Origin: Nitrososphaerota archaeon
GTDB taxonomy: Archaea > Thermoproteota > Nitrososphaeria > Nitrososphaerales > Gagatemarchaeaceae
DNA length: 64,000 nucleotides
Assembly (NCBI GenBank): GCA_029785085.1
Contig: JAFMAI010000002.1
Coordinates: 1 to 64,000, forward strand
Direction of reading: 5' to 3'
A program made the position numbers and the translations under genes. A model generated the notes under the pieces. It worked only from the letters and a program-made list of their open reading frames with translations, was not told the DNA's origin and did not search any database. The first letter of the stretch is position 1. Each line of letters opens with the position of its first letter. Positions 1-64,000 of this stretch are shown piece after piece.

Positions 1-440
1 AGTAGTTCCCATAGTTGGGGATGCATACGCCGAACTTCATCAGCCCCGGGGGGTCTCAATCGGATAAAACATTACCTGCAGGCCAGTAGAAATCGAAGCC
101 ATCTCAACTCCGCCCCGGTTGCCGGGATCGCGGCTGGCGAAAACACCTAGGCTGCCTCCTAACAACCGAGTGAAAGGGTCAGTCGTCCTACCCGTCGTTG
201 AGAAAGAGGAACGGGGACCGAGGACTTTTCCGACGACACGGTTGAAGCACCCTGGCTGTGGGAGTGGTTTGATTGCAAGCTCGACGTCGTATCGTATCTA
301 GTACACACTGCAGACAATGTGCCAATAATCAACTCCGGCGGCAGAACATGCCGCCCCGCCGCTCAAGAAGAAAAGGTCTCGGACGAGGATTCGCCTAGAC
401 AAATACGGGGAGCCGCGGAAGGTGGCTCATGTGAAGTAAG
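1..440. other. Left-edge stretch without a recognisable gene
   Basis: Only short open frames with no recognisable family and unlike codon usage are present here. No tRNA, repeat or promoter could be supported. The right part leads into the gene remnant that follows. Confidence 0.4.
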
Positions 441-752
441 ATGCCAGAAAACCCCCCAAAGAAGACAGCGCCGAGGCACACATCTTCGAGCTTTCCATGT
501 TCTTGATCACTACGGCGATATGGCGCGTCCATGAGCCGAAGATGTATGGCCCGCCGAGGCTGAGAGAAGCGATAAACAGGCCGGCCGAAGTCTACGACAA
601 GTCAGATAGGCCCAAGTCAGATCCGTTGATGGCGTGGGCAAAAGCGGGGATAGACTCACCCGAACAAATTTCAGGTAACAGCGTCCTACGAGGCATTCAC
701 CGTATTCCTCGACAGGATGGTCATCGAATTCATAGACGAGATGGAGCGCTGA
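441..752 (+). pseudogene. Frameshifted remnant of a small helical protein
   Basis: Three frames together give one plausible protein. It opens at ATG 441 (MPENPPKK), continues in another frame (AHIFELSMFLITTAIW, then EPKMYGPPRLREAINR), and after a shift near 668 ends ASYEAFTVFLDRMVIEF to a TGA at 750-752. The EPKxYGPxRL segment reminds me of small uncharacterised helical proteins such as DUF6092, but I hold that family name weakly. At least two frameshifts make it a decayed gene unless the assembly is wrong. It lies upstream of the acetamidase gene with no evident link to it. Confidence 0.35.
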
Positions 753-861
753 TACCTGCATCCCACCCCAAGGTACCTAACCCTCTGTCAAGCCTGGCCA
801 GGGAGTTTTCAGGGCCCGTCCAGTTCAACCCTTAAGACAGTCACGCGCGAAATATTGAACG

Positions 862-1800
862 TTGGCCTCTCACCGCGTAGGACGACAGACATTCCACTAT
901 AAGTGGGACAGGGCGCACAAACCGGCACTGACTATCCGACCTGGGGACACGGTCACTTTTGACGCCAACGACGTCCTGAGCTGGCAGTTGACGTCGAAGT
1001 CCACGTCTTCAGACTTGGAGAAACTCGACAACGAGAAGCTATACCCACTGGCTGGGCCGGTCTATGTGGAAGGGGCGGAGCCTGGCGACGCCCTGGTCCT
1101 TGACATATTGGATGTGAAGGTAGATGACTTCGGTTGGACAGCCATACTCCCTGGCCTAGGTCTGCTGGAGGAGTTCAAGAGGCCGTTCCTCTACAAATGG
1201 AACCTAGGCGGCGAAAGGTACGCCCGCTTCGAGAGGGGGATCAGGATTCCAATCAGGCCTTTCTGTGGCGTCCTGGGAGTGGCCCCTGCAGAGGCGGGCT
1301 CTTTCGAAGTCATGCCTCCCGGAAGGCACGGCGGGAACATGGACATCAGGCACACAACCGCAGGGAGCAGGGTGAGACTACCGGTCCAAGTGGAGGGGGC
1401 CTTGTTCTCGGCTGGTGACCTCCATGCGGCCATGGGGGATGGGGAGATTTGCGTATGCGCGATCGAATGCGCAGGCTCGGCGAAGATACGCTTCGGCCTA
1501 GAGAAAGAGGCGGGTCTGAACTATCCTGACTTCCAATCGAGGAGGGAGCCTACGTCGAGTGCGGGGTGGTACACGACTACAGGGATTGCGAGCGACCTTA
1601 TGGCGGCGGCCAAGGAGTCGGCCAGAGGCATGATTGACCACCTAACCAGAACCTACAAGCTCTCGAAAGAAGAGGCTTATGTCCTCTGCAGCGTGGCGGC
1701 CGATCTCAGAATCCACGAAGTCGTAGACTCACCCAACTGGGTGGTTGGAACAATGATTCCTCTCGATATCTTTCCTAGTCTTCACGGCAAGGGTCTATGA
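862..1800 (+). CDS. Acetamidase/formamidase family protein
   Basis: A 312-residue protein of the FmdA/AmdA family, which hydrolyses formamide or short aliphatic amides to ammonia and the carboxylate in the cytoplasm. The N-terminal GDTVTFDANDVLSWQLT block, the central VEGAEPGDALVLDI segment and the PGRHGGNMDIRH motif near residue 155-165 are typical of the family, and the length fits the shorter archaeal/bacterial members. The start is a TTG about 29 bp after a CTTAAGA box, which fits a leaderless transcript. Substrate cannot be told from sequence. The neighbours give no pathway hint; it may release ammonia for nitrogen assimilation. Confidence 0.85.
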   Translation: MASHRVGRQTFHYKWDRAHKPALTIRPGDTVTFDANDVLSWQLTSKSTSSDLEKLDNEKLYPLAGPVYVEGAEPGDALVLDILDVKVDDFGWTAILPGLGLLEEFKRPFLYKWNLGGERYARFERGIRIPIRPFCGVLGVAPAEAGSFEVMPPGRHGGNMDIRHTTAGSRVRLPVQVEGALFSAGDLHAAMGDGEICVCAIECAGSAKIRFGLEKEAGLNYPDFQSRREPTSSAGWYTTTGIASDLMAAAKESARGMIDHLTRTYKLSKEEAYVLCSVAADLRIHEVVDSPNWVVGTMIPLDIFPSLHGKGL

Positions 1801-2097
1801 TTACAAAAGGAGACATCGAAGCGTCTGGTCGCGCATACGCCAGACCTGCCGCGTCATCGTTTCACGCGTAGAAATCGCCGTTGGCGTCGGCACCTGCGGC
1901 TACGCGTCCAACGCAAACAGCGCAGTGGACGCGCCGAATGCGGCTGGACAGGTCTGAATGGACGCGAGTTGGGGGATGTCGCATGCCATCTTGCAGCGGT
2001 GCGCCAGGCGGGTTGTGCGAGCGTTCCACGGGGGTTCGCAGAATCTTAGCGTATCAGAAGCAAACGGTTCGCGGAAAACGTCGCCCCGCGGCTTTGG
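1801..2097. other. Intergenic region before pheA
   Basis: About 300 bp rich in GACGCG/GGCGTC-like words, with no supported gene. It ends in the pheA TATA box. No terminator with a clear T-tract is seen after the acetamidase gene. Confidence 0.4.
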
Positions 2098-2105
2098 TTA
2101 TATAA
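2098..2105 (+). promoter_or_regulatory. TATA box of pheA
   Basis: TTATATAA lies 32 bp (centre) before ATG 2134 and only 12 bp before ATG 2113. Archaeal transcripts begin about 25-30 bp after the TATA centre, so transcription should begin near 2128. This favours ATG 2134 as the true start. Confidence 0.6.
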
Positions 2106-2133
2106 TCACGTCATGGGCTTCGGTGGGAAAGCA

Positions 2134-2970
2134 ATGAAGACCCGTGGAATCGCGTTCCAAGGAGAGCACGGGGCTTACAGCGAGGAAGCGGTCCACCAGC
2201 ACTTCGGAACCGAGACAGACACAGTGCCCTGCAAGACCATCTCGGAAGTGTTCAACCTGACTGAGACAGGCGAAGTGCAGCACGGGGTGGTCCCGGTGGA
2301 GAATTCAATCGAGGGGAGCGTCCACGAGACCTACGACTCCTTGATAACGAGCAACACGAAGATAACCGGCGAGATAGTGCTAAGGGTGGTTCACTGCCTC
2401 ATCGCCCTGCCTTCAACCACAATAAGCGACGTAAAAGTGATCTATTCGCACCCTCAAGCCCTCGCTCAATGCAGGGGGTATCTCGCCACCCTCGGCGTGG
2501 AAGTGAAGGTATCCTACGACACTGCAGGGAGCGTCAAGATGATCAGAGACGGCCGCATGAAAGATGCAGCGGCTGTCGCGAGCATGGGCGCGGCTCAAAT
2601 CTATGAGATGAACGTGTTGAGACAGGGTATAGAAGACTACGGACACAACTACACCAGATTCTTGGTGATGTCGGCCAAAGAAAGCGAAAGGGCACCTATG
2701 TGCAAGACATCCGTCATCTTCTCAGTACCGCACGTGCCCGGCTCTCTGTACGCTTCACTCGAGACTTTCGCGACTCACGGGGTCAACCTGACCAAGATAG
2801 AGTCCAGACCCACCAGACAGCGCCCATGGGAATACTACTTCTTTCTAGATTCCGAAGGGCACAGGGACGAGGCGGCCCAGAAGGAAGCGCTGCGGGAATT
2901 GGTAAAGAGGACGACGTTCCTGAAAGTACTGGGTTCGTACCCTCGAGCACGGCCCGAACCGCCGCAATGA
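2134..2970 (+). CDS. pheA: Prephenate dehydratase
   Basis: Converts prephenate to phenylpyruvate, the Phe-specific step. The catalytic domain starts GIAFQGEHGAYSEEAV, contains VPVENSIEGSV and ends with the NYTRF segment (catalytic TRF motif). The C-terminal ACT domain has the ESRPTR signature for Phe feedback binding. Length of about 278 residues matches monofunctional PheA. The in-frame ATG at 2113 falls too near the TATA box, so ATG 2134 is used. It is separated from the large aro cluster by the asparagine synthetase/Lrp pair but completes the phenylalanine branch, since chorismate mutase is encoded in the fusion gene at 13740. Confidence 0.95.
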   Translation: MKTRGIAFQGEHGAYSEEAVHQHFGTETDTVPCKTISEVFNLTETGEVQHGVVPVENSIEGSVHETYDSLITSNTKITGEIVLRVVHCLIALPSTTISDVKVIYSHPQALAQCRGYLATLGVEVKVSYDTAGSVKMIRDGRMKDAAAVASMGAAQIYEMNVLRQGIEDYGHNYTRFLVMSAKESERAPMCKTSVIFSVPHVPGSLYASLETFATHGVNLTKIESRPTRQRPWEYYFFLDSEGHRDEAAQKEALRELVKRTTFLKVLGSYPRARPEPPQ

Positions 2971-3088
2971 CAGCCTGGTAGCCCTTGTAGGCATTCCGCG
3001 GTGCACCGGAACTTGTAGGTGCAGGCTTGTGGGCCCGCTACGGTCCATGCCTGGACTGGCGCTGGCGAGACGTGCTATGCGAATTTGC

Positions 3089-4048
3089 TCAGAGGTCATA
3101 GACGACCCCAGGAACCTTGGGGAACGGCTGCACCTCGCCGATATGTTTCGCCCCTACTATCCAGCCGACGATTCGTTCGATACCGATGCCAGCTCCAGCA
3201 GACGGTTTGATTCTTCCTTCTTCGGAGAGCCTGAGGAGGAGTGAGAAGTTTTTCTGGTCGATTCCATCCCTCTCCATCTTCGACACTATCCTGTCGTGCT
3301 CCCACTCGCGTCTGGCACCTGAGAGTATCTCCCCGTAATAGGGGACGAAGAGGTCGTAGTTGTCCCACCTTCCGGTGGCGGGGTCCTCGTAGTCGTAGAA
3401 CTCTCTGGGGATGTTTGTGACCCAAACGGGGCGACTTGTCTGCTGAGGCAGGACCAGCTCCCACTCTTGTCCATGCCTGGCTATCAGGTCCCGTCTATCG
3501 AGGACTTCGAACGGGGTCTTCATCGCTTCGCGCCCGAAGGAGACAGGAAGATCCGAAGTCGTCTTCAGGTGAGCGACCAGGCCCGCGACGACGGCCTCCA
3601 CCAACTCCCGGACATCCTCGGAGCCGGCACCGCGCAACTCGAAATCAAACTGAGTGAACTCATAGGCATGCCGTCCGGTGTCCTTCCTTTCTCTCCTCTC
3701 AATCCTGACGTTCGGAGATAGGACGAAGAGCTTCGGGTACGCCGTCGAGGAGGCGACCAGCTTGTGGATGATCATGCTGTGCGTAGTCCTGACGGGCTCT
3801 CCATAGATTTCCGTCTCCACCCTCTTCTCGATGGAAGCCCCCGGGTCCGGCCAGAGGGGGTCTGTGGACTTCGAGAAGACCACAGGCAATAGCCAATCGA
3901 AACCTCGGCTCTCAAATTCACCAGTAAGGTATCTGAGAACCCTCGTGGTGACCTTCGCAACCTGCTCTTTCCTCTCCAACTCGTGGTCAGTAAGCAGATG
4001 GAGCGGCTTCGGGATTACAGTGGCGCCGGGCTCAAACGTTTCACTCAC
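3089..4048 (-). CDS. Archaeal asparagine synthetase (AsnRS-like, AS-AR type)
   Basis: A 319-residue class II aminoacyl-tRNA synthetase-like catalytic core without an anticodon-binding domain. Class II motif 2 is visible as FEFTQFDFELRG-like sequence (EFTQFDFELRG), and motif 3 as the glycine-rich AGAGIGIERIVGWIVG near the C-terminus. This fits the archaeal AsnRS paralogue known to make asparagine from aspartate, ATP and ammonia, related to AsnA. It starts at GTG 4048, 27 bp from a GATTATAT box, so it is probably leaderless. It diverges from an Lrp/AsnC-type regulator across a palindrome, which fits amino-acid-responsive control. A truncated tRNA synthetase with no synthetic role is the less likely alternative. 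Confidence 0.8.
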   Translation of the reverse strand: MSETFEPGATVIPKPLHLLTDHELERKEQVAKVTTRVLRYLTGEFESRGFDWLLPVVFSKSTDPLWPDPGASIEKRVETEIYGEPVRTTHSMIIHKLVASSTAYPKLFVLSPNVRIERRERKDTGRHAYEFTQFDFELRGAGSEDVRELVEAVVAGLVAHLKTTSDLPVSFGREAMKTPFEVLDRRDLIARHGQEWELVLPQQTSRPVWVTNIPREFYDYEDPATGRWDNYDLFVPYYGEILSGARREWEHDRIVSKMERDGIDQKNFSLLLRLSEEGRIKPSAGAGIGIERIVGWIVGAKHIGEVQPFPKVPGVVYDL

Positions 4049-4070
4049 AAAGTTACATAGCTGCGATGAA

Positions 4071-4078
4071 ATATAATC
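4071..4078 (-). promoter_or_regulatory. TATA box of the asparagine synthetase gene
   Basis: On the minus strand this reads GATTATAT, centred 27 bp before the GTG start at 4048. This is the usual spacing for a leaderless archaeal transcript. Confidence 0.55.
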
Positions 4079-4089
4079 ATTAAGCTAAA

Positions 4090-4112
4090 TTTTCTGGCAT
4101 CTTGCCGGAAAA
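4090..4112. promoter_or_regulatory. Palindromic operator candidate between divergent genes
   Basis: TTTTCTGGCA (4090-4099), a TCT spacer, then TGCCGGAAAA (4103-4112): ten-base arms with one mismatch. It sits between the asparagine synthetase TATA box (4071-4078) and the Lrp TATA box (4118-4126). From there a bound dimer could affect both promoters. Lrp/AsnC proteins bind such imperfect palindromes, so the adjacent regulator is the natural candidate; binding itself is inferred. Confidence 0.5.
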
Positions 4113-4117
4113 CAAAT

Positions 4118-4126
4118 GGTTTAATT
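4118..4126 (+). promoter_or_regulatory. TATA box of the Lrp/AsnC regulator
   Basis: GGTTTAATT is centred 29 bp before the ATG at 4151, consistent with leaderless transcription. Confidence 0.5.
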
Positions 4127-4150
4127 CCAATTCCACGGCATACTGACAGT

Positions 4151-4594
4151 ATGATGGACGCTAAGGACTCGAAGATACTCGCTGAGTTGGTATGCGACGG
4201 CCGGAGACCCATCGTTGATATTGCTAGCCACTTAGGGTTGCCTCGGGCCACAGTCCAGGATAGGTTGAGGAGGATGATGGAGTCAGGGGTGATAAGGAAA
4301 TTCGTCGCAATCCCGGACTACTCCAAAATCGGGAAGCGGGTGATGGCCTACGTCTTCGTCGCCTTCGGAGGCGAAGGGAGGCTCTCACAGAGGACGCTCG
4401 CAGAGGCGATATCGAAGATGCCGGGGGTCTACGAGGTGTCAGTGATTTCGGGGGAGTGGGACATTCTACTGAAGGTCAGGGCAAACACGTTAGAGGAGAT
4501 TGGAAACCTCGTCGTTGACAGGTTGAGGTCCATGAGCGGGGTCGAAAAGACAGAGACCTGCGTCTCATTCCAAACTATCAAGGAGAGCTTCTAG
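4151..4594 (+). CDS. Lrp/AsnC family transcriptional regulator
   Basis: A 147-residue regulator. Residues about 4-60 form the AsnC helix-turn-helix (ILAELVCDGRRPIVDIASHL, then RATVQDRLRRMMESGVI). The rest is the RAM/ACT-like effector-binding domain with the VYEVSVISGEWDILLKV segment. Such proteins form dimers to octamers and respond to amino acids. It faces the asparagine synthetase gene across a palindrome and precedes the lysC-aro block by 270 bp, so either or both may be targets. Regulation of these genes is inferred from position only. Confidence 0.9.
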   Translation: MMDAKDSKILAELVCDGRRPIVDIASHLGLPRATVQDRLRRMMESGVIRKFVAIPDYSKIGKRVMAYVFVAFGGEGRLSQRTLAEAISKMPGVYEVSVISGEWDILLKVRANTLEEIGNLVVDRLRSMSGVEKTETCVSFQTIKESF

Positions 4595-4729
4595 TCTAGG
4601 ATTCTGTAGTCTTGTGTTTTGGATCCCAGGAAGCTCCTTCCAGGCCCAAGACCGAATTACGCCGGCCGGCCCGAAGAGGCACGTTCGTCGAGCAGGGCAA
4701 GGGGCGATGTACATCTTCGTGCACCAATT

Positions 4730-4737
4730 CATAAATA
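4730..4737 (+). promoter_or_regulatory. TATA box of the lysC-aro operon
   Basis: CATAAATA is the best TATA-like element between the Lrp gene and lysC. A start site 25-30 bp downstream (about 4758-4764) would give a leader of roughly 120 nt before lysC. That is exceptional in a window where most promoters look leaderless. The leader contains the short aromatic-rich frame and hairpins listed next. Confidence 0.5.
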
Positions 4738-4778
4738 GGTCACGGGTAGCCATCTGGTTCGCGAGAAACTTGGATGCC

Positions 4779-4841
4779 ATGACACGGGCTGACCGTCCCG
4801 ACCACTGGACCGTGTTTGGCTTTTTCGGCTATAGCTGGTAA
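4779..4841 (+). CDS. Aromatic-rich leader peptide of the lysC-aro operon (candidate)
   Basis: A 20-codon frame from ATG 4779 to TAA 4839-4841, just after the predicted transcript start. Its last eleven residues are WTVFGFFGYSW: two Trp, three Phe and one Tyr, the three end products of the downstream pathway. The codons are TGG 4806, TTT 4815, TTT 4821, TTC 4824, TAT 4830 and TGG 4836. The frame is open further upstream to 4614, but that part lies before the TATA box. The arrangement resembles bacterial trp/phe leader peptides. That it is translated and regulatory is inference. Confidence 0.55.
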   Translation: MTRADRPDHWTVFGFFGYSW

Positions 4842-4874
4842 GAATCCCTTCCAGCTTTCAACTTGGGGGATTCT
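4833..4874 (+). promoter_or_regulatory. Competing hairpins between leader peptide and lysC
   Basis: Hairpin A pairs AGCTGG (4833-4838, the last Ser-Trp codons) with CCAGCT (4851-4856). Hairpin B pairs AGAATCCC (4841-4848) with GGGATTCT (4867-4874), extended by two T-G wobbles (4849-4850 with 4865-4866). B begins on the last base of the leader stop codon and hides GGGGGA (4865-4870), the Shine-Dalgarno-like element 10 nt before the lysC ATG at 4881. The 3' arm of A lies in the loop of B, so A and B should compete. A third stem, ACACGG (4782-4787) with CCGTGT (4810-4815), is followed by TTTTT at 4821-4825. Confidence 0.55.
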
Positions 4875-4880
4875 AGTTCA

Positions 4881-6104
4881 ATGAGCAAGAGCAGGTTTCA
4901 TGAAATCGTCATAATCAAGTTCGGAGGGTCTGTGCTGGACGACGGACAAGCCATCGTTCAGGCTGTCGAGCTCATCGCCCGCACTCTCAGGAAGGGGGTG
5001 GGGGTTGTCGTCGTGGTCTCGGCGATGAAGGGGGTCACCGACGGCCTCCTCACCCTTTCCAAGGGAGTAAATCCCAACATGGAGGCATCTCTCGTAGACG
5101 AGCTCCTCTCGTCAGGGGAGAAGACTAGCGCCAGGCTTGTGGCTGCGTCCATGGCGCACCATGGGCTCAAGCCTGTTGTGATAGACACAGACACCCCTGG
5201 CTGGCCAATCATCACCGACGACAGGCATCAGGACGCCAACCCTATCATGGATGTCACACGACAGCGGAGCAGGGAGACCCTGCTCCCTATAATCGAGCGC
5301 GGCGAAGTCCCCATTGTGTGCGGTTTCCTGGGGCGGACCGAGACAGGGAAGGTGACCACCCTGGGGCGCGGTGGGAGCGACACCACTGCGGTCCTCCTGG
5401 GGAGCTGCCTCGGGTCAAAGGAGGTCGTGCTCATAAAGGACGTCGACGGAGTCTTCTCGAGCGATCCTGGGAGAGTGAAGAACCCCCAGCTGATCGAGAG
5501 TCTGAACGGCGAAGAGGCCGAGCTGCTCGCAGCGGGCGGGGCCAAGTTCCTGCATCTGAAGGCCCTCAGCTATCAGGCGCAGGGGCTTAAGATTAGGGTG
5601 ACCAGTCTGGAGAAACTCGACGCAGGGACGGTCATAGAAGGGGACATACCAGAGACCAAGGTAGAGGTGACCAACGTGGAGACCTCAATGATGACCATCG
5701 TCGGAATAGACCCTGCGCGCTTCGAGTCCGTTCAGGCGGTCGCCGACGCGATAAGTGGGTGCGACGCCAAGATTCTGGCCCTCTCCCTGGAGTCGACCTC
5801 AGCTATCTTCTACATCTCAGGGGGCCGAGAGGTACTCGACCGAGTCCATCATGTCCTAGTCGGGGAGAGGATCGGCAAGGCGGTGTCGTCCTACGACGGC
5901 CTGGCCATGATTTCGATTCGAGGGAGGGCCCTCGAGACCCAGCCAGGCATAGTCCAGCGGGTGACCCAGCCGCTGGCGAGTTCTGGAATCAACCTATTCG
6001 GGATCGTAACAATCCAGTCGTCTGTCCGGGTGTTCGTATCCGCGGACCAGGCGCAGCGGGCGTCTAAGCTGGTCAAGGAATCGATGATGGTGGGGGTGCA
6101 GTGA
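4881..6104 (+). CDS. lysC: Aspartate kinase
   Basis: Phosphorylates aspartate, the first step to aspartate semialdehyde. The amino-acid kinase domain opens with IIKFGGSVLDDG and carries the TTLGRGGSDTTAVLLG nucleotide-binding segment; two ACT domains occupy roughly residues 265-405. ATG 4881, preceded by GGGGGA, is preferred over the in-frame TTG 4863. Here aspartate semialdehyde is a building block for the archaeal shikimate route (with asd and aroA' next), besides threonine, methionine or lysine. The stop overlaps the asd start as GTGA. Expression may be set by the leader peptide and hairpins just upstream. Confidence 0.95.
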   Translation: MSKSRFHEIVIIKFGGSVLDDGQAIVQAVELIARTLRKGVGVVVVVSAMKGVTDGLLTLSKGVNPNMEASLVDELLSSGEKTSARLVAASMAHHGLKPVVIDTDTPGWPIITDDRHQDANPIMDVTRQRSRETLLPIIERGEVPIVCGFLGRTETGKVTTLGRGGSDTTAVLLGSCLGSKEVVLIKDVDGVFSSDPGRVKNPQLIESLNGEEAELLAAGGAKFLHLKALSYQAQGLKIRVTSLEKLDAGTVIEGDIPETKVEVTNVETSMMTIVGIDPARFESVQAVADAISGCDAKILALSLESTSAIFYISGGREVLDRVHHVLVGERIGKAVSSYDGLAMISIRGRALETQPGIVQRVTQPLASSGINLFGIVTIQSSVRVFVSADQAQRASKLVKESMMVGVQ

Positions 6105-7165
6105 GCAAGCTCCGGGCTGCGCTGCTGGGCGCGACGGGAGCGGTGGGCCAGAGATACCTCATGATGCTGAGCCGCCACCCTACCATCGAGCTCGAAGTGC
6201 TCATGGGAGGAGACTCAGCTGGCAGAGCTTACGGCGAAGCTGCCCGCTGGCTCGTCTCTGAGGACATCCCGGATAGATTCGCGGATAGGAAGGTACTCCC
6301 AACCGACCCGCGCAACGCGGAAGGGTGCGACGTTGTCTTCTCAGCGCTCCCCGCCGAGGCGGCTTCCACAGTCGAACCGGAGTTCGTCAAGGCTGGCCTC
6401 ACGGTGATAAGCGAAGCTAGCGCTCATAGGCTCGAGGAGGACGTCCCCCTAGTGATTCCGGAGGTCAACCCTGACCACCTCGGGCTCTTGGACTTGCAAA
6501 GGAAGAGGAGGGGATGGAGCGGTTCCCTGGTCGCCACCCCCAACTGTACTGTCACAGGACTAGCCATGGTCCTCAAGCCTCTATCGGACAGCTTCGCGCT
6601 AAGGCGCGCCATCGTAACGACAATGCAGGCGGTGTCAGGGGCGGGCTTCCCCGGCGTCCCTTCCATGTTGATCATGGAGAACGTCGTGCCATACATCAAG
6701 GGCGAGGAGGAGAAAGTCTCTGATGAGTCCCGGAAGATCCTTGGGACCCAATCGGAAATCGGGATTCGCAGCGCCAATCTGCAGATTGCTATTTCGTGCA
6801 ACAGGGTCCCGGTCATAGACGGCCACGTCGAGACGCTGTACGCTGAGCTTGGGAAGGACATCGAGCCGGAGGAGGCGGTGGACTGCCTGAATAGGTTCCG
6901 GGGTGCGCCTCAGGAACTGGGTCTCCCTTCGGCGCCCATGCAGCCAATCATCGTCAGGCCTGAGCCAGACAGGCCTCAGCCCCGCCTGGACCGCCTCTCT
7001 GGCTCGGTCCCAGGCATGAGCGTAGCGGTGGGGAGGGTACGGAGGGGGCTAGGCCGCGACTCGATTCAGCTAACACTCGTTTCTCACAACACAATCAGGG
7101 GCGCCGCAGGCACAGCGATACTCACGGCCGAACTTATGGATAACAAGGGGCAGCTCGGGAGATAG
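6101..7165 (+). CDS. asd: Aspartate-semialdehyde dehydrogenase
   Basis: Reduces aspartyl phosphate with NADPH to L-aspartate semialdehyde. The Rossmann motif GATGAVGQRYLMML is at the N-terminus, the catalytic cysteine is in ATPNCTVTG (about residue 148), and a typical GFPG follows. The 354-residue length matches archaeal/fungal-type Asd. It begins at GTG 6101 inside the lysC stop (GTGA), indicating translational coupling, and its product feeds the next gene's enzyme. Confidence 0.95.
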   Translation: MSKLRAALLGATGAVGQRYLMMLSRHPTIELEVLMGGDSAGRAYGEAARWLVSEDIPDRFADRKVLPTDPRNAEGCDVVFSALPAEAASTVEPEFVKAGLTVISEASAHRLEEDVPLVIPEVNPDHLGLLDLQRKRRGWSGSLVATPNCTVTGLAMVLKPLSDSFALRRAIVTTMQAVSGAGFPGVPSMLIMENVVPYIKGEEEKVSDESRKILGTQSEIGIRSANLQIAISCNRVPVIDGHVETLYAELGKDIEPEEAVDCLNRFRGAPQELGLPSAPMQPIIVRPEPDRPQPRLDRLSGSVPGMSVAVGRVRRGLGRDSIQLTLVSHNTIRGAAGTAILTAELMDNKGQLGR

Positions 7166-7168
7166 GGT

Positions 7169-7960
7169 TTGGTCTCAGGCAAGACGTTCAGGATTTCAAG
7201 AATCGTCGACCGCGGCAGGATGCTCTGCGTCCCAATGGATCACTCCATCACCAACGGCCCTATCAGAGGCCTCGAGGAGCCTGAGTTGATGATAAAATCT
7301 GTCGCCGAGGGCGGCGCGACTGCTTTCCTAGCCCACAAAGGCGTCCTGAAAGCCCTCAAGGAGGCGCCCCCGATCGGCATGATACTCCAACTCTCGGCGA
7401 GCACCGTCCTCGGACCAGCTCCCAACCGGAAGGTCCTGATATCGTCAGTCGAGGAGGGGGTCAGGCTCGGAGCCGACGCCGTCTCCGTCCACATCAACAT
7501 AGGCGCCAGGGAGGAGTCCGAGATGCTGGGCCAGCTTGGTATGGTTGCAGACGAGTGCGACAGCCTGCAGGTCCCGCTTATAGCCATGATGTACCCTCGC
7601 GGAGAAGGAATCAAGGACCCGAACGACCCAGACACCATCGCCCACGTGGCCCGCATCGGCGCCGAAGCTGGGGCTGACATTGTCAAGACGGTCTACACCG
7701 GAAGCATCGAGACGTTCAGGGAGGTCGTGAGGAAATGCCCCGCCCCCGTGGTGCTTGCGGGGGGCTCTAAGGTCGACTCCGACAGGGCCCTGCTCGAAAT
7801 GGCAGGCTCCGTCATGAGAGCGGGGGCGATGGGAGTGACCTTCGGGAGAAACGTCTTCGGGCACAGCGATCCTGTTGGCATTGTCAGGGCGCTGCGCAGC
7901 GTGGTGGTGGAAGGACAGTCCGCCGACAGAGCCATGGAGTCCCTCAGCCATGCTGACTGA
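7169..7960 (+). CDS. 2-amino-3,7-dideoxy-D-threo-hept-6-ulosonate synthase (ADH synthase)
   Basis: First step of the archaeal shikimate route. A class I aldolase-like enzyme (MJ0400 family, often called aroA') transfers a three-carbon unit from 6-deoxy-5-ketofructose phosphate onto aspartate semialdehyde. MDHSITNGP at the N-terminus, the Schiff-base lysine in DIVKTVYTG and the phosphate-binding VLAGGSKV loop are visible. It starts TTG 7169 directly after asd. Placement between asd and dehydroquinate synthase II settles its role over a fructose-bisphosphate aldolase paralogue. No DAHP synthase is seen in the window. Confidence 0.93.
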   Translation: MVSGKTFRISRIVDRGRMLCVPMDHSITNGPIRGLEEPELMIKSVAEGGATAFLAHKGVLKALKEAPPIGMILQLSASTVLGPAPNRKVLISSVEEGVRLGADAVSVHINIGAREESEMLGQLGMVADECDSLQVPLIAMMYPRGEGIKDPNDPDTIAHVARIGAEAGADIVKTVYTGSIETFREVVRKCPAPVVLAGGSKVDSDRALLEMAGSVMRAGAMGVTFGRNVFGHSDPVGIVRALRSVVVEGQSADRAMESLSHAD

Positions 7961-8963
7961 AGACAAGGCGCTGCTCCTCCATATTTCAGGGCCCGAGATG
8001 TCCGAGGTCATCCTTAACGACGCCGTAGCAGCCGGGGTGAGAGGGCTGGTCGTAGACCGGCCACTTTCGACATCAGTCCCACTGAACGGGCTCGATGTCT
8101 TCGAGGTCTCCGAAGGCGAAGGGGAGAACAAGGCTAGGTGGATTAAGGTAGCCGGGGCAGGCGACGTCGAAAGGGCGTTGACCGCAAGCACGTTGAGCCT
8201 GGCCTTCGTTGTCGTCGAGTGCTCCGACTGGCGCATCATCCCACTGGAGAACCTCATCGCGGAGTTCAGGCGCCGTGGACGCAAACTCTACGCCTACGCC
8301 GAATCGAAGGAACAGATTGAGACGGCTTTCTCCGTCCTTGAGCTAGGGGTCGACGGCGTCGTAATCCCATACTCTTCTATCGTCGAGGCCAAGAGGCTCT
8401 CCGTCAGAAGGGCAGAGCTCCCCCTCGAACCTGCCGAGGTGACAAGAGTAATGGATGCAGGGGTCGGAGACCGCGCATGCGTCGACACAACGTCGCTGCT
8501 GGAGGTAGGGGAAGGAATGCTCGTCGGGAGCAGGGGTGGGTTCTTCTTCCTCGTGCACGGAGAGACGATACCGTCGGAGTACATCGCCACCCGGCCCTTC
8601 AGGGTGAACGCAGGCGCGGTGCACAGCTATACTCTAGCCTCGGACGGGAAGACGAGGTACCTGTCGGAGCTCAAGCCCCCAGACACGGTCACCATCGTGA
8701 GCAGCGGTGGAGGCAGCCGGGAGGCGTCGGTGGGAAGGGTCAAGATAGAGCGGCGGCCACTGGTGCTTGTGGATGCTAGGTCGAAGGCCGGTTCTGGGAC
8801 GGTGATACTCCAGAAAGCCGAGACTATCCGTCTGGTGCGCCCCGGCGGGGGTGCGGTCTCAGTGACAGAACTAAAGACGGGAGACGCGGTCTTGGTTCAC
8901 GTCGAGACAGCCAAAGCTAGGCACTTCGGGTTAGAGGTGGATGAGCATATCAACGAAAAGTAG
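7950..8963 (+). CDS. 3-dehydroquinate synthase II (archaeal type)
   Basis: Oxidatively deaminates and cyclises the ADH synthase product to 3-dehydroquinate (MJ1249 family, aroB'). The protein of about 337 residues has the conserved GVDGVVIPYSS and MLVGSRGGFFFLVHGET blocks and the RPFRVNAGAVHSY segment. The frame is open upstream to 7875, but homology and coupling favour ATG 7950, which overlaps the end of the preceding gene by 11 bp. It is unrelated to bacterial AroB. Confidence 0.93.
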   Translation: MLTEDKALLLHISGPEMSEVILNDAVAAGVRGLVVDRPLSTSVPLNGLDVFEVSEGEGENKARWIKVAGAGDVERALTASTLSLAFVVVECSDWRIIPLENLIAEFRRRGRKLYAYAESKEQIETAFSVLELGVDGVVIPYSSIVEAKRLSVRRAELPLEPAEVTRVMDAGVGDRACVDTTSLLEVGEGMLVGSRGGFFFLVHGETIPSEYIATRPFRVNAGAVHSYTLASDGKTRYLSELKPPDTVTIVSSGGGSREASVGRVKIERRPLVLVDARSKAGSGTVILQKAETIRLVRPGGGAVSVTELKTGDAVLVHVETAKARHFGLEVDEHINEK

Positions 8964-9666
8964 CGCGGTAGAGCTCGTCGCTCCCCCTATGGAGGGCCAG
9001 AAGACATTGGTGTGCACGTCCGTGTCGGCAAGAACACCAGCCGAACTGAGGGCCAAGGCGCAGAGGGCGTTCAACTCGGGGACAGATCTAGTCGAGTTCA
9101 GGCTGGACTCACTCAGGCCGTTCAGGTCTAAGGCGCAGGAAATCACAGAATTCTTGAGCAGGGCGATACTTACCGTAAGATCTCAGGGCGAGGGGGGAGA
9201 CTTCGAGGGGAGGGAGCCAGACCGCCTGAACGCCATCAGGGCCTCCTGCGAACTGGGACCCGCCTATGTAGACGTCGAGCTCCGGACCCTCAGGGCTAAT
9301 CACGACTTGGTCTCCGAACTGGCCGGCCAGAAACTCATCGTCTCTTGGCACGACAGTCTCCAGACTCCTCCCAAGGCCCGCCTAGCTTCTATCCTAGCGG
9401 CCGCAAAGGCCTTCGGGGGCCTCGCGAAGCTGGTCCCCACCGCCAGAGAGGCATCAGACAACCTCGCTGTCCTGTCCCTGTATGGCTGTCGGGCCCCGGC
9501 GCCGATAGCATTCTGCATGGGTGAAGCGGGCGTGCTTTCAAGGGTCATGGCGATCGAACTGCGGACCCCCATCGTCTACGCTTCTCTCCCCGGGGAGCAG
9601 ACCGCCCCCGGACAGCTCACCTTGTCCAAACTCCTGGCGCTGCGGAGGAAGCTGGGATGTGACTGA
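8941..9666 (+). CDS. aroD: 3-dehydroquinate dehydratase, type I
   Basis: Dehydrates 3-dehydroquinate to 3-dehydroshikimate through a Schiff base. The EFRLDSLRPF opening strand, the SWHDS segment and the catalytic lysine in GGLAKLVPTA are typical of the class I barrel; 241 residues is normal. ATG 8941 overlaps the preceding gene by 23 bp, and the end overlaps aroE by 8 bp. All genes from lysC onward are packed this way and should form one transcript. Confidence 0.94.
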   Translation: MSISTKSSAVELVAPPMEGQKTLVCTSVSARTPAELRAKAQRAFNSGTDLVEFRLDSLRPFRSKAQEITEFLSRAILTVRSQGEGGDFEGREPDRLNAIRASCELGPAYVDVELRTLRANHDLVSELAGQKLIVSWHDSLQTPPKARLASILAAAKAFGGLAKLVPTAREASDNLAVLSLYGCRAPAPIAFCMGEAGVLSRVMAIELRTPIVYASLPGEQTAPGQLTLSKLLALRRKLGCD

Positions 9667-10495
9667 CCGGTACCTACTGCTGGGCGAGGACGTCAACGCC
9701 TCGCCTTCTCCCACAATGATGAACGCGGCCTTTGTTGCCATTGGCGTGGACGCGACATACGACGCCATCAGCGTTCCGCCCTCAGGCCTGGACGACGCCT
9801 TCGGCAGGGTCAAGGATGACGGAGTCCAGGGCCTGAACGTCACCATGCCCCACAAGGCAGCAGTGATGCATCTGCTCGATTCGCTAGACGAAGTCTCGGC
9901 TAGCGTGGGCGCGGTGAATACGGTGAACGCCGAGCGAGGGGAGTATCGTGGGTACAACACTGATGTCGACGGAATCATCGAGCCGCTCGTGGCCCGCAAT
10001 CTCCCGCCATTCCGCCACGCAGTCGCCCTAGGGACAGGTGGGGCGGCCAGGGCTTTCTGTGCTGCTGTGCACCAGACTGGGTCCCGCTCGCTGACGTTCT
10101 TGTCGAGAGACCCCAAGAAACGACAAATCTTCTTGGAGAGCCTGACGGCGGCTTTTCCTAGCATGAACCTGCGCGTCCTTTCGTACCACGACGCCAAGTC
10201 CCAGCGCCCCGACCTGCTCTTCAACGCGTCGCCAGCCGGCTCAGGAGGGAGGCCCCTCCCGGGCGAAGTCTCGCTTCTGATGGATTCGAGACCTGTCGTG
10301 TTCGACGCGGTCTACTCCCCGGTGGAGACCGAGCTGATGCGACTAGCTTCGGCCAGGGGCTGCACAGCAATTCACGGGTACGAGATGCTCCTTGCCCAGG
10401 CCATCAAGGCGCTGAAGATATGGACGGGGAGACAATGTCCAGCAGAACCTGTTAGGGAAGCGCTTCTTGCCTCCTTGGGGGTGGCGGCGATCTGA
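9659..10495 (+). CDS. aroE: Shikimate dehydrogenase
   Basis: NADPH-dependent reduction of 3-dehydroshikimate to shikimate. The shikimate-binding ASPSPTMMNAAF segment and the catalytic lysine in NVTMPHKAAV are present, followed by NTVNAE and the nucleotide-binding ALGTGGAARAF loop. Although the frame is open to 9521, the preceding residues are non-homologous shadow of aroD; GTG 9659 overlapping the aroD stop gives a normal 278-residue protein. Its TGA (10493-10495) overlaps a CTG that appears to start aroK. Confidence 0.94.
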   Translation: MTDRYLLLGEDVNASPSPTMMNAAFVAIGVDATYDAISVPPSGLDDAFGRVKDDGVQGLNVTMPHKAAVMHLLDSLDEVSASVGAVNTVNAERGEYRGYNTDVDGIIEPLVARNLPPFRHAVALGTGGAARAFCAAVHQTGSRSLTFLSRDPKKRQIFLESLTAAFPSMNLRVLSYHDAKSQRPDLLFNASPAGSGGRPLPGEVSLLMDSRPVVFDAVYSPVETELMRLASARGCTAIHGYEMLLAQAIKALKIWTGRQCPAEPVREALLASLGVAAI

Positions 10496-11364
10496 TCGGA
10501 AGAGCCACCGCCATGGGTGCGGTCAGCATCGTCAACGCGATAGCGAGCGGCCGCGGAGCCTCATTCGCAGTGGACCTCCCCACGACAGCCACGGTCGCGG
10601 TCCGCGAAGGGCGCGGCAGGTGGACGGGTTTGACGAACGGCAGGCCTGCTACCTCCACTCTGCTTCAGCAGACTGTGAGGAAGGCAATCGGGACTCTGGG
10701 AAAGGACCCCAACAGATACTCCGGCCGGATAGAGACTGAGACATCAGCCCCAGTGGGCGTAGGCCTCAAGACCTCCTCCTCTTCATCCGTCGCGGCCGCC
10801 CTAGCAACCTTCTCCGCGTTCGGAAGGCATAACTATGAACCTGAACAAATCCTCGAATGCAGCGTTTCGGCTTCCCTCGCCAGCGGGACAAGCGTCACCG
10901 GGGCGATGGACGACGCAGCGGCATGCCTCCTCGGCGGCGGGGTTCTCACTGACAACCGTTCGAACAGCGTCGTAGCCAGGGTAAGACTGGGAAGACCACT
11001 TGTTGTCATCATCAGAATCCCAGACGACGGGAGCAGGAGGGCCTCCGTCCCCACGTCCGAGGTAAGACGCTTCGCAAAACTAGCGGACTCCATCTTCGAC
11101 CAGGCCAGACGGGGGAGAATTTGGAAGGCCATGATTTTGAACGGGTCACTTTACAGCGCAATCTACGGCTATCCGAACTCTGATGCCCTCGAAGCACTTG
11201 AGAACGGAGCACTAGGCGCCGGCCTCTCGGGGACCGGCCCCGCCGTGGCTTGCGTGTTCGACGACGTCGCCGCGGCAGAGAACCTCGAAAGCAACTGGAA
11301 GGAGATCGGGGGCATGACGGTCAGGACGAAGACCTCCGATGGAGGGGCCACGATTGGTCGCTAG
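10492..11364 (+). CDS. Shikimate kinase, archaeal GHMP type
   Basis: Phosphorylates shikimate; this GHMP-superfamily enzyme is unrelated to bacterial AroK. The ATP-binding PVGVGLKTSSSSSVAAALA motif is at about residue 87-105. The archaeal family begins with a conserved strand resembling MxGxAxAxxxxTIxNAI. Here that strand reads IGRATAMGAVSIVNAI and starts before the first conventional codon (ATG 10513). The only plausible initiator is CTG 10492, which forms CTGA with the aroE stop. Starting at ATG 10513 would delete half of the first beta strand. Confidence 0.92.
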   Translation: MIGRATAMGAVSIVNAIASGRGASFAVDLPTTATVAVREGRGRWTGLTNGRPATSTLLQQTVRKAIGTLGKDPNRYSGRIETETSAPVGVGLKTSSSSSVAAALATFSAFGRHNYEPEQILECSVSASLASGTSVTGAMDDAAACLLGGGVLTDNRSNSVVARVRLGRPLVVIIRIPDDGSRRASVPTSEVRRFAKLADSIFDQARRGRIWKAMILNGSLYSAIYGYPNSDALEALENGALGAGLSGTGPAVACVFDDVAAAENLESNWKEIGGMTVRTKTSDGGATIGR

Positions 11365-12643
11365 GGCGACTCTGGTGTCACGCGGGCCGCTCGACGGGAG
11401 CGTCAGGGTCCCTCCCAGCAAGAGCTATACTCACAGGTCAGTGCTCATGGCCAGCCTTTCGCCTGGGGTGAGCAGGGTCAAGAACCCCCTCCGCTCCAGG
11501 GACACTATCGCCACCGTCGAGGCGTGCAGGGCTATGGGCGCTGATGTAGCAGACTCGGGGTCCGATCTCGCCATAACCGGAGCAGAACCCAGGGCGGCGG
11601 TGAAGGATGTGAATGTCGAGAACTCAGGGACAACACTCAGGTTCATGACCTCAGCCTTCGCCCTCCCACTTCGAGGGAGGACAGTGCTCACGGGGGATGC
11701 GAGCGTTCGCATGAGGCCGATGCAAGGCCTCCTAGACGCGCTAGCTCAGCTCGGGGCAGAGGCGCACTCTGTCGCTGGGAACGGCTGCGCCCCCGTCGTC
11801 GTCGGAGAGGGAGGCATGCGAGGAGGGCAGGCCACCCTCCGTGGGGACGTTTCGTCGCAGTTCGTCTCCTCGATTCTCATATCCGCGCCGCTAGCGAGAG
11901 AGGACTCCTATCTGACGGTCGTCGACGCAGTCTCAAGGCCCTACATCGATGCGACCCTAAATCTCTCTGAGCTGCACGGCATACGCATCGAACGAAACGG
12001 CTATGAGCGCTTTGTAATCCAGGCGGCCCAACAGTACCGCCTCGCCGACTTCGCCGTCCCCGCTGACTTCAGTTCCGCAGCCTTCGTCATGGCTGCGACC
12101 GCTCTGGCAGGGGGCAGAGTCGAACTCTTGGGCCTCGGGGGTGGGCTCCCCCAGGCAGACTCTGCGATTCTGAAGATACTCGGGGACCTGGGTGCAAGGA
12201 TTGAACTCAGGTCTGACTCGGTGATGGTGTGCGCACAAGGCGATGGGCTCAAGGGAGGGTCTTTCTACCTTGGCGACTGTCCCGATCTACTGCCCGTGCT
12301 TGCCGCCTTGGCCCTGAAGTGCGAAGAGCCGCTGCGGATGTACGGTGTCGCCCACGCTCGGCTGAAAGAGACTGACAGGCTCAGTGTCCTAGCGCGGGAG
12401 CTCTCCAAGATAGGGGCGAGGGTCGAAGAACACTCCGATGGGTTGACGGTAACGAGGCCTCGCGAGTTCACCCATTCTAATCTGGACGCCCACGGCGACC
12501 ACAGGATGTTCATGGCTTTCGCTCTGGCCTCGCTCCTCGTACCGGGGGGAGTCCCAGTGATAGGTGTGGAGAGCCTCGATGTGTCATATCCGGGTTTCCT
12601 CTCCGACATGGAGCAGATCGGAGTCGGGGTCGCTGTGGGTTGA
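11339..12643 (+). CDS. aroA: 3-phosphoshikimate 1-carboxyvinyltransferase (EPSP synthase)
   Basis: Adds enolpyruvate from PEP to shikimate 3-phosphate. The substrate-binding VPPSKSYTHRSVLMASL, the NSGTTLRFMTSA block and the late LKETDRLSVLARELSKIGARVEE segment are canonical, over a normal 434 residues. ATG 11339 overlaps aroK by 26 bp; TTG 11354 is an alternative. The end overlaps aroC as TTGA. Confidence 0.95.
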   Translation: MEGPRLVARATLVSRGPLDGSVRVPPSKSYTHRSVLMASLSPGVSRVKNPLRSRDTIATVEACRAMGADVADSGSDLAITGAEPRAAVKDVNVENSGTTLRFMTSAFALPLRGRTVLTGDASVRMRPMQGLLDALAQLGAEAHSVAGNGCAPVVVGEGGMRGGQATLRGDVSSQFVSSILISAPLAREDSYLTVVDAVSRPYIDATLNLSELHGIRIERNGYERFVIQAAQQYRLADFAVPADFSSAAFVMAATALAGGRVELLGLGGGLPQADSAILKILGDLGARIELRSDSVMVCAQGDGLKGGSFYLGDCPDLLPVLAALALKCEEPLRMYGVAHARLKETDRLSVLARELSKIGARVEEHSDGLTVTRPREFTHSNLDAHGDHRMFMAFALASLLVPGGVPVIGVESLDVSYPGFLSDMEQIGVGVAVG

Positions 12644-13743
12644 GCGGGAACATCATAGGCGAAAGGTTCCTGCTGGTCACCTTCGGCGAAAGCCATGGGA
12701 AGGTAGTCGGCGCGGTCTTGGACGGATGCCCTGCGGGCCTGGCTCTGAGGGAAGAAGACATCCAGGCGGAACTCGACCTGAGAAGGCCGGGCCAGTCGAT
12801 AGTCACTTCCCAGAGGAAGGAGGAGGACAGAGTGGAGATAATGTCCGGGGTCTTCAACGGCCGCACCACCGGCGCTCCGATAATGATGCTCATCAGGAAC
12901 GGGGACAAGGACTCAAGGCCCTACGACGCGATGGTGAACTCCCCCCGCCCAGGCCATGCAGACCTAGTCGCGAGGCTGAAGTACGGAGGATTCAACGACT
13001 ATCGGGGGGGAGGCAGGTTCTCCGGAAGGATCACGGCGTCCTTCGTGATGGGCGGAGCCGTGGCGAAGAAGCTCCTGCACGAGGTGCTGGGGGTGGAGGT
13101 CATCGCCTATTCGCTGGAGATCGGCGGGGTTCGCGCCGAGAGGTTTGACGTGGACACAGCCAGGAAGAACCGATATGAGAACGATGCCCGAGCTCCCACG
13201 ACCGAAGCCGCGGTCCTGATGAAGAAGAAGATAATCGAGGCCCGCGGGAGAGGGAACAGCCTCGGCGGCATCGTCGAATGCGTGGCGCTTAACGTTCCGC
13301 CCGGCTTAGGCGAACCTGTCTTCGCATCCTTGGACTCTGACCTCGCACGGATGGCCCTCTCAATCCCCGCCGTCAAGGGCGTGGAGTTTGGCTCCGGGTT
13401 CGCTTCGGTCAGACTCAGGGGGACTGAGAACAACGACGAGTATTACTTCCAAGGCGACAGGGTCGTGACGAAAACGAACAACTCCGGGGGAATCCTCGGG
13501 GGGCTTTCGAATGGGATGCCCGTCGTGTACAGGGTCGCCTTCAAACCGGCATCGTCCGTTGCATCCAAGCAGACGACGGTCGACCTAGCCTCCAGGAAGG
13601 AGGTGGAGCTCATAGTGCCGGGGCGCCACGATCCGACGGTGGTCCCCAGGGCTGTCCCGGTGGTTGAAAATGCGACTGCACTCGTGCTCGCAGACCATGC
13701 AATCAGAGCGGGGAAGATTCCCCCGGTGCTCAGGGGACCATGA
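12640..13743 (+). CDS. aroC: Chorismate synthase
   Basis: Makes chorismate from EPSP using reduced FMN. Signature 1 is GESHGKVVGAVLDGCPAG, RPGHAD and the GGRFSGRITA block follow, and the protein is 367 residues. It starts at TTG 12640 inside the aroA stop (TTGA). The product is shared by the downstream chorismate mutase fusion and by TrpE/TrpG encoded on the opposite strand. Confidence 0.95.
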   Translation: MSGNIIGERFLLVTFGESHGKVVGAVLDGCPAGLALREEDIQAELDLRRPGQSIVTSQRKEEDRVEIMSGVFNGRTTGAPIMMLIRNGDKDSRPYDAMVNSPRPGHADLVARLKYGGFNDYRGGGRFSGRITASFVMGGAVAKKLLHEVLGVEVIAYSLEIGGVRAERFDVDTARKNRYENDARAPTTEAAVLMKKKIIEARGRGNSLGGIVECVALNVPPGLGEPVFASLDSDLARMALSIPAVKGVEFGSGFASVRLRGTENNDEYYFQGDRVVTKTNNSGGILGGLSNGMPVVYRVAFKPASSVASKQTTVDLASRKEVELIVPGRHDPTVVPRAVPVVENATALVLADHAIRAGKIPPVLRGP

Positions 13744-15140
13744 CAGAGACGAAGCCGGAGCCTGGAATAGACGACCTCCGCGCCAAGATATCCGAGACCA
13801 CCAGAGAGGTCATCAGGCTTGTCGGCCGCAGGAACAGCCTGGCCCGCGAAGTAGGGAGGCTGAAGGCCATGGGGTCCATCCCCATCGAGGACGACGCCGT
13901 CGAGGACTCCCTGCTCAGGGATGTGACAGAGGAGTGCGACCGCGCCGGAGTGGAAAGGAGCGCAGGCCTGAAGATGCTCGCCCTTCTCCTCGCCGAGTCC
14001 AAGAAGGCCCAGGGGGTACAGGCACGGCAATCTGGGCCGAGCCCCATGTCGGTCTTCGCCAAAGCCATCGAGCTGCAGAGAGGAGGGGCGAGACTGATAC
14101 GCCTCGACGTGGGCGAGCCTGACTTCAAGCCGCCCCCGGCTGTCATCGAAGCGTGTTCAGAGGCCCTGTTCGGCTTCAAGACGCACTACACCGAAGCGAA
14201 GGGTATCCCGGAGCTCCTATCCGCACTCAGGGGTTACCTGCGAAGGAAGAGCGGCTTCACAGCAGATGAGGACGAGGTCGCGGTGACCCCTAGCGGAAGG
14301 TTCGCCGTATACGCAAGCCTCTCCGCGTTAGTTTCTGAAGGGGACAGCGCCATCGTCCCAGAGCCCAACTGGCCCGCCTACCGCGAAGCCCTTCAGCACC
14401 TGGGAGTGAAGCCCATCATAGTCCGAAGCAGGCTTGAGAACGGCTGGTCGCTCTCACCCAGCGAAGTGGAGGGGGCAATCCGCCCCAACACCAAGGCGAT
14501 AATCCTGAGCTACCCCAACAACCCGACTGGCAAGGTGTTATCCCCAGAGGCCTTCAGGGAGGTGGTCCAGATCGCTGACGATCGCGGCCTCACGGTGGTA
14601 AGCGACGAGATATACAACGAGTACTCGTCAAAGCCCTGTCCAAGCGTCCTCCGTACGGTCCCTAGGAAATTCGTGATGACCTCGTCCTTCTCGAAGACCT
14701 GGGCGATGACCGGGTTCAGGATAGGCTACGTCGTCTCCAGCAAAGACATCGTCGCCAGGGTAACAAGCATGATCTCGTTGATGTTTTCTTCGGTCCCCGA
14801 GTTCATTCAATACGGGGCCATCAGGGCTCTCGACTCGGACGCCGAAGTCAAGACGAACGTGACGGAGATGAAGGAAAGGATTGAAGCCGTCTCAAAGGAG
14901 CTGGACAGGATTGAATCATTGGAGTACTTCAAGCCCGACGGCGCCATGTACTTCTTCCCGCGGCTAAGGAAACGGGGACTGACGGGAAGGAAGTTCGTCG
15001 AACGCCTCCTCCAGAAGGGGGTCACCGTAACCCCTGGCGCCGCCTTCGGGGCCTATGAAGACTTCTTCCGAATCTCCTTAGGCCAACCCAAGGAGACTAT
15101 CATCGAAGGAGTGAGGAGGATGGGTGACCTACTCGCTTGA
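13740..15140 (+). CDS. Chorismate mutase-aromatic aminotransferase fusion
   Basis: A two-domain protein of 466 residues. Residues about 9-95 form an AroQ-type helical chorismate mutase (DLRAKISETTREVIRLVGRR, LAREVGRLKA). From about 105 on there is a fold-type I PLP aminotransferase with LDVGEPDFKPP, YPNNPTGKV, DEIYNEYS and the PLP lysine in SSFSKTWAMTGFRIGY. It would turn chorismate into prephenate and transaminate prephenate, phenylpyruvate or hydroxyphenylpyruvate. Which keto acid is used cannot be decided here. It starts as ATGA on the aroC stop and is followed by tyrA as TTGA. I see no frameshift; the fusion looks genuine. Confidence 0.9.
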   Translation: MTETKPEPGIDDLRAKISETTREVIRLVGRRNSLAREVGRLKAMGSIPIEDDAVEDSLLRDVTEECDRAGVERSAGLKMLALLLAESKKAQGVQARQSGPSPMSVFAKAIELQRGGARLIRLDVGEPDFKPPPAVIEACSEALFGFKTHYTEAKGIPELLSALRGYLRRKSGFTADEDEVAVTPSGRFAVYASLSALVSEGDSAIVPEPNWPAYREALQHLGVKPIIVRSRLENGWSLSPSEVEGAIRPNTKAIILSYPNNPTGKVLSPEAFREVVQIADDRGLTVVSDEIYNEYSSKPCPSVLRTVPRKFVMTSSFSKTWAMTGFRIGYVVSSKDIVARVTSMISLMFSSVPEFIQYGAIRALDSDAEVKTNVTEMKERIEAVSKELDRIESLEYFKPDGAMYFFPRLRKRGLTGRKFVERLLQKGVTVTPGAAFGAYEDFFRISLGQPKETIIEGVRRMGDLLA

Positions 15141-15964
15141 GGGTCGCCGTCCTAGGCTCCGCCGGAGCCATGGGCTCATATTTCGTAGAATACTTCCGAC
15201 GCCTAGGTCACACGGTCGCGGGATCTGATGTACAACGAACAGGCTCCCTGCTTCAGGCCGGTACTGTCTCTTCCAACCTAGGTGCCGTCAGACAGGCCGA
15301 CCTCGTCCTCCTCGCCGTCCCTCTCTGGGACACCCTCAAAGTAGCCAGGGAGATTAAACCTGCCCTGAAGCGCGGCTGCACGCTCGTCGAAATCACGTCA
15401 ATCAAAGGGACGACGCTGGCCCAGCTCGAGAAGATCGCGTCTTCCTGCGATGCCTCCCTGCTCTCTCTCCACCCAATGTTCGGACCATCATCGAGGTCGA
15501 AGGCACCTAGGATACTGGTGGTGGGAAAGGGCAGAGACCTGGAGACCGCAAGGGGGATTTTCAAGGGGGCGGAACTTACCTTGGTCGGGGCAGAAGATCA
15601 CGACCGGCTTGTGGCATACGCACTCTCGCTAGTGCACCTTACCAACCTGGCCTTCGCCATGGCGGTGGCGAATGGTCCAGGTCTGAAAAAGCTCCAGAAG
15701 TCCGCCCCGCCTTTCGCCTCAGCCCAGCTGGACCTCGTTAAGGCAGTCCTCCTGCAGGGCCCTGAACTCTACTTCTACATCGATACCATGAACAGGTCAG
15801 TCACGGACGCCCTCTCCTCGACCATCAACGAGCTCTCTACACTGAGGGCCATCATCGCGAAGAAAGACTCGAAGGCCTTCGTCAGCGAATTCTCAAGGCT
15901 CCTGCGCCAGTTCAGGAAGTCGGAGTTGGAGGCTTCCCTCGCCAAGGTCTATGCGAAATCCTAG
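15137..15964 (+). CDS. tyrA: Prephenate dehydrogenase
   Basis: Oxidative decarboxylation of prephenate (or arogenate) toward tyrosine. The N-terminal Rossmann fold reads AVLGSAGAMGSYFVEYFRRLGH, SLHPMFGPS is the conserved substrate-binding block, and an all-helical dimerisation domain follows. It is 275 residues with no ACT domain, as in many archaea. It starts TTG 15137 on the stop of the fusion gene. Its TAG meets the TAG of convergent trpA in a shared CTAG (15961-15964). Confidence 0.92.
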   Translation: MRVAVLGSAGAMGSYFVEYFRRLGHTVAGSDVQRTGSLLQAGTVSSNLGAVRQADLVLLAVPLWDTLKVAREIKPALKRGCTLVEITSIKGTTLAQLEKIASSCDASLLSLHPMFGPSSRSKAPRILVVGKGRDLETARGIFKGAELTLVGAEDHDRLVAYALSLVHLTNLAFAMAVANGPGLKKLQKSAPPFASAQLDLVKAVLLQGPELYFYIDTMNRSVTDALSSTINELSTLRAIIAKKDSKAFVSEFSRLLRQFRKSELEASLAKVYAKS

Positions 15965-16764
15965 GCGGACCTTGCAGCGAGTTTCATGGATCTGACGTAG
16001 GCTTCAATCCTGCCAAGAGCCTCATCCTCGCCGCTGTCGACTGAGGCCACCATGTCAACTATCGCGCTTCCTACTATGGCCGCGTCAGCACCGGCTCCTA
16101 TCACAGCTCTGACGTGCTCAGGCTTGGAGATGCCAAAACCGACCCCCAAGGGGACCTTCCCTCGCGTAAACCCGTTCGCGAACTTGACAAGCCTGATCGC
16201 GTTGTCCTTCAGTTGCTCTCTCGCCCCTGTGACTCCGAGCACCGAAACCAGATATAGGAATCCGGACGTGTTCGCGACTATCTCCTTCATGCGCTCCTCA
16301 CCGGTGGTGGGGGCAGCGAGCAGGACAGAGTCAATCCCTCTAGCGCGCGCCACATCGCCGAACTTTTTGGCCTCGTCTAGGGGGAGGTCGGGCACAATCA
16401 CCCCGTCGACCCCACTTCTTCTGGCAGCATCGAGGAAGGCGGCTGGGCCCTTAGCGAGTATCGGGTTGAAGTATGTCATCACCACCACTGGGACGTCGCG
16501 AGTCTTCTTCACATATGACGCAATACGAAGCACATCCGCTGGCTTCGTACCAGATTTGAGCGCTCGAACCCCTGCAGCCTGAATCGACCTGCCATCGGCT
16601 ATGGGATCAGAGAACGGGATGCCTAGCTCGATGATGTCCGCCCCGCCCCTCAGGACCGCTTCCGCGACCCCCACCGAAGCCTCCAGGTCTGGATCTCCGC
16701 CCATTACATAGGCCACAAGGGCTCCACCATCGATCGAGTCGAACATCTCTCGTATTCTGCTCAT
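15961..16764 (-). CDS. trpA: Tryptophan synthase alpha subunit
   Basis: Cleaves indole-3-glycerol phosphate to indole and passes it to TrpB. The family signature [21 protein letters not shown] includes the catalytic glutamate, and the [10 protein letters not shown] phosphate loop is present. ATG 16764 overlaps the trpB stop as ATGA; a longer open frame to 16839 is shadow. It is the last gene of the trpEGDCFBA operon. Confidence 0.95.
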
Positions 16765-17936
16765 GACTCGAATCCCTTTCTCTCCCCGATAATCTGCACG
16801 TCCTTGTCTCCTCTCCCCGATAAGGTGACCACCACGCATTCGTCGGGCTTCATCGAGGCTGCCAGCTTCATCGCATACGCGACCGCGTGGGCGGACTCGA
16901 GGGCCGGAAGTATCCCCTCTTCTTTCGCCAGCAGGTGGAAAGCCTCGACCGCCTCCTCGTCGTTGGCTGTTACATAGGCGACCCGTTTGGTATCTTTCAG
17001 ATAGGCGTGCTCAGGGCCGACCCCCGGGTAGTCCAACCCAGCAGCTATGCTGTGCGTCTGGCCTATCTGCCCATACTCATCCTGCAGGATATACGTCATC
17101 ATTCCGTGGACCACGCCTATCCTCCCATAGGATAGGGTGGCCGCGTTGTGGTCCTCCCCAGTTCCGCCAGCCTCGACCCCATACAAGTCCACGTCCCTCT
17201 TCCGCAGGAAGGGATAGAATGTCCCAATCGAGTTGCTCCCTCCACCGACGCAGGCGACCAGGGCGTCGGGGAAGGCTCCCTGGGCTGACAGTGCCTGCCT
17301 CGCAATCTCTCTCCCTATGACACTCTGGAAATCCCTGACTATCACCGGGTAAGGATGTGGCCCGACGACGGAGCCGATGAGGTAGTAAGTGTCTGCGAGG
17401 TTGGTGACCCAATCCCTAAGCGCTTCGTTGATGGCGTCTTTGAGTGTCCGCGAGCCAGCATCCACAGGATGGACTTCGGTTCCGAGCAACTCCATCCTGA
17501 ACACATTGAGCTTCTGCCTTTCCACGTCTTCTGCCCCCATATAGACCTCTGACTTCAGGCCGAGGGCAGCACAGGCCATCGCCGTCGCGACTCCATGTTG
17601 CCCCGCCCCCGTCTCGGCGATGACCCTTCTCTTCCCCATCCTCTTCGCCAGCAACCCCTGTCCCAACGTGTTGTTGATTTTGTGCGCCCCCCCGTGCAAC
17701 AGGTCTTCGCGCTTCAGGTAAATCTTCGCGCCTCCTGCTTTCTTCGTCATGTTGCCCGCGAAATAGAGTGAGGTAGGTCTCCCGGCGTAGTTCTTCAGGA
17801 GCCCGGCCAAATCTGATTTGAACTCATCGTCCGCTCTGAATCGTCGGTAAGCCTCCTCTAGCTCTTTCACGGCGGCCACGAGCGCCTCAGGGACATACTG
17901 CCCGCCGTACCTCCCGAACCTCCCTCCCTCAGGCAA
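16761..17936 (-). CDS. trpB: Tryptophan synthase beta subunit
   Basis: Condenses indole with serine by PLP chemistry. The [16 protein letters not shown] start, the PLP lysine in [12 protein letters not shown], the ETGAGQHG tunnel motif and the phosphate-binding GGGSNSIG are visible. The 391-residue length is that of TrpB1, the form that partners TrpA. It begins at TTG 17936, overlapping trpF by 8 bp. Confidence 0.96.
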
Positions 17937-18564
17937 CTTGATGACTCCTCACCGTGGCGACGAACGCTTTCACCCTGGATGGATCCTTTACACCTGGGGC
18001 TACCTCAACTCCGGACGACACGTCGACGGCGTAAGGATTCACCATTGAAATCGCCTCCGCGATATTCTCAGGCTTCAGGCCCCCAGAAAGGATGAAAGGC
18101 AGAGGGAAGACAAGATCCCTTAGTTTCCTGCATTCGTCCCAATCTGAAGCCCGGCCTGTCCCACCAGCGGCTCCTTCCACAAAGGTATCTGCAAGCAGGG
18201 CGTCATAACCGACGGCGCTTCCGGCTCCAATCTCATGATTGTCTATCAGGTGTGGTAGTATCAGCTTCACTTTCAGTTTCTCCTTCAAAGCTATGGAATC
18301 TGGGATACGACCGTAGAGTTGGATGGCCGAAGGCCCAATCCGAAAGATTTTCTCAATGTTTGACTCCACCACCTCGGCCCGCGCGACCAAGACGGAGTCG
18401 ACGAACGGGGGCACCCTCCTGATGAGGTCTCCTGCCCGCTCGATGGAAATATTCCGAGGGGACTCGGCGAAGCCGCTGACGAACCCCACTGCATCGGCGC
18501 CAGCCTCAACCGCAATGTCGACGTCCTCTTCCCTAGTCAGCCCGCATATCTTGACTCTGGTCAC
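17929..18564 (-). CDS. trpF: Phosphoribosylanthranilate isomerase
   Basis: Amadori rearrangement of phosphoribosylanthranilate. The N-terminal VKICGLT carries the catalytic cysteine; [10 protein letters not shown] and the DVSSGVE phosphate-binding end are normal. The 211-residue protein starts GTG 18564 in a GTGA overlap with trpC. Separate TrpC and TrpF proteins are the usual archaeal state. Confidence 0.94.
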
Positions 18565-19352
18565 GGTTTCGCCCTCGACAGGGCCCTGAGGGACCCTGCA
18601 GGGTCCCTGGACCTCATCAATTCCGAACCAATCAGGAAGCCGCCAGCACCTAGGGCCGCCAGAGACTCGACTTGGTCTCTGGTCCTAATACCACTCTCGC
18701 AGATTATGGGCTTCACGAAAGGCCCCTTGCGGAGGAGCTCTCTGGAGACGTCGAGGGAGACTGAAAGATTGCCCAGATTTCTGTTGTTTATCCCGACAAT
18801 GTCTGCAGCGCTCGAAAGGGCGATGGCAAGCTCGCTTTCGTCATGCACCTCGACCAATGCCTCCATCCCACTGGCATGAACGCTGGCGAGCATTCTATCC
18901 AGTCCGGCTGCGGCGTCTCCATTCTCGAAGATGCCTACAATCAGCAGGACTGCGTCAGCACCCAGGCGGTCGGCTGCTTCCACCTGTGCTTCGTCCACAA
19001 AGATGTCCTTCATCAAGACCGGGATCCCTACAGCCTGCTTGACAATCGGGATGTAGTCAAGGCGTCCATCGAAGTGCTCAGGCTCGGTCAAGACGGATAT
19101 CCCTGACGCCCCGCCCTCTTCGTAGGCTTCGGCCACTTCTCTGACGCTTCTCGGTTCAGCGAGCCTCCCATCAACCGGGGAACGAAATTTTACCTCGGCG
19201 ATGATCGGCGTCCTGCCTTCCCTCCTGAGTGACCTCCTAAGGCTGAGTCGCTGGCGTCTCTCTTCTGCCCTGACATCGTAATAGCCATTGGCGACCCGAG
19301 CCCTGGCCGACACGGCTAGCTGCTCGAGAAAGTTCTCATCTGCTTGCTGCAT
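18561..19352 (-). CDS. trpC: Indole-3-glycerol phosphate synthase
   Basis: Ring closure of CdRP to indole-3-glycerol phosphate in a TIM barrel. IIAEVKFRSPVDG carries the catalytic lysine, and LMKDIFVDEAQV, GINNRNL and CESGIRT follow. ATG 19352 gives 263 residues; TTG 19361 is an in-frame alternative. It overlaps the end of trpD by 17 bp. Confidence 0.94.
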   Translation of the reverse strand: MQQADENFLEQLAVSARARVANGYYDVRAEERRQRLSLRRSLRREGRTPIIAEVKFRSPVDGRLAEPRSVREVAEAYEEGGASGISVLTEPEHFDGRLDYIPIVKQAVGIPVLMKDIFVDEAQVEAADRLGADAVLLIVGIFENGDAAAGLDRMLASVHASGMEALVEVHDESELAIALSSAADIVGINNRNLGNLSVSLDVSRELLRKGPFVKPIICESGIRTRDQVESLAALGAGGFLIGSELMRSRDPAGSLRALSRAKP

Positions 19353-20391
19353 GGGCCTCAATCCTCGAAACGTCTCCGCCGCTCCCTTCGACGAGCCTCT
19401 TCAACTTAGTAAGCGCGGCGCCGCTTGCCAGCGACTTCCTGGCCAACTCGACCCCTCCGGGGAAGTCGTCCGCTCTTCCTGCAACCACCAGCGCCGCGGC
19501 GGAGTTCAACAGCACCATGTCAATCAGGGGGGCCATTCTGCCATCGCCTCCGAGTATAGAGAGCACCGCCCCTGCAGCCTCCTCTGCCCCGCCTACCGCA
19601 CGGATTTGCGTCCTCGTCTCTCCGACTCCGAAGTCCGATGGAGACAGCTCGAGGGTCTCGATCTCGCCTTCCTTGAGCCATGCTGCCAACGTCTTCCCGG
19701 ACGTCGAAATCTCGTCCATACCCTCCCGCGCATGGACGACCATCGCCTCCTCGCACCCCAGCATCCTAAGCACGACTGCCACCCTCTCCACCAGATCCGG
19801 CGAATACACGCCTACGAGTTGGGTGCTGGCCCCGGCGGGGTTGATGAGTGGGCCCATCAGGTTGAACACAGTCTTCATCCCAAGTTCCCTCCTGACTGGA
19901 GCGACGTATCTCATAGCAGGATGGAACGTCGGCGCGAACATAAAGCCGATTCCAAATCTCTCTATGCTCTCCTTCACCGCTGCGGGAGATGCGTCCACGT
20001 TGAACCCCAAGCGTTCAAGGACGTCGGCACTGCCGCAACTGCTTGTGACAGACCTATTACCATGCTTGGCTACCGACACCCCTGCCCCAGCCGCGACGAG
20101 AGCAGCGACTGTGCTGACGTTGAAGGTCTTGGCCCTGTCCCCGCCTGTCCCGCAGGTGTCCACCAGTCTGCCGCTGACTTTGGGGTCTATCCTGACGCTA
20201 TACTCTCTGAGCGTAGACGCGAACAAGGCGATCTCTTCGGTGGTCTCTCCTTTCTTCCCAAGCGCCACGAGGAATCCCCCCATCTGCGCTTGGGTCGCCC
20301 TCCCCTCGGCGATTTCTCTGACTGTTCCTTCTATCTCGTCCCTGGTCAGCGGGGCCCCATCAACAATCTTCTGTATGGCCAGCTGAATCAC
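19336..20391 (-). CDS. trpD: Anthranilate phosphoribosyltransferase
   Basis: Transfers phosphoribose from PRPP to anthranilate. The PRPP-binding VDTCGTGGDRAKTFNVST, the VAKHGNRSVTS block and the KTVFNLMGPLINPA segment are diagnostic over 351 residues. It begins GTG 20391 in a GTGA overlap with trpG. A long open frame on the opposite strand is only its shadow. Confidence 0.95.
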   Translation of the reverse strand: MIQLAIQKIVDGAPLTRDEIEGTVREIAEGRATQAQMGGFLVALGKKGETTEEIALFASTLREYSVRIDPKVSGRLVDTCGTGGDRAKTFNVSTVAALVAAGAGVSVAKHGNRSVTSSCGSADVLERLGFNVDASPAAVKESIERFGIGFMFAPTFHPAMRYVAPVRRELGMKTVFNLMGPLINPAGASTQLVGVYSPDLVERVAVVLRMLGCEEAMVVHAREGMDEISTSGKTLAAWLKEGEIETLELSPSDFGVGETRTQIRAVGGAEEAAGAVLSILGGDGRMAPLIDMVLLNSAAALVVAGRADDFPGGVELARKSLASGAALTKLKRLVEGSGGDVSRIEAHAASR

Positions 20392-20978
20392 TTTTCGACC
20401 CCTTTCTGGACAAAGTTCCTTACAATCTTCATGCCCTCGGGGGTCATTATCGACTCAGGATGGAACTGCACTCCCTCGATTGGGTACTGTGAATGCCTCA
20501 GGCCCATGATCTCCGCATCGTCTAGGGCCAGGGCGGTAACCTTCAGCTCAGGAGGGAGCCCCTCCTTCTGTACGACCAGCGAATGATACCTAGTCGCCTG
20601 GAGGGGGCTGGCGACCCCCTGCAGCACCCCTTTGCCATCGTGCACTATTCTGCTGGTCTTCCCATGCATGATTCTCGACGCCCGGCCGACCTTGGCGCCG
20701 AACGCATACCCGATTCCCTGATGCCCCAGACAGACCCCGAGGGTGGGTACATCCTTGCTGATCCCTCTCAGCACGCTGGTACAGACGCCGAATGATCGTT
20801 CGTCCGCAGGACTCCCAGGTCCAGGCGAGACTATGATTCTCTCGGGAGAGAGCTCCTCGACCTCGTCTATGGTGACCCCGTCGTTCCTTAGGACGAGGGG
20901 CTCGGCTCCCAGGGCCCCGACATACTGGGCCAGATTGTAGACGAAGGAGTCGTAGTTGTCCAATATCAGTACCTTCAT
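20388..20978 (-). CDS. trpG: Anthranilate synthase glutamine amidotransferase subunit
   Basis: Supplies ammonia to TrpE. The catalytic triad is in GVCLGHQGIGYAFG (Cys) and QFHPESIMT (His, Glu), and the start LILDNYDSFVYNLAQY is typical. It starts ATG 20978 in an ATGA overlap with trpE. Some archaeal TrpG also serve p-aminobenzoate synthesis; operon context favours anthranilate. Confidence 0.95.
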   Translation of the reverse strand: MKVLILDNYDSFVYNLAQYVGALGAEPLVLRNDGVTIDEVEELSPERIIVSPGPGSPADERSFGVCTSVLRGISKDVPTLGVCLGHQGIGYAFGAKVGRASRIMHGKTSRIVHDGKGVLQGVASPLQATRYHSLVVQKEGLPPELKVTALALDDAEIMGLRHSQYPIEGVQFHPESIMTPEGMKIVRNFVQKGVEK

Positions 20979-22372
20979 GCTTTCTTCTCCGCCAGCTCTA
21001 GAGCCTCCAGCAGACCTCTCGCCTTCGCCTCGGTTTCATCCCATTCTTTCTCCGGGGACGAGTCTGCAACGATGCCCGCGCCGGCTTGTATAGAACATGT
21101 CCTCCCGCGGGAGACCAGGGTCCGTATAGTTATCGCGAAGTCGGCGTTTCCATTGAATGAGAAATACCCGACCGCTCCAGCGTAGGGGCCTCTCGTAGAC
21201 GGTTCGAGCTGCTCGATTATTTCCATGGTCCTGACTTTTGGTGCGCCAGACACGGTGCCTGCGGGAAAGACCGCTCTCAGGGCGTCATACGAGTCGAGGC
21301 CTTCCCTCAACTCGCCGACCACGTGGGAGACCATGTGCTGAACATGGCTGAACCGTTCGACCGCCATGAACTCGGGGACTTTGACCGACCCGTACTTTGC
21401 AATCTTCCCAATGTCGTTCCTAGCCAGGTCTACGAGCATCACATGTTCGGCTTTCTCTTTTGGGTCGTCGACGAGCTCTCTCGCGAGCCTCGAGTTCTCT
21501 TTGCTGTCAGCCCGCGCAGGACGCGTCCCGGCAATCGGATATGTCTCCACCCTCCGGTCTTCTACCCTGACCAGCATCTCTGGGCTTGATCCGACGACCT
21601 TCGTACCTCCGAACTTGAGGAAGTACATATACGGCGACGGGTTGACTCGGCTCAGAGACTCGTAGAACGTTGAAAGCTCCCCTTCTACCTCCACATCGAT
21701 ACGCTTGGAGAGCACAGCCTGGAATATGTCGCCGGCCGAAATGTACTCCTTCACTCGAAGGACTCGGTCCTCGAACTCTTGTCTGTTCATGGACAGTCTC
21801 GGCTCAGAGGCCCTGACCGCGGTGTCTCCCTCTCCTCTCCCAGCCGTGGCGAGCACTTCGTTCACCCTATTCTCTCCGAGGGTGTAGTAGTAGGTCTCCC
21901 CTCTCACATGGTCGTAGACAACCCCGTCTCTGTAAATCCCAAACTGCAGGTCTGGAAATTGCGCCTGGACTCCGTCCCTGTGAGGCAGTCTTTCCCAGTA
22001 TCTCACGGCGTCGTATGATATGTACCCGACTGCGCCTCCAATGAACCTGAAGAGTCCACTGACGGAGTCCGGGGGGACGATGCGCCTCAACTCCTTTAAC
22101 GGGTCCGTAGTCTTGACCCGCTCCTTCGACCCTGTTGCTGCGTGGGTTACTTCCAGCACGCCTGACTTGGCTTCTACAAGTATCGAAGGCTCAAACCCGA
22201 TGAATGAATACTCAGCCAGTTTCGAATGGTCGCTGGCAGACTCTAACAGGAATGCGTTCTCATATCTGTCCAGAAATCTCGCGAAGAGCTCTCTTGGTCG
22301 TTGTGTGAGGTCCAGCTTCTTGGCTGACAGTTCAAGCTCCGAGGCTACGACAGCAGGGCCAAAGGTGACCAC
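20975..22372 (-). CDS. trpE: Anthranilate synthase component I
   Basis: Converts chorismate and ammonia to anthranilate. The chorismate-binding half contains PIAGTRPAR, VDLARNDIGKIA and AGTVSGAPKVRTMEIIE. The N-terminal half has LLESASDH, the LLES element that binds feedback tryptophan in this family. The frame is open to TTG 22399, but the TATA-like CTATAAG lies only about 7 bp before that codon. Transcription should begin near 22379, so GTG 22372 is the likelier start. This is the head of an overlapping seven-gene operon, probably regulated at the enzyme level and perhaps by transcription. Confidence 0.93.
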   Translation of the reverse strand: MVTFGPAVVASELELSAKKLDLTQRPRELFARFLDRYENAFLLESASDHSKLAEYSFIGFEPSILVEAKSGVLEVTHAATGSKERVKTTDPLKELRRIVPPDSVSGLFRFIGGAVGYISYDAVRYWERLPHRDGVQAQFPDLQFGIYRDGVVYDHVRGETYYYTLGENRVNEVLATAGRGEGDTAVRASEPRLSMNRQEFEDRVLRVKEYISAGDIFQAVLSKRIDVEVEGELSTFYESLSRVNPSPYMYFLKFGGTKVVGSSPEMLVRVEDRRVETYPIAGTRPARADSKENSRLARELVDDPKEKAEHVMLVDLARNDIGKIAKYGSVKVPEFMAVERFSHVQHMVSHVVGELREGLDSYDALRAVFPAGTVSGAPKVRTMEIIEQLEPSTRGPYAGAVGYFSFNGNADFAITIRTLVSRGRTCSIQAGAGIVADSSPEKEWDETEAKARGLLEALELAEKKA

Positions 22373-22402
22373 CCAATTTCCCTTCCGACTCAGTTTCAAA
22401 GC

Positions 22403-22410
22403 GCTTATAG
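22403..22410 (-). promoter_or_regulatory. TATA box of the trp operon
   Basis: The minus strand reads CTATAAGC here. Its distance to GTG 22372 (about 34 bp) suits a transcript with almost no leader. A leader-peptide system like that before lysC is therefore not possible at trpE. Confidence 0.45.
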
Positions 22411-22565
22411 TGATTCGTGCTCAGAAAAGTACACAACCAGAGCTAGCAGGGAGCCCATGGCCGAGATGGACTAGGCGCCTTCAAACTCCTAGAGGAGCTT
22501 TCTAGAGCTGATTATGCCGAGAACCTCCTTAAGCCACTCGAGCATCACTGGTCGAGAAAGGCACG

Positions 22566-22582
22566 CAGCTGTTCGACAGCTG
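22566..22582. promoter_or_regulatory. Perfect 17-bp palindrome upstream of trpE
   Basis: CAGCTGT-TCG-ACAGCTG: seven-base arms around TCG. It lies about 160 bp upstream of the trp promoter in a gene-free stretch (22411-22707) and about 130 bp beyond the end of the SRPBCC gene. It could be an operator or a transcript-end hairpin. No T-tract follows, so a terminator is less likely. Confidence 0.3.
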
Positions 22583-22707
22583 ACCCACCTGACTGGGCTC
22601 ACCTTTGGGGGCGTACGTGGACTATGAGCTCAACCAATCGCTTTCTTAGTGACGGCGTGGACTTTTCAAAGGATGGAGTAGCAACGGTGCTTCCCATGGC
22701 GCCTGAG

Positions 22708-23112
22708 CTAGGCTTGGCCCTCCGGGGCGGCCAGCCTCTCCAACGCGTGCACGGTCCCCGACCTGAAATGGCCCTCGTTCCAGTTCGAAACGATGCGGAA
22801 GGCCCCCTTGAACTTCACGTCCCACACGGCGACCACCTGTCCGCCGTCCACCATTACAGTCTGCTTCCCAGTGAACGGACCCGACGTGTAGTTGATTGTC
22901 AGCCGTCGTTTGGCGTCGTCCTTAGAGATGTCCGCCTCTCCCGACCCACCGAATGCGAACTTTATCTTCACGTGGGCCACGCCGTTGTCTTCTTTCACGA
23001 CCTCGAGGGTTCTGGTTCCGTGCCAGTATTTCGGAATCTCATTGATGGCTGACGCTCTCTTCCAGACCTCAGAGGCGTCGACCTCGAACTTCTTCGTCTC
23101 CTCGAAACGCAT
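22708..23112 (-). CDS. SRPBCC (START-like) family protein
   Basis: A protein of about 134 residues with the SRPBCC/Bet v1-like pattern: the opening strand RFEETKKFEVDASEVWKRAS, then IPKYWHGTRTLEV, antiparallel strands and a long C-terminal helix (NEGHFRSGTVHALERLA). Such proteins bind hydrophobic ligands in a cavity; the ligand is unknown. ATG 23112 is chosen over the open frame to 23169 because homology begins there. It is flanked by gene-poor stretches. Confidence 0.7.
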   Translation of the reverse strand: MRFEETKKFEVDASEVWKRASAINEIPKYWHGTRTLEVVKEDNGVAHVKIKFAFGGSGEADISKDDAKRRLTINYTSGPFTGKQTVMVDGGQVVAVWDVKFKGAFRIVSNWNEGHFRSGTVHALERLAAPEGQA

Positions 23113-23379
23113 GTCGAAGGCAGAGGCGCCCGGATAGAAAAAGTGAACGCAAACCCACCGAAACAACATTCAGCACTTACAGGTTCCGAGATTGCATTAC
23201 ATCCTGGAACCTGGGTTCTTTTTGGATGTGCTTGGCCGTTGAGGACCTGCGAGCAAGAGATCCCGTGAGAAACTCATTTCACCATGTTATCCGTGGACTA
23301 ATTCAAAAGACTGGTTTGCGGTGAAAGACCGAGTCTCGAATCGCGGTCTGAGGTGCCCTCGAAGAGAACACACCTCGCT

Positions 23380-23551
23380 TCGACACCCGCAGGAAACTCG
23401 AAGCTCTCCTTGCATCCACAGGCATGCGCAAGGGACACCTAGACGCCATGGCCAAAGGACACCGAGTTCAAGGAGGTGAGAGGGGTGGACTCAGATTGGA
23501 CCAGCAGGCTTCGCGACCGACCCTGATGGGAACGACATGATGTTCGATTAG
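23380..23551 (+). pseudogene. Possible remnant of a glyoxalase/VOC protein
   Basis: Within the gap 23113-23624, one frame ends GFATDPDGNDMMFD before TAG 23549-23551. The DPDGN stretch is the typical last strand of vicinal-oxygen-chelate proteins. A neighbouring frame gives FKEVRGVDSDW just before it. The frames do not join, so this would be a short decayed C-terminus. The rest of the gap holds nothing I recognise. Confidence 0.3.
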
Positions 23552-23624
23552 CACGTCTAGCCTGACCGCACTCGGGGCAAGGGCGTGCCGACAGCGGCAC
23601 TCGACACAGACTGGTTCTTCCAGA

Positions 23625-24221
23625 CTATGGCAGGGCATAGTCCTCCCTCCTTCTCCGTCCCCCTATGGCATACCCAAGGGCGAGGCCGAGCAGTGCCCCT
23701 CCCACATGGGCCAACCAATCCACGGAGGCGAACAGAAAGCTGCTGACCACGAAGACGACAACGAACCAGGCGACCAGGGTGAAATCGACCCTCCTACTTG
23801 TCGCCACGTCGAACGATATGACCCCAGCGAGGAGGCCGAAGATCCCCCCAGACGCTCCGAAGCTCGCTGCATCCGGCCCGGCAGCTAGGCTCATGATGTT
23901 GCCTGCGATGGCGGTAAGAACGAAGACCAGGTAATACTGGTTCCTACTGTACGCAAGGGTGAAGAAACTATCGAGCCAGACCAATGCCATGGCGTTGAAC
24001 CCAACGTCGAACACACCCGACAGCGTCGGAGGGGCGACGACCACCGAGGTGGCAAGCTGCCACACCCATCCCATCGCAACCAGACTGTTGAACTGGAGGA
24101 GCAGGTAGGTCAGAGGTACACCGTCCACTCTCACCGATGCGAGGGCTGTCCCGGCTACCAGGCCCCCGACGACGACGAGGGTCAGGTTTCTTCCCTGTTT
24201 GGAGAGTTCCAAGGATGGCAA
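23625..24221 (-). CDS. Rhomboid family intramembrane serine protease
   Basis: A 198-residue membrane protein with about six hydrophobic segments. The catalytic serine is in FGASGGIFGLLAG (GxSG motif) and the catalytic histidine in WLAHVGGALLG of the last helix, as required for an active rhomboid. A short arginine-rich tail (GGRRRRED) follows. Rhomboids cleave single-pass membrane proteins within the bilayer; the substrate is unknown. It has no operon partner. Confidence 0.85.
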   Translation of the reverse strand: MPSLELSKQGRNLTLVVVGGLVAGTALASVRVDGVPLTYLLLQFNSLVAMGWVWQLATSVVVAPPTLSGVFDVGFNAMALVWLDSFFTLAYSRNQYYLVFVLTAIAGNIMSLAAGPDAASFGASGGIFGLLAGVISFDVATSRRVDFTLVAWFVVVFVVSSFLFASVDWLAHVGGALLGLALGYAIGGRRRREDYALP

Positions 24222-24336
24222 CCCTGCTTGGGCCAGTGTTGAAAATCTGTTTCTTCAGGCAGCGAGGTTGGGCTACAGGCGTCAGTAATATGATTCGGGT
24301 CATCCCAAGGGGAGGATGGTACTACGCCGAGGCACG

Positions 24337-24765
24337 TCACAGTCTCTCGAACTTTCCGATTACATCGGAGACCACTTCCTGCACGCGCTCCGTCGTTTCC
24401 GCGTGCTCTGCATGCGTCATGCTCACATGGTCTTGGACTCCATAGGGCAACAGCGTCCTGCACTTCTTGAGGTATGAAGGAACGTGCTCCGTTTCACCGA
24501 GATAGACGATTAGGTCTGCTCGCCTGACCATCTCCTCGGTCAACCGCTTCGACACTGCATCGGAAACGTCTATGCCGACGTCTCTAGTCATGACGACTTC
24601 GGGACGCACTTCCACAAGTCGGCGTCCTTCGATGCCCGCATATCTTGCGGCGACGCCCGCGCTCGAAGCTCTATGTGGGGTTCCACGCCGGTTGAATATT
24701 GCTTCGGCCATCCGGTTCCCACAGACGTTCCACACGGGACGAAGAGCATTTCCAAATTCAGGCAT
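24337..24765 (-). pseudogene. Low-molecular-weight phosphatase/ArsC-like gene with a broken P-loop
   Basis: The body matches the LMW protein tyrosine phosphatase/arsenate reductase family: NRMAEAIFNRRG, ASSAGVA, a central DVSDAVSKRLTEEM and a late DHVSMTHAEH. The signature CX5R loop is missing. The long frame reads NVCGNRMAEA, while a second frame beginning ATG 24749 reads MLFVPCG. One added base would join them as FVPCGNVCGNRMAEA. Even then the catalytic Cys would be Pro and the loop Arg would be Gly. A dead paralogue or decaying gene is more likely than an active enzyme; a sequence error cannot explain all changes. Confidence 0.55.
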
Positions 24766-25112
24766 CAGTAGTCCCGGTGTAAGATCTCACCTGAACATAT
24801 CAGAGTGGTCGGGGGCGGCGGAGGACGCACGGCCCGAGTCAACAGACACATCTCAACGACAAAAGAACTGGGCGGCAAGCAGCACGAGGTGCGGCCTGAC
24901 GCTGACGCTCCGAGCGGGCAGGCTTAGGCGGGTTCGAAGGAATCGGCTCTGCCCACAAAAAGAGGAAGCGAATCGTCTGACCAAGGATAAGAAATGATGG
25001 AGGGTCCGGCTCGAGACTTGCTACGAGGGGTGCGCTCGCCACTCCGTCGTCGGGCCGCGCGATTACATGCTAATGTTCTGCAGGATGAGCCGACCGCAGG
25101 CGAGAGACTAGC
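24766..25112. other. Gene-free stretch
   Basis: No recognisable gene, RNA or promoter. The plus strand gives short arginine- and glutamine-rich frames broken by stops, which may be decayed coding sequence but match no family I know. Confidence 0.3.
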
Positions 25113-26096
25113 CTAGGTGAAACCCACGACCGGCTGCGGGATGTAGGGCTCCTCCAGTCGCTTCGCCTCTTCGTCCGACAGCTTCACGTCTATCGCACCT
25201 ACCATCTCCACGAGATGCTCGACTTTTGAGGTGCCGATGATAGGGGCAGTCACTCCTTTCTTTAGCAGCCACGCGAGAGAAACCTGGTTGGGAGTCGCCC
25301 CTTTTTGCTTCGCGAGCTCGACCAACCTCCTACCTATCTCATCATTCTGGGGCTTCCCGACATAGCGCGTGTGCCCCATGGAGCCGGGGCTGACCCGCTT
25401 GCTGTCCCCTTCCCTGGTCACCAGTTTCCCATTCTCGAGATACTTTCCTGAGAGTATGCCTCCAGCCGTAGGGCTCCAAGGGATGAGACCGATCCCCTCA
25501 GCCTTGCAGAGTGGAATCATCTCCCTCTCTTCCTCACGGTAGAGGAGGTTGTAGAGGTCTTGCATGGTTGCGAACCGCGCGAACCCCTTCAAATCACTGG
25601 TGTAGAGGGCCTTGGCGAACTGCCACGCCCACATGCTGGACGCGCCGATATAGTGCACTCTCCCCTGTCTGATCAGGTCGGTCATCGCCGAGAGCGTCTC
25701 CTCGATGGGCGTCTCGTAGTCCCACCTGTGAATCTGATAGAGGTCGATGTGGTCGGTCTTCAGCCTCCGAAGCGACTGGCTCACTTGCCACATGATGTGC
25801 ACCCTCGACAGACCCTGCTGGTTCGGCCCCGGGCCCATCTCTCCGCGGACCTTGGTGGCCAGCACAGCGTCGTTCCGGCGCCCCTCGAGGAATTCCCCGA
25901 CTATCTCCTCCGACTTGCCACTCGAGTACACATTTGCGGTGTCGTAGAAGTTAATCCCAAGGTCCCATGCGCGCGCGAGCACTCGTTTCGCATCCTCGCC
26001 TTCGACCTTCCAATCGTCCTCTGTCCCGAAAGACATGCACCCCAGGCAGATCCGCGACACCTTGAGGCCCGTCTGGCCAAGTCTGACGTACTCCAT
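25113..26096 (-). CDS. Aldo/keto reductase
   Basis: A 327-residue NADPH-dependent TIM-barrel oxidoreductase. The start MEYVRLGQTGLKVSRICLGCMSFG, the catalytic Asp-Tyr pair in FYDTANVYSSGKSEEIVGEFL, the lysine in ATKVRG and the DLYQIHRWD segment place it with the YajO/Tas-like AKR group acting on aldehydes or sugars. ATG 26096 is 25 bp from a CTATAAAC box (26117-26124), so it is probably leaderless. It is separated from the PoxB-like gene by 60 bp on the same strand. Confidence 0.9.
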   Translation of the reverse strand: MEYVRLGQTGLKVSRICLGCMSFGTEDDWKVEGEDAKRVLARAWDLGINFYDTANVYSSGKSEEIVGEFLEGRRNDAVLATKVRGEMGPGPNQQGLSRVHIMWQVSQSLRRLKTDHIDLYQIHRWDYETPIEETLSAMTDLIRQGRVHYIGASSMWAWQFAKALYTSDLKGFARFATMQDLYNLLYREEEREMIPLCKAEGIGLIPWSPTAGGILSGKYLENGKLVTREGDSKRVSPGSMGHTRYVGKPQNDEIGRRLVELAKQKGATPNQVSLAWLLKKGVTAPIIGTSKVEHLVEMVGAIDVKLSDEEAKRLEEPYIPQPVVGFT

Positions 26097-26157
26097 GGTC
26101 AGAATCAGGGATTCGAGTTTATAGACGTTCTCCGATGTGACGAATCCCAGCCATTTG

Positions 26158-27888
26158 CTATCTGAAGAGGTTGGTCCGTGCCAGGTCGAGGACCTCGTCC
26201 CCGCGACCGTTGAGGACGGCCTTGACCATGTAGAGGGTCATCCCCCTGACCTCTTCGAGCTTCAGGCTCGGAGGGAGAGAGAGCTCCTGTCTGTTGACCA
26301 CGACATCGAGGAGGGCGGGGCCTGGGTGCTGCAGCACCTGCCTTAACATAGGCTCCACCTGCTCCGGAAGTTCGGCCCGTAGGCCAAGAAGGCCGACTGC
26401 GTCGGCGAGCCTCGAAAAGTCTGGGTTGAGGAGGTCTGTGCCGTGCTCCAGTATGCCTGCCGCCTTCATTTCGAGCTCGACGAAAGCTAGGGCACCATTG
26501 TTGAAGACCACCACCTTCACTGGTAGATCCTGTTGCCTGAGGGTGAGCATGTCGCCCAAGAGCATCGTAAGCCCCCCGTCACCAGAGAAGGAGATCACCT
26601 GCCTCTCGGGGAACACCTTCTGGGCGCCGATTGCCAGGGGAAGCGCCCCGGCCATAGAACCATGTGAAAAAGATCCCAGCAGCCTGCGCTTCCCGTTCAT
26701 CTTCAGGTACCGCGCCGCCCAGATTGTGGGGGTACCCACATCGCAGGTGAATATGGCGTCATCTGTTGCGACGTCGTTTGTCACTTTTGCTACAAACTGC
26801 GGGTGTATCGGGATCTTCCCCGGCGTACCCATCGCCAGCGAATCAAGCTCGGCCCTGGTCTTCCGGTAGTGGTCCACACTCGCTTTCAGGTGGCCGCCTC
26901 CACGTTTGTTCGGGGACAGCAGCGGCATCAACGCCGCAAGGGTCGTCCTGACATCCCCTACCATGCCGAGGTCGACCTTCGTCCTCCTGCCGATCTGCCC
27001 TCCCCTCACGTCGATCTGAATCACCTTCGCATCTGGAGGGTAGAACTGCTGGTATGGGAAATCAGTCCCCAGCATGAGGAGGACGTCGGAGTCCATCATA
27101 GCGTAGTATCCGGACGAGAACCCCAGGAGCCCAGTCATCCCTACATCGTACGGATTATCATACTCGATAAACTCCTTCCCTCTCATGGCATGCACTATCG
27201 GGGCTTTCAGGATCCCAGCGATGCCGATCAGTTCAGAATGGGCTCCTTCGCACCCGGCCCCACCAAGGATTGTGATCTTCGTGCCAGAATTGAGGATTTT
27301 CACTGCTCTCTGGAGCTCCGCTTCAGATGGGCACACCGACGGAGACGGCCTCTCGAAGGAAGGGACAGGGCGCTGGGTGGTCGAGTCGAGGAGGGCCACA
27401 TCACCAGGAATCACCAGCACCGAGACGCCCCCTTCGGCGACTGCCTTCCGCATCGCAATCTCGAGCACCCTGCAGATTTGCTCGGGGTGGGAAACCAGTT
27501 CACAGTACAGAGAACACTCCTTGAACAGCAACTCCGGGTGGGTTTCCTGGAAGTAACCACTGCCAATCTCCCTGCTCGGGATGTGGGATGCTATGGCAAG
27601 GACGGGCACCCTGTTCCTGTAGCAGTCGTAGAGACCGTTGATTAGATGCATGTTCCCCGGCCCGCAGCTCCCCGCGCAGACCGCGAGCTTCCTTGTCAGG
27701 TGTGCCTCTGCGCCGGCTGCGAAGGCGGCGCACTCCTCGTGGCGGACGCCGACCCACTCAATCTCGTCGCCCCTTGACCGGATTGCACTGACTATTCCGT
27801 TGAGGGAATCGCCTACGACACCGTACACCCGCTCCACCCCTTGAGAAACAAACGAGTCAACTATGATGTCAGCCACCCTCTTTGCCAT
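26158..27888 (-). CDS. Pyruvate oxidase-like thiamine-diphosphate enzyme
   Basis: A 576-residue ThDP/FAD enzyme closest in layout to PoxB: the N-terminal Pyr domain (VYGVVGDSLNGI, HEECAAFAAGAEAHLT with the catalytic Glu, GSCGPGNMHLINGLYD), a middle domain, and a PP domain with the ThDP motif GDGGLTMLLGDMLTLRQ...NN. PoxB decarboxylates pyruvate to acetate and CO2, passing electrons to quinone. The short C-terminal tail (VLDLARTNLFR) is in the place where PoxB has its membrane-binding helix. Acetolactate synthase is less likely because no regulatory subunit is nearby. Confidence 0.83.
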   Translation of the reverse strand: MAKRVADIIVDSFVSQGVERVYGVVGDSLNGIVSAIRSRGDEIEWVGVRHEECAAFAAGAEAHLTRKLAVCAGSCGPGNMHLINGLYDCYRNRVPVLAIASHIPSREIGSGYFQETHPELLFKECSLYCELVSHPEQICRVLEIAMRKAVAEGGVSVLVIPGDVALLDSTTQRPVPSFERPSPSVCPSEAELQRAVKILNSGTKITILGGAGCEGAHSELIGIAGILKAPIVHAMRGKEFIEYDNPYDVGMTGLLGFSSGYYAMMDSDVLLMLGTDFPYQQFYPPDAKVIQIDVRGGQIGRRTKVDLGMVGDVRTTLAALMPLLSPNKRGGGHLKASVDHYRKTRAELDSLAMGTPGKIPIHPQFVAKVTNDVATDDAIFTCDVGTPTIWAARYLKMNGKRRLLGSFSHGSMAGALPLAIGAQKVFPERQVISFSGDGGLTMLLGDMLTLRQQDLPVKVVVFNNGALAFVELEMKAAGILEHGTDLLNPDFSRLADAVGLLGLRAELPEQVEPMLRQVLQHPGPALLDVVVNRQELSLPPSLKLEEVRGMTLYMVKAVLNGRGDEVLDLARTNLFR

Positions 27889-28127
27889 ACCATCTTTTGC
27901 CTGTATGGGGGCATTTATGCCATTTGGCTCGCTGCGCGGTCTTGGTCCGAGCCCTTACGGAAACATCGAGCCGCTTTTTCCCAAGCCGAACACAGGGTTG
28001 GTTCCATACCTGTTGGGTCCTCGACGTGGGCGTGGGTCCGCCGCAAAGGCGTCAGCTCCAGCAGATGGGCGAGCAGAGATAACATGGCGACGCAGCCCAT
28101 AAGCTGCGAGCGGCCCCAAGGCGCTTT

Positions 28128-28135
28128 CTTATAGT
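28128..28135 (+). promoter_or_regulatory. TATA box of the RecA-like gene
   Basis: CTTATAGT is centred 26-27 bp before ATG 28158, the reason for choosing that start. Confidence 0.45.
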
Positions 28136-28157
28136 GACGTGACCTTTGACAAGAGGG

Positions 28158-28757
28158 ATGAGCTCCGGACCGCAGCATCCCCTGTCCTTCTTTCAGCCAC
28201 TCGCAGGGAAGACCTCCACGTTCCTGATGGGGAGCAGGCAGGACAACCTCGCGTTCGCGCGGGCCGTCATAGGGCTGCTGAGAGCTTCAGGGAGAACATG
28301 TACTTTCATGGATTTAGACGCTCTCTACTCCTCCTACGCCGACGTGGTCTTCGCCCCCACGTCAGTCGGGGACGACTCGTGGACTCTGAGGGTCCCCTAC
28401 CCTGGCTCTGACATCGAAGCTGAGATGTCTCAACTCTTCGAAGCCCCCCAACGCACCATAGTTTTAGACAGCCTCAACACACTCTATCACCTGTTCTCCC
28501 TTGAGGACGGCAGCTCCCGCGGCAGAAGGATGGGATTCGCGCTGGCGAGCCTTTCATATCTGGCAAGGACGAATTCCAAGGCAGTAATCCTGTGTATGTA
28601 CAAACGTGAGGGCTTCGGAAGGCTTGGAACCGCCAGGTCGATTTCTGGGCTTTCAGACATAACGGCGTCCGTGGAAGTGAGGGAATCCGAACTGACTGTT
28701 AGAGCGGAGAGAGGCTCAGCCTGGCCGGGAGGAGTGTTCTCTACCCGAATCCCTTGA
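28158..28757 (+). CDS. RecA/KaiC-like protein lacking a clear Walker A motif
   Basis: About 199 residues. The order of elements resembles a RecA-fold core: a loop after the first strand (LAGKTSTFLMG), a helix, then RTIVLDSLNTLYHLF as a Walker B-like strand, and a following AVILCMYKREGFGR strand. The usual GxxGxGK[ST] is not intact (only AGKT). It may be a degenerate ATPase such as those that partner RadA or signalling complexes. It overlaps convergently with the next minus-strand gene by 17 bp. I do not recognise a named family. Confidence 0.55.
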   Translation: MSSGPQHPLSFFQPLAGKTSTFLMGSRQDNLAFARAVIGLLRASGRTCTFMDLDALYSSYADVVFAPTSVGDDSWTLRVPYPGSDIEAEMSQLFEAPQRTIVLDSLNTLYHLFSLEDGSSRGRRMGFALASLSYLARTNSKAVILCMYKREGFGRLGTARSISGLSDITASVEVRESELTVRAERGSAWPGGVFSTRIP

Positions 28758-29148
28758 GGATCGCGAGGTTGAATCCTATGAACAGCGAAACTATGAGCAG
28801 CAACAGGGCGATGCCGAGATAGAAGTTTACGGCCCTAGACCTGACCGTCTGCCTTCCGCTCATGTAGGTCAGGTAAATGCCCGCCCCCCCCATGACGATC
28901 ACCATGGCGTCGACCACGGCTTCGGGCACCGTCTCGTTCGAGCCGCTGGGGTAAGGAATCAGTGTCTCGTTGGCTACAGGGTAGGTAATTGCACTAACAA
29001 ACCCTGCCATGAGGCCGATTATGACTATGACGTAGAGCAGCTGGATGAGGCCCCCCCCTCTGGTCGCGGAGGATACGGTGCCCACTAGCCAGTCTTTCAG
29101 GGCACCTACGCTCTTCTTGTAGGCCGACTGGATTGCTTGTCTGATCAT
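28741..29148 (-). CDS. Small membrane protein, three predicted helices
   Basis: 135 residues with hydrophobic segments near 35-57, 80-97 and 108-130, and a positively charged N-terminal amphipathic stretch (IRQAIQSAYKKSVGALKDWL). The extracytoplasmic loop has NET motifs that could be N-glycosylated. Family unknown. It abuts the zinc-finger gene (stop at 29149) and belongs to a tight topoisomerase-zinc finger-membrane protein row. Confidence 0.6.
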   Translation of the reverse strand: MIRQAIQSAYKKSVGALKDWLVGTVSSATRGGGLIQLLYVIVIIGLMAGFVSAITYPVANETLIPYPSGSNETVPEAVVDAMVIVMGGAGIYLTYMSGRQTVRSRAVNFYLGIALLLLIVSLFIGFNLAILKGFG

Positions 29149-29355
29149 CTAACTACCACGCAGGGCTTCTGCTACCTCTTTTGCCCAGGGGCCCGTCTGG
29201 GCGTTGCGTATAACGTTATCCAAGAAGTCTTCCCAACTAATCCCTCCATAGGCCATGACCCACCGAGGAAATGCCGCCTCCAGCCTCTCTTTCGCACTTT
29301 CGTGGCGCCTACAGAGGCTTTCCTGCCCCTGCCTGCCACAGATGGCACACCTCAT
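29149..29355 (-). CDS. Small zinc-binding protein
   Basis: 68 residues. CAICGRQGQESLCRRH at the N-terminus gives a CxxC...C..H zinc site; the rest is helical and ends WAKEVAEALRG. It begins ATG 29355 in an ATGA overlap with the topoisomerase stop. Family unknown; the overlap suggests coupled translation and a role linked to the topoisomerase or to the membrane protein that follows. Confidence 0.6.
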   Translation of the reverse strand: MRCAICGRQGQESLCRRHESAKERLEAAFPRWVMAYGGISWEDFLDNVIRNAQTGPWAKEVAEALRGS

Positions 29356-31418
29356 GGTTTCTTCCGTCCGGGGCAGTCAGGGTTGACGCAGAGCGTCCAT
29401 GGTCGCTTCCCCACTGAGATGTACACCAAAGGCCAAGAGCACTTCCCACAAGCCTTCGCGGTCGGCCTGAGGGTCCCTTTCTGAGGTAGAGGAGCGGACG
29501 CCCTACACCCATTAGAGTAATTCGAGCAGCCCACGAACCTCTTCTTCGTGGCCTTCGAGCGTACGACACTAAGGTGTCCGCTCTTGCAGATTGGGCACTT
29601 CCCTAGAATGCCAGACCTGGCCGCCTCAGCAGCCAGTGTCCCATCTATCTCCTTCCCCACCTCCTCCTCGTTAGCGATGAGCTTCATGAGTTGCTCGGAG
29701 GCCGCGCGTATCGTCTCTCTGACGATGCCCGACTCTCCTTCTGTCCCATCCTCGATGCACTCGAGCCTCTCTTCGACTTTCCGGGTGAGGTCGGTGCTCA
29801 CCACCGAGGGGGAGTACTTCTCCATCGTCTCGATCACCGCGAACCCGAGGTCCGTCACCTCCAAGCTTTCCCCCGACACGTAACCCCTCGACAGCAGGGT
29901 CGAGATTATGTCTGCCCTGGTCGCCTTCGTTCCAATCCCCTCGCTCTCCATCTTCCCAAGCAGGCTGCCCTGGTTGTACCTCTGAGGCCTCTGTTCGAAC
30001 TTCTCTGCGACGGTCACCCCGGCGACCTCTACTATGTCACTTTCCGCGGCTGGGAAAGGCTCCGTGTCCCTGCGTCCTGCATAACTGCCATAGTACTCCA
30101 TCCATCCATGGAATGAGGTCCTGCTCCCCATCGCCCTGAACTGGTATCCCTCCACCTCGAGCAAGGTGTCGACCAGCTCACTTCTTGCCGGTGGCCCGAA
30201 TCCAGCGAGGAACCTCCGGACGATGAGTTCGAACAGCGAGTGTGTCAGCGCGCCGAGAGAGGTCCGGGGCCTCTCGCCGGTGGGGTGGATGGCGGGGTGA
30301 GCAGGGTCAGACTTCGTCCCCTGTGTGGTTCTGGTCCCGTGCTTCAATATCTTTTGAACCGCGTCGGAGTACGCTGGCATCTTCCCAATGCCGTCGAGTA
30401 TTCTCCGGAAATCCAGAGAGGCAGGCAGCATCTGGCTGCTGGTTCGAGGATAGGAGATCAGGGCAGTCAGGTATAGGCTCTCGGCTATCTGGAGTGTCCT
30501 GCTCGGAGGGATTCTGAGCGCTCTGTATGCCTCCCTCTGGAGGTCTCCGAGATTGAATGGTGTGGGCGGGCTCACTTGGACCGTGCTCCTCCGCACCGCT
30601 GCGACCACTGCCATGCCACCTCTGCACGCGAGACGAATCCCCTCAGCCTTCACTCTAGTCTTAACCTTCTCTTCGATGTACCCAGCCGAGAACTCTTTGC
30701 CGTCTTTCCGAAAGAGCCCGGTCACCTTCCAATAGGGGATGGGGACGAACTCGCGTATCTCTCGTTCCCTCTTTGCCAAGAATCCTAAGGTGGGCCCTTG
30801 GACCCTGCCTACGCTCATCGTCCTGTATCTGCGCCCTGAGGCGAGCGGGGACTGCGATAGTGCTCTTGACAGGTTGATCCCCCACAAGAAATCAATCGCG
30901 TGTCTCGTCCGCCCGACCCTCGCAAGGCCGTCGGTTTCCTGAGGTTTCAAATCGCCGAAGGACCTCCTCAGATCATCCTTTGTCAGCGTCGAGAACCTGG
31001 CCCTGAGCGCTCCCTTCTCCTTCCCTCCGCAGGCATATCTCAATAGATTGAATCCAATGGTTTCCCCTTCGACGTCGAGGTCGCAGGCGTTGACGAATTT
31101 GGCAGCCCCAGCTGCTAGCTTCCTTATGGCCGCAATTCGACTCCTCGCCGTCGTGCTCCCCTTGTCCACTTCGTTCAAGGGGTACCACTCCACATCGAAG
31201 ACAGGATAGACTGTCCTTTCCCGTGATGGGTCTGACACGCCGTATAGGTGCCCCAGGGCGGAGCAGACAACGAACTCCTCTCCTTCCCTCATGAACCTGA
31301 ACACGGGGGCACCCTCCACCTGCGAGACAGCGCACTTCCCATCCGAAAGGGCGTCGGATACCCTCCTTGCCGCATCCGGCTTCTCGCAGATGACTAGGGT
31401 GTAACCGTCGGCTGCCAT
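29352..31418 (-). CDS. DNA topoisomerase, type IA
   Basis: A 688-residue type IA topoisomerase that relaxes negatively supercoiled DNA or decatenates. The TOPRIM domain is at the N-terminus (LVICEKPDAARRV, NACDLDVEGETIG as its DxD-like acidic site). The active-site tyrosine is in ALISYPRTSSQMLP, and the C-terminus carries two Cys4 zinc ribbons (CPICKSG...CSNYSNGC and CGKC...CVNPDC). There is no helicase half, so it is not reverse gyrase. It starts the three-gene row ending at 28741. Confidence 0.92.
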   Translation of the reverse strand: MAADGYTLVICEKPDAARRVSDALSDGKCAVSQVEGAPVFRFMREGEEFVVCSALGHLYGVSDPSRERTVYPVFDVEWYPLNEVDKGSTTARSRIAAIRKLAAGAAKFVNACDLDVEGETIGFNLLRYACGGKEKGALRARFSTLTKDDLRRSFGDLKPQETDGLARVGRTRHAIDFLWGINLSRALSQSPLASGRRYRTMSVGRVQGPTLGFLAKREREIREFVPIPYWKVTGLFRKDGKEFSAGYIEEKVKTRVKAEGIRLACRGGMAVVAAVRRSTVQVSPPTPFNLGDLQREAYRALRIPPSRTLQIAESLYLTALISYPRTSSQMLPASLDFRRILDGIGKMPAYSDAVQKILKHGTRTTQGTKSDPAHPAIHPTGERPRTSLGALTHSLFELIVRRFLAGFGPPARSELVDTLLEVEGYQFRAMGSRTSFHGWMEYYGSYAGRRDTEPFPAAESDIVEVAGVTVAEKFEQRPQRYNQGSLLGKMESEGIGTKATRADIISTLLSRGYVSGESLEVTDLGFAVIETMEKYSPSVVSTDLTRKVEERLECIEDGTEGESGIVRETIRAASEQLMKLIANEEEVGKEIDGTLAAEAARSGILGKCPICKSGHLSVVRSKATKKRFVGCSNYSNGCRASAPLPQKGTLRPTAKACGKCSWPLVYISVGKRPWTLCVNPDCPGRKKP

Positions 31419-31464
31419 GGGTACTTCCAGGTGCGCGGACCTATGACCTCCCTATCCGCCAACT

Positions 31465-31644
31465 CTAGTCGAAAGAGCCGTCAATCTTCCTGACTTCGAC
31501 CTGGAACCTGCTCAGAGCGAGCTTGACACCGCACTTCCTGCACCGGTAGTCTGCTGCCTTCAACACGTCGCCCGGAGACCGTAGGTCAAACCCAGAATAC
31601 AACGGGGCGCCACAGGAGTTGCAAACAATCTCATAGGTCAACAT
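31465..31644 (-). CDS. 59-residue zinc-ribbon protein
   Basis: A short frame beginning ATG 31644 (MLTYEIVCNSCGAPLYSGF) and ending TAG 31465. It has two CxxC knuckles, CNSC near residue 8 and CRKC near 35, spaced as in a zinc ribbon. It lies between the topoisomerase gene and cofE on the same strand, 29 bp after cofE. It is shorter than common gene-size cutoffs. Function unknown; similar small ribbons are common in archaeal transcription and translation. Confidence 0.65.
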   Translation of the reverse strand: MLTYEIVCNSCGAPLYSGFDLRSPGDVLKAADYRCRKCGVKLALSRFQVEVRKIDGSFD

Positions 31645-31673
31645 CGAAGCCAGCTCGGCGCGGGCATTTAGGC

Positions 31674-32441
31674 CTATACGCGACCAGCAAATCCGAGGCT
31701 CCTGAGGTAGACATCTTCCTCTATCCTTACTGCGAACCTCCTTGGACCGTACTCCAATCCATCCCGAAGAGCTCTCTTCAGCCCCCTGACCAACACGATG
31801 GGCGTGGACTCGTCCGACTCGCCCATCAGCACCTCTGCCGCCGAGCTAAGGTCATCGGCTATCGCCTGAGAGGTGACCTTGAGCACGTTGCCGAAGAGGT
31901 CCCTCCTGCCTCTCATATCCCGTACTGCGTCTATCCCCGACGCCCCTATCGCCACCCCCGTGGTCCCCTTCCGAGTGGGAGAGAGCCTGCTGTCGCAAAC
32001 CACAACACCCACGGAGACGCCCCTGGAAAACATCAGGGCCTCTCTGATCATATGGGCGGCGACATCGGCTTTCCTGGGGTAGAGGATTACTGCCCCATGT
32101 CTGACGTTCGACTTGTCTATGCCCGCGTTGGGCGTCAGGAGCCCTTCCTTGCTGGCTAGCAGGAACCCTGGTATCCCGCCTATCACATGGTCGGACTCGC
32201 GGAGGACAAGCTCGCAGAGCTTCGAGTCCATGTGGTACTCCACCCCCAGCGCCTTCGCCTTGGCCGTCGCCTTCACACTCCCGAGTCTTATCACTCTCCC
32301 TTCTGACATGGCGATGAACTTGCTCGAAATTACGAGCACGTCACCGTCTCTCAGTCCGGCGCCAATCTTCTTTTCGATGGCCGCGACGATGTCGAACCTC
32401 GTGACCTTCACAGGGACTCGCACCGGGCGCAGGATGAGCAA
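31674..32441 (-). CDS. cofE: Coenzyme F420-0:L-glutamate ligase
   Basis: Adds glutamate residues to F420-0 with GTP. Diagnostic blocks are RDGDVLVISSKFIAMSEGRVI, ESDHVIGGIPGFLLASKEGLLTPNAGIDKSNV and GVVVCDSRLSPTRKGTTGVAIGASGI. The frame is open upstream to 32960, but that is shadow of gcvT. TTG 32441 lies 27-28 bp from the shared TATA box and begins the homologous part. It shows the organism makes F420. No other cof genes are in view. Confidence 0.92.
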   Translation of the reverse strand: MLILRPVRVPVKVTRFDIVAAIEKKIGAGLRDGDVLVISSKFIAMSEGRVIRLGSVKATAKAKALGVEYHMDSKLCELVLRESDHVIGGIPGFLLASKEGLLTPNAGIDKSNVRHGAVILYPRKADVAAHMIREALMFSRGVSVGVVVCDSRLSPTRKGTTGVAIGASGIDAVRDMRGRRDLFGNVLKVTSQAIADDLSSAAEVLMGESDESTPIVLVRGLKRALRDGLEYGPRRFAVRIEEDVYLRSLGFAGRV

Positions 32442-32464
32442 CGATTTCCGCCAGTGCGTCGTCC

Positions 32465-32477
32465 ACTTAAATAATAT
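32465..32477. promoter_or_regulatory. Shared bidirectional TATA element of cofE and gcvT
   Basis: The sequence TTAAATAATAT reads ATATTATTTAA on the other strand, so a TATA-like box exists both ways. The two start codons (TTG 32441 on minus, GTG 32496 on plus) are each 27-28 bp from its centre at about 32468-32469. Both genes are therefore expected to be leaderless and to compete for one TBP site. No second box is evident within the 54 bp between the starts. Confidence 0.65.
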
Positions 32478-32495
32478 CGGGGCCAGTTCTACGTC

Positions 32496-33608
32496 GTGCT
32501 CAAGACCACCCAGCTCTTCGGCTACCATTCTACGCACGCAAAGCTCACGGAGTTCGCGGGTTACGAGATGCCGCTCTGGTATACCACCACCATGGCAGAG
32601 CACATGGCAGTCAGGAACGCATCGGGGGTCTTCGACGTCTCGCACATGGGGAGGTTCGGTGTAGAGGGTCCGAATGCCACAGACTTCTTGGAGAGCCTGG
32701 TCCCGACTGCGGTAAAGACTCAGCCCCCGGGGAAGGTATTCTACACTCTCCTCCTCAACTCGAATGGCGGGATAATTGACGACGTGATAATTGAGAAGCT
32801 CAGGGAGGACGCGTATATGGTCGTAGTCAACGCGGCCAACACCAAGGCCGACATGGACCACATGCTCGCCCATTCTCCTGAGGGCTTGAGTGTCGACGAT
32901 AGGACTGCCTCTACTGCCATGATTGCAGTGCAGGGTCCAGGTGCTATCACCTCCCTCCAAAGCCTGACCGACCTAGACCTGGGCCAGCTCAAGCGGTTCA
33001 GGTGCGCCGAGGCCAGGGTGGCAGGCGGGAATGCCTTGATTTCAAGGACTGGGTATACAGGCGAAGACGGTTTTGAAGTGACCGTCTACGATGCGACCAA
33101 CGAGCATCCAGGTGGGGCGGTGAATGTTTGGGAGAAGCTGGCAGAGACATCGACGCCCTGCGGCCTAGGCGCCAGGGATTCCCTGAGGCTTGAAGCGGGT
33201 TTCCCGCTCCACGGCGCCGACATAGACCAAACCACGAACCCGTTCGAGGCGGACCTCGCATGGGTAGTTGCCGCAGGAAAACGGGACTTTGTAGGTTCGG
33301 ATGCGATGGAAGCGTTGGCGGCCCAACCTCCGTCTAGAATCAGACGAGGGTTGGTGCTGGACTCGGGAATACCCCGGCACGGCTTCGAAGTAATAGGTGA
33401 CGCTGGGCCGATTGGCGTAGTAACCAGTGGCACCTTCTCTCCCATCCTTCGGAAGGGAATCGCTCTCTGCTACTTGGCGTACTCCAGTTCCGAACCAGGC
33501 TCAAGGGTCGGCGTGACTATCAGGGGTGACAACCAGCCGGGAGCGGTCACGAGACCCCCGTTCTATGAAGAGCGGTCATACGGGTGGAAGAGACAGAAGG
33601 GTAATTAG
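32496..33608 (+). CDS. gcvT: Aminomethyltransferase (glycine cleavage T protein)
   Basis: Releases ammonia and forms methylene-tetrahydrofolate or its pterin analogue from the aminomethyl group on GcvH. The opening KTTQLFGYHSTHAKLTEFAGYEMPLWY, the VFDVSHMGRF block and the GLGARDSLRLEAGFPLHG signature are typical over 370 residues. GTG 32496 fits the shared TATA box. gcvH follows 23 bp later; the glycine decarboxylase P protein is not in the window. Confidence 0.94.
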   Translation: MLKTTQLFGYHSTHAKLTEFAGYEMPLWYTTTMAEHMAVRNASGVFDVSHMGRFGVEGPNATDFLESLVPTAVKTQPPGKVFYTLLLNSNGGIIDDVIIEKLREDAYMVVVNAANTKADMDHMLAHSPEGLSVDDRTASTAMIAVQGPGAITSLQSLTDLDLGQLKRFRCAEARVAGGNALISRTGYTGEDGFEVTVYDATNEHPGGAVNVWEKLAETSTPCGLGARDSLRLEAGFPLHGADIDQTTNPFEADLAWVVAAGKRDFVGSDAMEALAAQPPSRIRRGLVLDSGIPRHGFEVIGDAGPIGVVTSGTFSPILRKGIALCYLAYSSSEPGSRVGVTIRGDNQPGAVTRPPFYEERSYGWKRQKGN

Positions 33609-33631
33609 CCACACAGTGCGGCGTGGGCCCA

Positions 33632-34042
33632 ATGGAGATTCAAGGATATCAGATTCCAGACGACTTGATGTACACGGAGGAGCACGAGTGGGCCAAACAG
33701 GAGGGGAAGACGATAAGGATCGGGATCACAGACTACGCGGCCAAAACCCTCAACGACGTGGTCTACGTCAGTGCACCAAAGGTGAGCGTCACGGTTGAGC
33801 AGTCGAAGCCAATGGGTACGGTGGAATCCATCAAAGCAGTCTCAGAGGTCTACGCACCCCTTTCAGGCAGAGTGGTGGAAACCAACGGCGCCCTTGACTT
33901 TCACCCTGAGCTAATCAACAAATCGCCCTATGTGGAAGGATGGCTCATAGTGGTCGAGCCGTTGAACCTGTCCACCGAGCGGAAGTCCCTCCTCGATGCG
34001 AAGGCCTACACTGCGTACCTGGAAACCCTGCTCCAGAAGTAG
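33632..34042 (+). CDS. gcvH: Glycine cleavage system H protein
   Basis: Lipoyl carrier between P, T and L proteins. The lipoylated lysine is in GTVESIKAVSEVYAPLSG, and the YTEEHEWAK start block is canonical. ATG 33632 is preferred to GTG 33623, three codons earlier. It forms a two-gene unit with gcvT. A second, lysine-less GcvH-like protein is encoded at 41702. Confidence 0.94.
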   Translation: MEIQGYQIPDDLMYTEEHEWAKQEGKTIRIGITDYAAKTLNDVVYVSAPKVSVTVEQSKPMGTVESIKAVSEVYAPLSGRVVETNGALDFHPELINKSPYVEGWLIVVEPLNLSTERKSLLDAKAYTAYLETLLQK

Positions 34043-34057
34043 CCTAAAAGAGCACGG

Positions 34058-34065
34058 TTAAAATA
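34058..34065 (+). promoter_or_regulatory. TATA box of the oligosaccharyltransferase gene
   Basis: TTAAAATA is centred 29-30 bp before the TTG at 34091, consistent with a leaderless start. Confidence 0.5.
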
Positions 34066-34090
34066 GGCCGCAGAAAGTCGAAGTCAAGAC

Positions 34091-36544
34091 TTGGGCGCGC
34101 TCGACACCCTACGGTCTTCCATCAGGCGGCCAACCCTTTCACGCCGTTCCGTAATGCTGACGATGGCGCTGGCGATAATCTTCTCCATCGCGGTCTTGAT
34201 GAGATCCTATGCCGCGAAGTATGGTTTCTACCTCAATGAGTTCGACCCCTATTATGACTACTATGCGGCCCAGCACATCGTGAACCTCGCTCACGAAGAG
34301 GGTTTGTACGCGGCCTTCTTCGCTAACCCAGCAGGGTGCGGCCCGACCATCCTCACAAGTTGTCACAACCTGCAGGGCTATTTCTTCTGGCATGACATCC
34401 AGACATGGTTCCCAGTTGGGCGGAACGTAGCCGCGACTTCCCAGGACGGCCTCCAAATCGGCGGGGCGATGATTTACCTGCTGGTCCACGATATCTTCGG
34501 CGTTCAGATAACCCTCTATGACCTCCTGATTGTACTGCCTGTGTTCTTCGGAGCGTTGACTTCAGTCCTATTCTACTTCGTAGTGAGGAAGATAGCCGGC
34601 GACGCGGCTGGTCTGTTCGCTGCGCTCGTCTTCGCGGTCTCTCCCCCCCTCATTGAAAGAGGGAACCTGGGATGGTACAAGTCAGAGCCCTTCACCATAC
34701 TCCTCTTCGTAGCTGCGAGCTACATGTTGCTCACCGTCTTCGACAAAGAGAGGCCCGCGAGAGGACGGGTCCTCCGAGCCCTCGCAGGTGGGATTATGAT
34801 GGGGTATGGCAACACCGCGTGGGGCGGTGGGAACTACTTCACCGCGGCGTTCGGCGTAGTCTTCCTTATCCTTCCATTCTTGAACATCGACCTCAGCGGT
34901 TACTCGCCTGCGATTGTCACATTCACCTCGGCCACCCTCTTCATGAGCGCTGTCTTCCCCTTCCCCGGCGTCCACTTGATCACCGACCCTGTGGGTCTTG
35001 CGCTGATCGGAGGGACCGTGTTCTTCCTTATCGCACAATGGGTTAAGGGCTGGGCGAAGCCGACCGAGTTCAGGCCTACTCTCTTCAAACTCCTTTTCGG
35101 CTTCGGTCTCGGCGGGCTCGCCCTACTGAGCTTCGGCCTGGTCGGAGGGCTGTCACTGAGATACCTCACCGTCTTGGACCCAGGGATAGTCGCATCAGGT
35201 ACAACCGCTTCTGACGAACTCGTGAAGTCTGTCGCAGAGCAGGTGGTGCCTACGGGAGCTGACTATTTCACTTCCTATGCGATTCTCATGTCCTTTGGGA
35301 TAGTGGGGGCTCTGGTGGCCTTCAAACGCAGAGGTATTCCGATGATCTACGCCCTTGTGTTCGGCCTGACGGGCCTATACTTCTCAGCTTCGTTCTCTCG
35401 CCTGCTGGTCTATTCCTCTCTCGCGCTAGGAATCTTGGGAGGGATTGGTTTCGCCGAGCTCGTCTTTGCCCTGGTAAAGCCGAACGCTACCGCTCTGGTC
35501 AAGAAAAAACAGGTGCCGACTTCACGCAACGAGATGAAAGTCGTCTTCTCGATAGCTGTCATAGCCCTGCTCGTACTACCGGCAGGTACCTACTGGATTC
35601 CCAATCCTGTCCAGTGCACCTCCAGCGGGCAGCTCTTCTGCGACAACAGTCCTGCCGACTCTGGGGTGAGCATCACCAACGGGGCGACCATCTACTCTCG
35701 GGGCGGGTTCCCTGACTGGATAGACACACTCCAGTGGATGAGACAAAACACGCCGACTAACTCCGTAATCATCGCCTGGTGGGATTACGGCTACTGGATT
35801 GCGGTCATGGGAAACAGGACCACTTTGATAGATAACGCCACCATCAACAGCTCCAGGATTGCGCAGGTGGGTCGGCTTTTAATGTCCAACTCCACGCAGG
35901 CAGCGGCCATGGCTCAGAGCATGACAGACGGCAGGCCGACCTATGTCGCCATATTCATCACGGGCAGCATAATGCCCGTCTCCTCGTCTACAACTGGCAC
36001 GTCCTACTACTACATATTGCAGGTCCCGAGCGGGGGCGGGTTCACCGCAGGCGGCGGGGACGAGAGCAAGAAGCAGTGGTTTATACGCATCGGCGGGCTG
36101 AACGAGTCAACTTACTTAGAGTGCCCCACAGCCGGCGCTCCACCATGCACCGGCGTCGATGACTTCAACCTGACCCCCTACGGAGCAGATAGCTCACTCT
36201 TCGGCCAGCTCCTCCCATTCCGTTACGCAGGATGGCTCGTCCCCTCGTCGTCGAACACCGGCACCGTCTGTGCCAACTTATTCTACTGCTCCTTCTCTTC
36301 GACCTACCAGCAAGCGAGTAACGGTGCTCCGCCCTACCAGGCGTTCGCCTATCCGGGCACCCTCACCTATCCGTCTAACAGCACCGGTCCGTTCAGGCTC
36401 GCGTACATATCTCCCAGTTTCTCCCTGGCACAGCAGGGCATCTCGGGGACTTCTGCAGGCAACCCATGCCCAGGTGACACGTCTCTCCAGTGCTTCAACA
36501 CAATTCTGGTCTATCAATTGGTCCCAGGCAACTACACCGCCTGA
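34091..36544 (+). CDS. STT3/AglB oligosaccharyltransferase catalytic subunit
   Basis: An 817-residue membrane enzyme that transfers a lipid-linked oligosaccharide to Asn in N-glycosylation sequons outside the membrane. The first extracytoplasmic loop has the catalytic FDPYYDYY motif, about a dozen hydrophobic helices follow, and the soluble C-terminal part has WWDYGYW near residue 563. The long Ser/Thr/Asn-rich tail contains several NST/NxT sequons. It starts at TTG 34091. No other agl genes are near. Confidence 0.93.
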   Translation: MGALDTLRSSIRRPTLSRRSVMLTMALAIIFSIAVLMRSYAAKYGFYLNEFDPYYDYYAAQHIVNLAHEEGLYAAFFANPAGCGPTILTSCHNLQGYFFWHDIQTWFPVGRNVAATSQDGLQIGGAMIYLLVHDIFGVQITLYDLLIVLPVFFGALTSVLFYFVVRKIAGDAAGLFAALVFAVSPPLIERGNLGWYKSEPFTILLFVAASYMLLTVFDKERPARGRVLRALAGGIMMGYGNTAWGGGNYFTAAFGVVFLILPFLNIDLSGYSPAIVTFTSATLFMSAVFPFPGVHLITDPVGLALIGGTVFFLIAQWVKGWAKPTEFRPTLFKLLFGFGLGGLALLSFGLVGGLSLRYLTVLDPGIVASGTTASDELVKSVAEQVVPTGADYFTSYAILMSFGIVGALVAFKRRGIPMIYALVFGLTGLYFSASFSRLLVYSSLALGILGGIGFAELVFALVKPNATALVKKKQVPTSRNEMKVVFSIAVIALLVLPAGTYWIPNPVQCTSSGQLFCDNSPADSGVSITNGATIYSRGGFPDWIDTLQWMRQNTPTNSVIIAWWDYGYWIAVMGNRTTLIDNATINSSRIAQVGRLLMSNSTQAAAMAQSMTDGRPTYVAIFITGSIMPVSSSTTGTSYYYILQVPSGGGFTAGGGDESKKQWFIRIGGLNESTYLECPTAGAPPCTGVDDFNLTPYGADSSLFGQLLPFRYAGWLVPSSSNTGTVCANLFYCSFSSTYQQASNGAPPYQAFAYPGTLTYPSNSTGPFRLAYISPSFSLAQQGISGTSAGNPCPGDTSLQCFNTILVYQLVPGNYTA

Positions 36545-36624
36545 GTCCTCTCAGCCTTATTTCAGTTAGGCTCTGCGGACAGGTCATGGTCAAGTGGCGT
36601 ATGTTCAGGTGCGGGTTCGGAGAT

Positions 36625-36819
36625 TCAGGCGCTCGCGGCATCTGTCGGCTTTTCCGACCGTCCTTCTTCGTAAGCCAGCGGGCTCCGATACCTCGCGTAT
36701 CTGTCGTCAGGCGAGTAGCGAGCGGGATGGACCGTGACGGCCTTTGCCCCACAGATGGGGCAGCTATCAGCCAGCGTGTATCTGCCACACTGGGTGCACT
36801 TCAACATCAGGCCCCTCAA
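36625..36819 (-). CDS. Nop10, H/ACA snoRNP protein
   Basis: 64 residues. The N-terminal zinc ribbon is CTQCGRYTLADSCPICG, followed by the conserved AVTVHPARYSPDDRYARYR segment that binds Cbf5. It is part of the H/ACA complex guiding pseudouridylation. It starts TTG 36819 in a TTGA overlap with the aIF2-alpha gene, or at ATG four codons later. Linkage to aIF2-alpha, S27e and L44e is widely conserved in archaea. Confidence 0.93.
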   Translation of the reverse strand: MRGLMLKCTQCGRYTLADSCPICGAKAVTVHPARYSPDDRYARYRSPLAYEEGRSEKPTDAASA

Positions 36820-37616
36820 GACGACCCGCCATACTTCCTCGATATCTCTCGTTTGAAGCTGAAGGCGTCATGCTTACCCACGCCGTCCTTGATCTTCTCG
36901 AGTACTGCGTCCATCGCCTTTTCGGCCTGTTTGTAATCGTCGGCTGTTATCCTCACCCTGTAGTGCGGAGCCCCTGCATAGGTGATGCGGACATCCGCAG
37001 ACGGAGTGGATGCAGCCGCCAGGAGGGTCTTCTTCACTTGCTCTATCCCCTCAGGGGACCTTGAAGACACCTCCACCAGCGCTCCAACCTCGTACCTGGG
37101 GGGTATGATCTTCTCTGATGCGATTTCGGCTATGGCCTTTGTCTCCCTATCCATGAGCCCAGCCCCCGAGAGCCCTTCGGCGCCTCTCCTAGCAGCTGTC
37201 TCCAGAGAGGCGTACAATGTTCCGAACTCCCCCTCGAGTTTCTGTTTCAGTTCCCTTACATGGACTTCATCAATCCCAATCTTCTTGCTCACGGCGTCGA
37301 TGATAGTCAGCGCCCTCTCCTCACGCTTCCACTCAATCACCTTCTGGCGCCTCTCCTCATTGGTCACCTGTCTAAGTGAAAGGTCGATCTCCCTGCGCAC
37401 CCTGTTCACCCTGATTACCTTCAGGATGAGTTTCTGTGAGACTTTGGCCACCCTGTCGATGTTCCTGACCCAGCCGGTGGAAATCTCAGAGACGTGCAAG
37501 AACCCGTTAGTCCCATCGTATTGGTCCAGGTTGACATAGATGCCGTGTGACGTAATCTCTCTGACTGTGCAGACTACAATCTCGCCCGGGTCGGGGAGTG
37601 ACCTATCTTCGCCCAC
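36816..37616 (-). CDS. Translation initiation factor aIF2 alpha subunit
   Basis: 266 residues. The N-terminal S1 domain (GEIVVCTVREITSHGIYVNLDQYDG, FLHVSEIS) is followed by a helical domain and the alpha-beta domain ending in KIKDGVGKHDAFS. It forms the heterotrimer that delivers initiator tRNA to the small ribosomal subunit. It starts GTG 37616, 34 bp after the S27e gene, in a translation-gene operon. Confidence 0.95.
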   Translation of the reverse strand: MGEDRSLPDPGEIVVCTVREITSHGIYVNLDQYDGTNGFLHVSEISTGWVRNIDRVAKVSQKLILKVIRVNRVRREIDLSLRQVTNEERRQKVIEWKREERALTIIDAVSKKIGIDEVHVRELKQKLEGEFGTLYASLETAARRGAEGLSGAGLMDRETKAIAEIASEKIIPPRYEVGALVEVSSRSPEGIEQVKKTLLAAASTPSADVRITYAGAPHYRVRITADDYKQAEKAMDAVLEKIKDGVGKHDAFSFKREISRKYGGSS

Positions 37617-37650
37617 GTCTTCATCGGCCTTTCAGGTGGTATTTCTCGGT

Positions 37651-37848
37651 TTAGCCAAGCCGCTTGACCACAGTGGCCAGGACCACCGACTTGCCGCCCT
37701 TGCTCTCGGCGAGCTTCCTCCCACACCCTCTGCATCCGATGTCCTTGGCCGAGTTCGTGAAGAGTATCCTCTCCTCGCCGCAATCGGGGCACTTGACGAG
37801 CAGAAATGAACTCCTTGTCTTGGGTATCGGCTCCCGGTCGCGTTTCAT
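37651..37848 (-). CDS. Ribosomal protein S27e
   Basis: 65 residues with the zinc ribbon CPDCGEERILFTNSAKDIGCRGCG, a 30S component of archaea and eukaryotes. It starts ATG 37848 in an ATGA overlap with the L44e gene. Confidence 0.95.
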   Translation of the reverse strand: MKRDREPIPKTRSSFLLVKCPDCGEERILFTNSAKDIGCRGCGRKLAESKGGKSVVLATVVKRLG

Positions 37849-38123
37849 GCAGCTATCTCCGCTTTCCGCAGTCTGATGCCGTCGCGCATGCTTTCACGAT
37901 TGCATTCTTTGCACTTCAAACGTAGGGTCGCCTTCTTGGTAGTCTTTGCTGTTCGAATCAGTTCGGGGAACTTTTGGCCGCCATACCCGCGCTTCCTTCC
38001 CGCCTGTCTTCTGGCTCCCCACGACCCCGCGCGTTCTTTCCCTCTCTTGTAAAGCCCGACAGAGTGGCTGGTATGATGTTTACACCAACGGCAGTAGGTG
38101 CTCATTTCCTTTGGGAATTTCAT
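37845..38123 (-). CDS. Ribosomal protein L44e
   Basis: 92 residues. CRWCKHHTSHSVGLYKRGK and the C-terminal LKCKECNRESM supply the Cys4 zinc site; the basic KRGYGGQKFPE segment is typical. It is a 50S E-site protein. It is the first gene of the L44e-S27e-aIF2a-Nop10 operon; an ACTTAAAT-like box near 38164-38172 could be its promoter. Confidence 0.95.
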   Translation of the reverse strand: MKFPKEMSTYCRWCKHHTSHSVGLYKRGKERAGSWGARRQAGRKRGYGGQKFPELIRTAKTTKKATLRLKCKECNRESMRDGIRLRKAEIAA

Positions 38124-38327
38124 ATTCTCACCGAAGCGGATTGGCCCCGGTCTCGCTCATGCATTTAAGTTTGGCTCGTTCTCCGTTCTCTGGTCATTCG
38201 CCTCAGATTATGCCATGAGGCTGTTGATGGGTCTTCAGTTTCAGGCGGTGTATGTTCGCTTCGAAGTATTCCTGCCAACGCTTATTATCCAATCCCAGTT
38301 GACTAAGACGAAGGAACCCGACACACC

Positions 38328-39083
38328 TTGTTTCTAGCAAGGACATCCAGCTCTGTTGAATGGCGGGCGGTAGCTGCAGCAGTCAAGACACTGGTCGAGG
38401 AAGCGACTTTTGACGCGAATTCAGAGGGGATCACCTTCCGGGCCATGGACCCCTCACACGTCGCACTAGTCGATCTCGCATGGCCGGTCTCTGCATGGGC
38501 TGCCTATGAGTGTGACAAGCCGTTCCGGTTCTCCATACGCGTCGAAGACTTGGTCCGGACCATCGGGCGGGCTGAGAACAAGGACAGCGTAGAGATTTCA
38601 TCAGGAGAGGACGACAGCATCATGATAAAATTCACCAACGGTTACAAGCGTGAGTTCAACATACACCTGATAGAGAGCACCGCAGCCTCCGCCCCGCTCC
38701 CCAAGCTCGAGTTTGACACAAAGATGACACTGACAAAGAGCATATTGGAGAAAGTTCTCGGAGACGTGTCAGTCGTCTCCGACCAGATTACACTCACAGC
38801 GACGAAGGACAAGCTGACGTTTTCAGGCAAGAGCGACATCGGAAAGGCCGAAATCTCGCTCGCGAAGAACGACGCAGATGTCCTCGAACTGCAGTCCAAT
38901 GCCGAAAGCAAGGCTACTTACTCCACTGACTACATCTCGGGGATTCTAAAGGCCCTGGGCGGGGTCGTAGACACGGTCGAACTGGAGTATTCTACCAAGA
39001 AGCCAGTCCGCCTGATGCTGAAGTTGAACGATCAGGGTGCTAAGATGGCGTACTTCCTCGCGCCTAGGGTCTCATCCGACTGA
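38328..39083 (+). CDS. PCNA sliding clamp
   Basis: 251 residues. Both clamp repeats are recognisable, with EGITFRAMDPSHVALVDL near the start and KMAYFLAPRVSSD at the end. It encircles DNA and tethers polymerase, ligase and nucleases. It starts TTG 38328; a TTATTAT box at 38282-38288 would give a short leader of about 15 nt. Confidence 0.96.
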   Translation: MFLARTSSSVEWRAVAAAVKTLVEEATFDANSEGITFRAMDPSHVALVDLAWPVSAWAAYECDKPFRFSIRVEDLVRTIGRAENKDSVEISSGEDDSIMIKFTNGYKREFNIHLIESTAASAPLPKLEFDTKMTLTKSILEKVLGDVSVVSDQITLTATKDKLTFSGKSDIGKAEISLAKNDADVLELQSNAESKATYSTDYISGILKALGGVVDTVELEYSTKKPVRLMLKLNDQGAKMAYFLAPRVSSD

Positions 39084-39240
39084 GGTCGCTGCCGACCCTG
39101 TATACTTGGACTCGCATGATGCTTGTGGCTCCGCATCATGGGGGTTTCGCGAAAACTAGCCCGGTCGCCCGCGCATATTCGACAATATGGCATCCTTCTG
39201 CAAACGGTTTTACCTTTCACAATCGTACCTTCACAGGTCG

Positions 39241-40749
39241 TTGATCAGCCGCCTCGAAGAAGCGACGATACTAGAACTGCAAGCAGCCATGGAGGCTGGG
39301 AAACTCACTTCGAGAGCCTTGGTCCAAGAATATCTCGACCGGATTGCCAAACTAGACAAGGCTGGACCTAGGCTGAACTCGATTGCCGAAGTAAACCCTG
39401 ACGCTCTAGTGATAGCCCGACGCTTGGACGAAGAGAGGGTGAAGACAGGCCCGCGAGGGCCGCTGCATGGTATCCCTGTGCTTCTGAAGGACAATATCGC
39501 CACTACTGACAAGATGGAGACCACCGCAGGTTCACTAGCCCTGATAGGCTCCAGGCCTAGTCGGGAAGCATATGTCGTGAAGAAGCTCCGTGAGGCGGGA
39601 GCAGTGATACTCGGGAAGACCAACCTCAGCGAGTGGGCCAACTTCCGCTCCAGCAACTCTTCCAGCGGATGGAGTGCCCGCGGAGGACAGGTACGCAACC
39701 CATATGCCCTGGATCGGTCCCCCTGTGGTTCAAGCTCAGGCTCGGCAGTGGCCGCGGCTGCCAACCTAGCTGCGGCTGCCGTCGGCACGGAGACCGACGG
39801 CTCGGTGCTCTGCCCTTCCTCGGTCAATGGTATCGTAGGCATCAAGACCACCTTGGGACTCATTTCGCGCGCAGGGGTGGTACCAATAGCCCACAGTCAG
39901 GACACAGTTGGCCCGATGGCGAGGACGGTCGAAGACGCCGCCGTCCTTCTGGGTGCGATGGCGGGCGAAGACAGAATGGACCCGTCAACCCGGTCAGGCA
40001 TCGGAAAGTCGCATCGCGACTATACCAAGTTCCTCGATTGCGATGGGATGAGGGGGGTGCGGCTTGGAGTCCCACGTGAGGTATATTTTGGGTACAGTGA
40101 CAAAGCCGACGCCATAGCGGAAGCTGCGATAGGTGTGATGCGGAGGATGGGTGCCACAATCGTTGACCCAGCCGACATCCCTTCGGCGAAGCATATGGAC
40201 GAAGGCGAGATGACCGTCCTCTTGCACGAGTTCAAGGCCGATCTGAACCGATATCTTTCACGGCTCGCGTCCTCGAAGGTGCGGTCGCTGAAAGATGTCA
40301 TTGCGTTCAACGAGAAGCACAAGGAGAAGGAATTGAAATATTTCGGCCAGGATTTGTTCCTCAAGGCGGAGGCGACCATCGGCCTGAAGGACAGAGTGTA
40401 TCAGACTGCGCTGAAAAAGAACCACAGATTGTCAAGGAAGGAGGGGATTGATTATGTCATGGACAAGCACCACCTGGACGCCCTGGTGGCCCTGACAGGG
40501 GCGCCTGCATGGGTGATAGATCACGTCGACGGTGACCACGGCATAGGGGGTTCGTCCCAGCCCACCGCCCTGGCAGGCTACCCCGCAATCACCGTTCCTG
40601 CTGGGTTCGTGTTCGGTCTCCCTGTGGGTATCACTTTTATGGGTCGGGCTTACAGCGAGCCTATCCTGATCAGGCTCGCTTATGCATTCGAGCAGGCGAG
40701 CCGCCACCGGACCCCTCCAAAGTACCCTCCAACAACGGCTTCTGAGTAG
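39241..40749 (+). CDS. Amidase signature family hydrolase
   Basis: About 502 residues. The Ser-cisSer-Lys triad sits in LKDNIATTDKM (Lys) and in the glycine/serine block CGSSSGSAVAAAANLAAAAVGTETDGS. It could hydrolyse aliphatic or aryl amides. It is not GatA of the tRNA amidotransferase by context, since no gatB or gatC is nearby. The frame opens at ATG 39187, but a GTTTTACCT box at 39207-39215 favours TTG 39241, which also begins the homologous LEEATILELQAAMEAG segment. Confidence 0.85.
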   Translation: MISRLEEATILELQAAMEAGKLTSRALVQEYLDRIAKLDKAGPRLNSIAEVNPDALVIARRLDEERVKTGPRGPLHGIPVLLKDNIATTDKMETTAGSLALIGSRPSREAYVVKKLREAGAVILGKTNLSEWANFRSSNSSSGWSARGGQVRNPYALDRSPCGSSSGSAVAAAANLAAAAVGTETDGSVLCPSSVNGIVGIKTTLGLISRAGVVPIAHSQDTVGPMARTVEDAAVLLGAMAGEDRMDPSTRSGIGKSHRDYTKFLDCDGMRGVRLGVPREVYFGYSDKADAIAEAAIGVMRRMGATIVDPADIPSAKHMDEGEMTVLLHEFKADLNRYLSRLASSKVRSLKDVIAFNEKHKEKELKYFGQDLFLKAEATIGLKDRVYQTALKKNHRLSRKEGIDYVMDKHHLDALVALTGAPAWVIDHVDGDHGIGGSSQPTALAGYPAITVPAGFVFGLPVGITFMGRAYSEPILIRLAYAFEQASRHRTPPKYPPTTASE

Positions 40750-40815
40750 AGATGCCGTACCACCTGCTGTCCCCCCATGGTCTTCGCTGCGGCACCAAAT
40801 CCTCCACGAGGAACC

Positions 40816-40822
40816 CTTAAAT
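40816..40822 (+). promoter_or_regulatory. TATA box of the sulfurtransferase gene
   Basis: CTTAAAT is centred 28 bp before GTG 40847, marking that codon rather than the earlier in-frame ATG (40682, inside the amidase gene) as the start. Confidence 0.55.
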
Positions 40823-40846
40823 CAGGATTATTACATATGTTATAGT

Positions 40847-41698
40847 GTGGGTGAAAGCTACTCGCATCCGGAGGTCATCGTATCCACACAGTGGGTCTTC
40901 GAACACCTGCACGACCCAAAGGTAAGGGTCGCCGAGGTCGACTATGACCCGGCGGCGAACTACAACCAGGGGCACGCCCTCGGCGCCGTCCTATTCGACT
41001 GGAAGAAGGACATGAACGACTCTCTGAAAAGGGATATACTCTCCAAGGAGCAGTTGGAGGAGCTCTTCCAACGTAACGGCATCTCCAACGACACCACCTT
41101 GGTCCTCTACGGTGACTTCAACAACTGGTTCGCTGCATACGCGTTCTGGGACCTCAAATACTACAAGGTCGACAAGGTGAAGCTGATGGACGGAGGGAGG
41201 AAGAAGTGGTTGTTGGAAGACAGGCCGATATCCAAGGACATCCCATCGTACCCGCGCGCCAAGTTCAGTGTCGCCGGGCCAGACACGGCGGTCAGGATAT
41301 ACCGGGACGAAGTAAGGGCGGCGGTGGGGAAGCCTGACAAGGTCCTAGTCGATGTCAGGGGTCCGAAGGAGTTCACAGGCGAGATAACCGCGCCGCCGGA
41401 ATATCCCAACGAGGCAGCCCAGAGAGGGGGCCATATCCCCGGCGCGAAGAACATCCCGTGGGGGATGGCGGTAAACGATGCTGATGGGACCTTCAAGCCA
41501 AGGCAGGAACTTGAAGCGCTGTACACAGCCAAAGGTGTCACCAGAGACAAGGGGGTGATCACCTACTGCAGGATAGGAGAGCGCTCCTCACACAGCTGGT
41601 TCGTTCTGAAGTACCTGCTTGGGTATCCAGACGTGAAGAACTATGACGGCTCTTGGACTGAGTGGGGTAACTCCATACTCTATCCTGTAGAGAAGTGA
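40847..41698 (+). CDS. Thiosulfate sulfurtransferase (rhodanese)
   Basis: About 283 residues with two rhodanese domains. The inactive N-terminal domain is followed by an active one with the catalytic cysteine in TYCRIGERSSHSW, close to the CRxGx[RT] consensus of thiosulfate:cyanide sulfurtransferases. VDVRGPKEF and the GHIPGAKNIPW block are present. It carries sulfane sulfur as a persulfide in the cytoplasm. Its stop is 3 bp from that of the convergent GcvH/TusA-like gene, which suggests, but does not prove, a sulfur-transfer link. Confidence 0.9.
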   Translation: MGESYSHPEVIVSTQWVFEHLHDPKVRVAEVDYDPAANYNQGHALGAVLFDWKKDMNDSLKRDILSKEQLEELFQRNGISNDTTLVLYGDFNNWFAAYAFWDLKYYKVDKVKLMDGGRKKWLLEDRPISKDIPSYPRAKFSVAGPDTAVRIYRDEVRAAVGKPDKVLVDVRGPKEFTGEITAPPEYPNEAAQRGGHIPGAKNIPWGMAVNDADGTFKPRQELEALYTAKGVTRDKGVITYCRIGERSSHSWFVLKYLLGYPDVKNYDGSWTEWGNSILYPVEK

Positions 41699-41701
41699 TA
41701 T

Positions 41702-42352
41702 TCAGCCTTTCTTCACTATGAAGTGACTGAGCGCGCCTTCTGGGCGCACCTCTAGGAGGAAGTTTCCAGTCTGGTCCTGCCACCTGGCCATCTCGATTTC
41801 AGCAGTGGGGTCATCGGAGACCAAATGGATAACCGTTCCCCTGGCTGACTTGGCCAGTTCCTCGTCCAGCCGCGCGAGGACGACAGAACACTCTGCTCCT
41901 ACTTCGTAAAGCTCGACATCAGGGAAGGCGGCGAAGCAACGGACCCCCATGGAACGGTGTCTCTCTTCAAGTGTCGGGGTGGCGACTTCGAGAGAGCGAA
42001 GCCTACACCGTCCCCCCACGTTCTCCACCAGAGCCAGCCACCCGTCGCCGAAGGGGTCCCTGTTGACGATGCGCGGATTCTTCCCGAGCGTCTCATTTGG
42101 CTTCTTCACGACACATTCAAACGGCGCCCGGACCACGTCGAAGTGTCTGGGGCCTTCCACAGCGGCCAGCGAATGTCCCTCAGCAATCCTGGATTCCTCA
42201 GGTTTCACCGAGACAGCAGTGAACCCCCCCGAAAGCCAGGAGACTAGAGGCGTGACACCAACTCTCCATAGGCTCCCCTCGAGGCGCCCCCACGTCCCGA
42301 ACTCGGGATCATACAGCATGTCATCCCTGTATTCGCAACCGCCAACTTTCAT
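41702..42352 (-). CDS. GcvH-like / TusA-like fusion protein without lipoyl lysine
   Basis: About 216 residues. Residues 1-125 follow the GcvH fold (CEYRDDMLYDPEFGTWGRLEG, WRVGVTPLVSWLSGG, DGWLALVENV). At the lipoyl site the sequence is AAVEGPRHFDVVRAP, aligning with VESIKAVSEVYAP of the true GcvH here, so the lysine is replaced by Arg. The C-terminal 80 residues resemble TusA/SirA sulfur carriers (GTVIHLVSDDPTAEIEMARW, ending HFIVKKG), but the CPxP motif is absent. ATG 42352 matches the GcvH start; the frame is open to 42409. Likely an adaptor or regulator of sulfur or lipoyl chemistry. Confidence 0.6.
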   Translation of the reverse strand: MKVGGCEYRDDMLYDPEFGTWGRLEGSLWRVGVTPLVSWLSGGFTAVSVKPEESRIAEGHSLAAVEGPRHFDVVRAPFECVVKKPNETLGKNPRIVNRDPFGDGWLALVENVGGRCRLRSLEVATPTLEERHRSMGVRCFAAFPDVELYEVGAECSVVLARLDEELAKSARGTVIHLVSDDPTAEIEMARWQDQTGNFLLEVRPEGALSHFIVKKG

Positions 42353-42485
42353 GCTCAAAAGGGTGGACCGGGGGGTCTTAGAGCATTTGCGGCCAGTGCA
42401 GGCGAACACCGGCTTCAGTGGTCTATCTCCGGCACGGAATGGCTCGTTGAATTCCTGAAATAGCGGCTCGCGATAGTAGACAGCC

Positions 42486-42953
42486 TTGTTTCACGATGGC
42501 CCCCGCCTAGTTGTAATCCGTAGTGCTTCTGTGCTCTTCGGATTCTTCCTCGGACTGGTGGGCGCCTCCCTGGACCTGTATTCAGCATATCAATTCATGG
42601 TCGGGCCTTCTCAGAATCCCATGCCCGCGCCCGCTGCGGGGATGCTGACTATCCAATTCGTCGGGCCTGGGTTCCTCTTTGGGGTCGGTGGCGCTGCATT
42701 GGGGATTTTTGTACTTGCATCCGCTGCGGCGAGCATATCGGCCTTCGGGGCCGCCCACATGAGAGCGTTCGGGGGATTGATGATTGTCTATGGACTCCTC
42801 ATGGTATTGACAGGGTCATCCATGGGAGGGATGGCGTCAGCCAAGGGGCCGGAGTCCTTTCTTGGCTTCGGAATGTTGCTGGTGGGAGGACTCATGGCGA
42901 TCAACGGTTTCATGATGCTGAGGGAAGCCGCGCTCTCGCCCAACTCGATGTAG
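42486..42953 (+). CDS. Four-helix membrane protein
   Basis: 155 residues with hydrophobic segments near 12-32, 52-75, 85-110 and 125-145, rich in Gly, Ala and Met. No recognised family. A start at one of the later codons is possible; the first is used here. It lies between divergent neighbours without an operon partner. Confidence 0.55.
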   Translation: MFHDGPRLVVIRSASVLFGFFLGLVGASLDLYSAYQFMVGPSQNPMPAPAAGMLTIQFVGPGFLFGVGGAALGIFVLASAAASISAFGAAHMRAFGGLMIVYGLLMVLTGSSMGGMASAKGPESFLGFGMLLVGGLMAINGFMMLREAALSPNSM

Positions 42954-42976
42954 TAGACTGTGCCCAGGGGCGCTTA

Positions 42977-42985
42977 TCTTAAAGC
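42977..42985 (+). promoter_or_regulatory. TATA box of the cupin gene
   Basis: TCTTAAAGC is centred 29 bp before ATG 43010, again implying a leaderless transcript. Confidence 0.45.
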
Positions 42986-43009
42986 GGACCGTGCGGGTGA
43001 CCACGCACA

Positions 43010-43378
43010 ATGACGGTGAAGCCAGATGGGTCAGTGAGGCGTCAGCCTGTCGAGAACGCCGTCGATACAGAGATCGAGTGGCTGGTCGACAGACACGATG
43101 GCGCGCCAAACTTCGAGATGAGGAGATTCAGGATCAGACCGGGAGGGAGCATCCCGAAGCACCTCCATCCGGCGATAGAGCACGAACAGTATGTGCTGCA
43201 GGGGCGGTACAAAGTGGGGATCGGTGACCAGATCCACGAAGTGAAGAAGGGAGACTCCATCTACATCCCCAAAGGCACTCTGCACTGGTACCAGAACACG
43301 GGGGACCAGGACGCGGAGTTCCTCTGTATAGTCCCCAAGACAGAGAAGTACGACTCAGTCTATCCGAAAGTAGAATGA
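43010..43378 (+). CDS. Cupin domain protein
   Basis: 122 residues forming one cupin barrel. Motif 1 reads HLHPAIEHEQYVLQG (metal ligands His, His, Glu pattern) and motif 2 reads GDSIYIPKGTLHWYQN with the last His. Single-domain cupins include dioxygenases, isomerases and sensors; the substrate is unknown. Confidence 0.85.
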   Translation: MTVKPDGSVRRQPVENAVDTEIEWLVDRHDGAPNFEMRRFRIRPGGSIPKHLHPAIEHEQYVLQGRYKVGIGDQIHEVKKGDSIYIPKGTLHWYQNTGDQDAEFLCIVPKTEKYDSVYPKVE

Positions 43379-43524
43379 CGGCAGTCCTAGCACAGACAGC
43401 CGAATCAGACGTAGCACATCCTGCACCAGAGGAGCAGGATTAGACGTGGGTGCTGCTCTCCGGATTAATCTAGGACAACGGGCTCAGAGTTCTTATCTCC
43501 CATGTCTGAGGTTGCAACGCCGAG

Positions 43525-44610
43525 ATGAACGAATTCACGAAGAGCTTCCTCAGGTCAGCTTACAAGGAGTACTACTTCCGCTGGGCCAGTTCTATCGAGT
43601 TCCCAGTTGACATCGAGGGAAGGGAATTCGGATACATCCCGTTCGGCGCCGGGATGGTCCGTCACCTGTCGTTCAAGAACGAAGGGGTGGCGGTCGCAGA
43701 GATTCTAAGACAGTCGCCGTCATCTGTGTATTGTTCCAACGCCCGCTATGAACGCCCCACTATGCCCATTGATGAGAAAGGGTGGCTGGGCGCCGAACTA
43801 ATCTTCGACATAGATGCCACCGACATCCCCACTCCGTGCAAAAAGGAACACGACCTCTGGTACTGCGAGAAATGCCACGCCTCGGGGAAACTCCCCAGGC
43901 CGGCCAAATGCTCCAAGTGCGGGGGGCCCACCACGGAGTTCCACGGAATCTGCGAAACCTGCTTGGACGCGGCATGGGAACACACTATGAGAGTGGTCTG
44001 CTTCCTTACTGACGACTTCGGGGTCGAACGAGAAGCGATTAGGATTTATTTCTCGGGCAACAGAGGATATCATCTCCAAGTATACGATGATAGGTTCGAA
44101 CAACTGGATCAGCTCGCCCGCGGTGAGATAGCGGAGTACGTCCGTGGGACCTCTCTCCCACCCAGCCAAAGCATAACTTCGACTCTCAGGCGAAGGACGC
44201 AGACCGGCGCCATCGGCGCAGGATGGACCAGGCGCATAACTGCATACATCGAACAGCGCAGGGAAGGCTACAGCGGCACCACACAGAAGCTCGTCTCCGA
44301 GGCGATTGCCTCCCAGCGTGCTCTGGTCGATTCTTCGGTGACCACAGATATCCATCGGGTGTTCAGGCTAGCAGGGACGCTGCACGGGACAACTGGGATG
44401 TCCAAGACGCGGGTGATGTCCAAGGATAGATTCGATCCCCAAGAGGATCCATACGTCTTGGCCGCGAAGGCGGTGAATGTCGCAGTATCTTTTTACCCCC
44501 AATTCAGGGCCAGGCACAGGGACTTTGGCCCGTACAAATCAGTCACAGTCGAGTTGCCCGCCTTTGCGGCGGTACAAATCCTGACTAGAGGTCTAGGCGA
44601 AGTGGTTTGA
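43525..44610 (+). CDS. priS: DNA primase small (catalytic) subunit PriS
   Basis: 361 residues. The catalytic aspartates are in ELIFDIDATDIP, a zinc knuckle follows (WYCEKCHASG...CSKCGG...CETC), and the nucleotide-binding SGNRGYHLQV is at about residue 175. It makes RNA/DNA primers with PriL. It starts ATG 43525 after a TTCTTATCT box (43490-43498). The GINS gene starts directly at its stop, a linkage seen across archaea. Confidence 0.95.
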   Translation: MNEFTKSFLRSAYKEYYFRWASSIEFPVDIEGREFGYIPFGAGMVRHLSFKNEGVAVAEILRQSPSSVYCSNARYERPTMPIDEKGWLGAELIFDIDATDIPTPCKKEHDLWYCEKCHASGKLPRPAKCSKCGGPTTEFHGICETCLDAAWEHTMRVVCFLTDDFGVEREAIRIYFSGNRGYHLQVYDDRFEQLDQLARGEIAEYVRGTSLPPSQSITSTLRRRTQTGAIGAGWTRRITAYIEQRREGYSGTTQKLVSEAIASQRALVDSSVTTDIHRVFRLAGTLHGTTGMSKTRVMSKDRFDPQEDPYVLAAKAVNVAVSFYPQFRARHRDFGPYKSVTVELPAFAAVQILTRGLGEVV

Positions 44611-45168
44611 ATGCCTGAAGCGACGCTCGAACACCTGAAGCGTAGGCTCGAGTTGGAGACGCAGTCAGGAGGACTACTCCAGCTCCCGGCTGACTTCTAT
44701 GCGGGCATGTCAGCGTACACCCAGAAACTGAAGAGGTCCGCAGGCGCAGGGGCGTCAGAGATGACCGTCCGATTAGCTGCCGTCCAGGCGAGGATGATTG
44801 AGTCCATGGTCAGGGAGCTGCTGCAACTCAGGGTTGCGAAGGCGATGCGACAGGGCGCCATCCTACAACTTCTCCCGGAAGAAAGGTACGTGTGCTCCGC
44901 AGAGCAGAAGTTCGAGAAGCGCTTCCAGACCTTAGTAGAGGCGATTTCAGGGGGTCAACCATCCTTCCTAGAGTTCGCCCACATGACCGAGAGCCAGAGA
45001 AACATCACAGTGCGATTCGTGAAACACGTCAACGAGCTGGTGGGACTCGACCTGAGGCGTTACGGCCCATTCGAGCCCGAGGACGTGGCATCCATTCCTG
45101 CCGCCAGCGCAGATATCCTAATAGCGGGTGGTGATGCAATCGAAGTCACCACCAGAGACGACGTCTAG
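44611..45168 (+). CDS. GINS complex subunit (Gins51/15-like)
   Basis: 185 residues, helical. The segment LQLPADFYAGMSAYTQKL is the start of the A domain, MVRELLQLRVAKAMRQGA the core helix, and a B-domain-like YGPFEPEDVASIP tail closes the protein. GINS joins MCM and GAN/Cdc45 in the replicative helicase. It begins ATG 44611 immediately after the priS stop, the usual archaeal pairing. Confidence 0.85.
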   Translation: MPEATLEHLKRRLELETQSGGLLQLPADFYAGMSAYTQKLKRSAGAGASEMTVRLAAVQARMIESMVRELLQLRVAKAMRQGAILQLLPEERYVCSAEQKFEKRFQTLVEAISGGQPSFLEFAHMTESQRNITVRFVKHVNELVGLDLRRYGPFEPEDVASIPAASADILIAGGDAIEVTTRDDV

Positions 45169-45186
45169 GTGGGTCTCGCACACAGG

Positions 45187-45531
45187 CTAGCTATATGACC
45201 GCCAGGTGTGGCTGCACTTAGCACACCTGTAGAACTGCGTAGGCGGTTCGTCCCCGCTCCTTGTCTGCAGAAACCACCAGAAGGCCTCGTTATGACCACA
45301 CTTGGGGCACTCAGTCTTCGTCGTCGGGAGTGAATTGAGTTTCTCCTCTTTCTCCCCTACCACCTTTATTTGTGGAGTGTTGGAGAGTTCCTCCTCAGTC
45401 TTCTGGACCAACGCGTTCGCTTCCTTCTTAGAATAGCCACAGTTGTCGCAAATATATGTGACTGACACCTCCCTAACTCCCTTCACCTGTTTCAGCTTGA
45501 GTCGAGTCCCACACTTTGGGCAGAACTTCAG
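45187..45531 (-). CDS. Transcription factor S (TFS)
   Basis: 114 residues. It stimulates transcript cleavage by RNA polymerase. The C-terminal ribbon has CPKCGHNEAFWWFLQTRSGDE (with the catalytic acidic pair) and CAKC. The N-terminal ribbon requires FCPKCG followed by YICDNCGY, but FCPKCG lies upstream of the first conventional start (GTG 45486), and no ATG/GTG/TTG occurs in frame before it. The family begins MKFCPKCG; here the codon is CTG 45531, forming CTGA with the rpoL stop. I therefore annotate a CTG start. Confidence 0.93.
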   Translation of the reverse strand: MKFCPKCGTRLKLKQVKGVREVSVTYICDNCGYSKKEANALVQKTEEELSNTPQIKVVGEKEEKLNSLPTTKTECPKCGHNEAFWWFLQTRSGDEPPTQFYRCAKCSHTWRSYS

Positions 45532-45815
45532 CTTGACCCACCACTGAGCGCTTTCTTTACGCCGTCGTAGAGCTCCTTGGTGGTCTCCATGGCCCTGTCG
45601 ACACTGATAGCGAACGCCTTCTCCGGCCTTGCCCGTTGGGATCTGACCTTCAACACGAGCTTCTTAATCAAGGGGTGAGGCGGGAGTACTCCAGCGAAAG
45701 TGACGCTCTTCTCCTCCAGCAGTTCATGATGTACGATTTCAGCGAGGGAGTAATCTTCCCCTGTGATCTCCACCGTGAGGCCCTTTTCGTCTTCACTCGT
45801 GGTCTGAACCTGCAT
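45528..45815 (-). CDS. rpoL: RNA polymerase subunit L (Rpo11)
   Basis: 95 residues. The DYSLAEIVHHELLEEKSVTFAGVLPPHPLIKKLVLKV stretch is the conserved RpoL/Rpb11 assembly fold that pairs with subunit D. It is 30 bp from a GTTTAATAAC box (45841-45850), so probably leaderless. TFS follows by a CTGA overlap. Confidence 0.95.
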   Translation of the reverse strand: MQVQTTSEDEKGLTVEITGEDYSLAEIVHHELLEEKSVTFAGVLPPHPLIKKLVLKVRSQRARPEKAFAISVDRAMETTKELYDGVKKALSGGSS

Positions 45816-45888
45816 ATTTTGTCTGGCCGCCCCCCGACTTGTTATTAAACAGATAGCAGCTTGTCAAGCAATGTTCCGAGTTCGGTGG

Positions 45889-46464
45889 CTACGGCTCGAT
45901 GGGGGTTGTCCCGAAGTCCCTGGCCAGTTTCCTCTCCTCTACATTGCCACATTCATCACACTTCAGCTTGGTCGCGCTCCCCTTTAGAAGGGGCCTTCCG
46001 CAGTTCCCGCACAGTGCAGCGACGACTCCCATGTCAGGCTCGTCAACGGTCAGGTGTATTATCCCATTTACCAGACTGAAGACCCTGCATCTGACGATGT
46101 CGCCAGGTTTGACCGGGGTGGTCCTTCTAGCCCCCCTCCCGCCTCCAGAGAGGCCTCTCAGAGAGAGCATGCCAGAGAAGTCCTTGTGAGTGGGTTTTCC
46201 GTTGAGGAAGAAGATATGGACGTTCGCGGAGTTCGCCTGAGACCCTTCGACTTGGCCTGTGACCCAGTCGTCCACGCGGAACAACTCAGGCTCCGTAGCA
46301 GGCTGCACTGAAATTTCCATATTCTTTATGTCCCTCACCACGGAGCCCGCCCTCAAGGCCCTGATTAGTCCGGAGGCGTCGTATGTGTGCATGCCGGGGA
46401 GGAACTCCTCTGATACTGCAAGTTTGTCCCCTGGGAGGGCAATCGGCACTTTCCGCTCTTTCAT
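45889..46464 (-). CDS. Exosome RNA-binding subunit Csl4
   Basis: About 191 residues. An N-terminal domain (VALPGDKL-like start, PIALPGDKLAVSEEF), a central S1 domain (RTTPVKPGDIVRCRVFSLVNGIIHLTV) and a C-terminal zinc ribbon (CGNCGRPLL...CDECGN) match archaeal Csl4, the cap of the 3'-5' RNA exosome. It starts ATG 46464 in an ATGA overlap with dph2. Confidence 0.93.
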   Translation of the reverse strand: MKERKVPIALPGDKLAVSEEFLPGMHTYDASGLIRALRAGSVVRDIKNMEISVQPATEPELFRVDDWVTGQVEGSQANSANVHIFFLNGKPTHKDFSGMLSLRGLSGGGRGARRTTPVKPGDIVRCRVFSLVNGIIHLTVDEPDMGVVAALCGNCGRPLLKGSATKLKCDECGNVEERKLARDFGTTPIEP

Positions 46465-47492
46465 TGCTTTATGAGCCCCACTGTGAGCTCGATCCATTTC
46501 GCGCGCTCAAGGAACTCCCCCGGATCCCTCCCCTCAATAAGTGCGACTAATGCGTCCGCCTGGGGGATGGATAGCACCGGCCTATCGAAGGTAAACCCAT
46601 CCACCGATATCCTGGGGCAGGCTGTCTGGACGAAAGCTTCGATTTCTCTATGGGGGGCGAGCCGCTCCGTGGTAATGTCCCTCATTGCCAACCGAACCAC
46701 TTTCTTCCCATTCATTTCTAGGCGCTTTGTTATCCAGTTGCTCCTTCCGAGCATCTTCTGACCTTCCTTCAGCCCTGTGATGACGCCGAACACCCGAGCA
46801 TCCCTGGCCTTGTAGACAGCGAGTATGGCCCTCTTCTTCCTCTCGTTGGCGGCAGCCTGCATATCGGTCACCTCATTGGTGTAGGGGTCGAGCATGAACG
46901 TGGGTTTCCCCATGGACAGGGCGAGCCCTACGGCGTGGAATTCGCTCTCTCCAAGGAAGACAAAGGCGTCTACCTCGCTCCTTGTGGGGAAGGGCGCGGA
47001 GAAGTCGCAACCGAACACCTGCCCCTCGAGCATCAAATTGTTCCTCCTGCCGACCACAACATGGAACCCCTTGGCTTCAAGCTTCTCTTTCACTGGGCCG
47101 AGCTGATGGAGGTGCTGGCTGAACGTCGCGAGCCCAATCCGCTTGTAGGGGGCGAGGCCTTTCACCGCGGTCTCAACCACCTCCCCGAACTCCACATCGT
47201 CAACGGCGTCAATCAGATACGTGTAATTCCCTACCTCTCTGATAGCCGCATTGTGCCCGATATGAAGGGCAAGGTCTGCCTGTAACTTCTCGACGTCGTC
47301 ATCGATGGTATCGCAAACCCCGAAGCAGCTGTCTCCTGACATTATCACAGTCACTCCGTACCTCTCTTTCACCTTCTCCATCAGCTCCTTGGTCTGCCTA
47401 AGCAGGCCCCCGGGGGCATTGACCAGGACAACCCTGGGCCTTTTGTCTTCGATTATCCTGAATACCTCGTTTTCATCTATTTTCACGGTCAT
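46461..47492 (-). CDS. dph2: Diphthamide synthesis protein Dph2
   Basis: About 343 residues. It is a noncanonical radical-SAM enzyme that adds aminocarboxypropyl to a histidine of aEF-2. Cysteine contexts that bind the 4Fe-4S cluster are GDSCFGVCD, VFGCDF and TACPRIS. ATG 47492 (TVKIDENEVFRI) is chosen over the open frame to 47561. An AACTATATAACT box at about 47537-47548 supports a promoter here with a leader of some 25 nt. Confidence 0.93.
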   Translation of the reverse strand: MTVKIDENEVFRIIEDKRPRVVLVNAPGGLLRQTKELMEKVKERYGVTVIMSGDSCFGVCDTIDDDVEKLQADLALHIGHNAAIREVGNYTYLIDAVDDVEFGEVVETAVKGLAPYKRIGLATFSQHLHQLGPVKEKLEAKGFHVVVGRRNNLMLEGQVFGCDFSAPFPTRSEVDAFVFLGESEFHAVGLALSMGKPTFMLDPYTNEVTDMQAAANERKKRAILAVYKARDARVFGVITGLKEGQKMLGRSNWITKRLEMNGKKVVRLAMRDITTERLAPHREIEAFVQTACPRISVDGFTFDRPVLSIPQADALVALIEGRDPGEFLERAKWIELTVGLIKQ

Positions 47493-47631
47493 GGAACATT
47501 CCTCGGGTGCGGTCTCAAGGAATGGCTCTCCGAGGCCAGTTATATAGTTGGAGGGAGGCAACCGGTTTCGTGCTGGGCGTCAATGGAAGGAGCAGAGCCC
47601 TCGGGCGTCGGAGTGACCCGCCGTGTCTACG

Positions 47632-47915
47632 GTGATTGACGCCAAGAGTATCGTCAAGCTCTACAAGGGAAGCCAGACCCTGCCCTGAACAGTCTGGACC
47701 TCAACGCGAGCCAGGGGAAGATATTCACACCGTCAGGGAGGACGGAGCGGAAGACCACGTTCCTCAGGATGGCGAGCATCCATCTTGCCCCCACCTCCGA
47801 CACGGTCAGCGTGTTCGGGATGGATGCGATGTCGGAGGCGAGGAGGATCAGGCGCAGGGTCGCAATCACATCTCATGAGGGGGCATCTTCAGAGCGCGAT
47901 AATCCTACCCTCTAA
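47632..47915 (+). pseudogene. Remnant of an ABC transporter ATP-binding protein
   Basis: It starts VIDAKSIVKLYKGSQT in one frame; after a shift near 47680 it continues LNSLDLNASQGKIF, then KTTFLRMASIHLAPTS, VSVFGMDAMSEARRIRRRVA and ITSHEG to TAA 47913-47915. This follows the first 85 residues of an ABC ATPase (A-loop to Q-loop). The Walker A motif has decayed to TPSGRTERKTT in place of GPNGAGKTT, and everything after the Q-loop is lost. Clearly non-functional. Confidence 0.7.
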
Positions 47916-48034
47916 GAGAGCTGGTTCCACCCACGAGGAACAGCCCCGCCATCCCGGCGCATCCTTGGACCCGAACGCACGTGCCTGGCCCATGCCACCT
48001 GGTTGCCGCCGCTAGACCACTGTTTCCGTGCTTG

Positions 48035-48736
48035 CTACCCTGACCCCTGCCCATCCAAGGAACCGGCCCCGGTCTGTGCCCGACCCCTCAGCATCGCAAC
48101 TGACACCCACCCCATCCAGAGAAGCATGGAAGCCAAGAACGCTCTCTCCGCGAGCCCTCCGTAATGGGCGAAGACGCCAGGAACGACGAAGCCGCCGAGG
48201 AGATCCACCAAGCAAAGGACGACTGCGGCATAGGCGATGGGGAGAGCCACGCCTCGGACCCTCGACAGGTGCCTGTTCCCTTCCATGCCTAGCGAAAGGT
48301 ACACGGCCCCGAAGGCCCCCCCGAGGAAGGCGACGACGGCCACGGCTAGGTGTATCGCGCCGTGCCAGGAGATGGGGGTTGCAGGGACATCAGTGGGGAA
48401 TGCTGCCAAGACCAGGGCCCCAACCGACCAGACGGCGAAGAGGTAGCCTCCTCTCCTGAATCGACGCCCCATGACGTCGCCGGCGGTCGCGGCCAAGGCG
48501 AGGGCGAACAGGAAGCAAAGGGAAAAGGCTCCTCTGTTGATGAAGTTCAGCGTCATGACGTAGCCGAACGGACCTACGGCGAGGTCGCTTTCCGCCTGGC
48601 TGACCGGACTGTAATGGGGCGGGAGGGCCTGGGCGGCCGAATCTAGGACGAGATAGAGGACCAGGCCTACCAGCGTGGCAGCGAAAAGGAGGCGCGTCCG
48701 TCTTGCCTGGGCGTCTTCTTCAGAGACGGCTACCAA
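48035..48736 (-). CDS. DUF998-type membrane protein
   Basis: 233 residues with six to seven hydrophobic helices. The pattern of a first helix, then YSPVSQAESDLAVGPFGYVMTLNF, then a WHGAIHLAVAVVAF helix is that of the DUF998 family, whose function is unknown. The start at 48736 is 29 bp from a GCTTAAATT box (48761-48769), fitting a leaderless transcript. Confidence 0.75.
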   Translation of the reverse strand: MVAVSEEDAQARRTRLLFAATLVGLVLYLVLDSAAQALPPHYSPVSQAESDLAVGPFGYVMTLNFINRGAFSLCFLFALALAATAGDVMGRRFRRGGYLFAVWSVGALVLAAFPTDVPATPISWHGAIHLAVAVVAFLGGAFGAVYLSLGMEGNRHLSRVRGVALPIAYAAVVLCLVDLLGGFVVPGVFAHYGGLAERAFLASMLLWMGWVSVAMLRGRAQTGAGSLDGQGSG

Positions 48737-48997
48737 GGACTGGTTCTGCTTTCCACCGGCAATTTAAGCTCGTAACGTAAGTCAACCGAGGCCAACCCAC
48801 ACCAAATTCGTGTCCATTACAACACAGGCGGATCCGGCGGCGAGGATCAGGCGCCAAAGCCATACCAGGTAGATGCCAGTCCGACCTTCATTACTCCACC
48901 TCGCAGATGCCACAGCACGGAATCGCCCTGGGCGTCTTGCGCATTTAAAACTGCAAAGGATAATCCAGCCTCCTGGTCGGACCTCGCGGCGGCTCAA

Positions 48998-50257
48998 ATG
49001 GGCAACCAGGGTAAAGGCGTCTTCGCCGTCTCTCGCACGCTGCTGCTGAACAGGAATATCCGAGCGATTGCGGTCACCGGCCTGATCTCCGGGGTCTACA
49101 TTGGCATGCTCAACTTCGCCCTTCAGCTCTTCCCTCTGTCTATTGGCCTCGGGATCCCTGCCATTGGGATCCTTCAGGCCGTGGGGAGCCGCTTCTCAGG
49201 CGCGGCGGGAACTCTCATACAGCCTCTCGCGGGCCATTACTCCGACCTCCACAGCAGGAAGGGTTCGATCATGCTGGGAAGCGCGACTACGATCGCGTCC
49301 ATGCTCTGCTTCGTGGGGTCAGCGCTTACCGGGGACTGGTATCTGGTTATCATCGCATTTGTCCTCTATGGCTTGTCAGTACTGGGAAGCCCAGCATCCC
49401 AAGCCATGGTCGCCGAGTCGGTCGCGCTCGACCCTCACAAGATGGATGTCGCTTACAGCCTTGTGTTCTTCCTGGGGACCGTCCCCGGCGTGGTGTCTCC
49501 TGCCCTGGCGGGCTCCGCGGTGGGGACCACCGGCTACTTGGCTATCTTCGCTGCGGCCGCGCTCCTGGAGTCATTCGACCTCATCCTCTACTGGAGGGAA
49601 CTCTCCGAGACGGAGCATGTCATGCCCGTCGAGCCAGAGCAGGGTCCGAAGTTCTCGTTGAGAGAGGCGTTCGCCTTTCCGAGGTCGGCATGGGGGTTCT
49701 ACGGTGCGCTAGCCGCCGACGCCTTCGCCTTCGGCATCAGCTCCAACATCATCTATGCAATGGCCCAGGACCAGTTCCATTTCTCCGCTCAGGAGATTGG
49801 TCTACTTGTCGCAGTGTGGTACCTGGCCATGCTAGTCTCTCAGTACCCTGCGACCCGGCTCCTGATCCGATTCGGGCCGAAGAAGACCCTGATAGCCTCC
49901 GAAGCCCTTGGGACGGCGCTGATGACAGGTTGGGCCCTCTCAAACAGCCTCCCCGAGTTCTTGGTCTTCTCCGTCGTCTTCGGAGCCTCGGTCACCACTT
50001 GGGTCCCAGGTGTCTCCTCGCTCCTCATGACCCACGCCCCCCCGAAGACACGAGGAGGTGTAGGGGGTAAAGTGGCGGCCTTCAGAGGTCTGGTCGCGTT
50101 CCCAGCCCCGATACTCGGAGGGTACCTCTACCAGTATCTAGGCTATGATGCCCCCATCCTGGCCAGCCTCGCAGGGACCCTGGCCTGCGTCGCGCTGATG
50201 ATCCGGTTCCTCCCCGAGCGCCCGACGGCGACCACCAGAGGAGGGAGCGGTACCTGA
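48998..50257 (+). CDS. Major facilitator superfamily transporter
   Basis: 419 residues with about twelve hydrophobic helices in two halves. The loop between helices 2 and 3 reads GHYSDLHSRKGSIML, the MFS motif A. The substrate is unknown; drug or metabolite efflux is usual for such proteins. A GCATTTAAAA box at about 48941-48950 gives a short leader. Its stop TGA (50255-50257) overlaps a CTG that seems to start the SET-domain gene. Confidence 0.88.
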   Translation: MGNQGKGVFAVSRTLLLNRNIRAIAVTGLISGVYIGMLNFALQLFPLSIGLGIPAIGILQAVGSRFSGAAGTLIQPLAGHYSDLHSRKGSIMLGSATTIASMLCFVGSALTGDWYLVIIAFVLYGLSVLGSPASQAMVAESVALDPHKMDVAYSLVFFLGTVPGVVSPALAGSAVGTTGYLAIFAAAALLESFDLILYWRELSETEHVMPVEPEQGPKFSLREAFAFPRSAWGFYGALAADAFAFGISSNIIYAMAQDQFHFSAQEIGLLVAVWYLAMLVSQYPATRLLIRFGPKKTLIASEALGTALMTGWALSNSLPEFLVFSVVFGASVTTWVPGVSSLLMTHAPPKTRGGVGGKVAAFRGLVAFPAPILGGYLYQYLGYDAPILASLAGTLACVALMIRFLPERPTATTRGGSGT

Positions 50258-50724
50258 CGCGCTTCAGGGTAGGAGATGCAGGGCCCAAAGGGAAGGGGGT
50301 GTTCGCGGACAGGGCAATCAGGGCTTCGGACGTGGTGGTCAGATTCCAAGGGAAGGCGAAGTGGATCTGGGACATCCCACGCGACGTGTGGCCATACACC
50401 ATACAGGTCGACTACGACAGTTATGTTGTGCCAAAGAGGTACGGACTCGGCTGGTACCTCAACCATTCATGTGACCCCAACTGTGTGGTCTCAGGCATGT
50501 CTGTCGTAGCCGCGAGAGGTATCCGAAAGGGGGAGGAACTGACCTTCGACTACTCCACCGACGTGGACTGGCCCGGTTTCAGGATGCGGTGTAGTTGTGG
50601 CGCGCCGCAGTGCAGGAAGGTGATCAAAGCATATCGATTTCTTCCGGAGGGGCTGAAGAAGAAATACGGGACACATGTGGCTCCCTATCTCCGGCGGAAG
50701 CAGGAACCATCGAATACTGTCTGA
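50254..50724 (+). CDS. SET-domain protein (candidate lysine methyltransferase)
   Basis: About 156 residues, essentially one SET domain. The opening GPKGKGVFADRAI, the cofactor-binding NHSCDPNC, GEELTFDYS with the catalytic tyrosine, and the post-SET-like CSCGAPQC are all intact, so it should bind SAM and zinc. The first conventional start (GTG 50299) would cut the N-terminal GxGVFA strand. CTG 50254, overlapping the MFS stop as CTGA, restores it and no ATG/GTG/TTG lies between. SET proteins are sporadic in archaea; a chromatin or ribosomal protein may be the target. Confidence 0.85.
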   Translation: MTRFRVGDAGPKGKGVFADRAIRASDVVVRFQGKAKWIWDIPRDVWPYTIQVDYDSYVVPKRYGLGWYLNHSCDPNCVVSGMSVVAARGIRKGEELTFDYSTDVDWPGFRMRCSCGAPQCRKVIKAYRFLPEGLKKKYGTHVAPYLRRKQEPSNTV

Positions 50725-50765
50725 CTGTCAGGATAGAGTCGCGAAGGGCCTTCCGGCGTATCTCA

Positions 50766-51953
50766 TCACTGTCCCGGGACTGACGCCACCATCTTCGGCT
50801 TAGGAATCAGAACTGCCCCTATGGCGGAAACCAGCGCCAAGACGGCCATGTACTCGAAGGAGGCGCCGAGCCTACCGTAGTCGTTGAGCACAAACGCGTA
50901 GACCATCAGGGGTCCCAGGGCGTTCCCTCCAGTCGTCCCCAGACCCCAGACCAGCGAGTTGCCTAGGTTCGATGCCCCGACAGGGGCGTAGTCCGCTGCG
51001 AGGGACAGCAGTACCGGAAACCCAGTGTACGCGAAGAATCCGAATAGCGATAGGCAGGCGTAGCTCTCCGCTCCGCCCAAGCTGACGAAGCCCACAATGG
51101 ATGCGGAGGCGCCGGCTGCTGAGAGGGCCATCACAAGCCTATGGTCGACCCTATCCACAAGCCATCCGAAAAGAGGCTGCCCCACGATAGCGGGTGCGAA
51201 GTAGACTGTGGTCAGGATACCGAGCAGGGACCCTACTCCCGCTCCCCTTTGGGTGGTGAGAAAGATCTGAACGTACGCCGCGACTCCGAATATCGCCGCC
51301 GACCTGACGAAGGTGATTATCATCAGGATTATCATCGGCCTGGTGAGCGACCTCCGGAGAGACTCCCCTTCGCGTCTATCAGGCTTCCTGCCCGTTCTGG
51401 CCTCCCCTAGTCCGACCCAGATGAGAACCGCTGCTACCGCGCCCACCAATCCGAAGGCCGCCAGGGAGTCGGGTATCGTAACCACCAGGACTGCCGCCCC
51501 GTAAATCAGCGGGTACACCGCCCTGCCAACGCTCCCCAGGGCGCCGTTCAGGCCTAGCGCCCTTCCGGTATTGCTACGCTCGAACGAAGCCTGCAATATG
51601 CTCCCGCCCAGAGGATGGTAGAATGCGCTCCCAAACCCCATGACGAAGTCGAAGAAGAACGCAAGTGCGAAGAGCTCGGTGCCGGCCGTGTAGACCATCG
51701 TAGCGAAGAAGCCGATCAGCCCCATCGCCAAGAAAGCTATCCCTACGGCCATCAGCCTCCCAGATGCCCCCGTCCTATCTGCCCGCCTGCCGACAAAGAC
51801 GCTGGACACCATCGAGCTGAAGTAGAAGAAGAAGAGAAGAATCGACTGTTCGAAGTGCGTGGTTCCGTACCGGCTCCCAAGAAGGTCTACGACCAGAGGA
51901 AGGAGGAAGACCGAGCCGTCGTTGGTGAAGTGCCCGAGGGAAGTGAACGCCAG
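50766..51953 (-). CDS. Major facilitator superfamily transporter
   Basis: About 395 residues, twelve helices, close in pattern to fosmidomycin-resistance-type MFS proteins (SLGHFTNDGSVFLLPLVV in helix 1). The first conventional start is ATG 51812, which would remove helix 1 and most of helix 2. The frame with helix 1 is open back to about 52040 but has no ATG, GTG or TTG; CTG 51953 begins right before it. A different frame has ATGTCGATG shortly upstream, so one frameshift is an alternative. It lies 43 bp after the aldolase gene on the same strand. Confidence 0.8.
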   Translation of the reverse strand: MAFTSLGHFTNDGSVFLLPLVVDLLGSRYGTTHFEQSILLFFFYFSSMVSSVFVGRRADRTGASGRLMAVGIAFLAMGLIGFFATMVYTAGTELFALAFFFDFVMGFGSAFYHPLGGSILQASFERSNTGRALGLNGALGSVGRAVYPLIYGAAVLVVTIPDSLAAFGLVGAVAAVLIWVGLGEARTGRKPDRREGESLRRSLTRPMIILMIITFVRSAAIFGVAAYVQIFLTTQRGAGVGSLLGILTTVYFAPAIVGQPLFGWLVDRVDHRLVMALSAAGASASIVGFVSLGGAESYACLSLFGFFAYTGFPVLLSLAADYAPVGASNLGNSLVWGLGTTGGNALGPLMVYAFVLNDYGRLGASFEYMAVLALVSAIGAVLIPKPKMVASVPGQ

Positions 51954-51996
51954 CCCCCTGGCCCTTCCAAGGCTGGAAGCATCGACATCGGCTTGG

Positions 51997-52626
51997 CTAT
52001 TCGCGGCCGTACGCCTCTCTGATCCGCCTCTGCTCCGCCTCGCTCAGTCCGGTGACGCTCCCGGCCAGCCTCCCGGCCAGGTATATCTTGGAGCTCTCTT
52101 CAAGCACCTCCAGTCTGGACGCCGCCTCGTGCAAGTCCTTCCCCATCGAAAAGAATCCGTGGTTCCTTATTCCGACTAGGTCGCATCTCTTCAGCTTGGT
52201 CGCTATCGCCATGGCTCCGTCTTCTCCAGGAACAACGAAATCTACCACCTCCATCTTCTCGATCATGACAGCATGCTCAGGAGTCATGACAGGTATCTTC
52301 ATCCCCACACTGACAAGCTCTACGGCGTTTGGTGGATGGCCATGGACAACTGCGTTCACGTCTTCCCTATTCCTGTAGGCCACAAGGTGAGTGGGGAGCT
52401 CGCTAGAAGGCCTCCCTCTGGTGATTACCTCTCCCTCGAGGCTAACCCTGACCAAGTCGCCCTGAACCGCTCCACCCTTGAAATAGCCCGCAGGGGTAAT
52501 CAAGATTTGGCTCTTCATACGGAGGCGGGCGCTGGCGTTACCTCCTACACCAGAGACCAGCCCCCGCTTGTACATCCTCCTGATGGTGCGGGCGAGGTCT
52601 TCTTTCAGGGATAGCGTCCCGTCCAT
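51997..52626 (-). CDS. Class II aldolase/adducin family protein
   Basis: 209 residues, similar in layout to L-fuculose-1-phosphate aldolase. GLVSGVGGNASAR, LITPAGYFKG and the zinc ligands in VVHGHPPNAVEL, with a later NHGFFSMGKDLHEA, are all present. It could produce or split sugar phosphates, including precursors such as those for the deoxy-sugar entering the archaeal shikimate pathway; that link is speculative. It is followed by an MFS gene, suggesting a small transport-catabolism unit. Confidence 0.88.
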   Translation of the reverse strand: MDGTLSLKEDLARTIRRMYKRGLVSGVGGNASARLRMKSQILITPAGYFKGGAVQGDLVRVSLEGEVITRGRPSSELPTHLVAYRNREDVNAVVHGHPPNAVELVSVGMKIPVMTPEHAVMIEKMEVVDFVVPGEDGAMAIATKLKRCDLVGIRNHGFFSMGKDLHEAASRLEVLEESSKIYLAGRLAGSVTGLSEAEQRRIREAYGRE

Positions 52627-52778
52627 ATCCTCCCCAAAGCCGGCGCCAGGTGCTTATTATGGTGCGTTTGCGGCGCCGACTACTGGCGGCGGGCGGCGCT
52701 CACGTATCCTGCCTCACTTTAGCATCTTGTCCAATGCGCTCAACTCAGTAGGACGTCCCAGAGGATAGGAACCGCACT

Positions 52779-53777
52779 CTAGTAGTATCTTGCAGCCAGG
52801 TATTCGGTCAGGCTATCGAGGCGGGCCGTGGCAGGTCCAGTTGGCACCGATGCCAGTACGGCCCTAGCTTTGTCTGTGTGCAACCTGACCTTCTTGCGTA
52901 CGTAATCCAGTGAACCTTTCTCAAGCATCAGCCCGCGCAGTCTCTGAACTTCGTCCTGGGTGTAGGCGCCCCTGCGATTCGTAAGCCCCACCACGAACTT
53001 CCGTTCCTCGGCCGAGCAACGGCCGAGGCAGTGCATCAGGACGAGGCTCTTCTTCCCTCCCCTCAGGTCCGTGAATATCGGCTTTCCGAGCTCAGACGCT
53101 TCGCCCATGATGTCCAACGTATCATCCTGAATCTGATAGGCCAGCCCTGCCTCCTCGCCGTACTTGCCCGCCGCCGCTGCCTCGTCGTCTGATGCCCCGC
53201 CAACTAGGGCTCCACTGGCGCATGGAGCGCTCAGCAAGCTTGAAGTCTTCAACCTGATCATCTCTTCGTACCGCTCTTCAGTCCCTTCTTCGTCGTAGGC
53301 CATCTCCATATCTATGAACTCTCCCCACGTAGTGGCTCTGCATGCGTCGCCCAGCAGGTCCAGGGCCCTTGCGAGCCTACGGCTCTCCAGATTTTCGTAC
53401 TTCGCAATCATTTTGGGGACGTTGAAGAGGAGCAGATCGGAAGCCAGCAACGCTGTTGTTGAGCCATACTTCACTCCAATCGAGCTCTCCCCCCTACGCA
53501 TCTCGGACCCATCGATTATATCGTCCTGGATCAGCGCGCTCGCGTGGGCAAGTTCGTATGCCACGGCCAGGGGTATTGCTGGCCTGTAGTCTCCAGAGAA
53601 GACCTCGCACCAGAGCAGGGCGAGCACGGCGCGCACCCGCTTCCCTCCCGCCACTACCGCGTCGTGCGCCGCTCTTTCCAGCGGGGTGGACGCGAGTTGC
53701 GGGGCAAGATCCTCCAGGGCTGAGTTCACCGGAACTATGTACTCCGTCAGCCACGAAGCCAGTCCTGGAGTCTGCAC
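52779..53777 (-). CDS. Geranylgeranyl diphosphate synthase family (isoprenyl diphosphate synthase)
   Basis: 332 residues. The first aspartate-rich motif is LIQDDIIDGSEMRRG and the second is QIQDDTLDIMGE, separated by the usual helices; GGKRVRAVL provides the substrate-binding Lys/Arg. It makes C15-C20 or longer prenyl diphosphates for archaeal membrane lipids. Chain length cannot be fixed here. Confidence 0.93.
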   Translation of the reverse strand: MQTPGLASWLTEYIVPVNSALEDLAPQLASTPLERAAHDAVVAGGKRVRAVLALLWCEVFSGDYRPAIPLAVAYELAHASALIQDDIIDGSEMRRGESSIGVKYGSTTALLASDLLLFNVPKMIAKYENLESRRLARALDLLGDACRATTWGEFIDMEMAYDEEGTEERYEEMIRLKTSSLLSAPCASGALVGGASDDEAAAAGKYGEEAGLAYQIQDDTLDIMGEASELGKPIFTDLRGGKKSLVLMHCLGRCSAEERKFVVGLTNRRGAYTQDEVQRLRGLMLEKGSLDYVRKKVRLHTDKARAVLASVPTGPATARLDSLTEYLAARYY

Positions 53778-54119
53778 GGCACCAGTCTAGATCAGGCATT
53801 ATGTAACAGGTGTGCCCTGCACACCCGACCGCGTGGATGGGCGGTCAGCGGCGCGCAAAAGCCCAAAATCTACTTTCATGACACTCATATCCTCGACCGC
53901 AGCCTGCATTCTATCAATGATGGATGACTCACCAATCCACCTAGGAGGGTGTCGCACCCGCTCCTTCCAGCCACCATGAAGCTATTCATAGCAATCAGGG
54001 GATGTGGCACAGCACATTCCGTCACAAAATCGGATGCGGCTAGTCCGCAGGGCACACCGCCGACCTGTACAAGAGATTTACGCACTGTCGCAAGTACTGC
54101 AATGCGCCGTCCGTGACGC
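53778..54119. other. Gene-free stretch after the prenyl synthase gene
   Basis: No recognisable gene or RNA. Frames are short and lack family resemblance. The sequence runs into the decayed region to the right. Confidence 0.35.
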
Positions 54120-54730
54120 ATGATGACAGGTCCTAGGAGATATACCTAGACACCAGGGTAATGCTTCGAACGTCCTCGAACAGAAACTCAGGAAGCTAAA
54201 AGACGAAGTGTTGTTGTCGAGCGCATCCGACCCGCACAAGCCAGTCGAGTCCAGATGCCAGTTGACGCGAAGCTGCCTCGTAGGGCTCTTACGGCACGGA
54301 TCCCCTGTATCCTGAAGTCGCTTCCGGTTCTGAGGGAGCTGAATCTGAAGGGAGTTCGAATGGAGCAGGGTCGGTCTGTCGATAGCCATTGTAGCATTCA
54401 GGAAGTTCGAACCTAGGGTCCAGCCGCTGGAAAAGAGGGTGGCGATTCTGAAGAGGCTTCTCGTCTCTAGGGTCAAGATCTGGGTGTCGTTCACTCCCGC
54501 GGTGCCGGAATCATAATGGTAGGCCTTGAGCGCCTCTTCGCCGAACTGAGCGACGCCGAGAAGGATTGGGCCATCTCTGCACAACGAGGTTCGTGGGTTA
54601 TGAATCGAAACCCACGTTCAAAACTGCGACGAGGATGAGCGCGAGTCAGGTCCTCGCCGGGGAAGAATATGTCATTACCACCCTGACCAGGCTGGTCAGG
54701 AAGTATGGACGGAACTCAAGGGCCACATAG
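54120..54730 (+). pseudogene. Decayed coding region of unknown family
   Basis: The plus strand holds consecutive protein-like pieces in different frames: NVLEQKLRKLKDEVLLSS, KSLPVLRELNLKGVRMEQ, KFEPRVQPLEKRVAILKRLL, VGLERLFAELSDAEKDWA and ASQVLAGEEYVITTLTRLVR. They alternate charge and hydrophobicity like a helical protein but are split by stops and shifts. I cannot name the family. The opposite-strand open frame (54078-54584) is serine- and cysteine-rich and looks like shadow. Confidence 0.4.
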
Positions 54731-54782
54731 ACGACCTGAAGTAGGCGCGCAAAGCACATCTGGCGTTGGACGGCTTGGCCTA

Positions 54783-55637
54783 TTAGACCGCCCCAACCAA
54801 GCCTGCGCTCGTATCCCAGAGGCGCCGAGCAAGGGCCCTGTCATAGGACGCGGCAGCCGGTTCCTTCTCCCGCTTACGATCGAAGTACTTACCGGTCACG
54901 CCTTCGAGCCCAGGAGACGAAGCGAGGAACACCGGGGACTCCGCCCCTTCTTCAGCGCTGGCGAGGAAGAGCCTGGTGACCTTAGTCAAGAACGAAAACC
55001 GCCCGAGAGGCCTCCCCCAGATATTCGTTGCCACGGCGCCAGGATGAAGGGAGTTCACCGTGACCCCTGTACCTTTGATCCTCTCAGCGAGCTCGCAGCT
55101 GAAAATGACCTGGGCCAGCTTCGCCCTCGAGTATGCCTTCATCACGCTGTACCCTTCAGCCATCTGCAGGTCGTCAAAGTCGATGCGTCCGTCGTAGTGG
55201 GCGACAGACGACACGAATACGACGCGCGAAGGAGCGCTCTTCTTCAGCACTTCCAGGAGCAAATTGGTCAGCAGGAACTGCGATAGGTAGTCGACCTGGA
55301 ACGTGGTCTCGAGACCGTCGACTGTCACTGACCGCGTCAGCTTGGCTATTCCAGCGTTGTTTATGAGGACATGCAGTGAGTCGTGGCTCTCGAGGTACGT
55401 CCTGGCGAGCTCCCTGACCGATTCTAGAGAGCTGAAATCTGCGAGGAGGAGCTCCATGGCGCCGGTTGCTCCCTTCTGCCTGATGCGGGTGATTGTCCTT
55501 TCACCCTTGGCCCTGTCCCTGCAGACGAAGATCACAGTCGCACCGAGCATGGCGAGCCTTTCGGCCGTTGCCCTGCCGATACCTGAGCTCGCTCCAGTTA
55601 CCATGCAGACCCTGCCACCCATCGGTCCGGAATCCAA
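54783..55637 (-). CDS. Short-chain dehydrogenase/reductase
   Basis: 284 residues. The cofactor motif is VTGASSGIGRA with a CRDR sequence after strand 2 suggesting NADP(H). NNAG, the catalytic serine in FVSSVAHY and YSRAKLAQ (YxxxK) follow. The pattern is nearest to retinol dehydrogenase-like SDRs. Substrate unknown; no operon partner. Confidence 0.9.
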   Translation of the reverse strand: MDSGPMGGRVCMVTGASSGIGRATAERLAMLGATVIFVCRDRAKGERTITRIRQKGATGAMELLLADFSSLESVRELARTYLESHDSLHVLINNAGIAKLTRSVTVDGLETTFQVDYLSQFLLTNLLLEVLKKSAPSRVVFVSSVAHYDGRIDFDDLQMAEGYSVMKAYSRAKLAQVIFSCELAERIKGTGVTVNSLHPGAVATNIWGRPLGRFSFLTKVTRLFLASAEEGAESPVFLASSPGLEGVTGKYFDRKREKEPAAASYDRALARRLWDTSAGLVGAV

Positions 55638-55703
55638 AGCTACGTCCCAACGCTCCGGAACGGGGGGCCTCCTAAGTCTTCGTGCAAGGTATGACGACCC
55701 GGC

Positions 55704-56015
55704 CTATCTAGTCTCTTCGCCGAAGTGGCCCAGTTCCTGCTCCCTCTGCTCGACCTCAATGATGGCTCCCACCATAGAATATGCTCTCAGAAACTCGTAC
55801 CCTCGGGGCGTCATCATGTAGTCTACTCCGTCATCACCTTCCTCGGCTCGTAGCAACCCTTTGTCTGCAAGGAACTGCAGGTACTTCCTCGTCCTATCCA
55901 GGGGCGTGTTGGACGCGTACGAGAGGTGGGTTATCCTCCCTGAGCCGCCGTATGAGTCTATGGCGCGAAGCAGAGAATTGTAGATATCCAGCTTCGACCG
56001 CTTGACTTTCTTCAT
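55704..56015 (-). CDS. Archaeal winged-helix DNA-binding protein
   Basis: 103 residues. The helix-turn-helix (DIYNSLLRAIDSYGGSGRITHLSY, TPLDRTRKYLQFLADKGLL), a wing (GVDYMMTPRGYEFL) and a final helix for dimerisation resemble archaeal Sso10a/PadR-sized regulators. It starts ATG 56015 in an ATGA overlap with the bactofilin-like gene, so the two are made together; it could regulate that protein or anchor it to DNA. Confidence 0.8.
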   Translation of the reverse strand: MKKVKRSKLDIYNSLLRAIDSYGGSGRITHLSYASNTPLDRTRKYLQFLADKGLLRAEEGDDGVDYMMTPRGYEFLRAYSMVGAIIEVEQREQELGHFGEETR

Positions 56016-57226
56016 ACTGGAGGGCTTGGAAGGCCAGAGACCTTCTCGGGCTGGCTGGCGAGGCTGACGTCCTTGCCCAGGTGGAGGGCTTCAGTGTACT
56101 GCAGCGGTCCAGATATCCTGCACCCCCTGCCGACCTCGGCCCTTCTGACGTAGACGCTCCTGAGAGAACAGCCAGCTTCGGCCCAGAGGCTTTCTGCATA
56201 GACATCCTCAGCCTCGGCATTTTCCTTGATCCTGACAGTCTCCCCTACAATCGGTCCTCTCACCCTGGCCCTCCTTGCTATGTCAACCTCTCGGGCCTTG
56301 GACCCCGCCGAAGTAGTAAGTCCTCCACCAATTTCCAGCTTTTCATCCGCCAACACCTTCGTTGCCTCTAGATTCCCACCTACGCCTATGGATCCAGCTT
56401 CCAAAGCTCCTCCGATCTTCGCATCCCCTCCGACCGAAAGCTTGTCTTCGAGTTTCAGGTCCTTGACTACCTCCAGAATCCCCCCAATCGAGACTTTCTC
56501 TCCTTTCCCCGAGCCAATGGTGAGCTGCCCTCCGACACGTATCTCTTCGAAGGTTAGCTCTCCCACGGACCTGAAAATCCCACCGACGCGGACGTCTTCA
56601 ACCTTTCCGCCACCCACCGCGGCAGTCCCTCCCACGGTAAGATCCCCAATATTCACGTCACCGGAGACTTCGACCGTCCCCCCTACGTCCACGTCTTCCG
56701 CTTTGATGGTCTCCGCCCTGAGGTTTCCGCCTACTCGGACGTCATGGGAAATCAGTACCTTAACTTGGAGAGTCCCTCCCACTCTCACGTCATCCGACTC
56801 AAGCTTCGCCCTCGCTTCCAGCGTCCCTCCGACCTTGACGTCTTCCAATTTGGCGTCGCCAGCCAACACTGCAGTCCCCCCCACTCGCATATCATCCACT
56901 TCGGCTCTCCCGCCCACCCTGACGGCATTAGGCACGTCCACATCGCCGGCCCTGAAATCGCCTTTCACATCGAGGCTCGCTCCGTCGTCGAGCCTCACGT
57001 CGCTGGCTTCTAGGCCACCCTCCACCAGAAGATCTCCGTCCCCCCTCACCTCTTCCGCCTTTAGGCTCCCCTTGACGGTAGACCGGCCCCTGACAACGAG
57101 TGTTCCGTGTACCACCACCTGCATCCCTAAGGGGATCACCGTGGAACCTTCGAGGAGCAGGTCGCCATCCGCCTCCGAGATGGTAGCCGTCTTCCCGCGT
57201 TCTACCCTCTCTTCGAATCCGCTCAT
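56012..57226 (-). CDS. Bactofilin-like beta-helix repeat protein
   Basis: 404 residues built of short repeats of the type DVRVGGTLxxxxxLxxE, with a VGG about every 18-22 residues from about 105 to 290. The N- and C-terminal parts follow the same beta-solenoid rhythm (LLVEGG, VRGPIVGETVRIKENAEAED). This is how bactofilin/polymer-forming proteins look, but it is about three times the usual bactofilin length. No signal peptide or membrane helix is seen, so a cytoplasmic filament or scaffold is likely. It is coupled to a winged-helix gene. Confidence 0.75.
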   Translation of the reverse strand: MSGFEERVERGKTATISEADGDLLLEGSTVIPLGMQVVVHGTLVVRGRSTVKGSLKAEEVRGDGDLLVEGGLEASDVRLDDGASLDVKGDFRAGDVDVPNAVRVGGRAEVDDMRVGGTAVLAGDAKLEDVKVGGTLEARAKLESDDVRVGGTLQVKVLISHDVRVGGNLRAETIKAEDVDVGGTVEVSGDVNIGDLTVGGTAAVGGGKVEDVRVGGIFRSVGELTFEEIRVGGQLTIGSGKGEKVSIGGILEVVKDLKLEDKLSVGGDAKIGGALEAGSIGVGGNLEATKVLADEKLEIGGGLTTSAGSKAREVDIARRARVRGPIVGETVRIKENAEAEDVYAESLWAEAGCSLRSVYVRRAEVGRGCRISGPLQYTEALHLGKDVSLASQPEKVSGLPSPPV

Positions 57227-57558
57227 TCGGTCTTCGCCAACTTGGCGGTGATATATCGGCGACTCACATAAAGTGATTACCTCGCGCGCCGTGAATATTT
57301 AGAATAATGAACCCAATCCGTGTCCATGTCAGAAGAAAACGCGAAGAGGAAAAGAGAATCTGAGCGTAACGCGGAGACAACCCACGCGTCAGGTTACGCC
57401 CTGTTCCTCCGCCGATGAAGCCTGAGCCTTCCAGGGGCTCCCGGTCTGGGTCGGGATGACGCACGCGCCGCCGATGATGCAGCTCACCCAGGCGAGCCGG
57501 CTGGGACCGGCCGAACACTTTTACTCTAGAAAGGCGGCATGCCGGGACAGAAGAAGAC
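57227..57558. other. Intergenic region before the DUF1059 gene
   Basis: An AT-rich patch near 57285-57325 could hold the promoter of the bactofilin-like gene on the minus strand. A TTTTACTC box at 57519-57526 precedes the DUF1059 gene. Otherwise nothing is recognised. Confidence 0.35.
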
Positions 57559-57828
57559 TTGACGACATACGCATCCAAGTGCAAAGACATCGGCATGCAG
57601 TGTGGATTCGAGGTGCATGGAGCCTCGCCGAGAGACAAGGTAATGCAATTGGCTGTCGTGCACGCCAAGTCTGCACACAACATGCAGACCGTCTCCCCAG
57701 ACGTACCCAACAAGGCCAGTTCAGCGATAACAAACCGAGCTGGCCCTCCAACGTTCTTCGTCTCTCCTTATCGAGCTGTTTGCGACCCTTCGAGTTCCAA
57801 GGCAAGCGCAGAAGGCGCACAAGCCTAA
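57559..57828 (+). CDS. DUF1059 small metal-binding-like protein
   Basis: 89 residues. KCKDIGMQCGFEVHG, followed by VVHAKSAHNMQTVSPDVPNKASSAI, matches DUF1059 proteins with two cysteines and two histidines that may bind metal. The family normally ends near the SAI residue; here about 30 unrelated residues follow, so the original stop may have been lost. It starts TTG 57559. Confidence 0.7.
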   Translation: MTTYASKCKDIGMQCGFEVHGASPRDKVMQLAVVHAKSAHNMQTVSPDVPNKASSAITNRAGPPTFFVSPYRAVCDPSSSKASAEGAQA

Positions 57829-57947
57829 GCCTCACTCACAGCCGGCAGTTAGCGGGCCGTTGCGAGACGCCAGTTCAGTTTTTCTAACACTTTGTTCAAA
57901 TCAATCACGCACCTGACCCTATAGGTTCCGGCCTCGCCCAGAAGGGC

Positions 57948-58202
57948 GTGTCTCTGCTGGCAACGACCGAAGACGCCGAGCAAGTGGCGAAGTCCTGGTT
58001 GCAGAGAAAGTACGGGAAGAGGCTCGGCAAGATAAAGTTCGTCGAGGTTATGAGAGAAAGCGACCACTGGATGGTAAAGGCGAACGTCAAACTCGCATCC
58101 GGAGTGCTGCTGGTCAAACCTCACATGGTCCAGATTAAGATAGACTCCAACTCTACCCACGTCCTCGGCTACTCTGAGGTCGAAATCGAAAAGTCCTATT
58201 GA
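57948..58202 (+). CDS. Small hypothetical protein
   Basis: 84 residues starting GTG 57948. It has an amphipathic helix (EDAEQVAKSWLQRKYG) followed by four beta strands ending VQIKIDSNSTHVLGYSEVEI, a layout like a PepSY half-domain. Family not named with confidence. It lies upstream of the dehydratase gene on the same strand. Confidence 0.6.
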   Translation: MSLLATTEDAEQVAKSWLQRKYGKRLGKIKFVEVMRESDHWMVKANVKLASGVLLVKPHMVQIKIDSNSTHVLGYSEVEIEKSY

Positions 58203-58265
58203 GAACCCTCAATAGCCTATCAGACCAAAGGCGGTCAGTCTGATGGAGAAATATGGTGCGATTGG

Positions 58266-58283
58266 CACCGTCTCCGGACGGTG
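58266..58283. promoter_or_regulatory. Perfect hairpin/palindrome at the dehydratase start
   Basis: CACCGTC-TCCG-GACGGTG: seven-base arms with a four-base loop, ending on the GTG at 58281. A second inverted repeat, GGTGC...GCACC, overlaps it on the left. It may be an operator at the promoter or a hairpin controlling initiation. An AAATATGG box near 58246-58253 would put transcription start inside it, which favours an operator. Confidence 0.4.
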
Positions 58284-59258
58284 GGCGGCCAGGTGACTCA
58301 CAGCATGGGCCAAGAGGAACTTCCTGACATCAAGGAAATCGAGGACGCCTCCAGGCAGATTGCTGGAGTGGTGAGCCGGACGCCCTTAGTCGAATCTGTT
58401 CCCCTGTCCAGGCTGACTGGGAAGCAGGTCTTCCTCAAACTGGAGTGCTTCCAGCCCATCAAAGTCTTCAAGATTAGGGGAGCCTACAACAAGGTGTCCA
58501 AGGTGAAAGAAAGGGGCGTGGTCGCGGCGTCCTCCGGGAATCATGGGATCGCGGTGGCATACAGTTCCAGACTATTGGGCAAGAAGTGTACGATAGTCGT
58601 GCCTGAGACTGTTGTTCAGGAGAAGGTAGAGGCGATAGAGGACTACGGGGCCATCGTGGTCAAGGCCGGACGATTCAGCGAAGAGCGCGAAGCCAGGGCG
58701 AGGGAGATTGCGCGCGCAGGCGACTCAGCCTTCATACACCCTTTCAACGACCGCGACGTGATTGCGGGTCAGGGGACCTGCGGGCTCGAAATCAACCAGC
58801 AGCTAGCCGACTTCGATGCCGTACTGGTCCCCGTGGGGGGAGGGGGGCTGATATCAGGGGTTTCGATAGCACTAAAAGGAACAAGGGCCCCTGTAAGGGT
58901 GTTCGGAGTAGAACCAGCTGTTGCCCCGAAGCTGACCGCCGCCCTCTCCGCGAAGAGGGTAGTCCGAATCGAGCCAGCTGGCTCAGTAGCCGATGGCCTA
59001 ATCCCTTCCGCTCTAGGCAATCTCACATATCTGGCCTGTTCGAAATACATCGACGGCGCTCTGACGGTCTCCGAGGAGGAGATAATGGGCGCCACTAGGG
59101 CCATGGTGAACATGGCAAGAGTCTTCGCCGAGCCTTCGGGGGCCACCCCACTAGCGCCGCTTCTGTCAAAGAAGGAAGGACTGGGTGACCGGGTCGTCCT
59201 CGTGGTCTCTGGAGGGAATATCTCCAAGGACGTCCTCAGAAAGGTTCTGGTTTGGTAA
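58281..59258 (+). CDS. Threonine dehydratase/serine racemase-like PLP enzyme
   Basis: A fold-type II PLP protein of about 320 residues. The PLP lysine is in VFKIRGAYN, the substrate loop is SSGNHGIA, and VPVGGGGLISG binds the phosphate. It lacks the C-terminal regulatory ACT domain of biosynthetic IlvA, so it is a catabolic-type threonine dehydratase or serine racemase. GTG 58281 and ATG 58305 are both possible starts. A palindrome sits right at the first. Confidence 0.9.
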   Translation: MGGQVTHSMGQEELPDIKEIEDASRQIAGVVSRTPLVESVPLSRLTGKQVFLKLECFQPIKVFKIRGAYNKVSKVKERGVVAASSGNHGIAVAYSSRLLGKKCTIVVPETVVQEKVEAIEDYGAIVVKAGRFSEEREARAREIARAGDSAFIHPFNDRDVIAGQGTCGLEINQQLADFDAVLVPVGGGGLISGVSIALKGTRAPVRVFGVEPAVAPKLTAALSAKRVVRIEPAGSVADGLIPSALGNLTYLACSKYIDGALTVSEEEIMGATRAMVNMARVFAEPSGATPLAPLLSKKEGLGDRVVLVVSGGNISKDVLRKVLVW

Positions 59259-59385
59259 AGTCGCTCTGAGGCACGGCCGTGGAGCGCCCGCAGCGACGAA
59301 TCGTGTTGTACAAGGAGGTTGAACAGGGCCCGCCACGACTTTCAAAATTGCCGTTTCAAAAACCTGGCAGACTATACCACACGCT

Positions 59386-59826
59386 ATGATTGGAGGACTA
59401 AGGCGAAGGCTTTCGGGGAACGTCGAACACATTTGGAGTACAGACCAGGAACTCAAGCCCGAGGTCTCAGTTGACTCCGAATTCCATAGTGGAGCGGCAG
59501 TCCTGCTGACTACTGCGAAACCAACCAGCGAGAGGGAGACGAACGACGTCAGGATGAAAGAATACTACAAAGCCGTCCTAGGGACCGCCATAGAGAGAGG
59601 CGGCTGGTATCAGGGGCAGATAATGCCTCTCGCCTGGCTCAGGATGACACTCGCTGGCCTAGAATCCCGGCCTCTCCCGCCCGAAGCTTTGTGGGATGAG
59701 CAGGCAGCTGCTACAGGTGAGCCTGGCAGAGCCATCCCTTCCCGCGCAGACCTGTTTCCTGAAGAGAGGAGAGCCTGGCTAAGCCAAGTTAAGGCTGGAC
59801 ACAGCGCCTCTGGTGCCGGGGCCTAG
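59386..59826 (+). CDS. Hypothetical protein
   Basis: 146 residues, no recognised family. The middle (MKEYYKAVLGTAIERGGWYQGQIMPLAWLRMTLAGLE) looks like folded helices with normal codon use, while the N- and C-terminal ends are low in structure. A CAGACTATACC element lies 15-20 bp before the ATG, which is close for a promoter, so the start may lie later. Confidence 0.45.
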   Translation: MIGGLRRRLSGNVEHIWSTDQELKPEVSVDSEFHSGAAVLLTTAKPTSERETNDVRMKEYYKAVLGTAIERGGWYQGQIMPLAWLRMTLAGLESRPLPPEALWDEQAAATGEPGRAIPSRADLFPEERRAWLSQVKAGHSASGAGA

Positions 59827-59929
59827 TAGGTGACGGCGCGCACTGTGAATCGAGCGTACAAACCGGCCCTTCGCTAGCGCGGTTTGCGTCAATGGAAACC
59901 ATTTAGCGCACCCTTACTGAAGCACCAGT

Positions 59930-60631
59930 GTGTTCGACGTATCACTAAGGCTGGACCATTCACTCCCCTTTTCCAATTTCTCTAAACTCTTCCCCACAGT
60001 TGGGATTCAAAGGTGGTGCAACTTGCAGGTAGACATCTTGGAGCTCCAGGTTTCCAAAGAAGAGGACGCTGAGAAACTTGAGCCCGCCCTGGGCGCAATG
60101 CTGAAGTCGTTGGGCGCCCGCCTGATACGGTTCAACCGATACTCTTCCAAGAACATGGAAGCGGTGGTGGGATGCAAATGCGCCACTGATAACTCCACGG
60201 TCGCATTAATCGAGTGGGCGGAGTGCATACCGGTCATGCCAGTCACCTATCGCGGAGGGTTTGAACACTGCCGCTTGCTGGCCTTCACCAAAGATACTCT
60301 AAGTGGTGCCCTAAGCGCCCTCTCGAAGGTTTCTAAGGTCGAGATTGAGAGCAAGTCAGTGGTGCCAAGGGAATCAGCGAGAGGGGCCATCACCATCCCA
60401 GTCGATGAGTTCTTGGGGGCACTGACGAAAAAGCAGCTCGAAGCGTTCATCGCCGCGCTGCAACTGGGCTACTATGGGATGCCCAAAGAGGTGACCTTGG
60501 ATCAAATCGCAGCGAAGCAGGGGATGAGGAGGTCAACCTATGAAGAGCACCTCAGAAAAGCGGAGTTGAAGATATTGCAGGCCGTCAGGCCGTACGCCAG
60601 GCTTGCCTATGTGACGTCCCAGGAATCATAG
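59930..60631 (+). CDS. Bacterio-opsin activator-type (HTH_10) regulator
   Basis: 233 residues. The C-terminal 55 residues (LTKKQLEAFIAALQLGYY, VTLDQIAAKQGMRRSTYEEHLRKAELKIL) are the HTH_10 domain found in haloarchaeal Bat and many archaeal regulators. The N-terminal half is a sensor-like alpha/beta domain with cysteines (VGCKCA, EWAEC). The true start could be a later codon, since the first 25 residues are unlike the rest. It is convergent with the thioredoxin gene with 7 bp between stops. Confidence 0.85.
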   Translation: MFDVSLRLDHSLPFSNFSKLFPTVGIQRWCNLQVDILELQVSKEEDAEKLEPALGAMLKSLGARLIRFNRYSSKNMEAVVGCKCATDNSTVALIEWAECIPVMPVTYRGGFEHCRLLAFTKDTLSGALSALSKVSKVEIESKSVVPRESARGAITIPVDEFLGALTKKQLEAFIAALQLGYYGMPKEVTLDQIAAKQGMRRSTYEEHLRKAELKILQAVRPYARLAYVTSQES

Positions 60632-60638
60632 CCCACAT

Positions 60639-61079
60639 TCACTGATAGGGAGAGCCCTTTGCCTCAGAGACATAGGGTCTGATTCTGGCCTCAATCATCT
60701 GCTTTGGCGCGGCGCCGACGAGGCCGTCCACAGGTTCGCCGTCTTTGAAGACCATAATTGTTGGGATTCCTTGGATGCCGAACTGCTGGGAAGTCAGCGG
60801 GTTGTCGTCAACGTTCAGCTTCCCAAAAGTGGCTTTGCCCGCCATCTCCAACGCAAGTTCCTCCAGCACCGGGGACACCACCCGGCACGGACCACACCAG
60901 GGTGCCCAGAAGTCAACGACCACCACCTGATGTCTGCTCAACTCTTCTCTGAAGTTGGTGTCTGTCAGTTCGATTGGTCTTCCATCGCCAATGGCGTCGC
61001 CTGATTGGGGTTTCGCGCGTCTCAGCATCTCTTCGAACTTCTTCTCGTTGATTTTCCGCACTTCATCGTCGAACGTCAT
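60639..61079 (-). CDS. Thioredoxin
   Basis: 146 residues. The active site is VDFWAPWCGPCRVVSPVLEEL and the cis-proline loop reads GIPTIMVFKDGE, so it should be an active dithiol reductant. An unusual 35-40-residue charged N-terminal extension (NEKKFEEMLRRAKPQ) precedes the fold. Confidence 0.95.
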   Translation of the reverse strand: MTFDDEVRKINEKKFEEMLRRAKPQSGDAIGDGRPIELTDTNFREELSRHQVVVVDFWAPWCGPCRVVSPVLEELALEMAGKATFGKLNVDDNPLTSQQFGIQGIPTIMVFKDGEPVDGLVGAAPKQMIEARIRPYVSEAKGSPYQ

Positions 61080-61302
61080 ACATCAATCACTTCGTAACAC
61101 ATCGAAAGGAGGTTGATTTAGGCTTACAGCCGGCAGCCGCCGGCCGCTCTAGCCCTATCTTGGACGCTGTTCCGCTCGGCTCCGTCGACTCTTCACCTCA
61201 TCCGAGACAATGAACCAGAATGCATGAACCAGTAAACTAAAAGAACCCATTTGCTCTGGTGAGGAGGTCCGCCCCCCGATGGGAGCTCGGTTTTCCCCTA
61301 GG

Positions 61303-62784
61303 TCAGTAGAGGAATTTCTGATTCAGATAAGCCAACAGCCTTTCTGCATTGTACGACTCACCGAACACTTTCTCCTGAAGCTCTTTGGGCGGGTATATCG
61401 CCCCAAACCGATGGATCTTGGACCCAAGCCACTTCTTGAGCGTTCCGATGTCTCCTCCATCCAGCACCTCCTTTACTAGCGTACCTCTCCCCATCGCGTG
61501 CCATATCATGGCAGCCACAATGTTCCCAAGGGTATATGTGGCAAAGTAGCCGAATGAACCTCCGCTCCAGTGCACGTCCTGGAGCGCGCCCTCGGCGTCA
61601 TTCTTGGGTCGAATCCCCAAGTAGCTCTCGAAGGTGTCGTTCCAGACCTCTGGGATTTCAGCAACAGCCACCTCGCCTCCGATTATCTTCTTCTCGACTT
61701 CGTACCTCACTGCAGTGTGGAAGTTGTAGGTCAGCTCATCCGCATCCACCCTGATGACGCTCTTCCTGACTGTGTTGAAATACAGGTAGAGCTGTTCTGC
61801 GTCGTACCCCTCTACGAAAGAAAGGTTCTGTTTCAGCATGGGGTGGATCAGTTTGACGAATCCTCTGCTCCTCCCTACGACGTTCTCCCAGAACCTAGAC
61901 TGAGACTCATGCATCCCATATGATGCCCCGTCGGCGACTGGCGTGTATGCAAGCTTCGCACCCAGCCCTAGACCATAGATAGCATGACCACTCTCATGGA
62001 TTGTCGAGTAGAGGGACGCCTTGAAGTCTTTCCCCTCATACCTGGTAGTAATCCTCACGTCGTCCGGTGCGATTTGCGTCGTGAACGGATGGGTCGAGAC
62101 GTCCATCCGGAATCTGGCCATGGGCATCTGCAGGAGCTTGAGGACCTCTTCGTTCACCTTTCCCATGGCTGCAGTGTCATAGGTGACCGCCTCCAGCGGG
62201 TGCTTCGAAGGGTACATGCCGTTGGCTGCCACCTTCTTGAGGAGTCTCTTGCTCTCCGGTATCAGTACCGCGTAGACCCTGTCTGCGTCGTTCACCGTGA
62301 ACCCTTCTTCATAAAGATCGAGCAGGGCATTGTATGGGTGCTTCTCATAGCCCAGCTTGTCGGCCACCCTCCTCTCGAGCTCGACAATCCTCTCAAGGTG
62401 AGGCTTGAAGATTCGGAAGTCGGACTTCTCGCGGGCGGTCCGCCATACGACGGTCGCTTCCGTGGTCTCTCTCTGGATTGCGTCTACCAGCTCCGGTGGA
62501 ATCTTCAAGAAATAGTCTATGCTCCTCGTTAGTACCCGCACAACTCCTTTCTCCACGTCATCTAAGTCCCTTGCTTTCTCCGCCTTCTTCACCAGGGCTT
62601 CCAGCCCAACGGTTGAATTCTGGACCATCATGGCAAGCTGACCAGACGCAATCCCTCTTGCCTTCGCCCCGGCTTCGGGCATGTGAGTCTCCGTGTCCCA
62701 TCCGAGGACGGCCATAGAGTGACCCAGAGCCCACACCTTATGGTATTTCTCCAAGATTTCTCTGACTACAGGATTCTGAGCCAA
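61303..62784 (-). CDS. Carboxypeptidase Taq family (M32) metallopeptidase
   Basis: 493 residues. The zinc motif HExxH appears as TIHESGHAIYG, followed by the GMHESQSRFWENVVG segment carrying the third ligand Glu. The start ILEKYHKVWALGHSMAVLGWDTETHMPE is typical. It removes C-terminal residues from peptides in the cytoplasm. It starts TTG 62784 behind a CATAAAAG box near 62813-62820, and diverges from the DUF1684-like gene. Confidence 0.94.
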   Translation of the reverse strand: MAQNPVVREILEKYHKVWALGHSMAVLGWDTETHMPEAGAKARGIASGQLAMMVQNSTVGLEALVKKAEKARDLDDVEKGVVRVLTRSIDYFLKIPPELVDAIQRETTEATVVWRTAREKSDFRIFKPHLERIVELERRVADKLGYEKHPYNALLDLYEEGFTVNDADRVYAVLIPESKRLLKKVAANGMYPSKHPLEAVTYDTAAMGKVNEEVLKLLQMPMARFRMDVSTHPFTTQIAPDDVRITTRYEGKDFKASLYSTIHESGHAIYGLGLGAKLAYTPVADGASYGMHESQSRFWENVVGRSRGFVKLIHPMLKQNLSFVEGYDAEQLYLYFNTVRKSVIRVDADELTYNFHTAVRYEVEKKIIGGEVAVAEIPEVWNDTFESYLGIRPKNDAEGALQDVHWSGGSFGYFATYTLGNIVAAMIWHAMGRGTLVKEVLDGGDIGTLKKWLGSKIHRFGAIYPPKELQEKVFGESYNAERLLAYLNQKFLY

Positions 62785-62868
62785 AGTTGTTCCAACGGTC
62801 CGTCTCCCAGGCTTTTATGTTTGCCAGGTCTGGAAAGGTTCTAGTCAAGGCAGGAGTAATGTGCTGGT

Positions 62869-63414
62869 ATGACACCTGAAGACCAGGAGACTTGGAAGAG
62901 AGCGCTCATTCGGTTCAGGCAAGAGAAGGATGAATTTTTCAGGTCAGATCCTAGCTCGCCCTTGCCCCAAGAGACTAGGCTCGTCTTTCCTGGCCTAAAC
63001 CACTTCGACCCTGACTATCGATATCGATTCGAAGTGAGGCTGCAGAGGTCCCACAGCCCCGAGGGGGTGATTATGGGAACCAGCAAGGGGACCCGCCAGC
63101 TCTTCAACAAGGTGGGACACTTCGACCTGTCGATGGGAGGAGAGAACTTCAGGGTCAGCGCTTACCAGTCTGCTGAGCGCCTTGAATCCACCCTGTTCAT
63201 CCCATTCAGAGATGCGACCTCGGGGAAGGAGAGCTATGCGGCTGCCCGCTATCTGGACCTGGATGTTGAGCACGATGATGAGTACGTGGTCGACTTTAAC
63301 TACGCGTACAACCCATATTGCGCTTATTCCGACGGCTACGTCTGCCCCCTCCCACCGCAGGAGAACTGGCTCAAGATCGCAGTGAAAGCAGGCGAGCGGA
63401 AGCTCCACGGCTGA
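62869..63414 (+). CDS. DUF1684 family protein
   Basis: 181 residues. The C-terminal block is diagnostic: FIPFRDATSGKESYAAARYLDLD, then VVDFNYAYNPYCAYSDGYVCPLPPQENWL and VKAGER. Function unknown; the family is common in bacteria and also in some archaea, so lateral transfer is possible. The two cysteines in the CAY/VCPLPP block are conserved. Confidence 0.85.
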   Translation: MTPEDQETWKRALIRFRQEKDEFFRSDPSSPLPQETRLVFPGLNHFDPDYRYRFEVRLQRSHSPEGVIMGTSKGTRQLFNKVGHFDLSMGGENFRVSAYQSAERLESTLFIPFRDATSGKESYAAARYLDLDVEHDDEYVVDFNYAYNPYCAYSDGYVCPLPPQENWLKIAVKAGERKLHG

Positions 63415-63491
63415 CTATCCGTGGCTTCGCTCGGTTCCGCCAAGATGCGCCGACCAGTGGGCCTGCCCGCCATGCCCTGCGGACTCTCGCA

Positions 63492-64000
63492 TCAGTAGAT
63501 CATCATGTCACTGATGCGCAGCTTCTTCCCCTGATCCAGGAAGCGGGGTCTTTGGAGCCCTGCCATTCTCGCTTGCCCGACCGACCAGAGCTGAGCCAGG
63601 AACACGCAGTGGAAGAAGAGTTCTGTACTCGTCCTTCCCTGCGCAGGGGCGACACGGGCAACGTACCCGTTATTACGAAGCGCCGTTGCGAGTTTCGTCG
63701 ACATTCCTGAACCGTCAAAATGGCCGAACACGTTGACAGCGTCGCCCTTCCTGAGTGAGAAGAGCTCCAAATGGCTGAACTCTTCGAGCAACTCGCCGTG
63801 AGCGCAGGCGCCGAGGAGCTCGTATACCTTGGCTGCGGCATAGAGGGCAGCTGGATATGCCAGTGAGTTGCCGAGGAGATATGTGACGCCTCCCCCTAGT
63901 GAGAACTCAACGTTCTCCTCTTTCGCCGCCCTTAGGACCCTTGCGAAGTCACAGGGTAGGCGCCCCCCAACCATGACCAGCACCGCAAGGGCGGAGAGGC
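63492..64000 (-). CDS. SIS-domain sugar-phosphate protein (5' end beyond window)
   Basis: The C-terminal 165 or so residues of a protein whose start lies beyond the right edge; the frame stays open to 64000. The segment GGVTYLLGNSLAYPAALYAAAKVYELLG followed by HGELLEEFSHLELFSLRKGD resembles the SIS isomerase fold of GlmS/phosphosugar isomerases, and VNVFGHFDGSGMSTKLATAL a second SIS-like half. Exact substrate unknown. Confidence 0.6.
   Translation of the reverse strand, partial: LSALAVLVMVGGRLPCDFARVLRAAKEENVEFSLGGGVTYLLGNSLAYPAALYAAAKVYELLGACAHGELLEEFSHLELFSLRKGDAVNVFGHFDGSGMSTKLATALRNNGYVARVAPAQGRTSTELFFHCVFLAQLWSVGQARMAGLQRPRFLDQGKKLRISDMMIY

Follow-up and report, generated by a model that had tools for sequence, protein, structure and literature searches.

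A conserved gene pair of archaea: a long bactofilin-like protein, an Sso10a-like winged-helix neighbour and a candidate operator

When considering how archaea might control a cytoskeletal element, bactofilins deserve attention as one of the few cytoskeletal families common to bacteria and archaea. In the window (the whole 64,000-nucleotide stretch of Nitrososphaerota DNA analysed here), a gene for a long protein of the bactofilin superfamily adjoins a gene for a small winged-helix protein, and an inverted repeat, TCAC-N5-GTGA, stands in the bactofilin promoter just ahead of the TATA box. Judging from the sequences, the winged-helix protein is quite probably a regulator dedicated to a single target, the bactofilin, with which it is mostly co-transcribed and on which it would act via this repeat as the operator. 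The gene pairing, the sequence families, the predicted folds, the conservation of the operator and its fixed geometry relative to the TATA box are what was observed; they suggest that a putative cytoskeletal element of archaea is under the control of an ancient circuit not described before.

A long predicted solenoid of the bactofilin superfamily

The two open reading frames lie at the coordinates given in the preliminary description, on the minus strand, and share an ATGA (Table 1). Their codon differences from four orthologues are mainly in the third position, for the bactofilin and for the winged helix alike, so that both are real genes. An antisense frame of 341 aa lies over the bactofilin gene on the plus strand (window positions 56226-57251); GC-rich relatives repeatedly show comparable antisense frames, which seem to be by-products of codon use and the repeats.

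Table 1. Features of the module in the window, and fusions in other loci (locus:coordinates)
Feature	Position	Strand	Basis
Winged-helix protein, 103 aa, HTH_45/Sso10a-like, with long C-terminal helix; proposed regulator	55704..56015	-	PF14947, model, nearest structures
ATGA overlap, bactofilin stop and winged-helix start	56012..56015	-	Sequence, relatives
Long bactofilin-superfamily protein, 404 aa	56012..57226	-	PF04519 above cut-off, AlphaFold2 model, family alignments
TATA box of the bactofilin promoter	57251..57255	-	Sequence, conserved position (8 bp past GTGA)
Proposed operator TAATCAC-TTTAT-GTGAGTC (TCAC-N5-GTGA inverted repeat)	57261..57279	-	Phylogenetic footprint, cross-phyla conservation
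Operator arms	TCAC 57273-57276, GTGA 57264-57267	-	
Winged-helix-cyclase fusions	L061:5675-6511, L062:6937-7761, L066:5382-6335, L067:1598-2422, L205:4992-5798, L207:5001-5807		
Winged-helix-KaiC-like ATPase fusions, other lineages of the phylum	L134:1026-2363, L135:1358-2413, L136, L140; L147, L148		

The larger protein scores 37.4 bits against the Pfam Bactofilin family (cut-off 27.9), which also matches 54 of the 55 aligned long members at E <= 0.001. At least ten VGG-containing repeats had been claimed for it, and this part stands: the sequence carries 15 [VI]GG motifs, compared with a mean of 1.9 and a maximum of 8 in shuffled versions. The period of about 20 residues claimed at the same time has to be shortened to 16-17 residues, the motifs being typically spaced by 16-18 residues and the self-identity being maximal at a lag of 17 (0.195 vs 0.176 for the best of 2000 shuffles). 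The AlphaFold2 model, calculated from 55 sequences, is all-beta and confident almost end to end (mean pLDDT 96.7), in accord with the long beta-solenoid that had been anticipated. We read the model as one long continuous solenoid of ~22 turns, a number estimated from the protein length at 16-17 residues per turn. With ~380 residues of predicted solenoid, the protein does not show the canonical layout of a ~100-residue core between variable flanking tails, and we class it as a long variant within the bactofilin superfamily, not as a canonical bactofilin.

A profile of the long-bactofilin family matches the solved bactofilins 6ria (E 0.001) and 2n3d (E 0.0014); the best PDB profile match, stronger than either of these, is a putative tail fibre, so that membership in the superfamily rests mainly on Pfam. 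The whole solenoid model gave no significant Foldseek match in the PDB, perhaps because of its length and repetition, and we do not count this result against the solenoid fold. By inspection, the N-terminus, MSGFEERVERGK, contains no hydrophobic stretch; a hydrophobic N-terminal membrane-binding motif is not universal among bactofilins. The C-terminal tail, P.KV..LP.PPL, is conserved, and the length of the long form is nearly constant (385-450 aa). An extracellular adhesin was considered and rejected, as inspection revealed no signal peptide. Judged solely by its family membership, the protein probably assembles into a scaffold or filament in the cytoplasm.

The same data can be read differently, namely, with the regulator as proposed above and the solenoid as a non-polymerising ruler, binding platform or storage protein instead of a functional bactofilin. 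Such a reading would accommodate a solenoid about four times as long as the canonical core and devoid of long flanking tails (for the canonical form, see PMC12364344), and the narrow range of lengths is what would be expected of a ruler; the tail fibre as the best profile match, the lack of a significant structural match in the PDB and the matches of some members to other solenoid families point the same way. Since PF04519 nevertheless recognises all aligned members except one, and since the family profile does match both 6ria and 2n3d, we consider a non-polymerising solenoid possible but rather doubtful.

The winged-helix protein and the persistence of the pair

The winged-helix protein clearly exceeds the Pfam cut-off for HTH_45 (48.4 bits vs 25.5) and falls short of that of the NCBIfam model for Sso10a (NF053610; 43.3 bits vs 60); hence, we name it Sso10a-like and not Sso10a. 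In its AlphaFold2 model (38 sequences, mean pLDDT 89.8), the winged helix is followed by a long C-terminal helix, a feature of Sso10a, with the final helix comprising residues 70-99. The best Foldseek match of this model is 4hw0 (TM 0.74/0.77), and the nearest folds are those of Sso10a-2 and Sso10a, then AspA; in the comparison of sequence profiles, Sso10a-2 is a clear match and AspA a weak one (E 0.0046). The suspected DNA-binding nature of the partner is thus borne out by a sequence and a fold of the Sso10a type. By search with its profile, the winged helix is a single-copy protein in five of nine genomes.

The conservation of the gene pair, which the preliminary description had left to be checked, is strong and extends across phyla. 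The bactofilin is present in 27 of 151 genomes (the relatives and the window's own), and the winged-helix gene lies directly downstream of it, on the same strand, in 29 of the 30 loci examined in the order; the exception ends at a contig edge, so that all 29 untruncated loci are paired. The ATGA overlap itself is retained in the closest orthologues; elsewhere the two genes lie between a few and some tens of bases apart. In the phylum, a profile search detects the bactofilin in 81 of 398 genomes, with a relative of the winged helix present at 44 of the 60 loci examined. A reverse search of a public genome collection, which used patterns built from paired winged-helix genes with no input from the bactofilin, returned 80 loci; a long bactofilin adjoins the winged helix in 78 of these, and in the remaining two the winged helix is at a contig edge. 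The labels of these records comprise Nitrososphaerales, Bathyarchaeota, Thermoplasmata, Marsarchaeota and Baldrarchaeota (Asgard), and the occurrence of the module in one lineage of Asgard archaea suggests either great age or wide transfer.

Among 142 distinct loci, the winged helix was found downstream of the bactofilin in 99, upstream in 15 and divergent in 11 (that is, adjacent in 125), and was undetected in 17; these loci are mutually related, so that such counts are not independent and p-values overstate, and their gene starts were picked mechanically. The upstream and divergent arrangements are seen in many families, and elsewhere in Thermoproteota adjacency outlasts rearrangement. That the two genes stay together despite being rearranged argues for a functional link, not just for an old operon. 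Sequence distances for one protein correlate with those for the other (r 0.63, 105 loci), a result for which shared ancestry alone could suffice. An all-against-all comparison of neighbouring frames in 170 loci revealed no third conserved partner: only the pair recurs broadly, whereas the ABC exporter, the copper ATPase, the methyltransferase and other neighbours are lineage-specific. A toxin-antitoxin-like pair was also considered and rejected in the absence of any supporting feature.

The module occurs in several variants. One sub-clade has the winged helix and a class III adenylate/guanylate cyclase domain (PF00211; best PDB match 3mr7) joined in one protein, in which the catalytic residues of the cyclase, by inspection of the alignment, are apparently retained; this fusion apparently links the module to cyclic-nucleotide signalling. 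In other lineages of the phylum, a KaiC-like ATPase takes the place of the cyclase as fusion partner; there, the opposite strand carries a gene for a second KaiC-like protein (~252 aa), located between the fusion and the bactofilin. The two kinds of fusion suggest that a nucleotide-dependent input or output has been added in some lineages. Separately, at L167, L168, L169 and L171 (G451, G490, G422 and G430) two neighbouring frames of ~200 aa each stand in for the long bactofilin, with the winged helix still following; this is a natural gene fission of the solenoid.

An inverted repeat of fixed geometry at the bactofilin promoter

When the DNA ahead of the gene is aligned for six close relatives, a conserved island emerges, GTAATCAC-N5-GTGAGTCG, before the TATA box, which itself precedes the bactofilin ATG by only ~25 bp; the transcript is, therefore, probably leaderless. 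The core of this island, TCAC-N5-GTGA, recurs in the same upstream region of other lineages. When the 142 loci were scanned from -400 to +150 relative to the mechanically picked bactofilin start, a spacer of 5 was found in 81 loci, compared with 0-3 loci for any other spacer from 0 to 12 and with a mean of 0.8 and a maximum of 4 TCAC-N5-GTGA in block-shuffled upstream sequences; beyond the scanned range, the same loci contain 36 such sites in 1.13 Mb. The extended consensus of 65 non-redundant sites is roughly TRnTCAC-N5-GTGAnY, the spacer being free in sequence and fixed in length. Most often the TATA box begins 8 bp past GTGA, and its T is found at the fixed offset in 94% of the sites. Some promoters, by inspection, carry two overlapping sites 13 bp apart, of which the TATA-proximal one keeps the 8-bp spacing. 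Where other genes precede the bactofilin, the operator is found at the head of the operon.

The site tends to accompany the winged helix: it is present in 77 of the 125 loci with an adjacent winged helix, as against 4 of the 17 without one. Among the 48 winged-helix loci with no exact site between -400 and +150, many carry a site with a single mismatch near -50 to -65, several have an exact site farther off (400-2000 bp upstream), where a longer operon begins, and some have none. In loci with a separate winged-helix gene upstream of the bactofilin, the site is missing ahead of the winged helix and present ahead of the bactofilin. Five loci (L072, L073, L075, L079, L199) have an ABC ATPase, often together with an ABC-2-type permease, ahead of the bactofilin; in L075 and L079, the exact operator is ~1.9-2.0 kb upstream, likely at the head of the ABC operon. 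A second, shorter bactofilin type (258-279 aa; L173, L185, L191, L192) follows a small uncharacterised gene and a gene for an ArsR-like HTH protein, and no TCAC-N5-GTGA site was found with these four. Short-form relatives with the operator occur in complete genomes of other Thermoproteota, e.g. L186 and L183, so that a cultivable test organism may exist.

It could be argued that the pair is simply an old operon carried along, and that the inverted repeat is the site of some unrelated general regulator. Most loci do show the two genes in tandem (99 of 142, far ahead of any other arrangement), and four loci have the site with no winged helix detected beside the bactofilin, one of them (L080) ending at a contig edge. 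An old operon is, however, hard to reconcile with adjacency that persists in upstream and divergent arrangements in many families, other neighbours not having been retained, and a general regulator with a site that is almost confined to the bactofilin promoter; we regard this explanation as very unlikely.

The number of sites per genome, as counted by pattern searches, bears on a further possibility. The 19-base operator pattern occurs exactly once in the window, and even with up to one mismatch allowed, the same occurrence is the only one in 908 kb of the window's genome (66% complete). The extended pattern is found at a single place, at the bactofilin, in G743, G744, G745, G748, G654 and G418, the G748 site, which matched on both strands, being one place; some genomes give no match to the extended pattern because their site deviates. 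G120, a complete genome from the order, has several further matches to the extended pattern, on contig 1 at 295717, 1298102, 1548871, 1551189 and 1551968, none of them at the bactofilin, so that the regulon may be larger there and may not always consist of one gene.

The preliminary description had also raised the idea of a filament that interacts with the chromosome, for which we obtained no positive evidence, operator-like sites being few per genome, mostly one, and unclustered. In its explicit form, this idea would have the winged helix anchor the bactofilin filament to chromosomal DNA, with the promoter site as one anchoring or nucleation site. It can draw on the resemblance of the winged helix, in profile and fold, to the DNA-architectural Sso10a and the centromere-binding AspA, on the overlapping sites, which could seed spreading, and on the links between bactofilins and DNA segregation in bacteria that are cited in PMC12284271. 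Yet most genomes tested have about one site, which sits in the bactofilin promoter at a fixed TATA spacing and forms no arrays, and the clustering of neighbours, performed with no ParA profile, yielded no recurring ParA/SegA-like family, so that the features of a ParA-type partition system are lacking. Anchoring appears, on balance, quite unlikely.

A putative feedback circuit and its relation to known systems

Returning to the dedicated regulator, we envisage that a dimer of the winged-helix protein would bind the operator, one GTGA half-site per monomer, and, sitting beside or over the BRE, would set bactofilin transcription. The fixed spacing of the site, BRE and TATA box is what one would expect of a protein in contact or in competition with TFB or TBP. 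Since the regulator would usually be made from the same transcript as the bactofilin (in the window, by ATGA coupling), the circuit would be a feedback loop, autoregulatory in most lineages through co-transcription. The autoregulation that had been suggested for the pair thus gains support from the inverted repeat, which is conserved, promoter-proximal and a mark of the bactofilin promoter. We infer that the operator-binding protein is the neighbouring winged helix and that it binds as a dimer; as to the sign of regulation, likewise inferred, our preference leans modestly towards negative over positive feedback.

It is also conceivable, albeit unlikely, that the winged helix senses the bactofilin, i.e. 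that the regulator is bound or released by free bactofilin or by the conserved C-terminal tail; assembly of the scaffold would then control transcription of the scaffold's own gene. If so, the module would be a cytoskeletal homeostat common to Asgard archaea, Thermoproteota and Thermoplasmatota, with the cyclase and KaiC domains serving as extra inputs in some lineages. Whichever reading applies, the retention of one putative regulator, one fixed-geometry operator and one long bactofilin across phyla represents unusual conservation for a transcription circuit, and the module offers a handle on when archaea make the long bactofilin. A limited library, mostly without subscription papers, contained no description of the bactofilin/winged-helix pair or of a TCAC-N5-GTGA operator in archaea.

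With the bacterial bactofilins, such as BacA and CcmA, the window protein shares the Pfam family (PF04519/DUF583), the VGG-type beta-solenoid repeat and the profile match to 6ria and 2n3d. Whereas bacterial bactofilins have a ~100-residue core with variable tails (PMC12364344), its core is of ~380 residues without long variable tails, no hydrophobic N-terminal motif is apparent by inspection, and a putatively dedicated winged helix and a candidate operator are present. The earlier remark that archaeal bactofilins are little studied holds outside haloarchaea; within them, halofilins A and B of Haloferax volcanii are described as bactofilin homologues affecting cell shape (PMC12186497). Compared by description only, the halofilins resemble the window protein in being archaeal homologues of bactofilin, and no winged-helix partner is mentioned in the available text of that review (PMC12186497).

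The Sso10a family, the proteins of which are described as chromatin proteins (PMC4941522), provides the best match of the winged helix in both sequence profile and fold, even if under the NCBIfam cut-off. Unlike Sso10a, the winged helix of the window is tied to a bactofilin gene and to one promoter site. AspA belongs to the ParA-ParB-AspA partition system of plasmid pNOB8 and loads the pNOB8 centromere. It shares with our protein a winged helix of similar fold and the weak profile match noted above, whereas the module described here has neither ParA or ParB among its recurring neighbours nor an array of sites. A scaffold of bactofilin and PadC reportedly organises ParABS in Myxococcus. In Metallosphaera, SegB is described as carrying beta-helix repeats that are distantly bactofilin-like and as acting with SegA (PMC12284271), so that, going by that account, a DNA-binding function and a bactofilin-like beta-helix co-occur in archaea there too; in that case one protein carries both, whereas here they belong to two proteins, and SegA is not among the recurring neighbours. 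The components of the module are, then, of known kinds; the module formed by the long bactofilin, the putative regulator and the candidate operator is, as far as we can tell, new.
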